Source: Gemmataceae bacterium
GTDB taxonomy: Bacteria; Planctomycetota; Planctomycetia; Gemmatales; Gemmataceae
Assembly: GCA_901538445.1 (NCBI GenBank)
Contig: LR594584.1
Location: forward strand, 248,001 to 312,000
DNA length: 64,000 bases
Direction of reading: 5' to 3'
Below, piece after piece: positions 1 to 64,000 of this stretch (position 1 is the first letter of the stretch; the number at the start of each line of letters is the position of its first letter). The notes under the pieces were generated by a model that was given only the letters and a program-made list of their open reading frames with translations, was not told where the DNA came from and did not search any database. The translations under genes were made by a program, and so were the position numbers.

Positions 1-886
1 TCTTGACGCGTATGTCGAACTCGACTTCCTTCTCGTAGGCGGTAACGCGGTTCCGCGGCTTGAGTTCGACGATGCCGACGTTGTCGCTGTACGCGGGGGA
101 CTTGCGGTCCACCTTGCGGCCCGGGGCGGCGACGTCGATGAGGTGGACCTTCACGCCCTCATCGGTCAGCTCCTTCACCGCCTGGGTGATGGCCTCGGCG
201 TCGCGGGTCCAGTCGGCGCTCCGCATGTCCGACACGAGGTGGACGACCCGGGCCGTCTCGTTCCCCTTCAGCCCGGCGAACATCTCCTTCGCCCGCTTCA
301 GTCCGGGGACTACGCTGGCGTGCAGCGGGGACGGCTTCTCGGCCGCGAGGGCCGCCTTCACCGCCTCGATGCCCTGCGTGGTGATCGCGTCGGCGGGCCG
401 GTCCGGGTTGGCGCTCGGGTTGAGCAGGTCGGCCCCGTCGGACAGGCGGACGAGCCGGAGCGTCTGCGGGGTGCTGGCCTTGGCGACCGCCGGCAGGAGC
501 TTGTCGGTGACCATCGACTTGGCGCGGGCGAAGGCGTCCTTCCCGCCGGCCGCGGCCGCGCCGGTGTCGCCCATGCTGGGCGTGTCGTCGAGGACGACGA
601 CGTGCAGCACCGGCCGCGTCTCCTTGCTGGCCGACGGGTCGCTGCCGAGGAACCGCGACAGGAGCAGCCCGGCGAGCACCACAAGGAGGATGCGCAGGAG
701 AAGCAGGAGGAGCTGCTCGAGGACCTTCTTGCGGCGCATCTTCTTCTGCGCCTTGAGCAAGAACTCCATCGCGGCCCACTGGACCCGCCGGAACCGGATC
801 CGGTTGATCAGGTGGATGATGACCGGCGTGGCTGCCAACCCGAGGCCGGCCGCCATGACCCACGGGTTCAGGAAAAACGACATCAT
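1..886 (-). CDS. BatA-like VWA-domain membrane protein (partial, 3' end beyond window)
   Basis: The minus-strand frame opens with two consecutive ATGs at 886 and 883 and stays open to the left edge, so the C-terminus is missing. The N-terminus (MMSFFLNPWVM...) has a membrane segment followed by the basic stretch typical of the BatA N-terminal family (HLINRIRFRRVQW), then a poly-Leu second membrane helix near residues 58-77. A VWA fold begins with VVVLDDTPSMGDTG, a MIDAS-like DxTxS motif. Known family members sit in the membrane with MoxR and DUF58 partners and take part in chaperone-like or envelope-stress complexes. Here it is the last visible gene of a MoxR-DUF58-VWA series, about 136 bp after the DUF58 gene. 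The role as a MoxR client or partner is inferred from context. Confidence 0.85.
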   Translation of the reverse strand, partial: MMSFFLNPWVMAAGLGLAATPVIIHLINRIRFRRVQWAAMEFLLKAQKKMRRKKVLEQLLLLLLRILLVVLAGLLLSRFLGSDPSASKETRPVLHVVVLDDTPSMGDTGAAAAGGKDAFARAKSMVTDKLLPAVAKASTPQTLRLVRLSDGADLLNPSANPDRPADAITTQGIEAVKAALAAEKPSPLHASVVPGLKRAKEMFAGLKGNETARVVHLVSDMRSADWTRDAEAITQAVKELTDEGVKVHLIDVAAPGRKVDRKSPAYSDNVGIVELKPRNRVTAYEKEVEFDIRVK

Positions 887-1022
887 CGGGGGAAGTCTCT
901 CGCCAGAGTGCGGAGCGCGGAGTGCGGAACGCGGAACCCCGGTCAGGGAAGCCGCCACGCGCACGCCACGAGCCGCACGATTCTCTCGGTGTCCGTCTTC
1001 TGTTTCTTCGTACCGCGCTTCC

Positions 1023-1967
1023 CTAGCGCCGCACGGGCGCGGCGCGGCTCGACATCCGCTGGAACAGGAACCGCGACAGGACCGCGTCGAGGTAGTCGCT
1101 GGTGCGGACCAGGTTGTAATCGACTCCGATCTTCGTACACCCGCGGCGGACCTCGACGAGGTACTCCTCGAGCGCCTCCAGGTAGCCGTCGCGGAGCGAC
1201 CGCGGCTCGCACAGCAGGTGCGGCTGCTCCTCGAGCCCCTCGAACTTGGTCATCCCCGAGAACGGGAACGTCAGCTCGTCGTCGTCGAGGACGTGGAACA
1301 CCATCACGTCGTGCCGCCGGTGCCGGAGCATCTCTAGCCCCTTGAACAGCGGCTCGCGGTCGCACAGGAAGTCGGAGAACACGGCGACGAGCCCGCGGCT
1401 CGGCATGCTCTCGGCGACCCGCCGCATGATCTTCATCGGGTCGGTCTTGGCCTTCGGCTTGCTGACGTGGAGCGCCTTGGTGACCGCGTCCATGTGCCGG
1501 GCCGAGCTGCGGGGCGGGATCACCTCGCGGACGTCCTCGTCGAAGGTGATGAGCCCGCACGAGTCCTGCTGCTTGGTGGTCAGGTACGCGAGGCACGCGG
1601 CGGCGGTCGCCGTGTAGTCGTACTTGTACAGCGTGCCCCGCCTGCGGTGCTGGTCGGCCCCGTAGAGCATGGACTCGCTGGCGTCCACGACCACGTAGGA
1701 CCGCAGGTTCGTCTCGGCCTCGTACTGCTTGATGACGAACTTGTCGGACCGTGACCAGACCTTCCAGTCGATCCGGCGGAGGTCGTCGCCGGGCATGTAC
1801 TCGCGGTGCTGCACGAACTCGACGCTCTGCCCGTACACCGGGCTCTTGTGCATGCCGCTGAGGAACCCCTCGACCACGGACCGGGCCCGGAGGTCGAGCT
1901 GCGAGATCCGCGCGATGACCTGGGGGTCCAGGTACCGGCGGGGGTCGTCTTCGGGTCGCTTCGCCAT
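1023..1967 (-). CDS. DUF58 domain-containing protein
   Basis: This 314-residue protein carries the DUF58 signature REYMPGDDLRRIDW at residues 55-68, followed by a VWA-like core with DASES at 95-99, the position of a metal-binding MIDAS loop. There is no signal peptide or obvious membrane helix, so it is probably cytoplasmic. DUF58 proteins are almost always encoded beside MoxR ATPases and VWA membrane proteins, and that holds here: the MoxR gene is 73 bp upstream and the BatA-like gene follows. The ATG at 1967 is the first in frame and the following residues match the family start. The biochemical role is not established for most members; an adaptor between MoxR and membrane VWA proteins is an inference. 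Confidence 0.93.
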   Translation of the reverse strand: MAKRPEDDPRRYLDPQVIARISQLDLRARSVVEGFLSGMHKSPVYGQSVEFVQHREYMPGDDLRRIDWKVWSRSDKFVIKQYEAETNLRSYVVVDASESMLYGADQHRRRGTLYKYDYTATAAACLAYLTTKQQDSCGLITFDEDVREVIPPRSSARHMDAVTKALHVSKPKAKTDPMKIMRRVAESMPSRGLVAVFSDFLCDREPLFKGLEMLRHRRHDVMVFHVLDDDELTFPFSGMTKFEGLEEQPHLLCEPRSLRDGYLEALEEYLVEVRRGCTKIGVDYNLVRTSDYLDAVLSRFLFQRMSSRAAPVRR

Positions 1968-2009
1968 GGTGTCTCGGTGCCGGCGCTGTGGTGTGGTGTC
2001 GGATCGGAG

Positions 2010-2031
2010 CCCCGGGGCCGCGGCCCCGGGG
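2010..2031. repeat. 22-bp perfect GC palindrome between moxR-like and DUF58 genes
   Basis: A perfect self-complementary run with half-site CCCCGGGGCCG, followed by a further cccgggg, lies in the 73-bp gap between the MoxR stop and the DUF58 start. It could fold as an intercistronic hairpin that protects or attenuates the message. No T-run follows. Confidence 0.6.
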
Positions 2032-2040
2032 CCCGGGGCG

Positions 2041-3099
2041 TCACGACGCGAAGATCTTCTTGAACCGGTCGTCGCCGGTGAGCGAGCCCTCCTTGTCGGG
2101 GGTCTCCTCGAGGATCTTCTTGATGACCGTGTCGGTGCTGACGCCCTCAGACGCGGCGGTGAAGTTGCACAGGATGCGGTGCCGCAGGACCGGGAACGCG
2201 AGGGCCTTGATGTCCTCGGTGGTGACGTGCGACCGGCCGTACAGCAGCGCCCGGGCCTTGCCCGCGAGCACCAGGTTCTGCACGGCCCGCGGGCCCGCCC
2301 CCCAGCTCAGCCAGTCCTTGATGAACTTCGGCACCCCGGGCTCGCCGACCCGGGTCTGCCGCACCAGCGCCAGGCAGTAGTGGATCACGTGGTCGGTCAC
2401 CGGCACCTTGCGGACGAGCTGCTGGATCTCGATGATCTGCTCGCCGTTGAGCACCGGGGTGATCTCGTCGGCCACGACCCCGGTGGTGCGGCGGGCGATC
2501 TCGAACTCCTCCTTGAACGTCGGGTACTTCACGTACACCTTGAACATGAACCGGTCCTGCTGCGCCTCGGGCAGCGGGTAGGTCCCTTCCTGCTCGATCG
2601 GGTTCTGGGTGGCGAGCACGAAGAAGGGGTTCTGGAGCTTGTGGCGGACCCGGCCGACCGACACCTGCCGCTCCTGCATGGCCTCCAGGAGCGCGGCCTG
2701 GGTGCGGGGCGGGGTCCGGTTGATCTCGTCGGCGAGCACCATGTTGGAGAACAGCGGCCCCGGGCGGAACAGCAGCTCGAACGTGCCGGTGGCGGGGTTC
2801 TTCTCGATGAAGTCGGTGCCGGTGATGTCGGCCGGCATCAGGTCGGGGGTGAACTGGATGCGGCTGAAGTCGAGCGACAGGCACCGGGCCAGGGTGCTGA
2901 TCATGAGCGTCTTCGCGAGCCCGGGCACGCCCTCGAGCATGCAGTGGCCCTTGGCGAACAGGCCGATGAGCAGCTCCTCGATGACCTGGTCCTGGCCGAC
3001 GATGACCCGGTTGAGTTGCTGCTTGATGCTGTCGAACGCGCCCTTGAGCTTCTGGATCGCGTGGAGGTCGGCGTCGCCCATGTTGCCTTGCGTGCTCAT
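2041..3099 (-). CDS. MoxR family AAA+ ATPase
   Basis: The protein has 352 residues from the ATG at 3099 (MSTQGN); an upstream in-frame ATG at 3114 would add only five residues. Walker A is GVPGLAKT (57-64) and Walker B is VLADEINR (121-128), followed by [13 protein letters not shown], a hallmark of the MoxR branch of AAA+ proteins. The C-terminal lid domain follows the usual pattern ([22 protein letters not shown]). MoxR proteins act as chaperone-like ATPases on membrane or metalloprotein partners with VWA domains. It is first in the MoxR-DUF58-VWA series, which supports that role here. ATP binding is firmly predicted; the client is unknown. Confidence 0.95.
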
Positions 3100-3179
3100 C
3101 GTCGCTCTGCCCACTGGGTGTTGAGGATCGGTCTTCGGTCGAGGGTCACTCGGAGCCAGGACGGCTCCCGCCCGGGAAC

Positions 3180-3220
3180 GCGGCCGGCGGGCGGGGTCTC
3201 GTGGCCCGCCCGCCGGCCGC
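3180..3220 (-). terminator. GC-rich hairpin downstream of the cyclase-like repeat gene
   Basis: Sixteen-base perfect arms (gcggccggcgggcggg and its complement) enclose a 9-base loop, beginning 10 bp past the stop of the gene ending at 3230. There is no clear U-tract, so it may be a stability hairpin rather than an intrinsic terminator. Confidence 0.55.
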
Positions 3221-3229
3221 CGCGGGTCG

Positions 3230-4402
3230 CTATCGCTGGTAGATGGGGAGGATGCCCTTCTCCAGTTGGAGGATCGTCAGGTTCACGGACGTGGCGAACA
3301 CCGGGCCGACGTACCCGCCGGTCCACCCGCCGGTGCCCTTGTCCTGCTGGTCGATGATGTACGGGTACATCGCTTCCGTGTACTTGGTCCACGTCAGCCA
3401 CGTGGCCTTCTCCTCCTTGTCGAACATCTGGCCGTACCGGTCGTCGCCGAGGACGTACACGAACTGGGCGTAGTAGTAGCTCTGGTACTCGTCGTGGGCG
3501 ATCCGGCCCTTGGCGACCGGGATGTTGTCGCGGCAGAACTTGATCCACTTCTTGGCCAGTTCGCCCTTGTACTGGCCGGCGCTGAACGAGCACGCGACGG
3601 CGGCCGCGGTCAGCGGCGGGCGGCCCTGGCCCTTCTGCGCGTTGCCGTTGCCGCCGGCCCACGAGTAGATCACCCCGCCGTCCGGGGTCGTGCAGGCCTC
3701 CAGGTAGTCGGTGGCCTTCTGGATCACCTCCTTGGGCACCTGGATCCCGGCGTTGCGGGCCGCGCGGAGCGCCTGGAGCTGCGTGATCGTGACCGAGCCC
3801 TCGTCGAAGTTGTTGCCGTCGGCGGCGCTCACGTAGCCCCACCCGCCGACGTCCACTTCCTTGCCCTCGGGCTTGCGGTACTTCTTGAGCGTCTGGGCCT
3901 TACCGATGAACTCGACGGCCTTCTTGAGGCACTTCTCGAGCTTCTCCCGCTGGTCCTTGTCCTCCTCCTCGCCGTAGGCGCTGGCGAGGAACATGGTCCC
4001 GAACCCGTGGCCGTACATGTACCGCGTGGCCTCGGTCGGGTTGCGGACGTCGCCGAGGAGCCCGTTGGGCTGCTGCCGGTTCGGGGCCAGGAACCACTCG
4101 ACGGCCTTCTTCACCTGGTCGGAGTACTTCCCCTCCTTGAGGGTGCTGCCCTCCATCAGGAAGCACATGCCGGCGAGGGCGGTCATGCTCGTGGGGTACT
4201 GGCCGCCCTGGGCCTCCCAGTGGCCGTCCTGTGCCTGGGTCTTCTTCAGGTACTCGAGCCCCTTCTCGATCGACTCCTCCACCCGCTTCTTCGTGTCGTC
4301 CTTCTTCTCCTGGGCATGGACCACGGGTGCGAACGCGGGAACGGCGGCGACCGCGCCAACGGCAGCGACGGCAGCGGTCGCGAACAGCCAGTTGATACGC
4401 AT
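3230..4402 (-). CDS. secreted prenyltransferase/squalene-cyclase-like repeat protein
   Basis: The 390-residue product begins with a signal peptide (about residues 1-30, ending VVHAQ) and then shows the repeated alpha/alpha-barrel pattern of terpene cyclase/prenyltransferase folds: [54 protein letters not shown] (split here), [19 protein letters not shown]. No DxDD or other cyclase catalytic motif is visible, so the fold is likely used as a non-enzymatic scaffold, as in many planctomycete secreted proteins. It lies between the large PQQ protein and the MoxR gene on the same strand, 115-130 bp upstream of moxR. The cellular role is unknown. Confidence 0.85.
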
Positions 4403-4516
4403 GGTGCGCTCCGCGGTGTTCCCCGCTCACGGGGGGGGTGGGGATGGGTGAAAGACGAGCCACGGGTGGGAAATTAACACCCACAATCCGGTAGGGCCGG
4501 GGCGGCAAGAACTGTG

Positions 4517-4616
4517 GAGCGCGGAGTTCGAAACACGGAATGCCCGGTCGGAGGGAGAACGAACAGGGCCGCTCTCCGTTCTCCGTCCTTCGGACCCCAT
4601 TTCGAACTCCGCACTC
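4517..4616. repeat. inverted repeat of the gcggagttcg type between two secreted-protein genes
   Basis: Arms gagcgcggagttcgaaa (4517-4533) and tttcgaactccgcactc (4600-4616) enclose a second nested complement (ctctccgttctcc region). Similar gagtgcggag / gcggaacgcgg runs occur at 906-945, suggesting a dispersed intergenic repeat family in this genome. Confidence 0.65.
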
Positions 4617-4629
4617 CGCACTCGCCCGG

Positions 4630-7600
4630 TCACGACTTCGGGGCGTCGTCCGGCTTGATCTCGATGCGAACGTCAAACCGGTTCAGGTCAATCGTCCCGT
4701 TCTTCAGGTTCACGTTCAGGTTGTGGAAGAAGTTCCCGTTGTTCGCGACCGGCTTCTCGAAGATGAGTTTGCCGCGGGCCTTCTCGATGATCACCACCTG
4801 ATACAGTTGCTGGTTGTTATCGACCCGCTGGACCGGGCCGGCGGCGATGATGACCGGCAACTCGGCGAACTGCTCCAGGATGAGCATCTGGTTCTCGAGC
4901 AGGCCGTTGCCGTAGGTCCAGAGGCGGCGGCCGGTGGCCCGGTCGAAGGCGTAGAGCGGGCCGTTGACGGCGACCGTTCGCAGGGTGTTGTTGTACATCG
5001 GCACCCGGCGGGTGTTGTTCGTCGCGGGCAGCGACGGGTCGCGGTCGAGGAACAGGTAGAACCGGTCGGCGTCGGCGAACACTTGGGCGTCGCGGGCCGG
5101 CTTCACATCGGACTCGAGGTTCTTGTCGTCGATCTTGAGCGTGGCGGCGACCCGCCCGGTCGCGACCTCGATGACCTCGGCCTCGCCGTTGGGGCGGACG
5201 TACCCGGCCCACTCCCCGGTCATCGACTTGATCGGCACGGCCTTCGGGTCGTAGGTCTTCTTCCACACGTCCTTGCCCGTGGCCAGGTCGTAGAGCCGCA
5301 GGACGCGGGGCTGGTCGCCGGCCCCCTCGCTCAGCAGGGCGGTGTGGCCGTGCAGGTGGAACGTGCGGGCGGCGGCGAGCACCCGGCCCGAGTCCGGGCT
5401 GCCGTCCACGACCATGCCGTCGGTGGCCCGGAGCAACTTGACCGACACGGGCTTCTTGGCCGCGTCGGTCTCGACCACGACGAGGTACCGGGCATCACCG
5501 TAAAGCATGGTCCGCTCGGGGACGTTGCGGCGGGTCCACAGCACGCGGCGGGTCTGGGGCTCGACGACCTCGATCCCGTCGCGCGTCAGCAGCGCGCAGT
5601 ACCCGGGCTGGAGGACGGCGGCCCGGCCGAACGTCAGGTAGAACCCCTCGGCGTACTTGATCGTCACCTCGCCGTCGGGGCCGGGGTTCTGGATCTGCGG
5701 GTTGACGACGACGCCCGGGGTCGGGTCGCCGAGCAGGTTCTTCTGCCACCGCTCCTTCTTCTCGGCGAGGTCCAGGCAGTACACCCAGGTCCCGAGTTGC
5801 ACCAGCACGAGCTGGCCGCTCCCCTGGACGTACTTTGAGAACGGGAAGCTGCCGGGGTTGTAGATCTGCGGCGGGGTGAACCCGCCGAACCGGCCCTTCT
5901 CGTTCCCGGTGGTGCGGTCGAACGCCTTGAGGGTCCAGGTGCCGTTCTGCGACGAGTACTGGTCCATGGTGAACCGGTACCGCTTGTACATCGGGTACAG
6001 GTCGCCGCCCGGCTCGACCTCGAACTGACCGTTGTTGTTGGCGTTGGGCGCGGGCGGGGCCTGCTCGGCCTTCACCCGGGTCGGGAGCGGGTACCGGCTC
6101 GGCTCCAGGTACGGGAGGAGCCGCTTGTCGGTCAGCAGGCTCCGCATGAAGTCGGCCCCGGTCTTGCCGTCGCGGACGGGCACGTCCGGGTAGTCCTTGC
6201 CGAGCTGGAGGTACAGGCCGACGGCGTCCTCCATGAGCCGGTTCATGACCATGAGCCGCGCGAGCGCCTCGGTGGCGCGGGCGCGGACGCCCGGGTCGTC
6301 GGCGGTGGCCCGGAGCTGCGACAGGTGGGTCTGGGCCTCGCGGAGCTCGGCCTCGTTCTTGGTCTGGATCAGCTTGTCGGCGAGGAGGAACTGGGCCTCG
6401 GCCCCGGCCTGGAAGAACGGGCCGAACACGGCGACGAACTCGCGGAGCTTCTTGAGGTCGGTGCCGCCCTTCACGTCGGCCCACTCCTTGCCGACCCGGT
6501 CCTCGAGCGACTTCCGGGCCTCGGGGCTGTTGGCCTTGCGGATCATCGACTCGATCCGGCCCCGGGCCCACACGTCGGGCCGCATCCGCACGTTCGGCTC
6601 GTCGGGCATGTCGAGGAGCGACTTGCCCTCGCCGAGGTTGGCCAGCGCGAGGTACTTGTCGAACGCCTCGCCGAGCCGCCCCTGGCCCTCGCGGCCGCGG
6701 GCCAGCAGGTACAGCGAGAGCCGCCGCCGCCGCTCGGTCTCGTCGCGGCGCTTCTGCTTCTCGACCGGGTCGAGCTCGTCGTCCACGGGCACCTCGCACA
6801 GCGCCTCGTACTCGGGCAGGTACGCCTCGCCGGCCGCGAAGTCGTTGCGGATCAGCTCGGTGTACACGAGGTACAGCTTCTCGCGGAGCAGCGGCTGCTT
6901 CTCGACCGGTAGGTTGTTCCTCTGGGCTTCCTTGAAGTCGGCGATGGCGTCGCGGAGCTTGCCGTCGTCGAGGAGCAGCTCGCCGCGGGCCAGCAGGCCG
7001 ACCGGGTCCTTCGGGTTGGCGGCGAGCAGCTTGTTCATCTCGGCCTTCTTCTGCTCGAGCTGCGGGTAGCAGGCGAGCTCCCAGGCCGACTGCGCGAACA
7101 CCATGCCGTCCTGGAACACGAGGTTCCCGATGCCGAACTTGGCGAGTTCGGCGTTGTCGTTCCGCTTGCGGGCGGCGGTCTTGGAGACGACCTGCCCGGT
7201 CTCGACGTTGACGGCCCAGATCTCGGCCGGGGGGACGCTGTCGCGGCCGGCGTTCTCCTGGCGGACCGGGAGGTAGTACACGCCCTTGCCCCCGACCCCG
7301 TGGCCGGTCGGGGTGGCGACGCTGACCCCGGCGAACGCGACCTTGGGCTCCTGCTTGTCGCTCTCGCCGGTCAGGTGGTACGCGCGGACCTGGTTGGTCC
7401 CGACGACGATCACGCGGTCGTTGACGACGCTGGCGTACAGGTCGTCGCCGCCGCGGGGCGTGGTCCAGAGCACCTTACCGGTGCGGAGGTCGAGGCACTC
7501 GAGCTTGTCGGAGTCGTACGCGGTGAGGACGACGCGGCCGTTGGAGACGATCGGGCCGCCGGCCCGCCACCGGTCCGGCTTGAGCTGCTGCGGCATGATC

Positions 7601-9609
7601 GGGCGGCCGGTCTGGTCGAACTGCGGGCGGGTCGGCCGCGAGTTCGGGTCGAGGAACTTGTAGGCGTGCGCCCACAGGAGGCTGCGGGACATCGAGTCCA
7701 CGGCGACGATCGCGCCGGAGTTGGTCGGGCACAGGATGATGCCGTCGCCGGCGGCGAGGACGGCCCCCTGGTACCGGCGGATCGAGTCCTGCGGGAGGTT
7801 GTTGCTCGGGCGGCCGAGCTTCTGGGTCCACAGGAGCGCCGGCACCTTCACGTTCGGGCGGCCGGGGACGGCGACGAGCACCCGCGGGTCGAGGCAGATG
7901 AGCCGCATGACGCCGGCCTGCTCGGCGAGGACGTACAGCTTGCCGTCCATCGGCAGCGGGGTGCTGAGGAACACGGCGTCGAGGCACAACTGGAACGCGC
8001 TGGTGGCCTTGTCGGCCTCGTCCTCGTTGAGGCGGTTGGGCAGCGGCGGCGCGCCCTCGGGGACGCGGACCCGGCCCAGCTCCCACTTCACGCTCCCGGT
8101 CCGCATGTCAACGGCCGCGAGGCGGCCGGCGCGGACGGCGTCGGCGAGTTCGCCGCTCTGCCGGAACTGCGGCCCCTGCTGGATACCGAAGTTCGGGTCG
8201 TTGAACACCGGCGGGGGCGGGACCGCGACGTCGTCGATGAAGTACACGTTCTGGCCGTCGTGCGCGAGCCCGCCGATCAGCGGGTTCTCGTACAGCACAC
8301 TGGTGACGCCGGCCTGGGCGTAGGTCGCCCACCAGTCCTGCACGTTCTTGCGCATGTCGATTTCTTCGGTGTCGCCGGTCGAGAGCATCTGGTGCGCGCC
8401 GAACGTCGTGCGGGACACCCACCGGACGTCCCCGGCCCGGACCACGCGGCCCCCGACGGCCTGGTCGTGGGTCGCGACGCCAAACACGCCGTTGTAGGTC
8501 CGGAAGATGACCATGTCGGGCGTGGTGATCGGGAAGAACGCCGGCAGCGGGACGCTCTTCGACACCTTGCCGTCGCGGGCGAACAGCCGCTCCAGCTCGG
8601 TCTTGATCCAGGTGTTGGCCTCGTCGTCGCCGGTGTAGAACATCGTGGTGCGGAACGTCGGGTCGAGGAACGGCGGCCCGCCGTCGATCGTCGCCGACCG
8701 CTGCACGTTGCCGCCCTTCACCGCCCACTCGCCGACGGTCGTGGTGACCCGGAGCAGTTCGAGCGGCCGGTCGATCTCGGCCCGGAGCTTCTCGAACGGG
8801 TACGTCTGCCGGCCGATCACCAGGCCGTTCTTCTCGGTCGCCTTCTGGAGCAACTCGGTGGCCTGCTTGAGCAGGGCCGCGTGCCGCGGGTCGCCGCCCC
8901 GCTTGAACGCGAGGGCGGCCTTGAACACGGTGCGGGGGGTGAGGAACTCGTCGGCCCCGAGGCGGGCGAACAGCCGCTCGAACGCCTGGGCCGCTTCGAG
9001 GTAGTTGCCGCGCTCGAGGTACAGACTGGCGAGCAGCACCGTGGCCTCGCCGCCGGCCTTCGTGTGGAAGAACCGCTGCGACACCTCGGCGAGCATCGGC
9101 ACGTCGTAGTTCGCCTTGATGGCGTCGTCGAGCTGGGCCGACGCGGTCGCGCCGTAGGTCTGCTGGTAGAACTGGAGCCCCTCCTTGGGGAACGCGGCGA
9201 TGATCCGGTTCGCCTCGGTCTTCACGCTGATCCGGTGGAGCTTCTTCTCCGCGTTGGCGACGTAGTAGGTGTTGAAGAACGAGTCGCTGCGGGACTCCAG
9301 GATGTTCTGGAGGAACCCGCACACGGTGTTCCACGGGACCTCCTTGAAGTCGAGGTACGCCCGCGCGCCTTCGAGCTGGTTCTTGGCGTCGCGGTCGTAG
9401 GGGAACGAGAACGGGATGTTCTCGTCCTCGGGGGGGCGGTCGTCCTTCTTGTCGTCCTTCTTGTTCTTGCCCCCCGGGGGCTCGGGCTGTGCGACGCCGA
9501 TGCCGCCGACCACTTTCTGGCCCCAGGCGTTGCCGCTCGTGCCGATCACGGCGGCGAACGCGGCGAGCAGGAACCCGGCGAAGGCCACCCGGAGTGTGAA
9601 GCGCGGCAT
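4630..9609 (-). CDS. large secreted TPR / PQQ-type beta-propeller protein
   Basis: The ATG at 9609 (MPRFTLRVAFAGFLLAAF) gives a clear signal peptide; the frame extends upstream to 9693 but those residues look random. The 1659-residue protein first has helical repeat segments (ATVLLASLYLERGNYLEAAQAFERLFARL near residue 210) that resemble TPRs. A pyrroloquinoline-quinone-like propeller follows, with repeated blade motifs such as LLWAHAYKF, KLECLDLRTGKVLWTT and AVNVETGQVV. A second TPR stretch (ARGELLLDDGKLRDAIADF) and a second propeller (WVYCLDLAEKKERWQKNLL, YDLATGKDVWKKTY, YAFDRATGRRLWTYG) complete it. Such propellers serve as protein-interaction platforms outside the cytoplasm, as in BamB; no quinone-enzyme active site was recognised. 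It is the first gene of the leftward group. Its function is unknown. Confidence 0.88.
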   Translation of the reverse strand: MPRFTLRVAFAGFLLAAFAAVIGTSGNAWGQKVVGGIGVAQPEPPGGKNKKDDKKDDRPPEDENIPFSFPYDRDAKNQLEGARAYLDFKEVPWNTVCGFLQNILESRSDSFFNTYYVANAEKKLHRISVKTEANRIIAAFPKEGLQFYQQTYGATASAQLDDAIKANYDVPMLAEVSQRFFHTKAGGEATVLLASLYLERGNYLEAAQAFERLFARLGADEFLTPRTVFKAALAFKRGGDPRHAALLKQATELLQKATEKNGLVIGRQTYPFEKLRAEIDRPLELLRVTTTVGEWAVKGGNVQRSATIDGGPPFLDPTFRTTMFYTGDDEANTWIKTELERLFARDGKVSKSVPLPAFFPITTPDMVIFRTYNGVFGVATHDQAVGGRVVRAGDVRWVSRTTFGAHQMLSTGDTEEIDMRKNVQDWWATYAQAGVTSVLYENPLIGGLAHDGQNVYFIDDVAVPPPPVFNDPNFGIQQGPQFRQSGELADAVRAGRLAAVDMRTGSVKWELGRVRVPEGAPPLPNRLNEDEADKATSAFQLCLDAVFLSTPLPMDGKLYVLAEQAGVMRLICLDPRVLVAVPGRPNVKVPALLWTQKLGRPSNNLPQDSIRRYQGAVLAAGDGIILCPTNSGAIVAVDSMSRSLLWAHAYKFLDPNSRPTRPQFDQTGRPIMPQQLKPDRWRAGGPIVSNGRVVLTAYDSDKLECLDLRTGKVLWTTPRGGDDLYASVVNDRVIVVGTNQVRAYHLTGESDKQEPKVAFAGVSVATPTGHGVGGKGVYYLPVRQENAGRDSVPPAEIWAVNVETGQVVSKTAARKRNDNAELAKFGIGNLVFQDGMVFAQSAWELACYPQLEQKKAEMNKLLAANPKDPVGLLARGELLLDDGKLRDAIADFKEAQRNNLPVEKQPLLREKLYLVYTELIRNDFAAGEAYLPEYEALCEVPVDDELDPVEKQKRRDETERRRRLSLYLLARGREGQGRLGEAFDKYLALANLGEGKSLLDMPDEPNVRMRPDVWARGRIESMIRKANSPEARKSLEDRVGKEWADVKGGTDLKKLREFVAVFGPFFQAGAEAQFLLADKLIQTKNEAELREAQTHLSQLRATADDPGVRARATEALARLMVMNRLMEDAVGLYLQLGKDYPDVPVRDGKTGADFMRSLLTDKRLLPYLEPSRYPLPTRVKAEQAPPAPNANNNGQFEVEPGGDLYPMYKRYRFTMDQYSSQNGTWTLKAFDRTTGNEKGRFGGFTPPQIYNPGSFPFSKYVQGSGQLVLVQLGTWVYCLDLAEKKERWQKNLLGDPTPGVVVNPQIQNPGPDGEVTIKYAEGFYLTFGRAAVLQPGYCALLTRDGIEVVEPQTRRVLWTRRNVPERTMLYGDARYLVVVETDAAKKPVSVKLLRATDGMVVDGSPDSGRVLAAARTFHLHGHTALLSEGAGDQPRVLRLYDLATGKDVWKKTYDPKAVPIKSMTGEWAGYVRPNGEAEVIEVATGRVAATLKIDDKNLESDVKPARDAQVFADADRFYLFLDRDPSLPATNNTRRVPMYNNTLRTVAVNGPLYAFDRATGRRLWTYGNGLLENQMLILEQFAELPVIIAAGPVQRVDNNQQLYQVVIIEKARGKLIFEKPVANNGNFFHNLNVNLKNGTIDLNRFDVRIEIKPDDAPKS

Positions 9610-9905
9610 ATCTGGGTCCGTTGCGGGGGTCGTGCGGAGGAGAGACCGCGGAGGCAGACACGGTGAATTTTGCCAGTCGGCGTGTCGGTCCACAAGGACA
9701 AATCCGGGACCGGGTTACACGCGGTGACGCGGCCGCACCACCGGGAACCCACCGACTCATTGAGAGAAGACGGGCCAGCGTGCCGACACTAACCCGGAAT
9801 TCCCTGCTGAGCGGGAATCCGTGTGGATTTTGGCGAGCGGGGGACGTGCTACCAAGTTTGGTTGATCGCGAACTGGAGTTGGTTGTGAAGCTGCACCGCG
9901 CCCGG

Positions 9906-10180
9906 CCTCACACCGACCGGTGGCAGCGGCAACTCGCGGCGCGACGGTCGCGCGTGTGTGGAATGGGGGTGTGGTGGGAAATGGTTCTGGCGGAAACGGG
10001 GGGTGGGGTCTCCAGAACCATCGAAAACTCTCCAGAATCAGCCCAAACTCCTCAGAATCAACGGAAACTCTCCAGAACCAAGCCCAACTCTCCAGAACCA
10101 AACCGCCGCTCGCCAGAAGAACGGCACCCACCCCAAACCCCAGCGTACCGCCCGGCGCGGCGCGGCACCATGTCGGATTC
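9906..10180 (+). repeat. 20-bp iteron element, copy A
   Basis: The 688-bp gap between the PQQ gene and the DUF1501 gene holds an element shared with 40.93-41.28 kb and 50.72-51.09 kb. It starts with cctcacaccgaccggtgg and has an inverted ggttctgg box (9983-9990) and a G-rich tract. Five direct copies of CTCTCCAGAACC (allowing 1-2 changes) follow at 10008, 10028, 10048, 10068 and 10088, exactly 20 bp apart with 8-bp A-rich/GC-rich spacers. It closes with taccgcccggcgcggcgc and ccatgtcggat. The period is not a multiple of three and all three frames read as low-complexity peptide, so it is not coding. The rest of the gap shows no gene. Confidence 0.85.
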
Positions 10181-10297
10181 TTGCCCACCGGCTTTGACGC
10201 TGGCCTTCGCGCCCACGGCATGTTACGCTTCACAAAGCACCCCAACGGGTGTCCCGCCAGCGCTCCCACCTTCCCTCCTCCCGCCCGAGGGCTTCTG

Positions 10298-11656
10298 ATG
10301 CCCGCCCGCACCTGCCGCGACTTCCGCTCGTCGCTCGCTCACCCTGACCGCCGCAGCTTCGTGAAGGCCGGCATCCTCGGCACCGCGGGGTTGTCGCTCG
10401 GCGGCCTGCTGAAGGCCCAGGAGCGCGGCTCGCGGGGCAGCGTCAACAACGTCATCATCCTGTGGATGCGGGGCGGACCGAGCCACCACGACATGTGGGA
10501 CCCGAAGCCCGATGCGCCGGTCGAGGTCCGCGGCGAGTTCGGCGTGACCAACACGAGCGTGCCCGGCATCCGGCTGTCCGACATGCTCCCGCAGTCGGCG
10601 AAGATGATGCACAAGTGGTCGATCGTCCGCAGCCTGCACCACCACGACGCGGGGCACTCGGCCGGCGACCAGATCTGCTTCACCGGGTACAACCCCGGCC
10701 CGGACCCGGGCGAGAACATTTACCCGAGCGTCGGGAGCGTGGTCTCGAAGCAACTCGGGCACCTGAACCCCTCGATGCCGCCCTACGTCATGATCCCGCG
10801 GCTGCTCCCCGGGGCGAACTCGGCGTACCTCGGCGTCGCCCACAAGCCGTTCGAGACGCAGGCCGACCCCGCGAACGTCGGCCCGTTCAAGCTGCCGAAC
10901 TTCCAGCTCGCCTCCGGCGTCACGCTCGATCAGGTCGGCGACCGCAAGACGTTGCTGCGCGATTTCGACCGCATGCGCCGCGACGCCGACCGCACCGGCC
11001 AAATCGAGGCGGCCGACAAGTTCCAGGCGAAGGCGTGGGAGATCCTCACGTCCGAGGCGGCCCGCGACGCCTTCGACCTCGACAAGGAGCCGATGAAGCT
11101 CCGCGAGCGGTACGGGTTCATGCCGGCCTACGACCCGAAGGCGGCGAACCGGTGCGGCGCGCCGAACTGGGCGCAGCGGATGATCCTGGCCCGGCGGCTC
11201 GTCGAGGCCGGCGTGCGGCTCGTCACGGTCGATTGCCGCTGGTGGGACACGCACGTGAAGGGGTTCGAGTCGCTCCGCGACGGGTTCCTGCCGCGGTGGG
11301 ACCAGGCGTTCACGGCGCTGATCGACGACCTCGACGCCCGCGGACTGCTGGAGACGACGCTGGTGCTCGCGTGGGGCGAGTTCGGCCGCACGCCGAAGGT
11401 GAACAACGACGCGGGCCGCGACCACTACCCGAACGTGTTCAGCGGGGTGCTGGCGGGCGGGCCGGTCAAGGGCGGCCGCGTGGTCGGCGAGTCGGACGCC
11501 ATCGGCGCGTTCCCGAAGACGAACCCGAAGACCCCGCAAGACGTGCTCGCGACCGTGCACAAGCACCTCGGCGTGGACACCGAGGCGAGCTACATGAGCA
11601 ACGGCCGCCCGATCGCGGTCCTCCCGAGCGGCCGGTCGATCGAGGAACTGTTTTGA
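10298..11656 (+). CDS. DUF1501 domain-containing protein, Tat-exported
   Basis: The ATG at 10298 starts a 452-residue protein with a twin-arginine signal (DRRSFVKAGILGTAGLSLGGLL). DUF1501 features follow: VIILWMRGGPSHHDMWDPKP, PQSAKMMHKWSIVRSLHHHDAGHS, WWDTHVKG and AWGEFGRTPKVNNDAGRDHY. The family belongs to the alkaline phosphatase/sulfatase-like fold and is hugely expanded in planctomycetes, usually beside DUF1549/DUF1553 proteins, with unknown chemistry. The DUF1549/1553 gene lies at 13168, separated by an oppositely oriented transporter gene. Iteron element copy A ends about 120 bp upstream of the start codon, in the presumed promoter region. Confidence 0.93.
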   Translation: MPARTCRDFRSSLAHPDRRSFVKAGILGTAGLSLGGLLKAQERGSRGSVNNVIILWMRGGPSHHDMWDPKPDAPVEVRGEFGVTNTSVPGIRLSDMLPQSAKMMHKWSIVRSLHHHDAGHSAGDQICFTGYNPGPDPGENIYPSVGSVVSKQLGHLNPSMPPYVMIPRLLPGANSAYLGVAHKPFETQADPANVGPFKLPNFQLASGVTLDQVGDRKTLLRDFDRMRRDADRTGQIEAADKFQAKAWEILTSEAARDAFDLDKEPMKLRERYGFMPAYDPKAANRCGAPNWAQRMILARRLVEAGVRLVTVDCRWWDTHVKGFESLRDGFLPRWDQAFTALIDDLDARGLLETTLVLAWGEFGRTPKVNNDAGRDHYPNVFSGVLAGGPVKGGRVVGESDAIGAFPKTNPKTPQDVLATVHKHLGVDTEASYMSNGRPIAVLPSGRSIEELF

Positions 11657-11676
11657 TCAACGATCCCAACACAGGG

Positions 11677-11772
11677 TGGCCACGAAGAGGCACGAAGAGA
11701 CACAAAAAGGAAGACTGAGTACCGGCGCTTCTGTCTCTACTTTTTGTGTCTCTTCGTGCCTCTTCGTGGCCA
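11677..11772. terminator. long inverted repeat between convergent genes (bidirectional terminator)
   Basis: Perfect 32-bp arms (starting tggccacgaagaggcacgaa, ending in A5 / starting T5) flank a 32-bp loop between the convergent DUF1501 and permease genes. The arms end in A5/T5 runs, suited to termination in both directions. Confidence 0.8.
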
Positions 11773-11785
11773 TCGCTCTTGGTCT

Positions 11786-12901
11786 TCATTGACGTGAGCG
11801 TTCGCCGAAGACCGCTCGCGCCCGGTCGCGGCCAAGCTCGGTCAGCTTCAGCAGGTCCCCCGAGCGCGTGACGAAGCCGTTCGCCGTTGCGCGCTCCACC
11901 ACGGTCGCCACGCGGGCCTGGGGCCAGTCGAGGTGCGTGTACAGTTCGTCGAGCTTCGCCTCGGACGCCTCCGCGGGCGTGCCCTCGTGCTGGTACAGGT
12001 GAACGGCGAGCATCGTCACCTCGAACGCCTGCCGGTTCGCGAACCGCTTGAACAGCAACGCCACCTGCCCCCGCCCCGGCGCGAACAGGAACACCAGCCC
12101 GAACAGCAGCCCGAGCGCGGCGGCGACCGTGCCGGAGGTGTTCGCGTCGGTGCGGTCGGCGACGAACACCCCGACGGCCGCGCCGAGTGCGCCGATCAGG
12201 GCCGCGAGGAGCAGCATCACGCCGAGGCGGTCCGTGAGCAGGAACGCGGCCGCGGCCGGCACCACGAAGAACCCGACGACCAGCACCGGCCCCACCGCGT
12301 CGAACGCGACCACCGCGGTCAGCGATACCACAGCCATCAAGCCGTAGTGAATCAGGCCGGGGCGGAACCCGAGGCTCGCGGCGAGCGCCGGGTCGAACGT
12401 GCTCAGCTTCAGTTCCTTGAACAGCACAAGCGCCAGCGCCGCGTTCATCAGAAGCACCGCACCCATCACCCACACCGGCGCGACGACCGTTCCGAAGACC
12501 GGGAACCGCGGGACCGTCGCGAGGTCGGGTTGGCCGAGAAGGACGCGGTCGATGTCGAGGTGCTCGCTGCGGAGGTGCGAGACGGAGACGAGCACGACGC
12601 CGAGCGAGAACAGCGCCGGGAACACGAGGCCGATCGCGGCGTCGGCCTTCACGAGCTTTGTCCGCTGGAGCGCCTCGACGAGTGCGACCGTGAGCAAACC
12701 CGTGAGTGCCGCTCCGACCAGGAGCCACGGCGAGTCGGCGTCGCGAACGACGAAGTATGCCAGCACGATGCCCAGGAGCAGGACGTGGCCGATCGCGTCG
12801 GACACGAGCGCCATCCGCCGCAGCACGAGAAACACCCCCGGCAGGGCGCACGCCGCCGCGACGACCGCCAGCACGAGGATCAAATTGACGAGTTCAGGCA
12901 C
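11786..12901 (-). CDS. metal ABC transporter permease with C-terminal winged-helix domain
   Basis: The GTG at 12901 (VPELVNLILVLAVVAAACAL) is chosen because membrane topology starts there; the longer upstream frame is non-family sequence. The 371-residue protein has the ZnuB/MntB-type permease fold (about eight helices, with GVFLVLRRMALVSDAIGHVLLLGIV as an early signature). It would form the channel of a zinc, manganese or iron importer. After the last helix (about residue 270) comes a cytoplasmic winged-helix tail (AFEVTMLAVHLYQHEGTP ... VVERATANGFV ... LTELGRDRA) resembling DtxR/MntR-type metal regulators. No ATPase or binding-protein gene is adjacent, so those partners must be elsewhere. 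It is divergent from the DUF1549 gene. Confidence 0.88.
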   Translation of the reverse strand: MPELVNLILVLAVVAAACALPGVFLVLRRMALVSDAIGHVLLLGIVLAYFVVRDADSPWLLVGAALTGLLTVALVEALQRTKLVKADAAIGLVFPALFSLGVVLVSVSHLRSEHLDIDRVLLGQPDLATVPRFPVFGTVVAPVWVMGAVLLMNAALALVLFKELKLSTFDPALAASLGFRPGLIHYGLMAVVSLTAVVAFDAVGPVLVVGFFVVPAAAAFLLTDRLGVMLLLAALIGALGAAVGVFVADRTDANTSGTVAAALGLLFGLVFLFAPGRGQVALLFKRFANRQAFEVTMLAVHLYQHEGTPAEASEAKLDELYTHLDWPQARVATVVERATANGFVTRSGDLLKLTELGRDRARAVFGERSRQ

Positions 12902-13167
12902 GGGAGCGGCCCGAAAGTCAGCACGGGTCGGACACTTGAGGTGACGGTACACGACCGGCCCGGATTGGGCAGCCGGATTCGGGCGAAAAATCTTGCACGA
13001 TTCGGGAACCGTGCGAAACTTTGGTGCGTCGCGGCGGTTTGATGCTGTGACTTCCGGTGCGGTCCCGGGCTGCCACCCCGACCGCGCCCCCCCGCCGATC
13101 GCCCACCTGCACGCACGCCAGACCCGGTTCCCCTGCACCGGCCCCGCCCCTGCCGCACCGTCCGCCA

Positions 13168-15579
13168 ATGAGCGCTGCCATGTTCTCCACGCGCTTCCTG
13201 TTCGCACTCGCCGTTTGTATTGCCTCCCCCGTCGCAGCGTCGGCACAGGTCGCGCTGCCCACCGGCGGCACGCTGCCCGCGGTGGACTTCGAGCGGCACG
13301 TCATGGGGCTGCTGTCGAAGGTCGGGTGCAACTCGGGGAGCTGCCACGGGTCGTTCCAGGGCAAGGGCGGGTTCCGGCTGAGCCTGTTCGGGTACGAGCC
13401 GGGGATCGACCACGCCGGCCTCACCCGCGACAACCTCGGCCGCCGCCTCAACGCGGTGAAACCCGACGAGTCACTCCTGCTCCAGAAGGCGACCGGCCAG
13501 ACGTACCACGACGGCGGGATGCGGTTCGGCAAGGACTCGTGGGTGTACGGCGTGTTCCGCGAGTGGGTGCGGGCCGGGGCGAAGTGGACCCCCGGCAGCG
13601 GGGCGATCGAGAAGCTCGAAGTGACCCCGAAGGACTTCGCGCTGCTCGCCGGCGAAAAGCCGCTTCAGGTGAAGGTGACCGCGACGTTCGCCGACGGCAC
13701 TAGCGAGGACATCACCCCGTTCTGCGACTTCCGCATCACCGACGACGCGATCGCGGCCCTGTCGCCGCTCGGCCAGCTCACCCCGCGGCAGCCCGGCGAC
13801 GCCGGCCTCACGGTGCTGTACCGCGGGAGCGTCCGTGCGATCCGCGTGCTGGTGCCGACACCGCCCCAAGCGGGCGGCTACCCGAAGGTGCCGGAGGTCA
13901 ACTACGTCGATCGCGAGGTGTTCGCCAAGCTGAAGATGCTGAACGTCGTGCCGTCCGACCTCGCGGGCGACGCCACGTTCCTCCGCCGCGTCACCATCGA
14001 CACGATCGGCCAGTTGCCGACGCCCGAGGAACTCCGGGAGTTCCTCGCCGACAAAGACCCGAAGAAGCGCGAGAAGGCCATCGACCGGCTCCTCGCCCAC
14101 CCGCTGCACGCGGCCGTGTGGGCGACGAAGCTCTCCGACGTGACCGGCAACAACACGCAGGCGCTGGAGCAGCCGCAGCCGACCCAGCCGCGGCGGTCGC
14201 AGATGTGGCACGACTGGCTCCGCAAGCGGATCGCCGACAACGTGCCGTACGACCAGATGGTCCGCGACATCGTGACCGCGACCAGCCGCGACGGGCAGAC
14301 GCCGGCCGAGTGGCTGGAGTACGCCAAGAAGATCGACGCGCAGTCCGAGAAGAGCTTCGCGACCGACTACCCCGAGAAGAAGACGCTCGACCTGTTCTGG
14401 CGGCGACAGGCGCAGGTGCCGATCGAACAGTGGGGCGAGAAGGTCGCGGTCGCGTTCCTCGGCGTGCGGCTCGAGTGCGCCCAGTGCCACAAGCACCCCA
14501 CGGACCGCTGGACCCAGGACGAGTACTGGGCGTTCGCGAACCTGTTCTCGCAGGTCACGTTCGTCAACAACCAGTTCAGCACGCCGGAACTGAAGAAGCT
14601 CGTTGACGAGGAGAACAAGCTCCGCAAGGAGAACGCCCCGAAGGCGAACAACAACAACGTGCTGGTCGTCCGCGAGATGTTCGTCTCGCCGGCGGCCCGC
14701 GGGGCGAAGCCGAACCCGGCGACCGGGCGCGCCCCGACGCCCAAGGCGCTCGGCGGCCCCGAGATCCCCGTGAAGCCCGGCGAGGACGCCCGCGTCAAGC
14801 TCGCCGAGTGGATGACCGCCCCGGAGAACCCGTTCTTCGCGAAGAGCTTCGCGAACCGCGTGTGGGCGCACTACTTCGGCACCGGCCTCGTCAACCCGGT
14901 GGACGACTTCTCGCTCGCCAACCCGCCGACCAACGCCCGGTTGCTCGACGCGCTCGCCGAAGCGTTCGTGAAGAGCAAGTACGACGTCCGGAAGCTGGAG
15001 AAGGACGTTCTGATGAGCCGGACGTACCAACTCGACTACGCGACCAACCCGACGAACGCCTTCGACAAGAACAACTTCTCGCACGCCTACGTCCGCCCGA
15101 TGATGGCCGAGCAGGTCGTGGACGTGCTGAACGCGGCGCTGGGCGTGGGCGAGACGTACACCGGGCCGGACGAGCCGCTGACCGGCAAGAAGATCGTCGA
15201 GGTCGGGTCGAGCCGGGTGCAGAACCCGAACCTCGCCTACGCCCTGCGGATCTTCGGCCGCCCGCCCCGCACCACCGCGTGCGACTGCGAGCGGGCCGCG
15301 GAGCCCGCCCTGCCCCAGACCCTGTTCCGCATGACCGACGCGAGCATCCTCGCGAAGTTCACCGACAAGAAGGGCCGCGTCGCGGCGCTGGCGGCGTCCA
15401 AGCTCACCCCCGAGGAACTCGCCGAGGAGTTGTTCCTGGCGACCCTCTCGCGGCTCCCGACCGCCGAGCAGAAGGCCGATGCCGCCGAGGCAATCAAGAC
15501 CGCGAAGACCCGCGCCGAGGGCATCACCGACGTGATGTGGGCGCTGGTGAACACCCGCGAGTTCATCCTGAATCACTGA
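13168..15579 (+). CDS. DUF1549/DUF1553 planctomycete cytochrome-like protein
   Basis: The 803-residue product from the ATG at 13168 has a signal peptide (cleavage near SAQ, residue 27); an ATG at 13180 is an alternative start. A heme-like motif CNSGSCH lies at 54-60 and a bacterial Ig-like segment around 150-240 (LQVKVTATFADGTSEDITPF). The DUF1549 core has CAQCH at 437-441 (ECAQCHKHPTDRWTQDEYW), and the DUF1553 C-terminal domain includes FAKSFANRVWAHYFGTGLVNPVDDF. Family members are predicted exported, possibly c-type heme, proteins paired with DUF1501; the substrate is unknown. A DUF1501 gene follows 109 bp downstream, so the two are likely co-transcribed. Confidence 0.93.
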   Translation: MSAAMFSTRFLFALAVCIASPVAASAQVALPTGGTLPAVDFERHVMGLLSKVGCNSGSCHGSFQGKGGFRLSLFGYEPGIDHAGLTRDNLGRRLNAVKPDESLLLQKATGQTYHDGGMRFGKDSWVYGVFREWVRAGAKWTPGSGAIEKLEVTPKDFALLAGEKPLQVKVTATFADGTSEDITPFCDFRITDDAIAALSPLGQLTPRQPGDAGLTVLYRGSVRAIRVLVPTPPQAGGYPKVPEVNYVDREVFAKLKMLNVVPSDLAGDATFLRRVTIDTIGQLPTPEELREFLADKDPKKREKAIDRLLAHPLHAAVWATKLSDVTGNNTQALEQPQPTQPRRSQMWHDWLRKRIADNVPYDQMVRDIVTATSRDGQTPAEWLEYAKKIDAQSEKSFATDYPEKKTLDLFWRRQAQVPIEQWGEKVAVAFLGVRLECAQCHKHPTDRWTQDEYWAFANLFSQVTFVNNQFSTPELKKLVDEENKLRKENAPKANNNNVLVVREMFVSPAARGAKPNPATGRAPTPKALGGPEIPVKPGEDARVKLAEWMTAPENPFFAKSFANRVWAHYFGTGLVNPVDDFSLANPPTNARLLDALAEAFVKSKYDVRKLEKDVLMSRTYQLDYATNPTNAFDKNNFSHAYVRPMMAEQVVDVLNAALGVGETYTGPDEPLTGKKIVEVGSSRVQNPNLAYALRIFGRPPRTTACDCERAAEPALPQTLFRMTDASILAKFTDKKGRVAALAASKLTPEELAEELFLATLSRLPTAEQKADAAEAIKTAKTRAEGITDVMWALVNTREFILNH

Positions 15580-15589
15580 TTCTTGCTTT

Positions 15590-15654
15590 CGAGCCACGGG
15601 GTTCATCCCCGTGGTGCGGAGCAAGCCCCCCACGGGGATGAACCCCGTGGCTCG
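15590..15654. repeat. perfect inverted repeat within the DUF1549-DUF1501 gap
   Basis: Arms of 25 bp (CGAGCCACGGGGTTCATCCC... and complement) flank a 15-bp loop; each arm itself contains an internal CCACGGGG/CCCCGTGG palindrome, so a cruciform with side hairpins is possible. It sits inside a likely operon and may therefore be a processing or stability structure. Confidence 0.75.
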
Positions 15655-15688
15655 ATGCCACCCCCCAACCCCCGCCGGAGACGCTGCC

Positions 15689-17041
15689 ATGTCGATCACG
15701 CGAACGGACTGCGAAGGGTTCCACCGCCGCGACTTCCTGACCGTCGGCTCGGCCGCGGCACTGGGGCTCACGCTCCCCGGCATCCTGGCGGCCGAGGCCC
15801 GTGCGGCCGCCAACAAGGGGGAACTCGCCGCGAGGCCCAAGGCGAAGGGCGTGATCCTGCTGTGGCTCGCCGGCGGCCCGGCCACGATCGACATGTGGGA
15901 CAACAAGCCCGACGCCCCGGAGGGCATCCGCGGCGAGTTCAAGTCGATCGCGACGAGCGCCCCCGGCGTGCAGTTCGCCGAGACGCTGCCGAAGATGGCC
16001 GCGGTCGCCAACAAGGTCAGCGTGGTCCGCTCGCTGTACCACACGATCCCGAGCCACGGCCCGGCGACCGTGTTCATGACCACCGGGAACAAGCCGACCG
16101 CGGCGCTCCAGTACCCGGCGATGGGCTCGATCACCGCCAAGCTGATGAAGACCGAACTCGGCGTCCCGCCCTACGTCACGTTCGGCGACGTGCGGAACGG
16201 CCAGGCCGGCCTCGCCGGCTACCTCGGCACCGGGTACAACCCGTTCGTCATCGAGGGCAACGGCGGGGGCGGGGGCAAGGAGAACCCGAACAAGGGCGGC
16301 GGGTTCAGCGTCCGCGGGCTCACCCTGAAGGGCACGTTCACCCTCGACGACCTCGAGAAGCGCGACCTGCTGCTCCGCAAGTTCGACGGCGGGTTCGCCG
16401 GCCTCGACCGGTCGAACGACCTCGTGGACGGGCTCGACACGTTCCACCAGCAGGCGCTCGAGATCCTCAAGAGCGACAAGACCCGCAAGGCGCTCGACCT
16501 GAGCGCCGAGAAGGCCGCGGCCCGCGAGATGTACGGCCCCACCCCGTTCGGCCAGGGCGCGCTGGCGGCCCGCCGGCTCATCGAGTCGGGCGTGCGGTTC
16601 GCGACCGTCAGCCTCGGCGGGTGGGACACGCACAACAAGACGTTCGACGCGCACAAGACCCGGCTCGCCCCGACCGTCGATCAGGTGCTCTCGGCGCTCA
16701 TCAAGGACCTCGACGACCGCGGGCTGCTCGACAGCACGATCGTGATGTGCGCCGGCGAGTTCGGCCGGACCCCGAAGATCAACAAGAACGCGGGCCGCGA
16801 CCACTGGGCGCGGTCGATGGCCGCGGTCGTGGCCGGCGGCGGGTTCAAGCGCGGGTACGCCCACGGCACCACCGACGCGAGCGGCATGGCCCCGGCGACC
16901 GAGCCCTGCACCCCCGACGACCTGGCGAGCACGATCTTCCACAACCTCGGCATCGACCTCGGCACGGAACTGCAAACCCCCACCGGCCGCCCGATGGCGC
17001 TGTTCCGCGAGGGCCGGCTGGTTGAGAAGCTGCTCGGGTGA
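15689..17041 (+). CDS. DUF1501 domain-containing protein, Tat-exported
   Basis: The ATG at 15689 starts a 450-residue protein with a twin-arginine signal (HRRDFLTVGSAAALGLTLPG). Conserved blocks include GVILLWLAGGPATIDMWDNKPDAP, FAETLPKMAAVANKVSVVRSLYH (split here), GGWDTHNKTFDAHK and AGEFGRTPKINKNAGRDHW, which match the DUF1501 family of sulfatase-like fold. It differs from the other DUF1501 protein at 10298 by an inserted glycine-rich segment (EGNGGGGGKENPNKGGG, around 192-208). It follows the DUF1549/1553 gene, the standard planctomycete pairing, suggesting the two exported proteins act together. Enzymatic activity is unproven. Confidence 0.93.
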   Translation: MSITRTDCEGFHRRDFLTVGSAAALGLTLPGILAAEARAAANKGELAARPKAKGVILLWLAGGPATIDMWDNKPDAPEGIRGEFKSIATSAPGVQFAETLPKMAAVANKVSVVRSLYHTIPSHGPATVFMTTGNKPTAALQYPAMGSITAKLMKTELGVPPYVTFGDVRNGQAGLAGYLGTGYNPFVIEGNGGGGGKENPNKGGGFSVRGLTLKGTFTLDDLEKRDLLLRKFDGGFAGLDRSNDLVDGLDTFHQQALEILKSDKTRKALDLSAEKAAAREMYGPTPFGQGALAARRLIESGVRFATVSLGGWDTHNKTFDAHKTRLAPTVDQVLSALIKDLDDRGLLDSTIVMCAGEFGRTPKINKNAGRDHWARSMAAVVAGGGFKRGYAHGTTDASGMAPATEPCTPDDLASTIFHNLGIDLGTELQTPTGRPMALFREGRLVEKLLG

Positions 17042-17049
17042 TCGATGTC

Positions 17050-17133
17050 GGGAGACACGGAGCGGGGGGGGACACGGAGACACGGGGCGAAAGCCGCTCG
17101 CTGGTCTCCGTGTCTCCCCCGCTCCGAGTCTCC
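17050..17133 (+). terminator. imperfect inverted repeat after DUF1501 (terminator-like)
   Basis: Arms around ggagacacggagcggggg (17050-17080) and gtctccgtgtctcccccgctcc (17104-17133, shown in part) form a long, slightly imperfect stem 9 bp past the DUF1501 stop. The remaining gap to 17381 (about 250 bp) shows no gene. Confidence 0.6.
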
Positions 17134-17381
17134 TCCGCTCCGTATCGCCCGTCCTTCGAACCGCCGCCGACGGGGTCCACGCCCCGGCAGCCGCGTTCTC
17201 ACTTCAAATATCATTTTGACGGTCACGACAATCTTTCTCGACGGAGGTGAAGACGCCTGGGCAATTCAGCCGATCTGGCAGTTCGTGGCGCTTTAAACGA
17301 GTAGGGCGGGTTGGGGGCTGCAGGACGCGGCCCCAGCGGTGTGCCGCCGCGGACCCGTCACACGGCCGAAAGGACTCACAC

Positions 17382-18218
17382 GTGTCGTCTCTCCTCAACC
17401 GTTTCTCGCCCTCCGCACTGTCGGGCGCGGTGCTCCTGGCCCTGACGGGCTCCAGCGCCACCGCGCAGGAGGCCGTGGTCGAGCGGCCCGCGGGCGGGGC
17501 GTACACGCAACTGTTCGGCGGCATCGGCGGGACCGGCACGACGCGCGTCCAGCAGCAAGCAGTCGCGTTCCTGCCGGAGGCGGCCGGCGGCCCGTTGTCC
17601 GTCAACGCGATCGGCACCGCCGGGAGCAAGACCCTCGGGGTGGCCGGCCTGAACTTCGGCTACGAGTTCTCGGAGCGGTGCGCCGCCCTGTCGCGGGGCT
17701 GGGCCGTGCGGCCCGCCGCCGAGTTCGAAGTCTTCTACCTGGGCACGACCCGCGACGTGAACGTCCTCGCCCCGTCGGAGCGGATCCCCGAGCACAACTT
17801 CGACGACGCGTTCTCCATCAACTCGGCGGTGTTCCTGGCCAACGCGGTGTTCACCGTCCGGACCCCGTGGGAGCGCCTGACCCCCTACGTCGGCCTCGGG
17901 ATCGGCACGACGTACCAGTCCGTCAGCGGGGCCGACTCGCTCCAGCTCGACCCGCCCGAGGCCGGCATTAACCACTTCAACTCGCGGACCAGCGCCACCG
18001 ACTGGGGGTTCACCACCCAGTTGAAGGCCGGTGCCCGGTTCAACCTCACCGAGCGCCTCTGGGTGTTCAGCGAGTACCGCCTGCTCACGGTCGACTCGGC
18101 CCAGTTCACGTTCGGCTCCACCCAGTACGCCACCCACGTCCCCACGACCCCGTGGACCGTGAACTTCTGGCGCACGAACCAGAACCTGTTCGTCGCCGGC
18201 CTCGGGTTCCGGTACTGA
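17382..18218 (+). CDS. outer-membrane beta-barrel family protein
   Basis: The GTG at 17382 (VSSLLNRFSPSALSGAVLL) preceded by aaagga gives a signal peptide ending near SATAQ; the frame extends upstream but without family-like sequence. The mature part of the 278-residue protein alternates polar and hydrophobic residues in beta-strand fashion (LGVAGLNFGYEFSE, LTPYVGLGIGTTYQSV, ERLWVFSEYRLLTV) and ends with FVAGLGFRY, the aromatic-terminated last strand typical of outer-membrane barrels. It probably forms a small 8-stranded barrel of the OmpA/OmpW size class; ligand or function is unknown. A hairpin at 18250 ends the unit. Confidence 0.75.
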   Translation: MSSLLNRFSPSALSGAVLLALTGSSATAQEAVVERPAGGAYTQLFGGIGGTGTTRVQQQAVAFLPEAAGGPLSVNAIGTAGSKTLGVAGLNFGYEFSERCAALSRGWAVRPAAEFEVFYLGTTRDVNVLAPSERIPEHNFDDAFSINSAVFLANAVFTVRTPWERLTPYVGLGIGTTYQSVSGADSLQLDPPEAGINHFNSRTSATDWGFTTQLKAGARFNLTERLWVFSEYRLLTVDSAQFTFGSTQYATHVPTTPWTVNFWRTNQNLFVAGLGFRY

Positions 18219-18249
18219 GCCGGGGCGGCGCGCCGGATGTAACCCTCTC

Positions 18250-18273
18250 CGCCGGGGCGCTTGCCCCGGCGGC
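18250..18273 (+). terminator. hairpin terminator after the outer-membrane protein gene
   Basis: ccgccggggc, loop gctt, gccccggcgg forms a 10-bp stem 32 bp after the stop, followed by ctccgttt, a weak U-rich tail. Confidence 0.6.
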
Positions 18274-18328
18274 TCCGTTTCGGGTACGCTGGAGTGCCCG
18301 CCGCACGCCACGCCCGCTGGGTTCCCCC

Positions 18329-19825
18329 ATGCGACACCTCCTGTCCGTCCCGGCACTGCTCCTCGCTCTCGCGCTCGGTGTCGCCCAGGAGCCGGCCGCC
18401 GCCAAGCCGAGCGGGGCGGCCCGGCTCGTCGAACAGCTCGGCAGCCCGGACTTCCTCGAGCGCGAGGCCGCCAGCAAGCGCCTCGACGAACTCGGCGCGG
18501 CCGTGGTCGAGGAACTGCGGGCCGGGGCGAAGTCGGACAACCCCGAGACCGCCCGCCGCTCACAGGAGTTGCTCCGCAGGGCCGAGCGGCGGCTCGTCAA
18601 CGACAAGATCCTCGCCCCCTCGCTCGTCCAACTCGACGCAAAGGACCAGCCGCTCGACACCGTTCTCGCGGAGCTGTCGAAGCAGGTGAAGTGCGAGATC
18701 GTGGTCGGCGGCGTGAAGCCCGAGGACCTCGCCTCGAAAAAGGTCACCGTCGCCACGAACGGAAAGGTCGCGTTCTGGGACGCGGTGCTGAAGGTGTGCG
18801 ATGCGGCCGACGCGCAGGTCGCCGGCGTCGGCGGGTACGTCGCCCCCGGCGCAATGCCGTACCTGGGCCGCGCGAAGCCCGGCGTGCGGGTCGCCGCCGA
18901 CCGCAACCGGGCCGTCGTGCTGGAGGCCCGCGACGGCGCGCCGAAGCGGCCGTTCGCCGTGAGCGGGGCGGTGCTGGTCGAGGCGGTCCCGTTCCCGAAG
19001 AACGTGCTGCCGCTCTCGACCCCGCACCCGACCGCACTGCTCCAGGCGTGGCCCGAGCCGCGGCTCCAGTGGGAAGGGACCACCGCGATCAAGGTGACGC
19101 GGGCGACCGACGCGGCCGGCGGGAAGCTCGCCCCGGAGTTCACCCCGGTGCCGACCGGCGACGTGCGCGCGGCCGGCACCGGCACCGTGCTGATCCGCAA
19201 CGCCGACGGCTCGGTCACCGTGGTCCGCGACACCGGTTCGGCGTTCGAGCTGCCCGGTGGGTTCCGGCCGAACGTGCGGCAGGCGGTGGTGCGGTTCAAA
19301 CAGCCCGAGAAGCCGGCGGCCGCCGCGAAGGAGCTGGGCGCGTCGCTGTACGCGACCGTTCGCACCGGGGTCGAGCCGCTGTGCGAGGTCCGCGGCCTGG
19401 AGGCCGGCAAGACCGCGACCGGGACCGGGGCGGGCGGCACCGAGGTCTCGGTGACCTACTCGACCGACGTCCGCGGCCGGACGGTGGCGAGCGTCCGCCT
19501 TGCGTACGACATGAAGGCGGTGCGGGCCGCGACCGTGGACGACGACCTCCCCGGCGCGAAGGGCGGCCCCGGGTCGGGGAACCACACGGTGTACGGGCTC
19601 CGCGTCACCGACGCCGCCGGGAAGCCGTACACACTCGGGCTCAGCAGCGGGGCGAACCAGATCGACCCCGACGCGAAGCGGCAGGTGTTCCGGCTGGAGG
19701 TCGAGTTGCACCGCGAGAAGGAGGGACACGGCCCGCCGGCGGTGGTGTCGTTCTGGGGCACGCAGGCGCGTGCGGTCGAGGTGCCGCTGGTGCTCACCGA
19801 CGTGCCGCTCGTCGGCGGGAAGTGA
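18329..19825 (+). CDS. secreted hypothetical protein with HEAT-like N-terminus
   Basis: The ATG at 18329 begins a signal peptide (MRHLLSVPALLLALALGVAQ). The 498-residue product has a short HEAT-like helical pair (LVEQLGSPDFLEREAASKRLDELG) near residues 30-60. A segment near 95-150 (LDTVLAELSKQVKCEIVVGG, WDAVLKVCDAADAQV) resembles the secretin/STN-type module seen in many planctomycete secreted proteins. The remainder is beta-rich. I do not recognise an enzymatic motif. It is followed by tRNA-Glu 50 bp downstream on the same strand. Function unknown; envelope location is inferred from the signal peptide. Confidence 0.75.
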   Translation: MRHLLSVPALLLALALGVAQEPAAAKPSGAARLVEQLGSPDFLEREAASKRLDELGAAVVEELRAGAKSDNPETARRSQELLRRAERRLVNDKILAPSLVQLDAKDQPLDTVLAELSKQVKCEIVVGGVKPEDLASKKVTVATNGKVAFWDAVLKVCDAADAQVAGVGGYVAPGAMPYLGRAKPGVRVAADRNRAVVLEARDGAPKRPFAVSGAVLVEAVPFPKNVLPLSTPHPTALLQAWPEPRLQWEGTTAIKVTRATDAAGGKLAPEFTPVPTGDVRAAGTGTVLIRNADGSVTVVRDTGSAFELPGGFRPNVRQAVVRFKQPEKPAAAAKELGASLYATVRTGVEPLCEVRGLEAGKTATGTGAGGTEVSVTYSTDVRGRTVASVRLAYDMKAVRAATVDDDLPGAKGGPGSGNHTVYGLRVTDAAGKPYTLGLSSGANQIDPDAKRQVFRLEVELHREKEGHGPPAVVSFWGTQARAVEVPLVLTDVPLVGGK

Positions 19826-19875
19826 CGGAGCGGCCCTTGACGCCGGGGCCGCGCGGCGCTACAAAGATCCGAGAA

Positions 19876-19948
19876 GGCCCTATCGTCTAGTGGTCTAGGA
19901 CGTGGCCCTCTCAAGGCCAAAACCCGGGTTCAAATCCCGGTAGGGTCA
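19876..19948 (+). tRNA. tRNA-Glu (anticodon CTC)
   Basis: The cloverleaf is complete. The acceptor ggcccta pairs with tagggtc (one G-T pair), the D arm starts gtct, and the anticodon stem tggcc/ggcca encloses loop ctctcaa with CTC at 19910-19912. The T arm is ccgggttcaaatcccgg and the discriminator is A at 19948. The 3' CCA is not encoded (CC then TG). Confidence 0.96.
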
Positions 19949-19968
19949 CCTGATCGCCGCGACTTGAG

Positions 19969-20042
19969 AAGACCGGAGCGGACAGAGCAGTTCGGGCGCT
20001 TGCCTCCAGGCAACCCGATCCGCTCTGACCGCTCCGGTCTTT
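19969..20042 (+). terminator. rho-independent terminator after tRNA-Glu
   Basis: aagaccggagcgg...agagc (19969-19988) pairs with gctct...ccgctccggtctttt ending at 20042; the descending arm runs directly into TTTT. It begins 20 bp past the tRNA. The remaining gap to 20251 holds no further gene. Confidence 0.85.
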
Positions 20043-20251
20043 TCGTGGCACCGCATCGGTGCCCGCCACCCGATCCGCGGGCCTGACGCATTTCCCGACA
20101 CCCCGTCGCTCCGCACGTCACAACGCAACGGTAAGTGCTTGACCGGCCGGACCGGCACGGTCACACTGGCACCGGTTGGTTGATCCTTCCCGCCGGTCTT
20201 CGTCGCCCGCCCGCACGCCTTGCCCGCCCTCATCCCGACCCGAGGAGTTTC

Positions 20252-21280
20252 ATGCGCCCTCCCCGTCGCGGCTTCACGCTCATTGAGTTGCTCGTGGTGA
20301 TCGCCATCATCGCCATCCTGATCGGTCTGTTGCTCCCCGCCGTGCAGAAGGTCCGCGAGGCGGCCGCCCGGATGAAGTGCGCCAACAACATGAAGCAGAT
20401 CGGCATCGCGGTCCACGGGTACCACGACGTCGGCGGCGGGCTCCCGCCCGCGAGCGTCGGCAACATCGGGCTCACCATGTGGGCCGTGATCCTGCCGCAC
20501 ATCGAGCAGGGGGCCATCGCCAGCAAGCTGAACATGGACGCGGCCGGCGCGTCCGACGGCTGCACCGACAGCGGCCACATCGACGCCGCGACCTCGGCGG
20601 CCTGCGCCGCCAACTTCACCGCCCTCAAGGACACGTCGATCGCGATCTACGGGTGCCCGACCCGCCGCACGGGACCGGTGAAGAACGCCAACGGCCGCCC
20701 CGTGAGCGACTACGCGATCGTCATCGCCGGCCCCGAGCGGTGGGAGTTCTGGAAGAACCCCGGCACCCAGAAGCAGGCGCTGCGGGTCGCGGTCGTCCCG
20801 GGCGACACGAACCTGGTCGGGATCCCGAACGGGGGCGTCACGGGCGCGCCGTACCCGCTCCAGAGCCCGAACGCCGGGTGGCGGCCCCGCGACTCGTTCG
20901 CCCGGATCACCGACGGCACCAGCAGCACCGCGATCGTCGCGGAGAAGCACATCACGCAGAACTTCGTGGGCAAGTGCTGCCGGAACGACCACGGGCCGAA
21001 CGGCCGCGACGGGTACATCTACTGGAACCGCGGGAACGGCCCGAACGCCTACGGCGAGTACTGGGTCGCGGGGTCCGTCGAGCAGGGGATCGCCCGGAAC
21101 GCGCTGGAGGGCGAGGGGCTCGCCGTGAGCGCCGCCCCGGCCATTGGGAGCTGGCACCCGGGGGTGTGCAACTTCCTGTTCGCCGACGGCTCGGTCCACG
21201 CCGTCAGCGTCAGCATCAGCCAGCCGATGCTCACGGCGCTCGGCGGCGCCAACGACGGCACCGTCGTCACCCTTCCTTGA
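20252..21280 (+). CDS. DUF1559 prepilin-like protein
   Basis: The ATG at 20252, preceded by gaggag, starts a 342-residue protein with a type IV prepilin-like N-terminus ([20 protein letters not shown]) and the conserved tail [22 protein letters not shown] (split here). The C-terminal [13 protein letters not shown] block is the second DUF1559 hallmark. Planctomycetes carry dozens of these surface or envelope proteins; the prepilin peptidase site (G|FTLIE) suggests processing like pseudopilins. It is followed 13 bp later by a small lipoprotein gene, the same arrangement as at 45.16-46.73 kb, so the pair likely acts together. The exact role is unknown. Confidence 0.95.
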
Positions 21281-21293
21281 ACCGGGGGCCGAG

Positions 21294-21710
21294 ATGACGC
21301 ACCTGTACCGCCCCCGCGCCGCACTCGCCGCGTGCTCGCTCCTGGTCGCCCTCGCCGGTTGCTCGCGGGCCGTCCACCCCGTGAAGGGGACCGTGCGGTT
21401 CAAGGACGGCACCCCGCTCACCGTCGGGCGGGTCGTGGTCGATTCGGACGACGGGAAGTCGGGCTCGTGGGGCGCGATCCGCCCCGACGGCTCGTTCGAG
21501 ATGGGGACGCTGGCCCCGAACGACGGCGTGCCCGCGGGAACGTACCGCGTGTACCTCACGAACACGACGACGCCCCCGCCCGCCGACCTGAGCGTGCCGT
21601 TCACGCCCCGGCCGCTCGTGAACACGAGGTTCAACGACAAGGAGACCTCGGGCCTCGCGTTCGAGGTGCCGAAGGAGACGACGTGGGAGATCGTCGTCGA
21701 GAAGCCGTGA
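21294..21710 (+). CDS. small lipoprotein with transthyretin/carboxypeptidase-regulatory-like fold
   Basis: The ATG at 21294 gives 138 residues with a lipoprotein signal peptide ending in LVALAGC (lipobox LAGC). The mature part reads VHPVKGTVRFKDGTPLTVGRVVV and PAGTYRVYLTNTT, the beta-sandwich pattern of carboxypeptidase regulatory-like domains common in planctomycete lipoproteins. It lies 13 bp downstream of the DUF1559 gene and is probably co-transcribed. Envelope-anchored partner of the DUF1559 protein is an inference. Confidence 0.88.
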   Translation: MTHLYRPRAALAACSLLVALAGCSRAVHPVKGTVRFKDGTPLTVGRVVVDSDDGKSGSWGAIRPDGSFEMGTLAPNDGVPAGTYRVYLTNTTTPPPADLSVPFTPRPLVNTRFNDKETSGLAFEVPKETTWEIVVEKP

Positions 21711-21834
21711 CCGCCGCGGGCCGCCCGCCGGCGGCGCGCGGGTGAATCGCACCTCCGCCCGTTCGCATCTCGGAAGCCGCCGGGCTATAATCCCGGCACC
21801 GCTGCCCGCCACCTCACCCACCGGAGTTCACGCC

Positions 21835-22770
21835 ATGCGATCACGCACCGGCCCCGCCCTGCTCTTCGCCGCCGCACTCGGCGGGGCCGTCGCCCTGTCC
21901 GGGCCGCCCCAGTGGGCCGCCGGCCAAGAGAAGAAGGACGAGCCGAAGCCCCCGGCGGGCAAGGTCGATCCCGCGAAGCAGAAGGCGGCCGCGGTCGCCA
22001 CGCTCAAGAAGGCCAACCTCGACAGGGCCGCCGTCGTCGAGACCGAGCACTTCCTGATCGCGAGTTCGTGGCCCGAGGAGAAGGCCCGGGCGCTCGGCGC
22101 GGTGCTGGAGAAGATCGTCCCGGTCGCCCGCAAGGCGCTCCAGTTCGAGGAGAAGGACGAGGCGTGGCGCGGCAAGCTGACCGTGTTCGTGCTGCCCGAG
22201 ACCCGCGAGTTCAAGTCGTTCGTGCGGGGCGTCGTCCAGCGCGACCCCGCGGGCGTGTACACCGACGTCCGGGCGGACGACCCGTTCGTCGTGGACCCGG
22301 TCGATACGCCCGCGAAGGCGACCGACGCGGAGCAGTACGCCGCCGTGGCCGCGAACGTCGCCAACGCCTACCTCCGCTCCCGCGGCAGCACCGCGAGCCT
22401 CCCGGACTGGGTGCTCAACGGGTTCGGCCGGGTCACGGCGGCGCGCGCCGCGGGCACGGGCTCGGCGGCGTACACGAAGTACCGCACGGCGGCCCGGCTC
22501 GCGGTCCTCGGCCCCAAGGGCGGCAAGCCCGCGGCCCTCGGCGAGTTGTGGGGCGACACCAAGCCGGCCAACGGCGACGTGCTCGCGGCGAGCCTCGTCG
22601 AGTACATGGCCTACGGCCCCGGCGCGGAGAACTTCGTGAAGCTGGTGTTCGCGTACCGGCCGAACGAGAACGGCGACTCGCCCGCGACCCCGCAGGCGCT
22701 GGAGGCCGCCGGGTGGAAGGACACCGCGGCTCTGGAAGCGGCGTGGCGGAAGTGGGCCGCGGGAAAGTGA
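21835..22770 (+). CDS. secreted protein with peptidase-MA-like C-terminus lacking HExxH
   Basis: The ATG at 21835 starts a 311-residue protein with a signal peptide (to about residue 30, AAGQ). The body has VETEHFLIASSWPEEKARALGAVLEKI, then AAVAANVANAYLRSRG and LPDWVLNGFGRVTAARAAG, and ends FVKLVFAYRPNENGDS... This order of blocks resembles gluzincin (peptidase MA-like) domains, but the helix that should carry HExxH reads VAANVANAYL and the usual W-x-x-E-G segment is WVLNGFG. I therefore infer a non-catalytic relative. It is a stand-alone gene followed by a 34-bp-arm inverted repeat. Confidence 0.7.
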   Translation: MRSRTGPALLFAAALGGAVALSGPPQWAAGQEKKDEPKPPAGKVDPAKQKAAAVATLKKANLDRAAVVETEHFLIASSWPEEKARALGAVLEKIVPVARKALQFEEKDEAWRGKLTVFVLPETREFKSFVRGVVQRDPAGVYTDVRADDPFVVDPVDTPAKATDAEQYAAVAANVANAYLRSRGSTASLPDWVLNGFGRVTAARAAGTGSAAYTKYRTAARLAVLGPKGGKPAALGELWGDTKPANGDVLAASLVEYMAYGPGAENFVKLVFAYRPNENGDSPATPQALEAAGWKDTAALEAAWRKWAAGK

Positions 22771-22777
22771 GCGGGGG

Positions 22778-22852
22778 TGAACGGGTGAGCGGGTGAAGGG
22801 GTGACGAAGACAACACCGGTCTTCGTCACCCCTTCACCCGCTCACCCGTTCA
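22778..22852. terminator. 34-bp perfect inverted repeat between convergent genes
   Basis: Perfect arms tgaacgggtgagcgggtgaa... (22778-22811) and the complement (22819-22852) surround a 7-base loop; the convergent sixA-like gene ends at 22858. The ascending arm is a run of related gggtga units. It is likely a bidirectional terminator. Confidence 0.8.
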
Positions 22853-22857
22853 ATTGA

Positions 22858-23370
22858 TCAGCACCACTCGGGCGTGACGAGCCACTCGAGGACGCCGCAC
22901 CCGCGGGCGAGGTCGCCCTTGAGGTGGACGCACGCGGCCCCGCCCTTCGCGAACCGGACCGTTCCCGTGGCCGCGCCCACGATCCACTCCAGGTACGCGC
23001 CAAGGTCCGGCATGTGGCCGACGGCGGCGACCGCCTTCTCCCCGCGGGACGGGAGCCGGGGGCCGGCCGCCGGCAGGTCCGCGAGGCGGGCCGTGAGCTT
23101 CGCGGCCCGCAGGCTCCCGATCGCCAGTTCGTCGCACGTCACCGGCCGGGTGCCCGGGTGCCAGACCGAGAGTAGTTCCGCCGCGGTCTGGTGCGCCCGG
23201 ACGAGCGGGCTGGCGGCGACCGTGTCGATCACGACCCCGCGGCGGGCGAACGCGGCGGCCAGGGCCCGGGACTGCTCGGCCCCCTTCGCGGTCAGCGGGC
23301 GGTCGAAGTCGCGCGTGAGGGTGCCCCCGAGGGGCTCCGCTTCCGCGTGACGGATCAGGTACAGCCACAT
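22858..23370 (-). CDS. sixA: SixA-like phosphohistidine phosphatase (histidine phosphatase family)
   Basis: The ATG at 23370 gives 170 residues starting MWLYLIRHAEAEP, the RHG catalytic motif (R7-H8) of the histidine phosphatase superfamily. Further blocks are RPLTAKGAEQSRALAAAF, VAASPLVRAHQTA, and VGHMPDLGAYLEWI, which supplies the second catalytic histidine. Length and motif spacing fit SixA, which removes phosphate from phosphohistidine domains. The longer upstream frame lacks family similarity. It is divergent from typA (278-bp gap) and convergent with the preceding secreted-protein gene. The substrate in this organism is not shown. Confidence 0.9.
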   Translation of the reverse strand: MWLYLIRHAEAEPLGGTLTRDFDRPLTAKGAEQSRALAAAFARRGVVIDTVAASPLVRAHQTAAELLSVWHPGTRPVTCDELAIGSLRAAKLTARLADLPAAGPRLPSRGEKAVAAVGHMPDLGAYLEWIVGAATGTVRFAKGGAACVHLKGDLARGCGVLEWLVTPEWC

Positions 23371-23648
23371 GGTTCGTTCCCGCGGGCGAGGTGTGGGATC
23401 GAGTATCGGTCGGGCGATCGGGGGCACGTCAGGACCAGCCCGGTCCCCACACCGGTCCTTCATTTTTGTCCGGCGGCCCGTATTCGCGGCCCGGGTGCCC
23501 TTCCGGTTCCGGACCCCAAGTTCTAGATTAGAAGAAGCGCTTGCCCCCTCCACGAAATTGGCGGGGGCTTTCGCGCTTTGCGTCCCGCCCCGTGGGTGGG
23601 GCGCAACCCTCTCCGGGGGCAGTCCCGAGGACCATTGCGAAGCGATCC

Positions 23649-25478
23649 ATGAAGCGGAACGATATTCGGAACGTCGCCGTCATCGCGCACGTCGACCACG
23701 GCAAGACCACCCTCGTGGACCAGATGCTCCGCCAGTCGGGCCTGTTCCGGTCGGAGGAACTCGACAAGCTCGTCGGGGGCCAGCACGGCCTCATCATGGA
23801 CTCCAACGACCAGGAGCGCGAGCGCGGCATCACGATCCTCGCCAAGAACTGCGGCATCCGCATCGGCGACGTGAAGGTGAACCTCATCGACACCCCGGGC
23901 CACGCCGACTTCGGCGGCGAGGTCGAGCGGATCCTCAAGATGGCCGACGGGGCGTTCGTCCTCGTGGACTCGGCCGAGGGGCCGCTCCCGCAGACCCGGT
24001 TCGTTCTCCGCAAGGCGTTCGCCGCCGGGCTCAAGCCCATCGTCATCATCAACAAGATCGACCGCCCCGACGCCCGGATCGACGACGTCCACTCGTTCAT
24101 GTTCGACCTGTTCATCGAACTCGGCGCGGACGACGAAACGGCCAACTTCCCGATCATCTACGCCAGCGGCCGCAACGGCGTCGCGACCACCGACATGAAG
24201 GTCGAGCCCAAGGACCTGCGGCCGCTGTTCGACGCCATCCTGGAGAAGGTGCCGGCCCCGGACGTGGACGAGACCGCCCCGCTGCAGATGCAGGTCGCCG
24301 CCCTGCAGTACAGCGAGTTCGTCGGCAAGATCGCCATCGGCAAGGTGTACGCCGGGAAGATCAAGAAGAACCAGAAGGTCACCGTGGTCCGCCAGACCGA
24401 CGGCACCACGTTCCCTGACGTCGTCGTGCAGCTCCGCGAGTTCGACCGCCTCGCCCAGCGCGAGGTCGACGAGATCCGCGCCGGAGACATCTGCGCCGTG
24501 GTCGGGCTCGACGACGCCGAGATCGGCGACACCATCTGCGACTTCGAGAAGCCCGCGGCCCTGCCCCCGCTCACCATCGACGAGCCGACCCTCGACATGG
24601 TGTTCAAGGTGAACGACTCGCCGTTCGCCGGGCAGGACGGCAAGCCGATGACGAGCCGGGAGCTGCGAGACCGGCTCAACAAGGAGCTGCACCACAACGT
24701 CGCCCTCCGGGTGCGGCCCGGCGAGCGCGAGAGCGAGTTCTTCGTGTCCGGCCGCGGGCTGCTGCACCTCGGCGTGCTGCTCGAGACGATCCGCCGCGAG
24801 GGCGGCGAGGTCGCCGTGGGCAAGCCCAAGGTCATCATGAAGGAGATCAACGGCACCAAGCACGAGCCGTTCGAGCACCTCGTGGTCGAGGTGCCGACCG
24901 AGCACCACAGCTCCGTGATCCGCCTCGTGCTGGAGCGGCAGGGCGACTTCCAGAAGATGGAGAACCACGGGACCACGACCCAACTGGAGTTCTACATCCC
25001 GGCCCGCGGGCTCATCGGGCTCCGGACCCAGGTGCTGACCGCGACGCAGGGCACGGCGATCATGCACCACAACTTCCACGAGTACCGGCCCGCCAAGGCC
25101 GCGATGCCGGGCCGCGCCAACGGCGTGTACATCTCCAAGGAAACCGGCAAGGTGACCGCGTACGCGACCGAGGACCTGAGCGGCGTGCTGTTCGTGTCCC
25201 CGCCCGACGCGGTGTACGAGGGGCAGATCGTCGGCGAGCAGCCCCGCGACAACGACATGGTCGTGAACTGCACCAAGATGAAGCCGCTGACCAACATGCG
25301 GGCGTCCGGCAGCGACAAGGCCGCGGTCCTGAAGCCGCCGCGCCAGTACTCGCTCGAAGGGGCGCTGGAGTACATCGAGGACGACGAACTCGTGGAGATC
25401 ACCCCCACGTCGGTCCGGATGCGGAAGATGTACCTGAAGGAGAGCGACCGCAAGAAGCTCGGCCGCTCGAAGGGGTGA
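23649..25478 (+). CDS. typA: ribosome-associated GTPase TypA/BipA
   Basis: The ATG at 23649 gives 609 residues, the usual TypA length. G1 is AHVDHGKT (13-20), followed by DSNDQERERGITILAK (switch I), DTPGHADFGGEVER (G3) and NKIDRPDA (G4). The EF-G-like domains and the family-specific C-terminus (PARGLIGLRTQVLTATQGTA, TNMRASGSDKA) are complete. TypA is a translational GTPase acting on the ribosome, important for 50S assembly and stress or low-temperature growth. Monocistronic here, with a hairpin at 25629 as the likely terminator. Confidence 0.97.
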   Translation: MKRNDIRNVAVIAHVDHGKTTLVDQMLRQSGLFRSEELDKLVGGQHGLIMDSNDQERERGITILAKNCGIRIGDVKVNLIDTPGHADFGGEVERILKMADGAFVLVDSAEGPLPQTRFVLRKAFAAGLKPIVIINKIDRPDARIDDVHSFMFDLFIELGADDETANFPIIYASGRNGVATTDMKVEPKDLRPLFDAILEKVPAPDVDETAPLQMQVAALQYSEFVGKIAIGKVYAGKIKKNQKVTVVRQTDGTTFPDVVVQLREFDRLAQREVDEIRAGDICAVVGLDDAEIGDTICDFEKPAALPPLTIDEPTLDMVFKVNDSPFAGQDGKPMTSRELRDRLNKELHHNVALRVRPGERESEFFVSGRGLLHLGVLLETIRREGGEVAVGKPKVIMKEINGTKHEPFEHLVVEVPTEHHSSVIRLVLERQGDFQKMENHGTTTQLEFYIPARGLIGLRTQVLTATQGTAIMHHNFHEYRPAKAAMPGRANGVYISKETGKVTAYATEDLSGVLFVSPPDAVYEGQIVGEQPRDNDMVVNCTKMKPLTNMRASGSDKAAVLKPPRQYSLEGALEYIEDDELVEITPTSVRMRKMYLKESDRKKLGRSKG

Positions 25479-25508
25479 CGACGCACCGCAAGTCGGGTTG
25501 CTGGATTC

Positions 25509-25580
25509 CTGTAGCCGGCCTCTGTGAGGCCGGTGCCTGGGGGACTCCCCGAGGCCCGGCCTCACAGAGGCCGGCTACAG
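25509..25580. repeat. inverted repeat of the ctgtagccggcctctgtgag type
   Basis: CTGTAGCCGGCCTCTGTGAG... and its complement form 25-bp arms around a 22-bp loop, 30 bp past typA. A related, diverged copy is at 51632-51704, indicating a dispersed palindromic (REP-like) family. Confidence 0.75.
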
Positions 25581-25628
25581 AACAGCCACGAACCAATCGA
25601 ACATGGTATCGGATTCTCGCCGCGAAGC

Positions 25629-25660
25629 GAACGGCCGGGCCACACGTGGCCCGGCCGTTC
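25629..25660. terminator. perfect GC hairpin between typA and a small convergent gene
   Basis: gaacggccgggccac and its complement form a 15-bp stem with a tiny loop, followed on the plus strand by tcgtt. It lies between convergent typA and the small gene ending at 25680. Confidence 0.7.
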
Positions 25661-25679
25661 TCGTTGGCCCCGCACGCGG

Positions 25680-25883
25680 CTAGCGCCCCGGCCGCCCGAG
25701 GTGCCGCAGGTTGACGGTGACGCCCAGGGACTTCGGGCGGAGCAACTGGACCGGGATGACCGCCTCGAACTGCTCGTTCCCGACCGTGACCACGCAGACG
25801 ACGGCGTCGTCCATGCCCGTCCGCTTCACCCGGACCGCCGCACCCTTCACGAGCGCCACGTCCTGCCCTTCCGTCAGCTCCAT
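25680..25883 (-). CDS. small hypothetical protein (67 aa)
   Basis: I place the start at the ATG at 25883 (MELTEGQDVALVKGAAVRVKR) because the frame before it looks random. The product is beta-rich (VCVVTVGNEQFEAVIPVQLLRPKSLG) and could form a small SH3- or KOW-like barrel. No signal peptide, no cysteine cluster. I do not recognise a family. Confidence 0.5.
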   Translation of the reverse strand: MELTEGQDVALVKGAAVRVKRTGMDDAVVCVVTVGNEQFEAVIPVQLLRPKSLGVTVNLRHLGRPGR

Positions 25884-26034
25884 GCCGGCCTCCCTGCCAG
25901 AGATGCGGGCGAGCCGTGGTCTATAGTCCCTCGCATGGCGGCAGAAAAGAGAAAACAAGGTACAGTCAGCAGATTGCCGAACCGGAGTGTCCGCTTGTCG
26001 GACAAGGTGGCGACTCGGAGTGCGGGCGGCCCGG

Positions 26035-26256
26035 TCACGCGAGCGGGACGACGGCTGTGGTGGCGAGCGACTGGAGGAGACGGGAAAGGTACTCGCGGAC
26101 CTCCAACTACATCCGATCGACCTCGGACAGATATCCCGTGGACGACAGCCGGTGATTGGCCGGGTTCCTTTCCACCCGCCGGAGGTGAACCAACTGAAGT
26201 TGGAACCGCCGGATGCGGCCCAGTGTCGCGTGGAATTCGGTGTCGGCGGCGGTCAT
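26035..26256 (-). pseudogene. small ORF interrupted by an in-frame TAG
   Basis: From the ATG at 26256 a 49-codon frame reads MTAADTEFHATLGRIRRFQL... to DRM, where a TAG (26107-26109) stops it. The same frame then continues LEVREYLSRLLQSLA to a second stop at 26035. The helical, charged character is continuous across the TAG, so either the gene carries a nonsense mutation or only the 49-residue form is made. I have a weak recollection of similar small planctomycete proteins, not verified. No other gene is seen in the 25884-26283 gap. Confidence 0.4.
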
Positions 26257-26283
26257 GGTGCCCCCGAAAGAGCCGCATCCGAA

Positions 26284-26742
26284 TCAAGGTGCGTGAGCGT
26301 CTCTCGGCGTCCCTCGCGACAACTTCTCAACGATGCTCAGCAAGTCGCGCGTTCCCATCCCGATTGATTCTGCCAGCGCCTCAGGGAGTCGCGATGCGAC
26401 CCAAACAGTCTCGACCGGAAGAGAGAACACGTACCAATTTACGACCCTGTCGCCGACGCTGACCCGCAAATCATCAAAGGCGGAATCAAACTCGTTCGGA
26501 ATCAGTTCGACGGCCGTCGAGGAGAACAACACCGACGCTCGAAGTTTGACGCGGGCGGTGCGAACGTCATCAGCCGCGATCTTCTGTCCGGGTCGCAGCG
26601 GCACGAAGCCGTCCAAGATCACACGGTCTGGAGTGTGGACGTTACCCACGATCATGATTCGGCCGTACCGGTGCCCTGCGGCTTCCGCGAAGAGTTCGTA
26701 TGGAATTGCCAGAGCCACCGCCAGCACGCACGCCGCGACCAT
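26284..26742 (-). CDS. stand-alone POTRA-domain exported protein
   Basis: The start is set by a full AGGAGG six bases upstream of the ATG at 26742, giving MVAACVLAVALAIPYELFAEAAG, a clean signal peptide; the GTG at 26814 and ATGs at 26766 and 26748 are less favoured. Residues about 25-90 of the 152-residue product read YGRIMIVGNVHTPDRVIL, LRPGQKIAADDVRTARVKL and VLF, the strand-helix-helix-strand pattern of a POTRA domain as found at the N-terminus of BamA/TamA/FtsQ-type proteins. No barrel follows. The gene lies 82 bp downstream of the peptidase-Omp85 fusion, which has a barrel but no POTRA. I infer that the two act as a split Omp85 system. Confidence 0.75.
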   Translation of the reverse strand: MVAACVLAVALAIPYELFAEAAGHRYGRIMIVGNVHTPDRVILDGFVPLRPGQKIAADDVRTARVKLRASVLFSSTAVELIPNEFDSAFDDLRVSVGDRVVNWYVFSLPVETVWVASRLPEALAESIGMGTRDLLSIVEKLSRGTPRDAHAP

Positions 26743-26823
26743 GATCATCCTCCTTGACGAGCCCATTTCGGGCGGCCGAGAAGGACCACGATACTCGAAT
26801 AGCTCGCAACTCACCAGTCGTGG

Positions 26824-29800
26824 TCAGAAGGCGTGCTGGATGCCGAACCACCACTGCCAGGGGCTCGCGGCGTTGATCGTCTTGGCCACGTCGAACCGGA
26901 GCGTCGCACGCTCGATGAAGCTGAACACCGCCACCTCCACCCGCAGCCCGGCCCCCAGCGCGTAGGCCACGCCACCGACGCTCCGGCCGTCGGCGTACAC
27001 CGAGCCGATGTCCGTGAACGCCGCCAGCCAGACGCTGCGCGCCCCGATCGTGTGGTCGAGCACGTCCCACGTCACGTCCTGCTTGACCGGGATGCGGAGT
27101 TCGGCGTTCGCGACCCACAGCGAGTTCCCCTGGCGCTCGGCGAAGTCGAACCCGCGGAACAGCGTGCCGCCGCCCAGGGCGTAGAACTGGCCGTAGTCGG
27201 GCCACGCGCCGAGCGTCACCACCCGGCCCGCGACCCGGACGTGCTGGAGCGGGCCGAGGCAGTCGGGCAGCCCGTGAACGGCCGCGAGTTCCAGCCGGCC
27301 CTGGCCCATCCCCTTCCACGTGGTGAACTCGGCCCCGCCGGCGGCCGCCATCGCGTCCACCCACACCCCGCACTCCGGGTTCCAGTACGGCGTGTACAGG
27401 TTCAGCCGGTAGTGGTACCCGGCCATCGCGAGCCGCTGGTACCGCTCGCCCTCCGTGGACCGCGGGAACGGGAGGAAGTTGTCCTGGTACGTCGCGAACA
27501 GGTCCTGGTACATGAGCGGGGGCAGGTACAGGCTCGACCCCGGCTTCATTACGTCGCGGTAGTACGCGACGGCCCGCTGCGGCCCGCCCGACCCGTCCTG
27601 GTTCCCGAACGGCCCGGCGATCCGGCGCTCGTAGTTCAACCCGAGTTCGTAGTGGTCGCCGAGCTTGGTGGCGCTGGCCCCGAAGACGATGTCGCGGTAG
27701 TCGGTGCGGTACGCGGCGTAGGCGTCCGCCTTCCAGTGCTGCGGCTTGTGCGCGCCGACCCGAAGGCCGAGCATCGTCGAGCGGGTGTACCACGGGTCCT
27801 GGTACGACGCGCCCCACGCCCACGGCCCGGCGATCAGGTTCACGCGGTCGTAGTCCGACGTCAGGTCGGCGTCGTCGAGGCTGGTGAGCAGCGGGGTCAC
27901 CTTGGTGCGGACCGGCGGCTTCCAGCGGTTGTCGTGCGGGTTCGCGTCGAGGATCACGTGGTCCGGGTCGGCCGCGACGTGCTCGGGCTCGCCCGCGAGT
28001 TCCACGTCCACCCGCCACTTCTTCTCGCCGACCGGGGTGACGGTCGCGCCGATCTCGGGGAGCGACAGCGGCCTGTCACCGCCGACCGGGACGCGCACGA
28101 TCTCCCCGCCGGGGAGCGTGAACCCGACCGTCGTGGGCTCGGTAAACTCGCCCTTCTGCGCGACGATCGCGGACGCGGTGTACTTCGGACCGTCGCTCCG
28201 GTACTGGTTGGCGAAGCGGCTCACCGCGTTCACCCGCGGGCCGTTCTGCTCGCGAACCGTCACCTCCTCGACCTTCCAGTCGGTGAGCCCCTTGCCGTAG
28301 ATCCACCGGTCGAAGAAGTCGGTCCAGTCGCGGCCGGTGTACGCTTCGAGTTCGCGCTTGTAGTCGGCGAGTTGCAGCACTCGCCACCCGTACTTCGCGA
28401 CGACCCCGCGGGTGAAGTCGAGGAACGCGGCCTCGCCCATCTGGTTCTCGATCATCCCGATCGCCATCGACCCGCGGTCGTAGGCACCCGCGAACAGGTT
28501 GAACAAGTGCCCGTACTTTGGCAGGTCCTGCGCCGCGGGGTTCATCTCCTGGTTGCGGATCGTGTAGTACGTGCCGCCGAACCGGTAGTTCTCCCGGTTG
28601 ATGTTCGGGAGCCACTGGAGCCCCTGCGGCCACGCGAGCATCGGGTTGTTCTTGCCGCGCTTCTTGTCGAGCAGCTTGTGCGTGAAGAACGCGGCCGACG
28701 CCTCGTCCATGAACGGCTCGGCGTACCCGTTGGTGCCGACGTAGTTGTACCACCACTGGTGCGAGGTCTCGTGCGACACGAGGTACTCGACGTACCCCCG
28801 GGCGAGGTGCGGCATCCCGAACACCCGCTCGTCGATCATCACCAGCCCGGCGCACTCGTTGCCGTTCCACCCGAAGTACGACTCGGCCACGGTAAACGAC
28901 GAGTACGGGAAGTTCCCGAACCACGTCGAGTACACCGGGATCGCCTCGCCGACGATCTTGAGGATCTCGCGGGCGTACCACTCGTGCTCCGCGAACGCGA
29001 TGCACCGCAGATTGACCGGCGTGCCGTCGGGGAGGTTGATGTCGGTCGAGTACTCCCTGTACCGCGTCGAGCACAGGACCGGGAAGTCGCGGCCGACGAA
29101 CGGGTCGAGTTCGACCCGCTTGCGGCCGCCGTCGAGCTTCGCCTCGGACTTGATCCGCGGCGAAGTGGCGAGCACCTCCCCCTCGGGGAGCGTGACCGTG
29201 GCCCGCCACACCCCGGCCTCGTTGAAGAACGGCTGGTGCCACGGGATGAACGGCATCGGCCGCCACCCGGTGTCGTCGCAGAACGCGAGCACCGGGAAGG
29301 CGTTCGTCAGGAACGTCACGTCCTTCCAGTGCCCGAGCCGGCCCTGCTTGTTCGGCAGGTAGAACTCGCACGTGAGTTCGACGACGAGCGTTTCGCCCGG
29401 CGCGAGCGCCTCCGGCAGTGGGAACCGGAACGTCGTGGGGTTCGTGTCGTCGTACTCGTAGTTCAGATTGTGGTCGTGCGTCTTCTTCCCGAGTGCGGTC
29501 AACTTCGCGCCGGTGATGACACCGGCCCGGCCCCCGCGGTCGATGCCGATCGACGGCTGGAGCCGGAGCATCTCCAGGGTCTTGGCGAGGGCGAGGTAGT
29601 CGCGCCGCGGAACCTGGTAGTTGGGGTAAAAGTTGAACGCGAGGCTGTTGAGCGGCGCTTTAGTATGGTTCGTCCAGGTCACGCGCTGGTGGAGCGTGGC
29701 GCGGTGGGCGGCGACGTCGATGTTGAGATCGAGATCGTACTTCGGGAGGTGGGCGGGCGGTTCGGCGGCGCGGGCCTGACCGGTGGCGAGCAGCGCCAGA

Positions 29801-29853
29801 AGGGCGAGCAATCGGCCGCAACGCGGGAACGCAAGCTGTCGGTAACCGAGCAC
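26824..29853 (-). CDS. M1-type zinc metallopeptidase fused to a C-terminal Omp85-like beta-barrel
   Basis: The GTG at 29853 gives a 1009-residue protein with a signal peptide (cleaved near GQARA, about residue 29). The M1 aminopeptidase part has an N-terminal beta domain and the catalytic HETSH at 361-365 with E384, exactly the HExxH-x18-E zinc site, then a helical region to about 540. From roughly residue 640 the sequence becomes beta-barrel-like, with Omp85 hallmarks: GGGTLFRGFDF (loop-6 R900-G-F), a FTDIG strand, a LRFDVAKT strand and a C-terminal ...WWFGIQHAF ending in Phe. M1 enzymes cleave N-terminal residues; Omp85 barrels insert or translocate proteins at the outer membrane. Neighbours: Trm112-like gene upstream, POTRA gene downstream. 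Anchoring the enzyme in the outer membrane is inferred. Confidence 0.88.
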   Translation of the reverse strand: MLGYRQLAFPRCGRLLALLALLATGQARAAEPPAHLPKYDLDLNIDVAAHRATLHQRVTWTNHTKAPLNSLAFNFYPNYQVPRRDYLALAKTLEMLRLQPSIGIDRGGRAGVITGAKLTALGKKTHDHNLNYEYDDTNPTTFRFPLPEALAPGETLVVELTCEFYLPNKQGRLGHWKDVTFLTNAFPVLAFCDDTGWRPMPFIPWHQPFFNEAGVWRATVTLPEGEVLATSPRIKSEAKLDGGRKRVELDPFVGRDFPVLCSTRYREYSTDINLPDGTPVNLRCIAFAEHEWYAREILKIVGEAIPVYSTWFGNFPYSSFTVAESYFGWNGNECAGLVMIDERVFGMPHLARGYVEYLVSHETSHQWWYNYVGTNGYAEPFMDEASAAFFTHKLLDKKRGKNNPMLAWPQGLQWLPNINRENYRFGGTYYTIRNQEMNPAAQDLPKYGHLFNLFAGAYDRGSMAIGMIENQMGEAAFLDFTRGVVAKYGWRVLQLADYKRELEAYTGRDWTDFFDRWIYGKGLTDWKVEEVTVREQNGPRVNAVSRFANQYRSDGPKYTASAIVAQKGEFTEPTTVGFTLPGGEIVRVPVGGDRPLSLPEIGATVTPVGEKKWRVDVELAGEPEHVAADPDHVILDANPHDNRWKPPVRTKVTPLLTSLDDADLTSDYDRVNLIAGPWAWGASYQDPWYTRSTMLGLRVGAHKPQHWKADAYAAYRTDYRDIVFGASATKLGDHYELGLNYERRIAGPFGNQDGSGGPQRAVAYYRDVMKPGSSLYLPPLMYQDLFATYQDNFLPFPRSTEGERYQRLAMAGYHYRLNLYTPYWNPECGVWVDAMAAAGGAEFTTWKGMGQGRLELAAVHGLPDCLGPLQHVRVAGRVVTLGAWPDYGQFYALGGGTLFRGFDFAERQGNSLWVANAELRIPVKQDVTWDVLDHTIGARSVWLAAFTDIGSVYADGRSVGGVAYALGAGLRVEVAVFSFIERATLRFDVAKTINAASPWQWWFGIQHAF

Positions 29854-29917
29854 GCGGCAGCCCCCTGAGTAGGTCGAGAGCCGCGGGTGATAGCGTAAGG
29901 GGGGGAGCGACGCCAGG

Positions 29918-30148
29918 CTACTTTCGGCTCTTTTGGCGGTTCGCGGCCCGCTGACACGGGAGCTGGCTCACCTCGCGGTTGCCCTCGGGCATTTCGACCT
30001 CATTGGGCACGAGGACCGGGAGGCCGAGTTTCACGGGGAAGTGGCACGAGCAGCGGGAGCAGAGCAGCCCCTGATCGTCGCGCGTGAGGGTGGCCTCTCG
30101 CTTCGGATCGAGCGGGCAGCGGAGCTGTGCGAGGAAGGCGTCGTCCAT
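29918..30148 (-). CDS. Trm112 family protein
   Basis: The ATG at 30148 starts a 76-residue protein (MDDAFLAQLRCPLDPKREATL) with cysteines at 11, 30, 33 and 35 and the family ending FPVKLGLPVLVPNE. Trm112/YcaR-type proteins are small zinc-ribbon-like partners of methyltransferases and related enzymes. Cysteine spacing is slightly unusual. It is 64 bp upstream of the peptidase-Omp85 gene on the same strand and 60 bp beyond the rRNA terminator, so it has its own promoter. Confidence 0.82.
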   Translation of the reverse strand: MDDAFLAQLRCPLDPKREATLTRDDQGLLCSRCSCHFPVKLGLPVLVPNEVEMPEGNREVSQLPCQRAANRQKSRK

Positions 30149-30209
30149 CGTGGCGAGGATTGGTTGTGGGACGCGACTGATTGCTGGTAAGGTTGGCCTG
30201 AAAAGCACG

Positions 30210-30241
30210 GCACCCCGGGACACGAACGTGTCCCGGGGTGC
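30210..30241 (-). terminator. rRNA operon terminator
   Basis: A perfect 14-bp stem (gcaccccgggacac, loop gaac on the plus strand) is followed on the minus strand by cgtgcttttc. It lies 102 bp past the 16S 3' end and just outside the 16S processing stem. Confidence 0.85.
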
Positions 30242-30252
30242 GGTGGGGTATC

Positions 30253-30291
30253 GTTAACAAGTTGGTAGCAGATGGCCTCAGGAGGGGGGGC
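30253..30291 (-). other. 16S rRNA trailer arm of processing stem
   Basis: The sequence aagttggtagcagatggcc (30259-30277), with weaker extension on both sides, is complementary in the transcript to the 16S leader at 32023-32041. The two form a long RNase III-type stem that loops out the 16S precursor. Confidence 0.85.
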
Positions 30292-30342
30292 GACATGATG
30301 GACTCACGCGTGTGACGGCGTGGTCTGGTTCATCATCCTTAG

Positions 30343-31837
<1,495 letters not shown>

Positions 31838-32010
31838 GTTTTGATAACCACCGGCCGAAGCCGACGGCTCTTTTCAAGTGTTGATCCGCCGTTGTTCGCG
31901 TTCCTCAAATTCTCGACCCGCCGAACAGAACCCGACCGGCCGCTTCCGCGGCCCGCCAGCCTCCGCCCGACGTGAGCCGGGGTCCGATTCACGCTCCAAC
32001 AGCGTAAACC

Positions 32011-32051
32011 CTCCCCTCTTAAGGCTATCTGCTACCAACTTGTCAAGGATC
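32011..32051 (-). promoter_or_regulatory. 16S leader: boxA-like site plus processing-stem arm
   Basis: On the minus strand gatccttgacaa (32051-32040) resembles boxA (consensus tgctctttaaca) and runs into aagttggtagcagatagcc, which pairs with the 16S trailer at 30259-30277. The ttgaca could be mistaken for a -35 box, but a matching -10 is lacking and the same motif heads the 23S leader. Confidence 0.75.
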
Positions 32052-32147
32052 AAAAGCCGCCGCCCTCAGTAGAGGACGACCCACTCAGAGAGTGATCGGG
32101 CGACCGCCGCTCACCGTGAGGCAGAGGCGGTCCGAAGCAAACTAAAA

Positions 32148-32254
32148 GCCGGCGATACCTACTCTCGCGCTGGACGCACTACCATCGGCCCCAACAGTTT
32201 CACGGCCGTGTTCGGAATGGGAACGGGTGTTTCCAGTTGGGTGTGGTCACCGGC
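32148..32254 (-). rRNA. rrf: 5S ribosomal RNA
   Basis: The minus strand reads gccggtgaccacacccaact..., cattccgaacacggccgtga, gcgagagtaggtatcgccggc. The conserved ccgaacac loop and the closing gccgg/ccggc helix identify 5S, about 107 nt. It lies between 23S (3' end near 32359) and 16S, with about 310 bp separating it from 16S. Confidence 0.92.
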
Positions 32255-32310
32255 AAGTCGCGTGGCGTCCCGGCCGGCCCGTGTGGCGGGTCGGCGGGGT
32301 TGCCGTGTAT

Positions 32311-32336
32311 CTTGGCAACTTGATGAACACGAAGTC
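32311..32336 (-). other. 23S rRNA trailer arm of processing stem
   Basis: cttggcaacttgatgaacac (32311-32330, then gaagtc) complements the 23S leader at 35349-35374 in the transcript with few mismatches, forming the 23S precursor stem. It starts about 25 bp past the mature 3' end. Confidence 0.8.
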
Positions 32337-32358
32337 GACACGAGCGAGAAGGGGAACA

Positions 32359-35122
<2,764 letters not shown>

Positions 35123-35348
35123 CACTGCTCCCGCCCTCCACCCGTGTCGCCACGCCTGAAGAACGAAAGCCACTTGACTCAGCTAGACTTCCCCCGGTCC
35201 GCGGGATGCGGACCGGGTCGACGATGCTGCCCTTCTTCTTTTCTTCTAAGGCTCGTGTCTTGATCGCTACCGCGTGCCCCACGCCGACCGGACCCGGAAC
35301 CGCTACGCGGCCCCCGACCCGATCACGCGACGCACGCAATCGCTGATG

Positions 35349-35380
35349 CAACTTCGTGTTCACCAAGTTGTCAAAGAGCT
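35349..35380 (-). promoter_or_regulatory. 23S leader: boxA plus processing-stem arm
   Basis: On the minus strand agctctttgacaa (35380-35368) is close to the boxA antitermination consensus; it overlaps ttgacaacttggtgaacacg..., which pairs with the trailer at 32311-32336. It implies Nus-dependent antitermination. Confidence 0.75.
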
Positions 35381-35496
35381 TACTGAGAACTGGTCCACTC
35401 AGAACCCGTTCTGCCCCGCCTGTTCGGCCGGGCTTTACCGTCAGAGCTTTGCCTTAACCTCTTTTCGAGTCAGGCGTTGCGTCCTTTGGTATCGGA

Positions 35497-35525
35497 ATCT
35501 TAGAGGGGTCGGCTTGAGCTGTCAA
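35497..35525 (-). promoter_or_regulatory. rRNA operon promoter
   Basis: The minus strand reads TTGACA, 17 bases, TAAGAT: a consensus -35, ideal spacing and a good -10. An A/T-rich cgaaaagaatttt run lies about 12-24 bp upstream of the -35, in UP-element position. It is about 375 bp from the mature 23S 5' end and 117 bp upstream of the boxA site. Confidence 0.8.
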
Positions 35526-36447
35526 CCCGGTCCCCAAAATTCTTTTCGTTCCGATCTCTGTCCGGCGTTGGTCGTGAATTCGAGGTTCCGCAGGGCGGCT
35601 CATCGACTCGAACGCGAGTCCGAATCACGATCAACGCTGTTTCAAAGATCACGTCCCAAGCCGGCAACTTCGCGTGCCGGAAGCACTGTTGGTGGCCGAG
35701 AACGCTCCTGGCCCAACCAACTGTCGTCCCTTGGGAAACTGAATGTTAGGAACGCAAGAAGGGGCCGCCAAGTGGCGGCGGCAATTTCTCGCATCTCGCC
35801 CAGTCGATCATCGACGCAAATCAATTCCTAAAAGGACCTTAAACTCGCTTCTTGCGTTTCACGCTTTCCTTCCCGAGGCGACATCTTTGTGTGCCACACT
35901 CCACCGGTCTGCGGTCCTGCTGTGCTCGGCACTCCGCGACGAGTACCGCAGGGGCCGCATCGCCCGACCAGAAGCGCCACGCGTTCGGAAGTCTGGCGGC
36001 CTACGATCGTGTGCAGTAGTCGATGCACAGACTTCGTTGGCACCCTCTAACGGTGTGTCACCTCCTCACGACGCGTCACTGCACGCCATGTGGCGAGCGA
36101 TCGCGAACCTGAGTGCGGCATTGGCCCTTGCACATGCGGTCGCTAATGACGGGATCTGGTGCGTGGTTCGCTACCCACAGGGTGAACGGTCCTGGAATAG
36201 AGTGGAAACCGTTATCCGCGGCTGATCGGTGCCCGCAGCGACAAAATGAGACCAAGTACGGCCGGAGCTGCGGTCGCGACTCTCAGTCCATGAGCACCGC
36301 CCGCTCGCCCCGGACCCGTGTTTACTAGCGCGGCAAGCGGCAATTGAAGTCGACTTGCGAGCGTCGTTGCGAACGGGGTAAAGTGCCGCTCCGGTTTGGG
36401 CCGATGTCTCTTCGGCTACACATTCTTCGTCACGGACGGCGAACACC
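35526..36447. other. long gap upstream of the rRNA promoter with no recognisable gene
   Basis: About 920 bp of visibly lower G+C than the flanking genes. The longest frames (for example one of 160 codons from 35743) have no family character. I see no tRNA, transposase or conserved RNA. It could be decayed DNA or hold regulatory sites for rRNA (leftward) and the sugar operon (rightward). Confidence 0.5.
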
Positions 36448-37218
36448 ATGCGCGCGGTTATTCTTGCCGGGGGGCTCGGCACCCGGCTCGCCGAGGAGAC
36501 GGAGGTACGGCCCAAGCCGATGGTCGAGATCGGCGGCCGCCCGATCCTGTGGCACATCATGAGCCACTACGCCGCCCACTGGGTGACCGAGTTCGTGGTC
36601 GCCCTCGGGTACAAGAGCGAAGTGGTCAAGCGGTTCTTCGTCGAGTACCGCGCCCTCACCGGCAGCCTCTCGGTCAACCTGGCCCGCGGCCAAGTGACCC
36701 ACCATGAGGCCGCCGGTGCCGACTGGACCGTTCACCTCATTGACACCGGGCTCGAAACCAACACCGGGGGCCGGGTCCGCCGGGTCGCCGACTGGGTTCG
36801 CGACGGTACGTTCATGCTCACCTACGGCGACGGTGTCAGCGACGTGGACATCCAGGCTCTCCTCCGCTTCCACCGCCGGACCGGGAAGCTCGCGACCGTG
36901 ACGGCGGTGCGTCCCCCGGCGAGGTTCGGTGGGCTCGAGTTCGACGGCGACCTCGTTCGCGCGTTTACCGAAAAACCGCAGACCGGCGAGGGGTGGATCA
37001 ACGGCGGGTTCTTCGTCCTGGAACCGGCGGTGCTCGACCTGATCGGGGGCGACGCCGAGAGCTTCGAGAACGACGTGCTGCCGCGGCTCGTGGCCGACAA
37101 CCAGCTCGCGGCGTACCGGCACGACAAGTTCTGGCAGTGCATGGACACCCTCCGGGACAAGCGGCAACTCGAGACCCTGTGGCAGGACGGCCGCGCGCCG
37201 TGGAGGGCCAGCGCATGA
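36448..37218 (+). CDS. rfbF: glucose-1-phosphate cytidylyltransferase
   Basis: The 256-residue protein starts [25 protein letters not shown] (split here), the nucleotidyltransferase signature (LAGGLGTRL at 6-14), and continues [36 protein letters not shown] and [15 protein letters not shown]. These match RfbF, which makes CDP-glucose from CTP and glucose-1-phosphate. It is the first of five genes coupled by 4-base overlaps, so the operon commits glucose-1-phosphate to a CDP-deoxysugar pathway. The stop overlaps the next start (ATGA). A cytoplasmic enzyme; assignment is firm. Confidence 0.95.
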
Positions 37219-38207
37219 CGAACGGGTTCTGGCGGGACCGCCCGACCCTGGTGACCGGGGCGACCGGGCTGGTTGGTGGGGCGGTGGTGCGGCGCTTGCT
37301 CCGGGCCGGGGCGGACGTCGTGTGCCTCGTCCGCGACTGGGTGCCGGAGTGCGAGTTGGTCCGCGGGGGTATGCTCCCCCAGGTGAAGACCGTTCGAGGG
37401 GACGTCCGCGACCAGCCCGTGCTGGAACGGGTCCTCGGCGAGTTCGAGATCGACACCGTCGTTCACCTCGCGGCGCAGACACTGGTGCCGGTGGCGAACC
37501 GCAACCCGGTCGCAACGTTCGAGAGCAACATCGCCGGGACTTGGGCGGTGCTGGAAGCGTGCCGCCGCAGCCCGAAGGCGAAGCAGATCGTCCTGGCCTC
37601 GTCCGATAAGGCTTACGGCGACGCCGAGGTGCTGCCCTACGACGAATCGACCCCGCTCCGCGGGCGGCACCCCTACGACGTCAGCAAGTCGTGCGCGGAC
37701 CTGATCGCTCAAAGCTACGCGCACACCTACGGCCTCCCGGTGGTGGTCACCCGGTGCGGGAACTTTTACGGCGCGGGCGACCTGAACTGGAACCGGATCG
37801 TGCCGGGGACGGTTCGGTCGGTACTCCGCGGCGAGCGCCCGGTGATCCGGTCCGACGGGTCGCACGTGCGCGACTACTTCTACGTGGAGGACGGCGCGGC
37901 GGCGTACCTCATGCTCGCAGAGAAACTCGCCGCCGACCCGACGCTCCGCGGCGAGGCGTTCAACTTCTCGAACGAGACGCAGGTGACCGTCCTCGATCTC
38001 GTCCGCATGCTCCTCGGGCTGCTCGGCTCCCGCCTCACCCCGGACGTGCGGAACGAGGCGAGCAACGAGATCGCCCACCAGAGTCTGAGTGCGGCCAAGG
38101 CCCGCGCCCGGCTCGGGTGGCGGCCGCTGTTCACGCTCGAGGAGGGGCTGCGGCGGACGGTCGCTTGGTACTCCTCGTTCCTGTCCGCACCGAGGGCCGC
38201 CGCGTGA
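37215..38207 (+). CDS. rfbG: CDP-glucose 4,6-dehydratase
   Basis: The ATG at 37215 overlaps the rfbF stop. The 330-residue extended SDR has the NAD-binding TGATGLVGG at 14-22, the catalytic YDVSK at 154-158, and downstream [17 protein letters not shown] and [12 protein letters not shown], all characteristic of RfbG. It converts CDP-glucose to CDP-4-dehydro-6-deoxyglucose. Order after rfbF is the classic arrangement. No RfbH-type 3-dehydratase is present, so the 3-hydroxyl is probably retained for the methyltransferase that follows. Confidence 0.95.
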
Positions 38208-39436
38208 CCACCCCTACCTGCCGGTCCTGTGGGGCCGCCCCGCTCGCCCCCGTCCTGTCGCTCGGCACCACCCCGCTGGCCAACGCCCTGCGGGGGGCCG
38301 ACGATTTGGCCGCCCCGGAGCCGGCGTTCCCGCTCGACCTCGCGGTCTGCCCGCGGTGCTCGCTCGTGCAGATCACCGCCGAGGTGCCGCCGGACGCACT
38401 GTTCCGCGACTACGTCTACTTCTCGTCCTTCTCAGACACCATGCTCCGGCACGCGGCGGACCTGGCGGCCCGTCTCACGCGCGACGAGCGCCTGGGTTCG
38501 GGGAGCCTTGTCGTCGAGGCGGCGAGCAACGACGGGTACCTGCTGCGGAACTACCTCGCGGCCGGTGTGCCGGTGCTGGGCGTCGAGCCGGCGCGGAACG
38601 TGGCCCGTGTCGCGGTCGAGCGGCACGGGGTCCCGACCCACACCGAGTTCTTCACCCGCGACTACGCCCGCCACCTCGCGGCCGATTGGTTGCGGGCCGA
38701 CGTGTTCCACGCGCACAACGTGCTCGCGCACGTGCCGGACCTGAACGGCTTCGTCGAGGGCGTCCGCACGCTGCTCAAGCCGACGGGCGTTGCGGTGGTC
38801 GAGGTGCCGTACGTCAAGGACATGCTCGACCACTGCGAGTTCGACACGATCTACCACGAGCACCTCTGCTACTTCTCGCTCACGGCCCTCGACGGACTGT
38901 TCCGCCGAAACGGGCTGGAGGTGTGCGACGCCGAGCGGGTGGCCATCCACGGCGGCACGCTGCGGCTGTTCGCCGCCCCCGCGGGCTCGTCGCGCGCGGC
39001 GTCGCCGCGGGTCGCCGCGTTGCTCGCCGAGGAAGCCGCCTGGGGCGTCACCACGCTCGAGCCCTACCGGGCGTTCGCCGAGCGGGTCGCGCAGGTCCGA
39101 ACCGCTCTGCGCGACCTCCTGGCCGCGTTGAAGGCCAGCGGCAAGCGGATCGCCGCGTACGGCGCGTCGGCCAAGGGCAGCACGCTCCTCAACTTTTGTG
39201 GCATCGGGCCAGAGACCCTCGACTTCGTCGTGGACCGCAGCACCGCGAAGCAGGGCAAGTACACGCCCGGCACCGGCCTGCGGATCTCCGCCCCGGACCG
39301 GTTGCTCGACGAGATGCCCGACTACACGCTGCTGCTGACGTGGAACTTTGCGGACGAGATCCTCGCGCAACAGGCCGAGTACCGGAGCCGCGGCGGCCGG
39401 TTCATCGTCCCGGTGCCGCTACCCCGGGTGGCGTGA
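38204..39436 (+). CDS. sugar C-methyltransferase (TylCIII/NovU-like)
   Basis: The GTG at 38204 overlaps the rfbG stop (GTGA). The 410-residue product has an N-terminal zinc-binding module with C6, C9, C49 and C52, a SAM-binding segment [12 protein letters not shown] (103-114), and the family block [19 protein letters not shown] (near 207-225). The C-terminal Rossmann-like domain includes [16 protein letters not shown]. This three-part layout is that of C-methyltransferases acting on nucleotide-linked 4-keto-6-deoxysugars, usually at C3. In this operon the substrate is inferred to be CDP-4-dehydro-6-deoxyglucose or its epimer. Confidence 0.9.
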
Positions 39437-39972
39437 CCGCCGTGCGATTCACCCCCACACAACTGCCGGGCGTGGTCGTGGTCGAGGTCGAGCCGCGGGC
39501 CGACGACCGCGGACTGTTCGCCCGGACGTTCTGCCGCGACGAGTTCGCCGCCGCCGGCCTGTGCGGCGACTGGGTGCAGTGCAACGTGTCGTACAACGCC
39601 CGCGCCGGGACGCTCCGCGGGCTCCACTGGCAGGCCGAACCGCACGTGGAGGTGAAACTCGTGCGGTGCACCGCGGGCGCGGCCGACGACGTGATCGCCG
39701 ACCTGCGGCCGGGCTCAGCGAGTTGCCGCAGGTGGGTGGCCGTCGAGATCACCGCCGCGAGCCGTCGCGCGGTGTACATCCCGGTTGGGTGCGCCCACGG
39801 GTTCCAGGCATTCACCGACGGCACGGATCTGTTCTACCAGATGTCCGCGCCACACGTCTCTGCCGCGGCCCGTGGCGCGAAATGGGACGACCCGTCTCTG
39901 GCGATCGAGTGGCCGCGGTGCGCTTCGAGGATCATCGCGCCGCGTGACTTGGCGTGGGAGATCCTCCCGTGA
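39433..39972 (+). CDS. rfbC: dTDP-4-dehydrorhamnose 3,5-epimerase family protein
   Basis: The GTG at 39433 overlaps the previous stop (GTGA). The 179-residue cupin-like protein has RGLHWQ (62-67, H65 catalytic), VKLVRCTAGAADDVIADLR and VGCAHGFQAFTD, all RfbC signatures. It would epimerise C3 and/or C5 of the 4-keto sugar. In a CDP-sugar operon with a C-methyltransferase it likely acts on the methylated or unmethylated CDP-4-keto intermediate, as in antibiotic-sugar pathways. Whether it epimerises one or two centres cannot be read from sequence. Confidence 0.9.
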   Translation: MTAVRFTPTQLPGVVVVEVEPRADDRGLFARTFCRDEFAAAGLCGDWVQCNVSYNARAGTLRGLHWQAEPHVEVKLVRCTAGAADDVIADLRPGSASCRRWVAVEITAASRRAVYIPVGCAHGFQAFTDGTDLFYQMSAPHVSAAARGAKWDDPSLAIEWPRCASRIIAPRDLAWEILP

Positions 39973-40877
39973 ACCGCCTCCTGATCACCGGTTCAACTGG
40001 GTTCATAGGAGATCCCTGCGTTCGGTTGGCAGCGGGTGCGTACGAGGTCCACGCCGCGGGGCGGGGCGGGGCCCCGGGGCTCCCCTCGGGCGTCACCCTC
40101 CACCGGTGCGACCTTCTCGCCCCCGGGGCCGTGGCGAGGTTGATCGAACGGGTGCGACCCACGCACCTCCTTCACCTCGCGTGGGTCGTGACACCGGGAG
40201 TGTGCTGGGAGTCACCCGAGAACCACAGGTGGGCGGCGGCATCACGGGAGTTACTCCTTGCATTCGCCCGGTGTGGCGGGTCGCGAGCAGTTTTGGCCGG
40301 ATCCTGTGCCGAGTACGACTGGTCCACGGCCGGCGTGTGTCACGAGGATGAAACGCCAACTCGTGCCCATACTACCTACGGCCGTTGTAAACGGGACCTC
40401 GGGCTCTGGGCTTGCTCGCTCGGGAAGGAGCGGAACATCTCGGTCGCTTGCGCCCGGCTGTTCTGGCTCTACGGCCCCGGTGAACACCCGGATCGACTGG
40501 TGCCGGCGGTCACACGGGCGCTGCTCTCGGGCGTGCCGGTTTCCTGTAGTTCAGGGACACAAATTCGCGACTTTCTCCACGTCGATGACGCTGCGGCCGC
40601 TCTCGTAGCGCTGGTCGGCGGTCAGGTAACGGGCCCCCTGAACGTGGGCTCGGGAAACCCCGTCACGGTCCGGGAGGTGATCGGTGAGGTCGCCCGCGTG
40701 TGCCAGCGGCCAGAATTGGTGCGTCTCGGAGAGCGGCCGACGCCGGCCGGCGAACCGCCGTTACTCGTGGCGGATGTGTCGCGGCTGCGTAACGCAGTCG
40801 GTTGGCGGCCGCGAATAAGCCTGGCCGCCGGTATTCAGAGCACTGTGGACTGGTGGAAGTCCAACGGGCCGGTGTGA
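39969..40877 (+). CDS. NAD(P)-dependent epimerase/dehydratase, probable 4-ketoreductase
   Basis: The GTG at 39969 overlaps the rfbC stop (GTGA). The 302-residue extended SDR starts VNRLLITGSTGFIG (TGSTGFIG at 7-14), and has AGSCAEYDW, TTYGRCKRDL (Y-x3-K) and RDFLHVDDAAAALVAL. As last enzyme in the operon it most likely reduces the 4-keto group to finish the CDP-6-deoxy sugar. The order of catalytic steps is inferred, not shown. Its visible A/T use rises in the middle (about 40200-40480), where codons look less biased than in the neighbours, a hint of different ancestry. Confidence 0.85.
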   Translation: MNRLLITGSTGFIGDPCVRLAAGAYEVHAAGRGGAPGLPSGVTLHRCDLLAPGAVARLIERVRPTHLLHLAWVVTPGVCWESPENHRWAAASRELLLAFARCGGSRAVLAGSCAEYDWSTAGVCHEDETPTRAHTTYGRCKRDLGLWACSLGKERNISVACARLFWLYGPGEHPDRLVPAVTRALLSGVPVSCSSGTQIRDFLHVDDAAAALVALVGGQVTGPLNVGSGNPVTVREVIGEVARVCQRPELVRLGERPTPAGEPPLLVADVSRLRNAVGWRPRISLAAGIQSTVDWWKSNGPV

Positions 40878-40929
40878 GACCGGTCCGTTAAGGTGGGGCC
40901 CACGGCGAGGATCATCCCGACCGGTCACG

Positions 40930-41284
40930 GCGAATCGGGGTTCCCCACGGCACTTGGTGTCGCATCCCGCACCCGACCAGAGCCCCCCGGCGCACAGCGG
41001 CAAGCATCCGACATGGTGCGGCACCGCGCAGGGCGGTACGATGAGTTTGGAGGTTGAGGAGCTTTGGTTCTGGCGGGCGGCGGTTTGGTTCTGGAGAGTT
41101 GGGCTTGGTTCTGGAGAGTTTCCGTTGATTCTGGAGAGTTTGGGCTGGTTCTGGAGAGTTTGCGTTGGTTCTGGAGACCCCACCCCCCACTTCCCCCAGA
41201 ACCATTTCCCACCACACCACTTCCCGAAACAGGCGCAACAAAAGCGCCGTAAGTCGCCACACCCACCGGTCGGTGTGAGGTCGG
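40930..41284 (-). repeat. 20-bp iteron element, copy B
   Basis: On the minus strand the element runs gacctcacaccgaccggtgg (from 41284), ggtgggaaatggttctgg, a G-rich tract, and five ctctccagaacc iterons (plus-strand starts 41087, 41107, 41127, 41147, 41167; strict 20-bp period). The taccgccctgcgcggtgc block and ccatgtcggat follow. Homology with copy C continues through tggtcgggtgcgggatgcga (about 40981-40960). It fills most of the 40878-41371 gap between the sugar operon and the IS pair. No coding potential. Confidence 0.85.
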
Positions 41285-41368
41285 CCGCGTCCTCACAATC
41301 GACTCCAGAAGCAACGGACCCACGCGATCCGCCCTGTGTTCGAGCGGAGCCTGTTGCGTGATCCGGGG

Positions 41369-42096
41369 CTAGTGGTTCACCACGGCTGATTTGTCTGTTT
41401 CGATCACCGGGTAGAGCCGTTTCAGCCTCGTTCTTGCGTCGGTCGTCGTGAACTGCCAATCGGCTGCGACAGCGGCAGCATTGCGATCCCGCTCCCAGGA
41501 AGCCACCTCTCGCCTCAAGGTTTCCATGTCGGGGATGCGGCGATCCAGACACTGCCGGGCCAGAACACTCAGCTCGCACTCGGCCACGTTCAGCCACGAC
41601 CCGTGTTTGGGCGTGTAGTGCCACTCCAACCGCTCGCACAACCGCCGGGCCTCAGCCGCCTCGAATGCCTGGTAGAGCGAGGCCGGTGTGTGGGTGGATA
41701 AGTTGTCCAGCACCAGCACCACCTTCTCGGCGTCCGGGTACTGCTCATCCACCAACCGTCGGACGAAGCGGGCGAAGTCCACGCTCGTCTTTCGCTCCGT
41801 GACCTCCACGTGCCGCCGCCCGGCCAGAGGCTCGAACGCCAGGAATAGGTTGACCACACCAGCCCGGACGTACTCGTGATCGACCTTCGCCACGGAGCCG
41901 GGGCGGATCGGCAGTGGCTCCCGAGTGTCTCCGATGAGTTGCTTACCACCCTCGTCGACGCACACCACGGGGCGGGTGTCGTCGGGCGGCCGGTGGTACA
42001 CGGCCAGCACGTCTTCCATGTTCGCCACGAACGCGGCGTTGGCCTTCGGCGGGATCACCCACTGCTGCTTGAGCCACGGCTTGATGTCGTTTTTTT
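41369..42096 (-). CDS. IS630 family transposase, catalytic part (frame 2, ISa)
   Basis: This frame follows the A7 slippery run and reads EKNDIKPWLKQQWVIPPKANAAF (split here), VVCVDEGGKQL (first Asp), VLVLDNLSTHTPASLY (second Asp) and WLNVAECELSVL (Glu), the DDE triad of IS630 transposases. It has no start of its own and needs a -1 shift from the upstream frame. The stop TAG at 41371-41369 is formed by the duplicated target TA plus one flanking base, so the element does not encode its own stop. The product would be about 410 residues with orfA. Confidence 0.9.
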
Positions 42097-42589
42097 CAGC
42101 GTCCGCCGAACCGTCTCGTCGGAGACGGCATCCACCACCCGCAGCTCGACGAGGCGGTCGGCCAACAGTTGCAATGTCCACCGCCCACGACCGTCCGGGG
42201 CTGGGGAGCACGCCAGGGCAACGAGTCGGGCTTCCTGTTCGCCGTCCAGCTTCCGGTATCGTCGCCCGGTCGGTTTCTTCCGATGCACGGCCGCATCCAA
42301 CCCGCCCTCTGCAAATGCCTTGCGGATGCGGGCGACGGTCCGGACACCACAGCCGAGGGCCGTTGCAATTGCTTCGTCGCCCAAGCCAGGCCCATCGGCG
42401 TCGGCCTTGAGCAGGACCTGGGCGTGAGTGAGGACGCGGGCCGGGTGCGTACCCGTTCGGACCAGCCGGACGAGCCGTTGGCGTTCGTCGGTGGTCAGGC
42501 GGACGACATGCTTGGGCTTCCGTGACACGAGATCTCCTCCAAGGGTGGAGGAGACCTTACGGAATGCCAAATGAAATGTGGTGGACCAC
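41372..42589 (-). mobile_element. insertion sequence, IS630 family (ISa)
   Basis: The 1218-bp element is bounded by TA at 41370-41371 and TA at 42590-42591. Terminal inverted repeats are GTGGTTCACCAC (left) and GTGGTCCACCAC (right), one mismatch, each nearly palindromic itself. TA target choice and the DDE transposase place it in IS630. Its right TA is also the left TA of the next element. Confidence 0.9.
42094..42528 (-). CDS. IS630 family transposase, N-terminal HTH part (frame 1, ISa)
   Basis: A GTG at 42528 with ggaggag five bases upstream is the likely start (an ATG at 42570 lies in the inverted-repeat region). It encodes SRKPKHVVRLTTDERQRLVRL, a helix-turn-helix region (ATALGCGVRTVARIRKAF) and VDAVSDETVRRTLKK, then meets seven A residues (42090-42096). 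Without a frame change it ends in TTSSRGSSSSG at 42055. Slippage on the A run joins it to the catalytic frame. Confidence 0.88.
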
Positions 42590-42603
42590 TAGTGCGGTTT
42601 CAT

Positions 42604-43206
42604 TTAATTCGTAGCGGTGTACTCGGCGTGCCGGATGTAGTTCCAGCACTCGTCGGGTGTGAACGCCTCGTGAGCGGTGCCGAAGAAGCTCTCGACCTCG
42701 GCGATGGTCCGCAGCTCGGCCGCCCGCAGCCGGGCCTTGATCTTGGCGAACGCCCGCTCGATCGGGTTGAGGTCCGGGCTGTACGGGGGCAGGTACACCA
42801 CCGAGCACCCGGTCCGCTCGATCGCCCGCACCGCTGCCACCCGCTTGTGGCTCGACAGGTTGTCCAGCACCACGACGTCGCCCGGACGCAGCACCGGCAC
42901 CAGCACCTGCTCGACGTACGCCACGAACAGGTCGCCGTTCATCGACCCGTCGACCACCATCGGGGCCACCAGCCCGTCCGACCGCAGCGCCGCCACGAAC
43001 GTGGTCGTCTTCCAGTGCCCGTGCGGAACCCGCCCGATCACCCGCTGCCCGCGCGCCGCGCGGCCGTACCGGCGGGTCATCTTGTTGTTCGCCCCGGTCT
43101 CGTCGAGGAACACCAGCTTCGTCGGGTCCAGCCCCGGCACCTTCCCGGCCCACCCCTCCCGCTTGGCCTTCACGTCGGCCCGGTCCTGCTCGGCCGCCTG
43201 GATCAC
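42604..43206 (-). CDS. IS630 family transposase, catalytic part (frame 2, ISb)
   Basis: The frame reads IQAAEQDRADVKAKREGW, LVFLDETGANNKMTRRYGRA (first Asp), VVLDNLSSHKRVAAV (second Asp) and YLPPYSPDLNPIERAFAKIK (Glu), the complete DDE set. It can be read from a GTG at 43206 or, more likely, by a +1 shift from the upstream frame at an A8 run. About 200 residues; the fused protein would be about 310. Confidence 0.9.
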   Translation of the reverse strand: MIQAAEQDRADVKAKREGWAGKVPGLDPTKLVFLDETGANNKMTRRYGRAARGQRVIGRVPHGHWKTTTFVAALRSDGLVAPMVVDGSMNGDLFVAYVEQVLVPVLRPGDVVVLDNLSSHKRVAAVRAIERTGCSVVYLPPYSPDLNPIERAFAKIKARLRAAELRTIAEVESFFGTAHEAFTPDECWNYIRHAEYTATN

Positions 43207-43537
43207 TTTTTTTTAACGACAGCTTCAGCCGCAGCAGGTAGTTGAACAGTGCCCCGGTGCTGACCTCGACGCCCAGCCGCTGCCGCAGTTCGGCCAGCGT
43301 GGCATCCGGGTCGTCCCGGACTAACTCGCGGACCCGGGCCTCGTGCGGGGCCAGGACGGCCGGGCGCCCGGTGCTGGGTGGGAGTCGGGCCAGCGACCCG
43401 GTGGCCTTGTGCCGCTGCTTGAGCCGTCGGACCCAGGACTCACTCACCGAGTACTTCCGGGCCACGGCCGGGGTCTTCATCCCGGCCTGGCAGTCGGCCC
43501 ACACCCGCTCCCGTAGGTCCATCGAGTATGCCCGCAT
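43207..43537 (-). CDS. IS630 family transposase, N-terminal HTH part (frame 1, ISb)
   Basis: The ATG at 43537 (MRAYSMDLRERVWADCQAG), preceded by gagggg, starts an HTH domain (TPAVARKYSVSESWVRRLKQR) and a second HTH (TLAELRQRLGVEVSTGALFNYL) ending LKLSLKK at eight A residues (plus-strand T8 at 43207-43214). In its own frame it runs on as nonsense to 42557. The catalytic frame is reached by a +1 shift or loss of one A. Confidence 0.85.
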
Positions 43538-43614
43538 CGGAACCCCTCAACGTGGTCCCTCCGTGCTACCCGAACCCGAAGCCTCGCGCTACATTTTTCC
43601 TGAAACCGCACTAA

Positions 43615-45060
43615 TCACACCTTGGGGCGAGCTGAACCGGCAGCGAGTCGTCCAAACTGGCCGAGTCGTCGGTCAACCCATCGGACCAATCGGCGTGCGA
43701 ACCGGAGTGGCAACTTGAGCGACCACCGCCGCTCGCGGACCAGTCGCCGGTCCAGCTCCGCGAGTTGGGCAGCGAGCCGGTGGATCGTCTTCTCCCGGTC
43801 GGCACAAGCGGCCAACAGTACGTTCCGGTGGTTCTCGGCGTCTCGGGCCTCGGCGATTGGTGTTACCGTCCCGGCCTGCGCGTTTTGGGTGTACTGGACG
43901 TCTCCGCCGCAGAGGTTCAGGAGCCTCGCGCAGAGCCGCGCCGCTCCGGCCACATCGGAGACGTCAAACGCTGCCGCGTCGAGATGCAGGGCCCCGCCCT
44001 CAACCCCGAGGCGGGTGGGGCGGAAGTAGTTCACGGGCGGTCGTGGGGCGTGCGGGGCGTCGGCCAACTCGCCATCGAACCACGCGACCAGGTCCGAGTC
44101 ATCGGAGAGTGAGCGGCGGACTTCTCGTTTCGCCGCTGAGAGATCCTCGGCCCGCACCGCACTGAGACACGCACGCGACAAAACCCGGCGATCGAGCTGG
44201 ACCTTCGCGTCGGGAAACAGCGTCCGCTGTGCGAACGCAAACGCATCAGCAACCGGCACCTCGGGGAAGACCGACAGGTCCGGGACGGTCGGTTCGGCCC
44301 GCAGGCCGTCCTTCACATTGAGGTGCCGGAACTCGCGCGTGACCTCTTGCTGTTCGCCCCGAAACAGCGTCGCCACCCCGTTGCTCTCCCTGGACTGGCC
44401 GGACACCGACATGGGCACGGTGGTCACGAGGTAGCGGTTCACAAGGTGCGCGACCGCGAACCCCGAGTACACGTCGGGGAGCGGGTGCGGGAACACGCTT
44501 CCGACCCGGACCCGGAGTGCGTCAAGGACGTCCCGGCGGACGGCCCCGTGGTACACCATGGGGAGTTCACTGTAGAAGGTCCGGAACGCCGCCACCTCGC
44601 GAATTGTGGCGGCCCCGTCGCGGGTGTAGAGCCGCCGATCGAGCGGGACCTGGAGGTAGTCGCCCTGCCCGGCGAGCGCGATGGTGGGCCAGGTGTAGAA
44701 CGCGGCGTGCCACCGCACGGCGGGGGCGTCGTGCTCCCGGGTCAGGCGGTCCAGTTCCGCGAGCCCGTGCGGCAGCAACCCGTCGTCGTCCCCGATCACG
44801 ATCACGTAGTCGCCGCGGGCGTGCGAGACGGCGAACTCCCAGTTGGTGCTCATGGCGACCGGTTCGCTCGTCCGCAGGTACCGCACCTTGTCCGAGCCGA
44901 TCTCGTCCACGACGGCCCTGGTCGCCGGGGAGCCGCAGTTGTCCGAAACGATCACCTCGTAGTCATCGAAAGTCTGATCGAGGCAGGTCCGCAGGGCGTG
45001 GCGAAGTGTGTCGGCCCGCTCGCGGGTCGGGATAACGACGCTGAATCGGATGGGGTGCAT
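43615..45060 (-). CDS. glycosyltransferase family 2 protein
   Basis: The ATG at 45060 gives 481 residues: MHPIRFSVVIPTRERADTLRHALRTC (split here), EVIVSDN (39-41 SDN) and VIVIGDDDGLLPHG with the metal-binding GDDDG at 90-94. This GT-A fold covers about residues 1-230; the rest is a less conserved region ending in a basic tail (REKTIHRLAAQLAELDRRL, RFARRLVRWVDRR) with coiled-coil character. GT2 enzymes transfer sugars from nucleotide donors. It lies near the CDP-sugar operon but in the opposite orientation and separated by two insertion sequences; use of that sugar is only a possibility. Confidence 0.85.
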   Translation of the reverse strand: MHPIRFSVVIPTRERADTLRHALRTCLDQTFDDYEVIVSDNCGSPATRAVVDEIGSDKVRYLRTSEPVAMSTNWEFAVSHARGDYVIVIGDDDGLLPHGLAELDRLTREHDAPAVRWHAAFYTWPTIALAGQGDYLQVPLDRRLYTRDGAATIREVAAFRTFYSELPMVYHGAVRRDVLDALRVRVGSVFPHPLPDVYSGFAVAHLVNRYLVTTVPMSVSGQSRESNGVATLFRGEQQEVTREFRHLNVKDGLRAEPTVPDLSVFPEVPVADAFAFAQRTLFPDAKVQLDRRVLSRACLSAVRAEDLSAAKREVRRSLSDDSDLVAWFDGELADAPHAPRPPVNYFRPTRLGVEGGALHLDAAAFDVSDVAGAARLCARLLNLCGGDVQYTQNAQAGTVTPIAEARDAENHRNVLLAACADREKTIHRLAAQLAELDRRLVRERRWSLKLPLRFARRLVRWVDRRLGQFGRLAAGSARPKV

Positions 45061-45161
45061 AGCGGGCTCCGGGCGCGGGGCGGCCGCGGGCTCGCGGTGC
45101 GCCAGGAGCAGTCTGTACCTCCCGGCCCCGGCCCGCGCCAATCCCAACCGCCGCGCCCCGG

Positions 45162-45620
45162 TCACTCCACTCGGATGTCGAACACCGCGGTCGGGCCTTC
45201 GAGGTCCACCGCGAGGCCCGACGTAACCGGGTCGGCGTACTTCGGCGGGATGCGGAACCACTTCCCCTTTGGGGGCCGCGGCGGCGGCGTGGTCCCGGCG
45301 GCGCGGCGTGCCTCCTCCATCCGCGCCTTGACCGCGGGGGGCACCGGCGGTTCGTAGTACGGGTCCGGGCTGTACACGGCGAACTTGGCCGGGCCGACCG
45401 GCACGCCGGCAACGGAGTACGTACCGTCGAGTTGGATGGTCGTGTAGTAGGTCGCCTGGTCCGAACCGATGACCGTTACGGTCCCGTACACGACGGGCCG
45501 GCCCTTTTGAGTTACCTTGCCCGACACGGCCGTGAACTCCGGGCCACACCCCGTCAGGAGTGCGACCGCGCACGCCACCCCGACCGCCCTGTATCGTCTC
45601 GTAGCGGAAAGCAGACTCAT
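45162..45620 (-). CDS. small lipoprotein with carboxypeptidase-regulatory-like fold
   Basis: The ATG at 45620 (MSLLSATRRYRAVGVACAVALL) ends its signal in LLTGC, a lipobox. The 152-residue product continues EFTAVSGKVTQKGRPVVYGTV and LDGTYSVAGVPVGPAKFAV, the transthyretin-like beta-sandwich found in planctomycete lipoproteins. A proline-rich stretch (TTPPPRPPKGKW) precedes the last strands. It is 85 bp downstream of the DUF1559 gene, repeating the pair seen at 20.25-21.71 kb. Confidence 0.88.
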   Translation of the reverse strand: MSLLSATRRYRAVGVACAVALLTGCGPEFTAVSGKVTQKGRPVVYGTVTVIGSDQATYYTTIQLDGTYSVAGVPVGPAKFAVYSPDPYYEPPVPPAVKARMEEARRAAGTTPPPRPPKGKWFRIPPKYADPVTSGLAVDLEGPTAVFDIRVE

Positions 45621-45704
45621 GGACGCTCCTCGTGTTCGGTACGGGACCGGTCCGGTCGCAGCCCCGGCACGGGGCCGGAGCCACACGACGGAACACCGGC
45701 AGGG

Positions 45705-46730
45705 TCACTCGCTGAAGACTTCTCCGCCGTTGACGGTGACCATCGCAGGGAGCAACGTGGTGCCGGCCGAGTACGCAATCACGCGGACGCTTCCGTCGGC
45801 CAGGAGCCAGTTCCCGCCCGCCGGGTGCGGGCTGTTGAACCGGTCCTGGCTGCACGAGTCGGCAGGGTTGAACTGAGCGTACCGGCCCGGAAGACTCCCG
45901 GGGCAGGCGGTCGGAGTGAACCCGCCGCCGGGACCGAACCCGCCCACCACGTTCTGGTTGGGGAACGCAAGCAGCGTGTGGTAGTCCGCCCCGACCCAGG
46001 TCGATCCCTGTTGCGTGACGTGCCGCTCACCGACGGCGGCCGTGTTGCTCAGGCCGTCGGTGATGCTCGTCGCGTTCCTCCGCGGCCGGACGTAGTCGAA
46101 CACCCCGCCGGAGGTTTGTACGGGGAACATCCCGTTGTTCGCGTTCATGCCGATGGGGGGGCTCGCCGGGTCCGCGTTCTCGTCGCTCCCGGTCACCCCG
46201 GCGTAGCTCGCCCCAACCATGGGGGCCGATGGGGGGCTGCCCCCGGTCGGCGGCACGGCGGTCGGACACTGATAGATCGAGATCGCCGTTCCGCCCATCG
46301 TCGTGAAGCCCGCGTCGATGTCCGCGGCGGAGGATCGCCCAACCGCCAACTTCTGCACCGCCCCTTGCTCGACGTACGGAAGGATGTGGACCATCCACCC
46401 GCCGATCTCACCGGGTCCGATTTGGTCGGTCGATTGGTAAAGGATCCACGCCGGCATCTGGGCCCCGGCGTAGCTCGCGCTCGGACCGGTGCTGAGGCTG
46501 GCGGGGAACATTGCCCGTGCGGTCGGGAACCGGTCGTGCGAGTCGTGGTAGTTGTGCAGCGCCAGGCCGATCTGCTTCATATTGTTTTGGCACTTGGCAC
46601 GCGCGGCGGCCTCGCGGACCTTCTGGACCGCGGGGAGGAGCAGGCCGATCAGGATCGCGATGATCGCGATGACGACCAACAACTCGATGAGCGTGAACGC
46701 GGTCCGACCGCGTCGGGGCAGGCGGGTCAT
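45705..46730 (-). CDS. DUF1559 prepilin-like protein
   Basis: The ATG at 46730 starts a 341-residue protein with [20 protein letters not shown] and [22 protein letters not shown] (split here), the prepilin-like N-terminus of DUF1559. The C-terminus has [20 protein letters not shown], the family's closing block. A lipoprotein gene follows and an ECF-sigma fusion gene precedes it by 78 bp on the same strand. A surface or periplasmic structural role is probable; function is unproven. Confidence 0.95.
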
Positions 46731-46808
46731 GGTCGGGTCCCCACTAGATGGAGGGTCCGCGCCCCCGGCCGGTGCGGCCGGAAGACGGCGGGCGGCGACG
46801 AAAAGGAG

Positions 46809-48710
46809 TCACCGGCGGAGCGAGCGTCGCCACTCGTCGGCCAGTTCGGAGAGGGATTTACCGGTCAGCGAAACCCACACGTCGTCGGCGTACCGACCCC
46901 GGCGGAGCGCGTCGTTGAGCCGACGTACGAGGTCGGGGTTGTACGCCTGAACGCAGAACGCCAGGAACGCGGCCGTGTCCCGCGAGCCCCGGTCGTGCCG
47001 GGCGGTCGCGGGGTCGGGAAGATCGGTCGCGCCCGGCTCGAACTTGTGGAACCGCACGTAGTCGGCGATGCCGTCGGCAAGCCACCCCGGGACCGGTCGG
47101 CGGTACCCCTGCACCACGAGCGCCGTCGCGTACACGACCGCGCCAATATCGTGCGGGTTCGCCTCGAAGTACTTGGCCGAGGCGGTGACCCGGCTCCCGG
47201 TCACCGCGACGATGCCCCGCGCGTCGCGGCGGACGGCGAACGGGATCAGCGTCGGCGGGCGGAACCAGTCGGCCGCGAGTTCTTCGCACACCATCGGATA
47301 CGCCCGCTCGCAGGTCCGCGCCACCCGGTCGGCCCACGCCGCCATCTCGGGCGCCCCTGTCGCGTCCACCGCGAACTCGACCGGGTGCCGGAACGGGACC
47401 AACTGCGGGGACGCGACGACGAACTCGCGGATCATGAGCGGGTGCCCCTGCGCCGCCGGCACGACCCGAACCGCGACGATCTCACGCCCGCCGGCGTCGC
47501 CGCGAGCCACCCCGTTCTTGAACTCCGCGAGCGGTCCGAACGTCGCCCCATCGGCCGACACCTCGAGCCGCCCGGTCGTGAGTTTGCGGCCACCGTCGGG
47601 CGCGCCGGTCTGGACGCTGACCAACCGCACCGAAACCGGGTTGTCGAACCGGAGTGTGAAGTGGTCGGCAGCGGCCGGACCGTCGGCCGATGCAAAGTAC
47701 GTGGCCGGGTCGCCGTCGAAGGCGAACTGGCGGATCTGCCCGTCGCCGGTGCGGAGCGACGTCTCGACCGTGACTGGAACCCCCACGACTGCCGGGCGAG
47801 GCTCCGCGGCAGCGGCCCCTGTTGCCTCCTCGACGGACCGCACCTCGGCCCCGCGGCCCGGCCCGTTCGCGGGTGCCAGACTCATCGCGACGCCCGAGGC
47901 GATCAGCCCGCCGAGAACCACGAGCCCCGCAACCGCCTTCAACGTCGCCGAGCCGTCCAGGTAGTGCCGGGCGAGTGCGATGCCCCCGGGCGAGACCGTG
48001 ACCGCGGACAGCGACGCGCCCGCACCGATCTGAGCGGCCGCTCGCGAACTCGTCGCAACGAGTTCCGCGGGCACGCTCGCGGCGGCGGTCCCGAGCGTGA
48101 GCAGCACGCTCAGCGCCGCGACCGACAGCGCGATGCCGCGGCGGGTGAGCCGCGCCTGCAACAACTCGCGGGCCTGCCGGAGCCGCCGCTTGACCGTGCT
48201 CGGCGAGCACCCCAGTTGCGCCGCCGCCTCATCGCCGCTCATCCCCTCCATGCAGCACAACAAGAGCGGGCCGCGGAGGTCCTCCGGGAGCCCGAGCAGT
48301 TCCTCATCAAGGACGGTGAGCAACTCGCGGCTCGTCACCTCGGCGAGTGTGTCGCCGCCCGCCGGGGCCGGCCGGCTCGCCTCGCGCACCGAACGCCGCA
48401 CCCGGCTCCGCCTGACCTCGCGGGCCAGCCGGTGCGCCGCCTCGTGGAGCCACGTCGCGATCGACTCCCGCCAACTGACCGTCGCGGCCTTCCGAGCCAG
48501 CACCAGGAACGTGGCCTGGAAAACGTCTTCGGCGTCCTCGCGCCGGTCGAGAATCCGCTGCCCGACCCGAAGGACCATTGGCCCGTGGCGGCGGATGACC
48601 GCGGCGAACGCGGCCTCGTCATTGCGGGCCTGGAACCGCTCGAGGAGTTCGCGGTCGGAAGGCTCCCCCGCGGCGTCGGCGTCCGGGGCGTCGGGCGGAT
48701 TGACCAGCAT
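46809..48710 (-). CDS. ECF sigma factor fused to discoidin-like and degenerate basic-secretory-protease domains
   Basis: The 633-residue protein begins with an ECF sigma-70: region 2 about 20-100 (DAEDVFQATFLVLARKA) and region 4 about 135-190 (LPEDLRGPLLLCCMEGMS, LGCSPSTVKRRLRQARELL). Two hydrophobic helices follow (around 195-220 and 255-280). Next is a beta-rich F5/8-type (discoidin-like) segment (QIRQFAFDGDPATYFASADG), then a basic secretory protein-like domain ending VPGWLADGIADYVRFHKFEP. In that last domain the helix expected to hold HExxH reads VVYATALVVQGY, so catalysis is unlikely. The layout suggests a membrane-tethered sigma factor with an external sensing part. It precedes DUF1559 by 78 bp. 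Confidence 0.87.
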   Translation of the reverse strand: MLVNPPDAPDADAAGEPSDRELLERFQARNDEAAFAAVIRRHGPMVLRVGQRILDRREDAEDVFQATFLVLARKAATVSWRESIATWLHEAAHRLAREVRRSRVRRSVREASRPAPAGGDTLAEVTSRELLTVLDEELLGLPEDLRGPLLLCCMEGMSGDEAAAQLGCSPSTVKRRLRQARELLQARLTRRGIALSVAALSVLLTLGTAAASVPAELVATSSRAAAQIGAGASLSAVTVSPGGIALARHYLDGSATLKAVAGLVVLGGLIASGVAMSLAPANGPGRGAEVRSVEEATGAAAAEPRPAVVGVPVTVETSLRTGDGQIRQFAFDGDPATYFASADGPAAADHFTLRFDNPVSVRLVSVQTGAPDGGRKLTTGRLEVSADGATFGPLAEFKNGVARGDAGGREIVAVRVVPAAQGHPLMIREFVVASPQLVPFRHPVEFAVDATGAPEMAAWADRVARTCERAYPMVCEELAADWFRPPTLIPFAVRRDARGIVAVTGSRVTASAKYFEANPHDIGAVVYATALVVQGYRRPVPGWLADGIADYVRFHKFEPGATDLPDPATARHDRGSRDTAAFLAFCVQAYNPDLVRRLNDALRRGRYADDVWVSLTGKSLSELADEWRRSLRR

Positions 48711-48947
48711 AGCTCCGCGCTCCTCCGGTGTCGGAGTACGTCAAAAGCACCAGGATCGGGCGGGAGAGGGGGCCGCGGGCGGGCGACCTGGAGAGGAATG
48801 GTCGCCGACGGGAAATCGGGTCAACTTTTCTGAAAGATTTTCCAACCGCTCACAATTCGAGTTGCCCGCCACAGATCGGATACCGGGCAACGAGGTGGTG
48901 ACTTACTCACTGGGCCGATCGTCGCTCTGATGAGGTGTTGGCCTCAC

Positions 48948-48973
48948 GCGGGCCGCCATCGAGGGCGGCCCGC
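48948..48973 (-). terminator. GC hairpin downstream of the phosphodiesterase gene
   Basis: gcgggccgcc, loop atcgag, ggcggcccgc forms a perfect 10-bp stem 38 bp beyond the stop at 49011. There is no U-tract. The rest of the 48711-49010 gap has no recognisable gene. Confidence 0.55.
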
Positions 48974-49010
48974 CAACTGCTGATAAAATCAACCGAGCAC
49001 CAACTCGTGT

Positions 49011-49814
49011 TTACTTGGCGAGTTGCTCGCGGAGCCAACCCGGGCGGTCGGTGGTGATGCCGTCCACACCGAACTTCACCATTCGCCGCGCGACGTCCGC
49101 GTCGTTGACCGTCCACACGTACAGCTTGAGCCCGGCGTCCCGGACCGCCTTCACGAGCGGCTCGTCGAGCGCGGCGTCGGCCGACAGGTCCAGCCCGTCG
49201 GCTTTAATCTCCTTCGCCTTGGCCACGAGGTCGGCGGCCGCGGGCGGCTTCGCACCTTTCTTCGGCAACAGCTCCACGATCCAGTACGCGGGGAGGTCCG
49301 GCCGCGCCTTCTTGACGGCCGCGACCACATCGGCGCTGAACGAAATAATTGGCGTCTGCGCCGGCCGCAGTTTCGACGCCTGGAGCACGCGGTCCAGTTC
49401 CGGAACCGCCTCCGCGCCGCACTTCAGTTCGATGAAGACGAGCTTCCCCTCGGGGACGGTGGCGAGCATCTCGGCGAGCGTCGGGATCTTCTCACCGGCG
49501 AACTTCTCGCCCTTCCACTTGCCCACGTCGAGAGCCCGCAGTTCCTCGAACGTCGTGTCCGGGATGATCTTGCTCACGCCCGCGAGCCGCTTCGTGTTGC
49601 GGTCGTGGCACACGACGAGCTTGCCGTCCTTGGTGATGAAGACGTCCAATTCGCCCGCGTCGGCCTTCTGCTCCCAGGCGAGCTTGAAGGAGGCGACGGT
49701 GTTCTCGGGCGCGTCGTGCGACGCGCCACGATGCGCGACGATCGCGACGGGCTTGTCGGCGGCCCAAGCGGCGGGGGCGGCGAGGCACAGGAGTGCGGCG
49801 ACGGTTCGGAGCAT
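49011..49814 (-). CDS. glycerophosphodiester phosphodiesterase, secreted
   Basis: The ATG at 49814 gives 267 residues with a signal peptide (MLRTVAALLCLAAPAAWA). Active-site blocks of the GDPD family are present: HRG at 28-30, EN at 37-38, ELD at 55-57 with TKDGKLVVCHD (H70), IELKC, and the closing VWTVNDADVARRMVKFGVDGITTDRPG (split here). The enzyme hydrolyses glycerophosphodiesters to sn-glycerol-3-phosphate and an alcohol, in the periplasm here. The longer upstream frame to 51056 is not part of the gene. Monocistronic. Confidence 0.93.
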   Translation of the reverse strand: MLRTVAALLCLAAPAAWAADKPVAIVAHRGASHDAPENTVASFKLAWEQKADAGELDVFITKDGKLVVCHDRNTKRLAGVSKIIPDTTFEELRALDVGKWKGEKFAGEKIPTLAEMLATVPEGKLVFIELKCGAEAVPELDRVLQASKLRPAQTPIISFSADVVAAVKKARPDLPAYWIVELLPKKGAKPPAAADLVAKAKEIKADGLDLSADAALDEPLVKAVRDAGLKLYVWTVNDADVARRMVKFGVDGITTDRPGWLREQLAK

Positions 49815-49969
49815 GGCGGCCTCTTGAGTACGGTGCGCGATCAGAGCCGACCGCGCCCGGCCGGACAGGGAGAATCCCAGGCTGAGCGTCCAAACGCTGT
49901 ACACCGCCGAGCGGGTCGCGTTTACAGTGTATCGGGGCCGAGAGCAACGGCCCGAAAGAGGACCAGGCC

Positions 49970-50654
49970 GTGCCTCCGACCAACGTCTCGCACCCCGCGT
50001 TCCACCGGCACCTCGTTCGGGCGGCCGCCGTGCCGCCCGCCGCTCTGGGCGTCCTGGCGGGAGAATTCCTAGGGGCAGATCATCTTCCTGTTGTCGGCCG
50101 CCAGGAGCGTTGACCACTCCAACGCGGTGACCGCCGGTGCCAACCGGCTGCTCCGGGTGCTCGTCGATGGCGAGACGGGCGTGCGGGGCTTCCGTCCCGC
50201 CGACCCCGACGCCGTCCGGGACCGGTTGGGCCGGACGGGGTACACCAGTTGCCTGGCGGTCGCGGTCCGGTCCAGCGACCGCGACCTCGGCCTCCTCGTT
50301 GTTGCCGCGCCGGAGGGTGCGGCACTCCGACCCGCCCACCACCAGATCGCCGAGGAGGTCGCCCGTCAGGTGGCAATCGGCATCGAGCAGGCCGCACTGC
50401 GCGACCGCATCCAGAGGCACGCGGCGGAACTTGAGGACCGGGTGCGTGAGCGGACACGCGACCTCCAGGCGGCGCTGAACAGTGTGCAGCAGCTCCAGGG
50501 TCTGCTCCCGATTTGCGCCTGGTGCAAAAAGGTCCGCGACGACCAGGACTACTGGCACGACGTGGAACACCACGTCGCCGCGCACACCGGGGCCCGGTTC
50601 AGCCGCGGCATTTGCCCGAGCTGCTTCAAGATTCAGGCGAACGGGGACGGGTGA
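49970..50654 (+). pseudogene. broken CHASE3/GAF sensor gene (frameshift plus internal deletion)
   Basis: From a GTG at 49970 the frame reads PPTNVSHPAFHRHLVRAAAVPP up to GEFLG. The continuation QIIFLLSAARSVDHSNAVTAGANRLLR lies in another frame after about 50073, so a frameshift separates two parts of one N-terminal membrane/CHASE3-like region. The second frame passes directly from GETGVRGF to a GAF-like C-terminal half (YTSCLAVAVRSSDRDLGLLVVAA) and a coiled coil (ELEDRVRERTRDLQAAL). It ends in LLPICAWCKKVRDDQDYW and GICPSCF, suggesting that the rest of CHASE3 and the start of GAF were deleted. Only 50091-50654 could still be translated (187 codons). Confidence 0.65.
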
Positions 50655-50715
50655 CAGACGAGTCGCACGGGATCGCCCGAATCCGTTACTTCTGAAGCCG
50701 GCTGTGAAAACGTGC

Positions 50716-51095
50716 CCGCCCCCGGTCTGTGAGACCGGGGGCGGTGGCGACTCACGGCGTTCAGTTGCGCGTGTGCGGGAAGGGGGGTTGGTGGGAAATG
50801 GTTCTGGGGGAAGTGGGGGGTGGGGTCTCCAGAACCAACGGAAACTCTCCAGAACCAGCCCAAACTCTCCAGAAAGACCCGAAACTCTCCAGAACCAAGC
50901 CCAACTCTCCAGAACCAAACCACGGCTCGCCAGAAGAAAAGACGCCTTCAACCCCAAACCCACAGTACCGCCTGGCGCGGCGCACGCCCATGTCGGATAC
51001 TGCAACCAGGTGATTCGGTGCATCAAGGGGCGATGGTCGGGTGCGGGACGCGACACCGGCTCCCGTGGGTCAGCCCGGTTTGCCGTGATGGCTCA
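50716..51095 (+). repeat. 20-bp iteron element, copy C
   Basis: The element opens with a hairpin (ccgcccccggtct, gtg, agaccgggggcgg, 50717-50743), then ggtgggaaatggttctgg and a G-rich tract. Iterons of ctctccagaacc start at 50826, 50846, 50866, 50886 and 50906, exactly 20 bp apart. The taccgcctggcgcggcgc block and ccatgtcggat (to 50998) and tggtcgggtgcgggacgcga follow, the last shared only with copy B. It fills the 50655-51142 gap between the broken sensor gene and the convergent YjbQ gene. Confidence 0.85.
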
Positions 51096-51142
51096 CCGCG
51101 GCCGACCGGCTTCAACGCGTAACTGATCGACGAGATTACGGA

Positions 51143-51565
51143 TCACCCCCCGATGACCTTGATGAGGACGCGCTTGGGCCGGTTGCCGTCGAACTCGCCG
51201 TAGAAGATCTGCTCCCACGGGCCGAAGTCGAGCTTACCCTTCGTGATGGCCACGACGACCTCACGGCCCATGACCTGCCGCTTCAGGTGCGCGTCGGCGT
51301 TGTCCTCGCCGGTGCGGTTGTGGTGGTACACGTTCGGGTCCGGGTTGAACGGGGCCAGTTTCTCCAGCCACACGCCGAAGTCGTGGTGCAGCCCGGTCTC
51401 GTCGTCGTTGATGAACACGCTCGACGTGATGTGCATCGAGTTGCACAGGACCAGCCCCTCCTGCACGCCGCTCTTGCGGACCGCCTCCTCGACCCGCGGC
51501 GTGATGTTCACGAACGCCATCGCCGAGGGCACGGTCAGCGTCAGGTACTCGGTGTGCGCCTTCAT
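51143..51565 (-). CDS. YjbQ family protein (UPF0047)
   Basis: The 140-residue product has all YjbQ landmarks: [26 protein letters not shown] (split here), [21 protein letters not shown] and [29 protein letters not shown] (split here). The conserved His/Asp/Glu set is intact. Some family members show thiamine-phosphate synthase activity in vitro, but the physiological role is not settled. It lies downstream of the double hybrid kinase on the same strand with a palindromic element between them. Likely cytoplasmic. Confidence 0.93.
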
Positions 51566-51631
51566 GTCGCGTCGCTCCGGTCAGGGGGGTCGCCGCGGGG
51601 CCGCCCCGCGCACCAACACGCGGTGTGTTTT

Positions 51632-51704
51632 CTGTAGCCGGGGTCTGTGACCCCGGACGCACACGTAATCCCCGAAGCGCCGGCCTCACAGAGGCCAGCT
51701 ACAG
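51632..51704. repeat. imperfect inverted repeat, gtagccgg family
   Basis: ctgtagccggggtctgtgac at the left and gcctcacagaggccagctac at the right (ending in ag at 51704) form an imperfect stem. It is a diverged relative of the 25509-25580 element and lies between the kinase and YjbQ genes. Confidence 0.65.
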
Positions 51705-51731
51705 AACACCAACGCAGTGCCAGTGGGACCG

Positions 51732-54700
51732 TCAGGCCGGCACGGGGGTGAGCCCGGCCAGGAGGCCCAGTACCACCTGCGGCTCCACGGGCTTGACGAG
51801 GTGGTGGTCGAACCCGGCCTCGGCGGTGCGGCGGCGGTCGTCGTCCTGGCCCCACCCGGTCAGCGCCACCAGCACCACGGACCGGCCCCACGGGCGGGCG
51901 CGGATGCGGCGGGCCGCGTCGTACCCGTTGAGCCGCGGCATCCCGATGTCGAGCAGGATCAGGTCCGGCCGGAACCGCTCGGCCGCCTCGACCCCGGCCT
52001 CGCCCTCGTGGGCGGTGCGGGTGTCGTGGCCCATCAGCTGGAGCAACTGGGCCAGCGACTCGGCCGCGTCCACGTTGTCGTCCACGACCAGCACCCGCCG
52101 GGCGGCGACCGGGGCGGCCGCGGCCTTCCCGTTGGCCGCCGGGGCGGCGTCGCACACCGGCGGTTGGGCCGGCAGGTGGACCGTGAACGTGCTCCCCGTT
52201 CCCTCTCCGTCGCTCTGCGCCACGACCGTCCCCCCGTGCATTTCCACCAGCCCCTTCACGAGCGACAGCCCGATGCCGAGCCCGCCCGTCGTCTTCTCCA
52301 GCGTGCGGTCCACCTGCGTGAACATGTCGAACACCCGCGGGAGCATCGGCGGCGGGATGCCGACGCCGTTGTCGGCCACCGTGACCGAAACGCCGCCCGG
52401 GTCGCGGGCCGCGGACACGCGGATGCGGCCCCCGGGCGGCGTGTACTTGGCGGCGTTCGTGAGCAGGTTCGCGAACACCTGCGACAGCCGGGCGGCGTCG
52501 CCGTCCAGCGTCACGGACCGGTCCGGGAGCACAACGGTGAGGTCGTGCCGGGCACGGTCGATGAGCGGCCGGGCGGTCTCGACGGCCCCCTCGATGACCG
52601 CGGCGAGTTGCACCGGGCCGCGGCGGAGTTCGAGCCGCCCCTGGGTGATCCGGCTCACGTCGAGGAGGTCGTCCACCAGCCGCACGAGCTGGTTCACCTG
52701 CCGCTCCATCATGAGCCACGCGCGCTCGGCCTGGCCGGCCCCGCGGCGGACCAACTCCAGGCCGGTGCGGAGCGGGGCGAGCGGGTTCCGCAGCTCGTGC
52801 GCGAGGATGGCGAGGAACTCGTCCTTCTTCCGGTCGGCCTCCCGCAGCGCTTCCTCGGCGAGCTTCCGCTTGGTGACGTCCTCGTGGGCGACGACGACCC
52901 GGACCGGCCCCGGCGACTTGAACCGCGTGGCCCGCATCACGAACCACCGGTGCTCGGTCGCCGAGTGGCACGGGTACTCGTGCTCGAACAGGTCGAGGGT
53001 GCCCGCGAGGACCCCCCGCAGCCCGGCGACCATGCCACTGTCGATGCACGCCTGGTCGGTCGGCTCGCACGCCCCGAGGTAGTTCGCCCCGACCGCGTAG
53101 TCGTGGCCGGTGAAGTTGTTCTGGTCGGCGAACCGCCGCCAGGCGTCGTTGACGGCGAGGACGACGCCGCTCTCGTCGAGCACCGCGATGTGGCTGGAGA
53201 GCGCGTCGATGGAGGAGTGCAGGAACTCGTGGGCCTCGGCCAGTTCCCGTTCGGCCCGCTTCCGCTCGGTGATGTCGAGGGCGAAGAACGGCCCGCGGGT
53301 GCGGTCGTTCGGCATGGCCGCGGCCCCCAGCACGACCGGCACGCGGGTGCCGTCGCGCCGCACGTACTCCTTCTCGTAGGGGGTACAGGTGCCGGTCGCG
53401 GCGATCTCGGCGAGGCACCGCGCGTCGGCCGCGTAGTGCTCGGGCGGGGTGATGTCGGGGAACCGGAGCCGGCCGGCGGCGACCTCCTCGCGGGCGTACC
53501 CGAGCATCCGCAGCAGGGTGTCGTTGGCGTCGGTGATCCGGCCGTCGAGGTTCCAGAACCCGATCCCGACCATGTTCGACTCGACGACGGCGCGGAACCG
53601 CTCCTCGGTCTCCCGGAGCGTGTCGCCCGCCTCGCGGCGCACCCGGGCGAGTTGCAACTGGGCCGAGACCCGGGCCAGGAGTTCCCGGGCGGCGAACGGC
53701 TTCACCAGGTAGTCGTCGGCCCCGGCGGCCGCGGCCTCGACCCGGCTCTCCTCGCCGGCGCGCGCGGACAGGAGCACGACCGGGACCGCGGCCGTGGCCG
53801 GGTCGGCGCGGACCCCGCGGAGCAGGCCGAACCCGTCGAGCCGGGGCATCATCACGTCCGAGACGATGAGGTCCGGCCGCTGCCGCCGCACCGCGGCCAG
53901 CGCCGCCTCGCCGTCGGCCACGACTTCGACCGCGTACTCGGCCGCGAGCAACCGTGCGACGTAGTCCCGCATGTCGGCGTTGTCGTCGGCGACGAGCACC
54001 CGCGGCCGGTCCGGCACCGGGGCCGGGGCCGGGGCGGGTACGAGCGCCGCCGGGAGCCACCGGAGCGCTTCCTCCACGAACGTCGCCGCGGCGTGGGCGC
54101 GCGGCGGCGCGGGGCCGGCGGCCCGCACCTGGTCGCTGGGGAGGTGCGCGGAACCGAACGGGAGCGTGATCGTGAACGCCGTCCCCCTCCCGACCTCGCT
54201 CGCGGCCGCGATGGTGCCGCCGTGGAGCCTCACCAGTTCCTGCACCAGCGCGAGGCCGATGCCGCTGCCCTCGTGCGTGCGGCCGCGTGCGTTCTCGACC
54301 CGGTGGAACCGCTCGAACAGCCGCGGGATTTCTTCTGTCGGAACCCCGGTGCCGGTGTCGCTCACCCGCACCTCGGCGGCCCCGCCGACCTCGCGAACGG
54401 TCACGGCGATCTCGCCCTCGAAGGTGAACTTGAAGGCGTTCGAGAGGAGGTTGAGGACCACCTTCTCCCACATGTGCGGATCGACGTACACCGGCTCGCC
54501 GAGCGGCGGGCACTCGACCCGCAGGCCCAGCCCGGCCCGCTCGCAGGCCGAGCGGAAGTTGCTCGCGAGGTCGGCGGTGAGGCCCGCGAGGTCGGTCGGC
54601 TCGTAGCGGGCGCGGGCGCGGCCGGCCTCGATCCGGGAGAAGTCGAGCAGCGCGTTGACGAGCCGCTGGAGCCGCAGCCCGTTCCGGTGCGCGACCTCGA

Positions 54701-55889
54701 GCCGCTCGCGGTGGTGCGGGTCCAGCGGCCCGCCGGCCCCCGCGAGTGCGTCCTCGATCGGCCCGAGCATCAGCGTCAGCGGGGTGCGGAACTCGTGCGA
54801 CACGTTCGAGAAGAACGCCGTCTTCGCCCGGTCCAGTTCGGCCAGCGCCTCGGCCCGCCGCCGCTGCTCCTCGTAGGCCCGTGCGTTGGCCACCGCGGTC
54901 GCGACGTGCCCGGCGAGGAGGTCGAGGAACCCGCGGTACGGGTCGGTGAGCGGGAGCCGCGGGCTGACCCCGGCGACGAGGAACCCGCCCGGCCGCACCT
55001 GCCCCGGCTTCGCCACCGGGACGACCACGGCCTGCCGCGTGGGCTCGGGCCACGGGCCGCCGGGCAGCGTGCCGAACCGCCCCACGAGGTCGCCAACGAC
55101 CACCGGCCGCCCGGTCGCGAGCACCTCGCCGAGCGGCCACGCCGGGTCGGGGTCCGCGAGGTCGAGGTGCGGCGGGGCGGCGGGCGACCCGGGCGGCACG
55201 CCGGACGCCCCGGCGAGGGCCGCGGTCCGGGCGTCGTCGCTCAGCAGGTAGATCAGCGCGAACGGGAGGTCCTGGCTGTGGCCGTCGAGCGTGTGGGCCG
55301 CGGTCGCACACGCGTCCGCGACCGACCGCACCTCTTCGGTCGTCCGGGCGGCCAGTTCGCGGAGCGTCCGCAGCCGCCGGTCGCCCACGGTCCGCTCGGT
55401 GTCCTCGGTGACGACGCACAGCATCCCGCCCACGCCGCCGGAGTCGTCCGGCACCGGGCTGTACGAGAACGTGTGGTACGTCTCCTCCGGGAACCCGTTC
55501 CGCTCCAGGAACAGGAGCAGGCCCTCGTCCCAGGTCGCCGTTCCGGTGCGGACGACCGACTCGGCCCGCGGCCCGATGTCGCCCCAGATCTCGGCCCAGA
55601 CCTCGCGGGCGGGGCGGCCGAGCGCCCAGGGGTGCTTGGCCCCGAGCGTCATCCGGGCGTAAGCGTCGTTGTAGAAGAACGTGAACTCCGGCCCCCACCC
55701 GAGCCACATCGCGTACCGCGAGTCGAGCATCACGCGAACAATGGTCCGCAGGCTCTGGGGCCACGAGGCCCGAGGGCCGACGGGGGTCTTCGACCAGTCG
55801 AACGCCAGGGTGCGTTCCCCCATCTCTCCGCGGGGGGCGAGGGGCGCAGCGGGGTCGGGGTCCGGAGGCGGGCGGGTGCCCTCGGTCAT
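51732..55889 (-). CDS. double hybrid sensor histidine kinase/response regulator
   Basis: The ATG at 55889 (MTEGTRPPPDPD) yields 1385 residues. In order: a PAS domain (about 25-150), a GAF domain (170-325), HisKA with SNVSHEFRTPL (H365), HATPase_c (to about 590), a receiver with VSDVMMPRLDG (D678), and two PAS domains (about 765-870 and 885-1010). A second HisKA with ILAHELRNPL (H1031), a second HATPase_c and a C-terminal receiver with LILLDIGMPR (D1314) complete it. No membrane segment is visible, so it is a cytoplasmic sensor. Two complete kinase cores and two receivers in one chain suggest an internal phosphorelay. The frame extends upstream to 56195 but overlaps the cupin gene. Confidence 0.92.
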   Translation of the reverse strand: MTEGTRPPPDPDPAAPLAPRGEMGERTLAFDWSKTPVGPRASWPQSLRTIVRVMLDSRYAMWLGWGPEFTFFYNDAYARMTLGAKHPWALGRPAREVWAEIWGDIGPRAESVVRTGTATWDEGLLLFLERNGFPEETYHTFSYSPVPDDSGGVGGMLCVVTEDTERTVGDRRLRTLRELAARTTEEVRSVADACATAAHTLDGHSQDLPFALIYLLSDDARTAALAGASGVPPGSPAAPPHLDLADPDPAWPLGEVLATGRPVVVGDLVGRFGTLPGGPWPEPTRQAVVVPVAKPGQVRPGGFLVAGVSPRLPLTDPYRGFLDLLAGHVATAVANARAYEEQRRRAEALAELDRAKTAFFSNVSHEFRTPLTLMLGPIEDALAGAGGPLDPHHRERLEVAHRNGLRLQRLVNALLDFSRIEAGRARARYEPTDLAGLTADLASNFRSACERAGLGLRVECPPLGEPVYVDPHMWEKVVLNLLSNAFKFTFEGEIAVTVREVGGAAEVRVSDTGTGVPTEEIPRLFERFHRVENARGRTHEGSGIGLALVQELVRLHGGTIAAASEVGRGTAFTITLPFGSAHLPSDQVRAAGPAPPRAHAAATFVEEALRWLPAALVPAPAPAPVPDRPRVLVADDNADMRDYVARLLAAEYAVEVVADGEAALAAVRRQRPDLIVSDVMMPRLDGFGLLRGVRADPATAAVPVVLLSARAGEESRVEAAAAGADDYLVKPFAARELLARVSAQLQLARVRREAGDTLRETEERFRAVVESNMVGIGFWNLDGRITDANDTLLRMLGYAREEVAAGRLRFPDITPPEHYAADARCLAEIAATGTCTPYEKEYVRRDGTRVPVVLGAAAMPNDRTRGPFFALDITERKRAERELAEAHEFLHSSIDALSSHIAVLDESGVVLAVNDAWRRFADQNNFTGHDYAVGANYLGACEPTDQACIDSGMVAGLRGVLAGTLDLFEHEYPCHSATEHRWFVMRATRFKSPGPVRVVVAHEDVTKRKLAEEALREADRKKDEFLAILAHELRNPLAPLRTGLELVRRGAGQAERAWLMMERQVNQLVRLVDDLLDVSRITQGRLELRRGPVQLAAVIEGAVETARPLIDRARHDLTVVLPDRSVTLDGDAARLSQVFANLLTNAAKYTPPGGRIRVSAARDPGGVSVTVADNGVGIPPPMLPRVFDMFTQVDRTLEKTTGGLGIGLSLVKGLVEMHGGTVVAQSDGEGTGSTFTVHLPAQPPVCDAAPAANGKAAAAPVAARRVLVVDDNVDAAESLAQLLQLMGHDTRTAHEGEAGVEAAERFRPDLILLDIGMPRLNGYDAARRIRARPWGRSVVLVALTGWGQDDDRRRTAEAGFDHHLVKPVEPQVVLGLLAGLTPVPA

Positions 55890-56032
55890 GCGTCCCTCGG
55901 CATGGCAGTCCGATGCGAGCCCGGGGTTCCGACCCGGACCGGTTGCGGCAATCGGTATTGTACGAGTCACCGATGGGGCCGGATGTGAGCAAGCCGCGTG
56001 CCGCCACCCGCTTGCGAACGAGGGAACTCGGC

Positions 56033-56353
56033 TCAGCGGACGTGAACCGCGAGCCACACGGTCGCTTCGTCGGGCGTCGTCCAGTCGACGCGGTGCTTCT
56101 GGCGGGCGGGGATGTGGACGAAGTCGCCGGGCCGCAGGTCGAGCACCCGGTCCTCGAACCGCAGCCGAGCGGCCCCTTTGAGCAGAACAACCCACTCGGC
56201 GAGTTCCTGGTCGTACCAGAACCCGTCGGGGGATGCGTGCCCCTGGGAAACGATCCGCTCGACGCGCGCCCCGGGCGCGTCGAGCAGCGTGGTGAACAGC
56301 TCTTCGGGGAGGTGTTCCGGCGGGTCAGCGAATAGGTTGCCTTCGGCGGGCAT
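56033..56353 (-). CDS. cupin domain-containing protein
   Basis: The ATG at 56353 gives 106 residues forming a single cupin barrel: VSQGHASPDGFWYDQELAEWVVLLKGAARLRF (split here; cupin motif 1) and LRPGDFVHIPARQKHRVDWT (motif 2, with PARQKH). Metal ligands are partly present (H, E, H). It starts 2 bp after the stop of the sigma-WD40 gene, so the two are almost certainly co-translated. Substrate unknown; small cupins of this type are often isomerases or sensors. Confidence 0.88.
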   Translation of the reverse strand: MPAEGNLFADPPEHLPEELFTTLLDAPGARVERIVSQGHASPDGFWYDQELAEWVVLLKGAARLRFEDRVLDLRPGDFVHIPARQKHRVDWTTPDEATVWLAVHVR

Positions 56354-56355
56354 GG

Positions 56356-58203
56356 CTACTTCCGGGCGTGCTTCCGTTCGAACTCGATCACCCGCAGTTG
56401 GTCCTCGACCGCGCAGACGACGGTCGTCCCGTCGCCCAGAAACCCGAGACCCGAGACGGCACCCCGGATCGCCTGGCCGCTGCCGGCCCGGAGGGCGACC
56501 GGGTCGAGCCGGTGGGCCACCGACGTGCGGGTCCGGACGTCCCACACCCGCACCGCGCCGCTCGCGTCGCCCGTCACCAGCGTCCGCTGGTCAGGGCTCA
56601 CCGCGAGGGCACACACAGCAACTCTATGTACTCCGTGTGATGCAAGCCGCTTGCCGCTCGCCGCGTCCCAGAAGATCACGGCCCCGTCGTCGTCCGCGGA
56701 CACCACCGTGTCCGGCCCGACGAACGCCACGCACCGGACCGGCGATTCGTGCCCGACCAACTCCAATCGGACTGCTTCCTTCTTGATGTCCCAGAGTGTG
56801 AGCGCCTCGGACGTCCCCACCGCGAGAGACTTGTTGGTCGGGTCGAACGCCGTGGCCCACACCGGCCCCTTCGCGCTCAGTTCGGCCGCCGCCTGGCCGG
56901 TCGTCAAGTCCCACACCCAGATGAGGCCCTTGCCCCCGCCGGCCAGCAACTTGCCGTCGGCGCTCAGAGACAGCGATGTGACAGCCTCCTTGAGTTTCCT
57001 CGGTTCTTCGAGCGTCACGAACTCCTTGCCCTTCCTGGTGTCCCAGATCCGCACCCTCCGGTCGAAGCTCGACGACGCCAGCGCGCCGCCCCCGTCCGGG
57101 CTGAACGCGAGACCGGTGACCATGTGGTCGTGCCCCTCCAGTCGTTGGGGTGCCTTCCTCCAGTCTGTCGGATCCCAGAGGAGGATCACGTTGTCCGTGC
57201 CGGCTGTGGCGACCATCTTGCCGTCACGGCTTACCGCGAGGCGGATGATCTTGTCGGCCTGGACGGCGACGGTCCGCTCGGCCTCGATCGTGTCGAACCG
57301 CGCCGGGTTGGTCGCCGCGGCGTCGCCGGCCCCTCCGTCGCGTCCCGGGCTCGAGGCGCGACCGGGATCGCCCGCACCGCAGGCGGCCACGCCCAGGCCC
57401 ACACCCCCGCCGAGTACCGTCCCGCCCACGAGGACTGCTGCCAGCACCACCCCCAGCTTGTTCAGGAGCATCGTCTTCACAACGGCCTCCGCGAGTGTGT
57501 TCACTGTGGGCGAAACCGCCGCTGCCGCGGCGACCGCCGGGGGGCTCGCCGCAGTCGCGGCCGCCGGCGGCATCGTCGCCAGTGTCGCCGCGGTACCCGC
57601 GACCCCGCGGCGGGTGAGGCGCGTTGCGAGCAGCGCTCGCCCGCGGGCGAGCCGGCTCGCGACCGTGCCCTCCGGGCAGCCGAGCAGCGCCGCGGCCTCG
57701 GCGCGTGTCTTCCCTTCCAGGTCGCACAGCACGATCAGCGAGCGGAACCGGTCCGGCAACCGGCTCAACTCCTCGTCCAGCAGGGGTAGGACGGCGTCGA
57801 GCGCGGTCCCGGTGGCCTCGGCAGCGGCCGCTTCGGGCAAGCCCTCATCGGGGCGGACGCGCCGCGCGTTCTTCGCGGCCATCGCCCGCGCCCTCACCGC
57901 CGTCTGGTGAGCCACGCCATAGAGCCAGTTGGCGACGAGGGCGCGGTCGCGGACGGCCGCCGCCTTGCGTGCGAGGACGACGAACGTGGCCTGGAACGCA
58001 TCTTCCGTGTCGTGGTAGTCGCGAAGCACCCGCCGGCACACACCCCACACCATCGGTGCGTGCCGCCGCACCAGCTCCGCGAGTGCCGCCTCGTCGCGGT
58101 GCTGGACGAAGCGGGCGAGCAGGTCGCCGTCCGCGGCAGCGTCCAGGTCGTCGGGCGACGCCCGCAGGCGGCGCAGGAACGCGGTCATCGGGTTCGAAAG
58201 CAT
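56356..58203 (-). CDS. ECF sigma factor fused to a WD40 repeat domain
   Basis: The 615-residue protein has an ECF sigma-70 N-terminus: region 2 about 25-100 (DTEDAFQATFVVLARKAAAV) and region 4 about 145-200 (RFRSLIVLCDLEGKTRAEAA, LGCPEGTVASRLARGRALL). An Ala/Pro-rich linker and a membrane-type helix (LGVVLAAVLVGGTVLGGGVG, about 250-270) follow. A WD40 propeller then runs to the end, with at least six blade motifs LLWDP, RIWDT, WVWDL, TLWDI, IFWDA and RVWDV. Planctomycete ECF sigmas often carry such fused sensor parts. The propeller is predicted outside the cytoplasm. The cupin gene follows 2 bp later. Confidence 0.92.
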   Translation of the reverse strand: MLSNPMTAFLRRLRASPDDLDAAADGDLLARFVQHRDEAALAELVRRHAPMVWGVCRRVLRDYHDTEDAFQATFVVLARKAAAVRDRALVANWLYGVAHQTAVRARAMAAKNARRVRPDEGLPEAAAAEATGTALDAVLPLLDEELSRLPDRFRSLIVLCDLEGKTRAEAAALLGCPEGTVASRLARGRALLATRLTRRGVAGTAATLATMPPAAATAASPPAVAAAAAVSPTVNTLAEAVVKTMLLNKLGVVLAAVLVGGTVLGGGVGLGVAACGAGDPGRASSPGRDGGAGDAAATNPARFDTIEAERTVAVQADKIIRLAVSRDGKMVATAGTDNVILLWDPTDWRKAPQRLEGHDHMVTGLAFSPDGGGALASSSFDRRVRIWDTRKGKEFVTLEEPRKLKEAVTSLSLSADGKLLAGGGKGLIWVWDLTTGQAAAELSAKGPVWATAFDPTNKSLAVGTSEALTLWDIKKEAVRLELVGHESPVRCVAFVGPDTVVSADDDGAVIFWDAASGKRLASHGVHRVAVCALAVSPDQRTLVTGDASGAVRVWDVRTRTSVAHRLDPVALRAGSGQAIRGAVSGLGFLGDGTTVVCAVEDQLRVIEFERKHARK

Positions 58204-58294
58204 CGGGTCGGCCCCCGCACGCGCGACGTCTGCGTATCTCTCCGGGTGGCAGCCGAATTGATCCCCGGATTCCGAAAAATTTCGGGCGGGGCCG

Positions 58295-60169
58295 TCACAG
58301 CCGGCAGATGAGCAACTCGCGCTCGTAGACCATCTCGGGCGGCAGGCGGTCGTGGAGTTCGAGGAACAGTTCCTCGTGGCTCAGCACCTCGGCCCGCCAC
58401 GCGGCCCGGTCGCACGCCTGGAGCGCCTCGAACTTCTCCTTCGGGAAGTCGAGGCCGCGCCACTCGATGTCTTCGTACTGCGGCATCCACCCGATCGGCG
58501 TCTCGCGGCCGGCGGCGCGGCCGCGGGCGCGGTCGATCACCCACTTCAGCACCCGCATGTTCTCGCCGAACCCGGGCCAAATGAACTTGCCGTCGGCGTC
58601 CTTGCGGAACCAGTTGACGTGGAAGATCCGCGGCGTCTCGGCCAGCGCCCGCTGCATGCGGATCCAGTGCCGGAAGTAGTCCCCCATGTGGTACCCGCAG
58701 AACGGGAGCATCGCCATCGGGTCGCGGCGCACCTTTCCGAGCGTGCCGGCCGCCGCCGCGGTCATCTCCGAGCCCGACGTCGCGCCGAGGTAGACCCCGG
58801 TGCTCCAGTTGAACGCCTGGTACACGAGCGGGACCGTCGAGGCCCGGCGGCCGCCGAAGATGACGGCGCTGATCGGCACCCCCGCCGGGTCTTCCCACGC
58901 GGGATCGATGGTCGGGCACTGCGCTGCCGGCGCGGTGAACCGCGAGTTCGGGTGCGCGGCCTTCGCACCGGTCTGCTTCGCGATCTCCGGCGTCCACTTG
59001 TTGCCCTGCCAATCGAGGCACTCGGCCGGGGGCTCGTCGGTCATCCCCTCCCACCACACGCCGCCGTCGGGCGTGAGCGCGACGTTGGTGAAAATGGTGT
59101 TCCGCGACAGCGTCGCCATCGCGTTCGGGTTGGTCTTCGCCGACGTGCCGGGGGCGACGCCGAAGAACCCGGCCTCGGGGTTGATGGCCCGGAGCCGGTT
59201 GTTCGCGTCGGGCTTGAGCCACGCGATGTCGTCGCCGACGGTCCACACCTTCCACCCGTCGAACCCGGCCGGCGGGATCAGCATGGCGAAGTTCGTCTTC
59301 CCGCACGCCGACGGGAACGCCGCCGTCACATACGTCTTCTCGCCGTTCGGGGCCTGAACGCCGAGGATGAGCATGTGCTCGGCCATCCAGCCCTCGTCGC
59401 GCGCAATGTTCGAGGCGATCCGCAGCGCGAAGCACTTCTTCCCGAGCAGCGCGTTGCCGCCGTACCCGGACCCGTAGGACCAGATTTCACGGGTCTCGGG
59501 GAAGTGGACAATGTACTTCTCTTTGTTGCACGGCCACGGGACGTCCTTCTCGCCCGGGGCGAGCGGCGCGCCGACCGTGTGCATGCACGGCACCACCCGC
59601 TTCTCGCCCTTGTCGATCTCGGCGAGCACCGGGAGCCCGATGCGGGCCATGATGCGGGTGTTCACGACCACGTAGGGCGAGTCGGTGAGCTGCACGCCGA
59701 TCTGCGACATCGGCGACCCGACCGGCCCCATGCTGAACGCGAGGACGTACATCGTGCGGCCGCGCATGGAGCCCGAGAACAGCTCCTTGAGCCGCCGCCG
59801 CATCTTGAACGGGTCCTCCCAGTTGTTGGTCGGGCCGGCGGCCTCCTTCGAGTACGAGCAGATGAACGTGCGGTCCTCGACGCGGGCCACGTCGCTCGGG
59901 TGCGACCGGGCGTAGTAGCACCCCGGCCACGTCTCCTGGTTGAGCTTGATGAACGTGCCGCCCTCGACCATCTGCCCGCACAGCGCGTCGTACTCCTCCT
60001 TCGAGCCCTCCACCCAGTGGATGTGGTCGGGGAGCGTGAGCCGGGCCATCTTCTCGACCCACCGGAGCAGGTGGTGGTTCTTGCTGAGCGGAACCGACGG
60101 GTCGCGGCCGATGCCGGACAGCTTCGCGACCTTCGAGCCGGCGGAGGGTTTGTCGGACGGGGTGTTCAT
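58295..60169 (-). CDS. pckG: phosphoenolpyruvate carboxykinase (GTP)
   Basis: The ATG at 60169 ([14 protein letters not shown]) gives 624 residues, the standard length of GTP-PEPCK. The kinase-1 P-loop FPSACGKTN lies near residue 284-292, with kinase-2 (VGDDIAWL) after it and the substrate and guanine-binding blocks [25 protein letters not shown] and [13 protein letters not shown]. It interconverts oxaloacetate and PEP, the entry to gluconeogenesis or an anaplerotic step. The frame upstream to 60226 lacks similarity. Monocistronic; ends 92 bp from the start of the sigma-WD40 gene. Confidence 0.97.
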
Positions 60170-60300
60170 TGGCGCTCGGTCCTTGAGATCGGTCCGGCCG
60201 GAGAGGCGGGGCCGGCCCAGACACACAAACTACGAAATCGGCGTGCGATTTGCGTGGGGTCGGCCGGTGGCACTTCTCCAACCCTCAACGGATCACCGTC

Positions 60301-60711
60301 ATGGTTCGCACCGGTCTCGCGGCGCTCGCGGTCGTGCTTTTCGGCCTCACTGCCTCCGCACAAGAATCCAAGATGAAGTTCGAGCTGTTCAAGGGCAAGG
60401 ACGACCTGACGCACTGGCGTCTCAAGGCCCCGAACGGGGCGATCCTCGCGACCGCGGGCCAGGGGTACAAGGCCGAGGCCGACGCTCGCAATGGTATCGC
60501 ACTGCTCCAACTTCAGAAGGCCGGGGCCGAGGCGACGTTCGAGGTCTTCGAGGACGCGAAGAAGGAGCACCGCTGGCGGTTCAAGGCCGGCAACGGGCAG
60601 ATCGTCGCGGCGAGCAGCGAGGGGTACAAGGCGAAGGCCGACGCCGAGAAGGCGGTCGAGGCGATCCGGACCGGTGCGGCCACCGCCGAGGTCGTTAACG
60701 TGAAGGAATAG
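60301..60711 (+). CDS. secreted DUF1508 (YegP-like) protein
   Basis: The ATG at 60301 starts a 136-residue protein with a signal peptide (MVRTGLAALAVVLFGLTASAQ). Two DUF1508/YegP repeats follow: FELFKGKDDLTHWRLKAPNG...GYKAEADARNGI (residues about 26-70, split here) and FEVFEDAKKEHRWRFKAGNGQ...GYKAKADAEKAVEAI (80-125). Such repeats form small beta-alpha units of unknown function. It is divergent from pckG (131 bp) and convergent with the large gene at 60824. Confidence 0.9.
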   Translation: MVRTGLAALAVVLFGLTASAQESKMKFELFKGKDDLTHWRLKAPNGAILATAGQGYKAEADARNGIALLQLQKAGAEATFEVFEDAKKEHRWRFKAGNGQIVAASSEGYKAKADAEKAVEAIRTGAATAEVVNVKE

Positions 60712-60745
60712 TAAACGCTAAGGCGTTGATCCGCAGGAACACCGG

Positions 60746-60808
60746 GCGAGCCGTGTGTGTCAACACACGGGTTCACGTTTAACCCGTGTGTTGACACACA
60801 CGGCTCGC
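60746..60808. terminator. 28-bp perfect inverted repeat between convergent genes
   Basis: Arms gcgagccgtgtgtgtcaaca... (60746-60773) and complement (60781-60808) surround loop cacgttt, between the DUF1508 gene and the convergent large gene. Likely bidirectional terminator. Confidence 0.8.
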
Positions 60809-60823
60809 ACGGCATTTGGATCA

Positions 60824-63800
60824 TCAGTGCTTCTCCAGATGCGCCAGGTGCCGGCGCATGTCGGCGTGGATCCGCTTCCGCACCAGGTACTCGTCGTCGT
60901 CGAGCCACTTGCGGCCGGTCGGTCCCAGAGCGAAGTCGTCGCTCACGACGGCGCGGATCACGTCCTCGACCAGGTTCAGGTGGAACCGCGAGTAGTACTG
61001 AGCGGTGGTCCACGTGTTGTTGATCTTCTTGTCGTCCATCTTGCGGAACAGCTCGGTGATCCACTTGAGACCGGTTTCCGACGGCCCCTGCCCCAGCGCC
61101 GAAACGTAGGTCTGCGCCAGCGCCGTGTAGTCCTTCGGCGGGAGCTTCGCGGCGCTCGAGTCGAGCAGCTCCTTGCGGGCCTCTTCGAGGATCGGAGCGG
61201 CCTGGTCGTGCAGCCCGAACGTGAGCCACCCGGCCGCGAGGTTCAGGAGCGTTTGCAGAACCGAGCCCCACGTCTCGGGCTTGGCCGCGTACCGCTTCTT
61301 CAGCTCCGCGGTCGTCGCCCCGCGGAGCACCTCGGTGCGGAGCTTCGCGAGGAACCGGTCGATCTCGTCCCGCATCCCGAGCTTCTTGAGGCTCCGCAGG
61401 CACTGCCCGGCGACGACGTTGATGAGCTTGAACCGGGCGTCCTCGGACTTTGTGCGGAGCAGTTCCGACACCTCATCGACCAGCTTCTTGACGAGGTCGC
61501 CGCGGTCGAAGTGCCCGGCCATGAACAGGGCGCGCTCGATGAGTTCGCCCTGCTTCTTGGGGGTGTCCGGCGGCTCCGGCGTCGCCGCCGGCCCACCGGC
61601 AAGTGCCGCCGGCACGAGCTGGAGCAGTTCGACGGTGAACGCCTCGCCGACGCGGTGCGAGAGCGGGACCGCCTCGTGCAGCACCAAGAACTGGACCTCC
61701 TTCGAGGTCTTCCCCTGCGAGCCCTCCTTGTACAGCTTGCGGATGCGATCCGCGAGCTTGCCCGGCTCCTTGATGGTCGGGAGTTCGGCCAGCTCCTTCT
61801 TGAGTGCGTCCTGGTTCTTGGTCCAGTAGGCGTAGGGGTCGAGGCGTTCCTGGGGCTCGATGATCCGGGACTGCTCGCGCATCCGGTTGATGACGTACTC
61901 GGCCCGGGAGAACGGGTTGTTGGTCCCGGCCGACTTCCCCTTGTTCCCCAGCGCGTCGAGTTCGGCCGCCAGCTCGGCCGACATCTGCCCGGCGTTGGGC
62001 TTGCCCGCGAGCACCTGGTCGATGCGGTACTTGAACGCCTTGAACAGGAACCCCTGGGTGACCGCCGACACCACGGCGTCGAAGTTCTTCGTGTCCTGCC
62101 ACGACGCCGGGACCGGCTTCTCCATCTCCTTGCGGGCGTCCTCGACGAGCCGCTTCGCCTGCGTGCCCTCCTGGAGTTTGGCGAGCGCGAACGCGAACAG
62201 CAGGTCCACGTATGGCAAGTTGACCGGGATGTGCTCGGTCCACTTGCGGACGGCGGCGTGCAGCTCCATCGCCTTGTCGCGGACCACGCGCATCCGCTCC
62301 GAGTCCTTGTGCCCGGCGAACCGGAGAAAGCTCGGCAGGTCCTTCTCGGCGGTGAGCCCCTGTTCGAGGAGCCGCTGGAGCACGCGGTCGCGGACGCGGG
62401 CGAGCCCGAGGACGTCGGCCCCGGTGAGCTGCGCCAGCCGGTAGCCGGCGAGCCACACGGCGCGGACCGGGAGCGCCTGCTCGAACCGCTCCAGGTACGC
62501 CTGCACCGCGGGGAGGCGCGCCGCGAGCCACGCGGGGACCGGGTTCTGCGACGCGAGCCAGAGGAATCCGGCGACAACCGCCCGCGTGTCCTCCTGTCCC
62601 GGTGCGGAGTTCGCGAGCCGCTTGTCGAACTCCTCGGCCTTGATGGTGCCGCCGCTCGCCGCGAGTTCGCTCCGCACCCACCCGCCGATCCACTCGGGCG
62701 GCAGCGGGTCGGCGTCCCACATCGCGTTGAGCCAGCACACGGCCGCCTCGGTCTTGTCCTGCATCCCGGTGCTGGCGGCCGCGAGCTCCGGCCACAGCGC
62801 GACGCGGTCCGGGTTGTCGAGGCCGCCCTCGAACTCCAGGAACTGCTTCTCCAGCTCCTCGCGGCGGATCTTCCACTCGCTCGGCGGCTTGGCGACTTCC
62901 GGAGCCGGAAGGAACTCCGCGGTCGCGCCGCGGCCCGGTGCGGCCTTGCCCTTCCCGGTGGTCTTGGGCTGCGGCAGGTTCGACCGCGGCCCGCGGGCCT
63001 CGTCGTCGTCCTTCGCCTTCGGGTCCTTCTCGGGCTTGTCGGGCTTCTTCGGGCCGCCGGTGTCCTTGCAGATGAAGTGGTCGAAGTCGAACCGGGTCGC
63101 CTCGATCCACGCCGCGAGCGGGGCCTGCTCGGCCTCGATGACGTAATCGACCCAGTCCTCGAGCGGGCGGAACGCGCCGTCCGGCACGCTCTCGGGCGTG
63201 AACGCGCCGTCGGCCCCGGGGTACAGCCACACGACCTGGTCGGCGTCGTCGGCAAGCAGCCGGCGGACCGCGTCGCGGCGCAGGGTCGGGTGCAGCCGCT
63301 TGCCGGCCGGGACGAACAGGTTCGGGAGCTTCCAGAACGGCTTGAACGCGAGCGCGTTCTCGAGCGGCAGCACCGGCGGCGCGAGCTTCGACGGCCGCGT
63401 GCGGAGCACCACCGTGCGCACGCCCTGCGGGTCGGTGGCGACCGCGAACATGAGCCGCTGCGTGAGCCGGTCGTCGGAGTCGCGGACGAGCACGTCGAGT
63501 TGCTCGATCGCGTTGTCGCGGAGCACCCAGAGTTCCGGCACGTCGGCGGCGTTCCCGGCGGTGAGCCGCATCGGCACCGCCATCTTCTTCGGGGCCTTGG
63601 CCTCGGTCCACGCGACCGGCGACGCCGGCAACTTGAACTGGAGGATGTCGTACACGTCCTGGAACGCGGCCTCGTCCAGGTACGCCCACTCGCGCGGCGC
63701 GCGGACCAGCACGAGTTGCCGCTCCGGGGCGCGGATCTGGGTCGCGAGCGGGTGCGTGTACCCGAGTTCGACCCACACCCGCGGGGCGCGTTCGAGGTAC

Positions 63801-64000
63801 GCCCGCACGGTGCCCTTGGTGCCCGACGCGGTGCTGTCCATCGCCCGGAGGAGGGTGTAGTACGGCGGCCCGATCACGCGGAGCAGCACCCGCTTCGTCT
63901 CGGCGTCGCCGGGGGCCGCGAACCACCGGAACCCCTGGCGGTCGTTGCCGAGCCGGAGCATTTCGGTGACCAGCGTCGGGAGGTCGTCGGCGTCGGACAG
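60824..64000 (-). CDS. giant hypothetical protein (partial, N-terminus beyond window)
   Basis: The frame is open through the right edge (LSDADDLPTLVTEMLRLG...), so an ATG at 63961 is probably internal. At least 1058 residues: a mixed alpha/beta N-terminal part (VWVELGYTHPLATQI, LVLVRAPREWAYLDEAAF) and a charged linker rich in Lys, Asp and Pro (KKPDKPEKDPKAKDDDEARG, around 335-355 of the visible part). A long all-helical C-terminal half follows (FALAKLQEGTQAKRLVEDARKE, LLNLAAGWLTFGLHDQAAP) that resembles helical repeats. No catalytic motif, signal or membrane segment is visible here. I do not recognise the family. Confidence 0.8.
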   Translation of the reverse strand: MSDADDLPTLVTEMLRLGNDRQGFRWFAAPGDAETKRVLLRVIGPPYYTLLRAMDSTASGTKGTVRAYLERAPRVWVELGYTHPLATQIRAPERQLVLVRAPREWAYLDEAAFQDVYDILQFKLPASPVAWTEAKAPKKMAVPMRLTAGNAADVPELWVLRDNAIEQLDVLVRDSDDRLTQRLMFAVATDPQGVRTVVLRTRPSKLAPPVLPLENALAFKPFWKLPNLFVPAGKRLHPTLRRDAVRRLLADDADQVVWLYPGADGAFTPESVPDGAFRPLEDWVDYVIEAEQAPLAAWIEATRFDFDHFICKDTGGPKKPDKPEKDPKAKDDDEARGPRSNLPQPKTTGKGKAAPGRGATAEFLPAPEVAKPPSEWKIRREELEKQFLEFEGGLDNPDRVALWPELAAASTGMQDKTEAAVCWLNAMWDADPLPPEWIGGWVRSELAASGGTIKAEEFDKRLANSAPGQEDTRAVVAGFLWLASQNPVPAWLAARLPAVQAYLERFEQALPVRAVWLAGYRLAQLTGADVLGLARVRDRVLQRLLEQGLTAEKDLPSFLRFAGHKDSERMRVVRDKAMELHAAVRKWTEHIPVNLPYVDLLFAFALAKLQEGTQAKRLVEDARKEMEKPVPASWQDTKNFDAVVSAVTQGFLFKAFKYRIDQVLAGKPNAGQMSAELAAELDALGNKGKSAGTNNPFSRAEYVINRMREQSRIIEPQERLDPYAYWTKNQDALKKELAELPTIKEPGKLADRIRKLYKEGSQGKTSKEVQFLVLHEAVPLSHRVGEAFTVELLQLVPAALAGGPAATPEPPDTPKKQGELIERALFMAGHFDRGDLVKKLVDEVSELLRTKSEDARFKLINVVAGQCLRSLKKLGMRDEIDRFLAKLRTEVLRGATTAELKKRYAAKPETWGSVLQTLLNLAAGWLTFGLHDQAAPILEEARKELLDSSAAKLPPKDYTALAQTYVSALGQGPSETGLKWITELFRKMDDKKINNTWTTAQYYSRFHLNLVEDVIRAVVSDDFALGPTGRKWLDDDEYLVRKRIHADMRRHLAHLEKH

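Follow-up and report, generated by a model that had tools for sequence, protein, structure and literature searches.

Organization of the locus

The window, i.e. the whole stretch of 64,000 nucleotides of Gemmataceae DNA that was analysed, carries a gene that encodes, in one chain, an M1 zinc peptidase (residues ~30-650) followed by a C-terminal Omp85-type barrel (~650-1009). A sequence-only reading had described this ORF as joining a complete zinc site to a half with Omp85 landmarks, and the description was borne out, with the Pfam M1 and Omp85 families both scoring above their cut-offs. The joining of two genes by a frameshift or an assembly artefact was ruled out, because 71 of the 84 family genomes with a match show it as a single hit over at least 850 residues. 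A second, smaller gene lies next to the fusion gene (Table 1).

Table 1. Positions, in window coordinates, of the fusion gene, its parts and the adjoining gene
Feature	Position (strand)	Residues or length	Basis or remark
M1 peptidase / Omp85-barrel fusion gene	26824..29853 (-)	1009 aa	starts at GTG; both Pfam domains above cut-off
Sec-type signal peptide	29767..29853 (-)	~1-29	RLLALLALLATGQARA-AEPP; hydrophobic stretch then A-x-A, as read from the sequence
M1 N-terminal beta domain	29089..29763 (-)	~31-255	profile alignment to barrel-less M1; inner boundary putative
M1 catalytic domain	28264..29088 (-)	~256-530	Pfam PF01433 and PDB M1 profile matches
FGWNGNE motif	28855..28875 (-)	327-333	takes the place of GxMEN/GGMEY, the exopeptidase motif of M1; E333 conserved in most copies
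HExxH-x18-E zinc site	28702..28773 (-)	H361/E362/H365/E384	
Ig-like beta domain of M1	27919..28263 (-)	~531-645	aligned with the end of barrel-less M1; predicted fold
Omp85-type barrel, without POTRA	26824..27906 (-)	650-1009 plus stop	PF01103 and profile matches
Loop-6-type motif LGGGTLFRGF	27148..27177 (-)	includes R900	aligned with BamA GGIRSFRGF and TamA GGDRSIRGY
FTDIG strand motif	27004..27018 (-)	946-950 (F946/D948/G950)	aligned with FVDSG of TamA
Single-POTRA exported protein	26284..26814 (-)	176 aa	neighbour, judged outside the system
Stretch with the POTRA gene	25467..26822 (.)	1,356 bp	105 bp instead in colinear G016

The M1 peptidase half

In the window protein, HETSHQWWYNYVGTNGYAEPFMDE carries the zinc-site residues H361, E362, H365 and E384, and Peptidase_M1 (PF01433) was matched at residues 319-517 (E 2.2e-10, 40.9 bits; cut-off 27.7). 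Profile search matched M1 aminopeptidases of the PDB with a best E value of 7.9e-15; when proteins were searched singly against the PDB, one gave two weak M1 matches (E 0.65 and 0.67) and the other gave none. A barrel-less planctomycete M1 protein aligned to residues 30-651 of the fusion (E 2.6e-43), the alignment ending where the barrel starts.

Conservation was assessed in 93 copies collected by a whole-genome search in which the zinc motif was not a criterion; 92 of these extend into the barrel. The zinc site is whole in 88 of the 93 copies and Y458, the catalytic Tyr of the M1 family, is present in 92. The GxMEN-type exopeptidase motif is altered to FGWNGNE, which aligns opposite GAGGMEY of the barrel-less M1, and its Glu (E333) is kept in 90 copies. 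The HExxH-x18-E site, the catalytic Tyr, the exopeptidase-motif Glu and the domain order I-II-III are shared with aminopeptidase N, ERAP and puromycin-sensitive aminopeptidase, and the fusion is predicted to have aminopeptidase activity. It differs from these enzymes in having FGWNGNE in place of GxMEN, in the loss of the site in some second copies, and in a barrel that replaces helical domain IV, the usual fourth domain of M1 aminopeptidases.

The Omp85-type barrel

The Omp85 family (PF01103) was matched at residues 884-994 (E 1.6e-6, 28.3 bits; cut-off 24), and the barrel profile matched E. coli TamA (E 3e-6), a Gemmata-group BamA (E 1.3e-5) and the PDB entry 9ccg (E 2.3e-4). GGGTLFRGF (with R900), FTDIG and the terminal Phe are all present in the window protein. 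As in BamA and TamA, there is a GG..xRG(F/Y) motif, an FxDxG-like strand, GxGxR and a last strand in register. The profile check of the C-terminal half that had been set beforehand thus came out in favour of Omp85, with the family above its cut-off and the motifs in register with those of TamA and BamA. Unlike BamA and TamA, the fusion has no POTRA and its first barrel half is not recognisably related; similarity to known Omp85 proteins is limited to the second half (~815-1009).

R900, R920, D948 and G950 are invariant in all 92 barrel-reaching copies, and E918, F946 and F1009 are found in 91. Since R900, D948 and G950 do not vary across 92 related copies, the Omp85 landmarks are more than chance. 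In a set of 56 sequences, PF01103 was matched at E 0.01 in 34 barrels and not in the other 22; this set consists of frames chosen by the HExxH...E motif, says nothing on zinc-site retention and leaves out L125 (stop-broken) and L074 (dead site). An amphipathicity scan, which failed to distinguish the barrel from other beta domains, counted 12 strand-like peaks where BamA gave 16. Counting by eye on the barrel sequence gave about 16 strands.

No POTRA was matched by Pfam in the whole chain or in residues 522-649 alone. A POTRA concealed between M1 and barrel was ruled out: residues 522-649 had no Pfam match at E up to 1 and, because the alignment with barrel-less M1 runs to residue 651, there is no room for one. 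Likewise, a patatin domain and POTRA, the criteria for type Vd, had no match in the fusion at E up to 1. POTRA-less Omp85 proteins ('noNterm') have been described, so the absence of POTRA bars the fusion from the POTRA-bearing core only. A separate BamA, in which four POTRA stretches scored, is encoded in the same genome.

Distribution and inheritance

Matches to the fusion were found in 84 of 95 genomes of the family, 91 of 102 of the order and 75 of 198 sampled genomes of the class. Pairwise distances of the M1 part and the barrel part are correlated (r = 0.90 over the 56 sequences), which indicates inheritance as one unit. In an all-against-all comparison of the ORFs of the window and 91 relative loci, the fusion and its shadow frames dominate the clusters. 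One neighbour was identified, a Trm112-like ORF of 101 aa upstream of the fusion, whose cluster covers 18 of the 92 ORF sets; a conserved operon partner could have escaped. Among 89 loci with a zinc-motif frame, flanking sequence extends for 3 kb or more upstream in 51 and downstream in 62.

Second copies without a zinc site

The zinc site is lost in five of the 93 copies, and each of the genomes concerned also has an intact copy. All five retain R900, E918, R920, F946, D948, G950 and F1009. The loss indicates a function that is not in all cases confined to catalysis, and the retained barrel suggests that the barrel, perhaps with peptide binding, has a role of its own. A barrel function apart from catalysis becomes testable with these copies.

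These copies also bear on the view in which an ordinary M1 peptidase is tethered by a barrel that has degenerated into a mere membrane anchor. Such an anchor would agree with half of the barrel being unrecognisable against known Omp85 proteins. However, the barrel (mean 2.44 bits) is conserved to a degree comparable to the M1 N-terminal domain (2.38), and the barrel landmarks in the dead-site copies are the opposite of what an anchor predicts; on the latter account we lowered an already small likelihood, and we regard the explanation as quite improbable.

The adjoining POTRA gene

The small gene encodes 176 aa from GTG, or 152 aa from an internal ATG. The N-terminus of the protein is signal-like on reading. 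Its score against POTRA (PF07244) is below the cut-off (E 0.0091, 17.1 bits against 21.3), and its residues 49-120 are 43% identical to the last POTRA of the BamA encoded in the same genome. Three of four stand-alone relatives that were scanned score above the cut-off, namely L174 (E 1.4e-11), L038 (E 1.4e-10) and L176 (E 3.7e-5), and the fourth, L034, lies slightly under it (21.2 bits). The protein is, by its sequence, a POTRA homologue despite its sub-cut-off Pfam score, and the earlier description of the gene as encoding a single POTRA therefore stands, through its homology to the last POTRA of BamA and through relatives that pass the cut-off.

The same reading had taken the two genes as a split Omp85 system in which this protein serves the barrel in trans. 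The two share a strand with a gap of 9 bp, the small protein is a genuine POTRA homologue, and a single contig of G021 carries both the fusion and, 9.4 kb away, the best relative of the small protein. Against this, a POTRA ORF was found near the fusion in none of 91 relative loci (at least 700 bp of downstream sequence in 77 of the 89 measured). In G010, G011, G012 and G026, which are genomes in one to three contigs, the fusion and the relative of the small protein are 3.2-3.8 Mb apart (the frame in G026 has two stops), and many of the 84 fusion-matching family genomes give only a BamA-sized frame or nothing for the small protein. G016, which is among the two closest relatives, lacks the stretch that holds the gene (blastn of the window against L079), and the protein itself resembles BamA's last POTRA. 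Co-conservation of the pair, a check set beforehand, thus came out against the proposal; a split Omp85 with the next gene was rejected for the missing co-conservation, and little likelihood is left to it. Third-position GC is 0.68 in the POTRA gene against 0.96 in the fusion gene. The gene looks like a lineage-specific addition and a local newcomer, and not a partner of the fusion.

Proposed function

The fusion is probably a periplasmic M1 aminopeptidase that is anchored in the outer membrane by a POTRA-less Omp85-type barrel and trims peptides. The Sec signal would direct its export, and the last ~360 residues would form the barrel, putatively of 16 strands, in the outer membrane. The three-domain M1 peptidase would be suspended in the periplasm, linked to the first barrel strand through a short conserved segment, and would trim peptides there, on the inner side of the outer membrane. 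Its candidate substrates are peptides taken as nutrients or debris of envelope proteins. In some genomes, a second copy that has lost its active site and kept its barrel may serve a separate role for the barrel, perhaps with peptide binding. The periplasmic orientation of the M1 part is a prediction from sequence, for which PlpD, whose enzyme domain is periplasmic according to passages of PMC11116518, is a precedent. We consider this placement likelier than display or export of peptides.

The barrel may instead deliver the M1 part to the surface, facing outward, a mode initially put forward for type Vd. The order of an N-terminal enzyme and a C-terminal Omp85-type barrel is that of type Vd (as given in parts of PMC4104836), and polymer-feeding bacteria would presumably profit from a surface peptidase. 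Self-secretion is nevertheless unlikely in our estimate: the type case PlpD was found to keep its enzyme domain periplasmic, the segment that opens the barrel (650-679) shows good conservation, with 2.6-2.8 bits per column, unlike a loose passenger linker, and an M1 part of ~620 residues would have to traverse a barrel with its loop-6 motif kept.

Envelope quality control is similarly doubtful. Here, a barrel with an Omp85-type lateral gate would act with a peptidase that degrades stalled or misfolded outer-membrane proteins, somewhat as BepA does at the BAM complex. The substrates of M1 enzymes are generally peptides and not folded proteins, the fusion chain has no POTRA, and no assembly-related neighbour was found (one neighbour cluster was annotated). 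On the other side, the Omp85 landmarks vary little or not at all, dead-peptidase copies included, and BepA is a known zinc peptidase that acts at BAM (PMC8423444).

We also give a small chance to a gated conduit, in which the POTRA-less barrel and its own M1 part would pass peptides across the outer membrane and trim them, with the dead-site copies as binding or gating subunits; the dead-site copies raised our estimate slightly. In its table, a 2012 survey lists no TonB for bacteria such as Gemmata and Singulisphaera (PMC3422733). If true, such a conduit would put the Omp85 fold to a use beyond protein assembly or secretion.

Comparison with known systems and significance

BepA is likewise a zinc peptidase at the outer membrane and differs from the periplasmic, barrel-anchored M1 enzyme proposed here in being of the M48 family, with TPR repeats and without a barrel. 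PF00149 is presumably a metallophosphoesterase family, and not M1. It is the domain of the 'Metallo' Omp85 proteins and is termed a metalloprotease in the sections of Heinz and Lithgow 2014 (PMC4104836) that describe them; these proteins resemble the fusion in having an N-terminal metal-enzyme domain before the barrel and, together with 'noNterm', in being barrels outside the POTRA-bearing core. In the main text of that paper, a word-start search found neither 'peptidase' nor 'planctomyc'. PlpD and FplA (type Vd) are alike in that an N-terminal enzyme and a C-terminal Omp85-type barrel form one exported chain, and in being a second Omp85 protein besides BamA. They differ in that their enzyme is a patatin lipase and not an M1 zinc peptidase, and in that the fusion has no POTRA between enzyme and barrel. 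PlpD is known to form a dimer, and its protease accessibility has been compared between intact and permeabilised cells.

The earlier reading knew of no described system like this, and in support, full-text literature searches gave no description of an M1-Omp85 fusion among the matches listed. The conserved fusion points to an undescribed outer-membrane peptidase. According to passages of PMC11116518, the Omp85 proteins studied before PlpD were assemblers or secretors, with a barrel and POTRA; a widely conserved Omp85 protein with a peptidase and without POTRA would add to the cases in which the barrel serves as an enzyme's platform. For planctomycete cell biology, the fusion gene is near-universal in the Gemmatales and is present in part of the remaining class.

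Peptidase and barrel in one chain

The sequence-only reading had joined an M1 peptidase and an Omp85-type barrel in one chain, and Pfam recovered both above their cut-offs: Peptidase_M1 at fusion residues 319-517 (40.9 bits, cut-off 27.7) and, in the profile check proposed for the C-terminal half, Omp85 at residues 884-994 (28.3 bits, cut-off 24). By sequence reading, an apparent Sec signal occupies the first ~29 residues. Two Omp85 matches, BamA and the fusion, were found genome-wide. Upstream of the fusion lie a Trm112-like ORF, which scored below the Pfam cut-off and whose cluster comprised 18 of 92 ORF sets, and rRNA genes in the order 23S-5S-16S instead of 16S-23S-5S.

Coordinates of features in the window
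Feature	Position	Strand	Length
Palindrome, 34-nt arms	25509-25580
Counterpart of the G020 short ORF	~26107-26256	-
Small POTRA gene	26284-26814	- (same as fusion)	176 residues
Fusion ORF	26824-29853	-	1009 residues
Trm112-like ORF	29918-30223	-	101 aa
rRNA genes	30343-35121	-
16S	31837-30343	-
5S	32254-32147	-
23S	35121-32361	-

Searched against the PDB, the family profile matched glutamyl aminopeptidase (E 7.9e-15) and puromycin-sensitive aminopeptidase (E 8.9e-15). Genome G136, of the same phylum, has an 802-residue M1 that lacks a barrel; this M1 aligned to fusion residues 30-651 (probability 100%, E 2.6e-43), with its segment VDPERILVLDVDSVNNTW pairing with ADPDHVILDANPHDNRW of the fusion immediately ahead of the barrel. 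From this alignment, the fusion reads as a full three-domain M1 with the barrel appended at its C-terminal end. M1 aminopeptidases carry the exopeptidase motif GxMEN, whereas the fusion has FGWNGNE, with the Glu mostly retained.

An Omp85 Pfam match at E 0.01 was obtained for 34 of 56 barrels. The barrel profile matched E. coli TamA (probability 88%, E 3e-6), a Gemmata-group BamA profile (81%, E 1.3e-5) and PDB chain 9ccg, from a protein with a POTRA domain (E 2.3e-4); the loop-6 RG(F/Y) motif falls in line with all three, and the FTDIG strand has FVDSG as its counterpart in TamA and FCDHG in BamA. The region aligned with known Omp85 proteins only from ~815 onward, leaving the first half of the barrel unplaced, and strands counted by eye numbered eight ahead of and eight behind this point. 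An amphipathicity scan, which failed to discriminate between the barrel and other regions, gave 12 peaks in the barrel versus 16 in BamA. A barrel fold is likely for the C-terminal part.

Distribution among planctomycetes

Whole-genome searches with the protein gave matches in 84 of 95 family genomes (36 of 39 genera) and 91 of 102 order genomes (41 of 44 genera). By hand count, 71 of the 84 had a single match of at least 850 residues; the others were shorter or fragmented, in several cases at the end of a contig, and one (G077) was confined to the M1 part. At E 1e-40, 75 of 198 class genomes were matched (families f1, f2, f3, f7 and f103), in ~70 cases along most of the fusion length. The fusion profile matched 219 of 392 genomes sampled across the phylum; among the matches listed, only the window's own genome, G408 and G445 were full-length, and those outside the class were M1 stretches. 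From a species-level genome collection, 110 relatives were recovered, the best 80 of them listed, and 78 loci were retained; these include Limnoglobus roseus, Singulisphaera acidiphila, Aquisphaera insulae and MAGs titled Fuerstiella. The fusion copies of G009 and G007 contain an in-frame stop.

Conservation of both halves and dead-site copies

The window sequence was aligned with 55 of the 78 loci, the other 23 being set aside as truncated, broken or the like. Mean column information was 2.38 bits in the M1 N-terminal domain, 2.77 in the catalytic domain, 2.03 in the Ig-like domain and 2.44 in the barrel; between the M1 part and the barrel part, pairwise distances were correlated (r = 0.90). 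These alignments indicate that the fusion is inherited as one unit, with constraint on both halves. Since the 56 sequences had been chosen by zinc motif, residue counts were drawn from a separate set of 93 distinct copies obtained by whole-genome search without that motif. H361 and E362 were kept in 88 of 93, H365, E384 and Y458 in 92, and E333 in 90. Among the 92 copies reaching the barrel (L012, ended by a stop, was excluded), R900, R920, D948 and G950 were invariant, and E918, F946 and F1009 were each kept in 91, with one copy (L228) accounting for all three departures.

The zinc site was lost in five of the 93 copies (L074, L184, L185, L186 and L193). QATCH replaces HETCH (H361Q, E362A) in copies from four genomes of one genus (G036, G037, G038 and G039), and one G027 copy lacks every zinc ligand, E333 and Y458; two further copies (G075 and G095) carry E333Q. 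As the two loss patterns differ, we infer at least two separate events of zinc-site loss. All five dead-site copies retain R900, E918, R920, F946, D948, G950 and F1009, and every dead-site genome has a second copy with an intact site (L190, L191, L073, L192 and L194). These copies hint at a role for binding or for the barrel that is independent of cleavage.

The neighbouring POTRA gene

The small protein encoded next to the fusion is 43% identical to a BamA POTRA over residues 49-120, clear homology at the sequence level that upholds its reading as a POTRA, although its Pfam POTRA match (residues 49-93) fell below the curated cut-off. Scanned with the small-protein profile, the last POTRA of this genome's BamA scored 96 bits, and the others no more than 15. 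Exported single-POTRA proteins, closest to the last BamA POTRA, are scattered in Gemmataceae (loci L034, L037, L038, L042, L173-L179 and L182), several having, by eye, a proline-rich and a coiled-coil-like stretch ahead of the POTRA. In G026, a BamA-sized gene (L180:611-2977) is directly followed by a mini-Omp85 gene (L180:3123-4496) encoding 457 aa with one POTRA (E 8.2e-9) and a full barrel (Omp85 E 2.6e-44).

The proposal of a split Omp85 system with this protein as conserved partner was not borne out. Among ORFs of 80 aa or longer, a profile search found a POTRA ORF in none of 91 relative loci (78 from the species-level scan and 13 others, some re-sampling the same contig), and only the window's own scored. 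The same profile recovered 14 frames in POTRA loci, five of them its own input, and therefore works. The small protein was matched in 56 of 95 family genomes, mostly inside BamA-sized frames, with frames of 167-299 aa in 11 other genomes. In G010, G011, G012 and G026 such a frame shares a contig with the fusion at a distance of 3.2-3.8 Mb, and in G006, G009, G015 and G089 it is on a different contig; in G018 and G064 the fusion was not found. The frame in G021, 9.4 kb from the fusion, is the sole hint of linkage, and blastn between G021 and the window DNA surrounding and including the POTRA genes gave no match.

In one of the two closest relatives, G016, the blastn blocks matching window 21783-25466 and 26823-30148 are separated by 105 bp, versus 1,356 bp in the window; for the other, G019, the window's downstream side was unmatched in the stretch compared. 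Third-position GC was 0.68 in the POTRA gene and 0.96 in the fusion. G020 has a short ORF ~43 bp behind the fusion, whose window counterpart (71% over 49 residues, with a shorter frame) lies beyond the POTRA gene. The palindrome belongs to a ~120-bp element with about a dozen occurrences in this genome and further ones in other Gemmata-group genomes, which looks like a dispersed REP-type repeat.

Proposed location and function

Heinz and Lithgow divided Omp85/TpsB proteins into ten subfamilies, including 'Metallo', bearing PF00149, and 'noNterm', without an N-terminal extension; a search of the main text found neither 'peptidase' nor 'planctomyc' (PMC4104836). The passages found in a Tuwongella fractionation study (PMC8567305) do not mention such a fusion protein. 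No description of an M1-Omp85 fusion was found among the open-licence papers listed.

In an even-stranded barrel with a C-terminal Phe strand, both ends are periplasmic; an even strand number is presumed for the fusion barrel. Because the M1 part lies close to the first strand, to which it is tightly joined, it would sit under the barrel in the periplasm. PlpD, a dimer whose enzyme domain, formerly believed secreted, is periplasmic (PMC11116518), offers a precedent for this placement on a barrel. The fusion is thus predicted to be, most likely, an outer-membrane-anchored periplasmic aminopeptidase.
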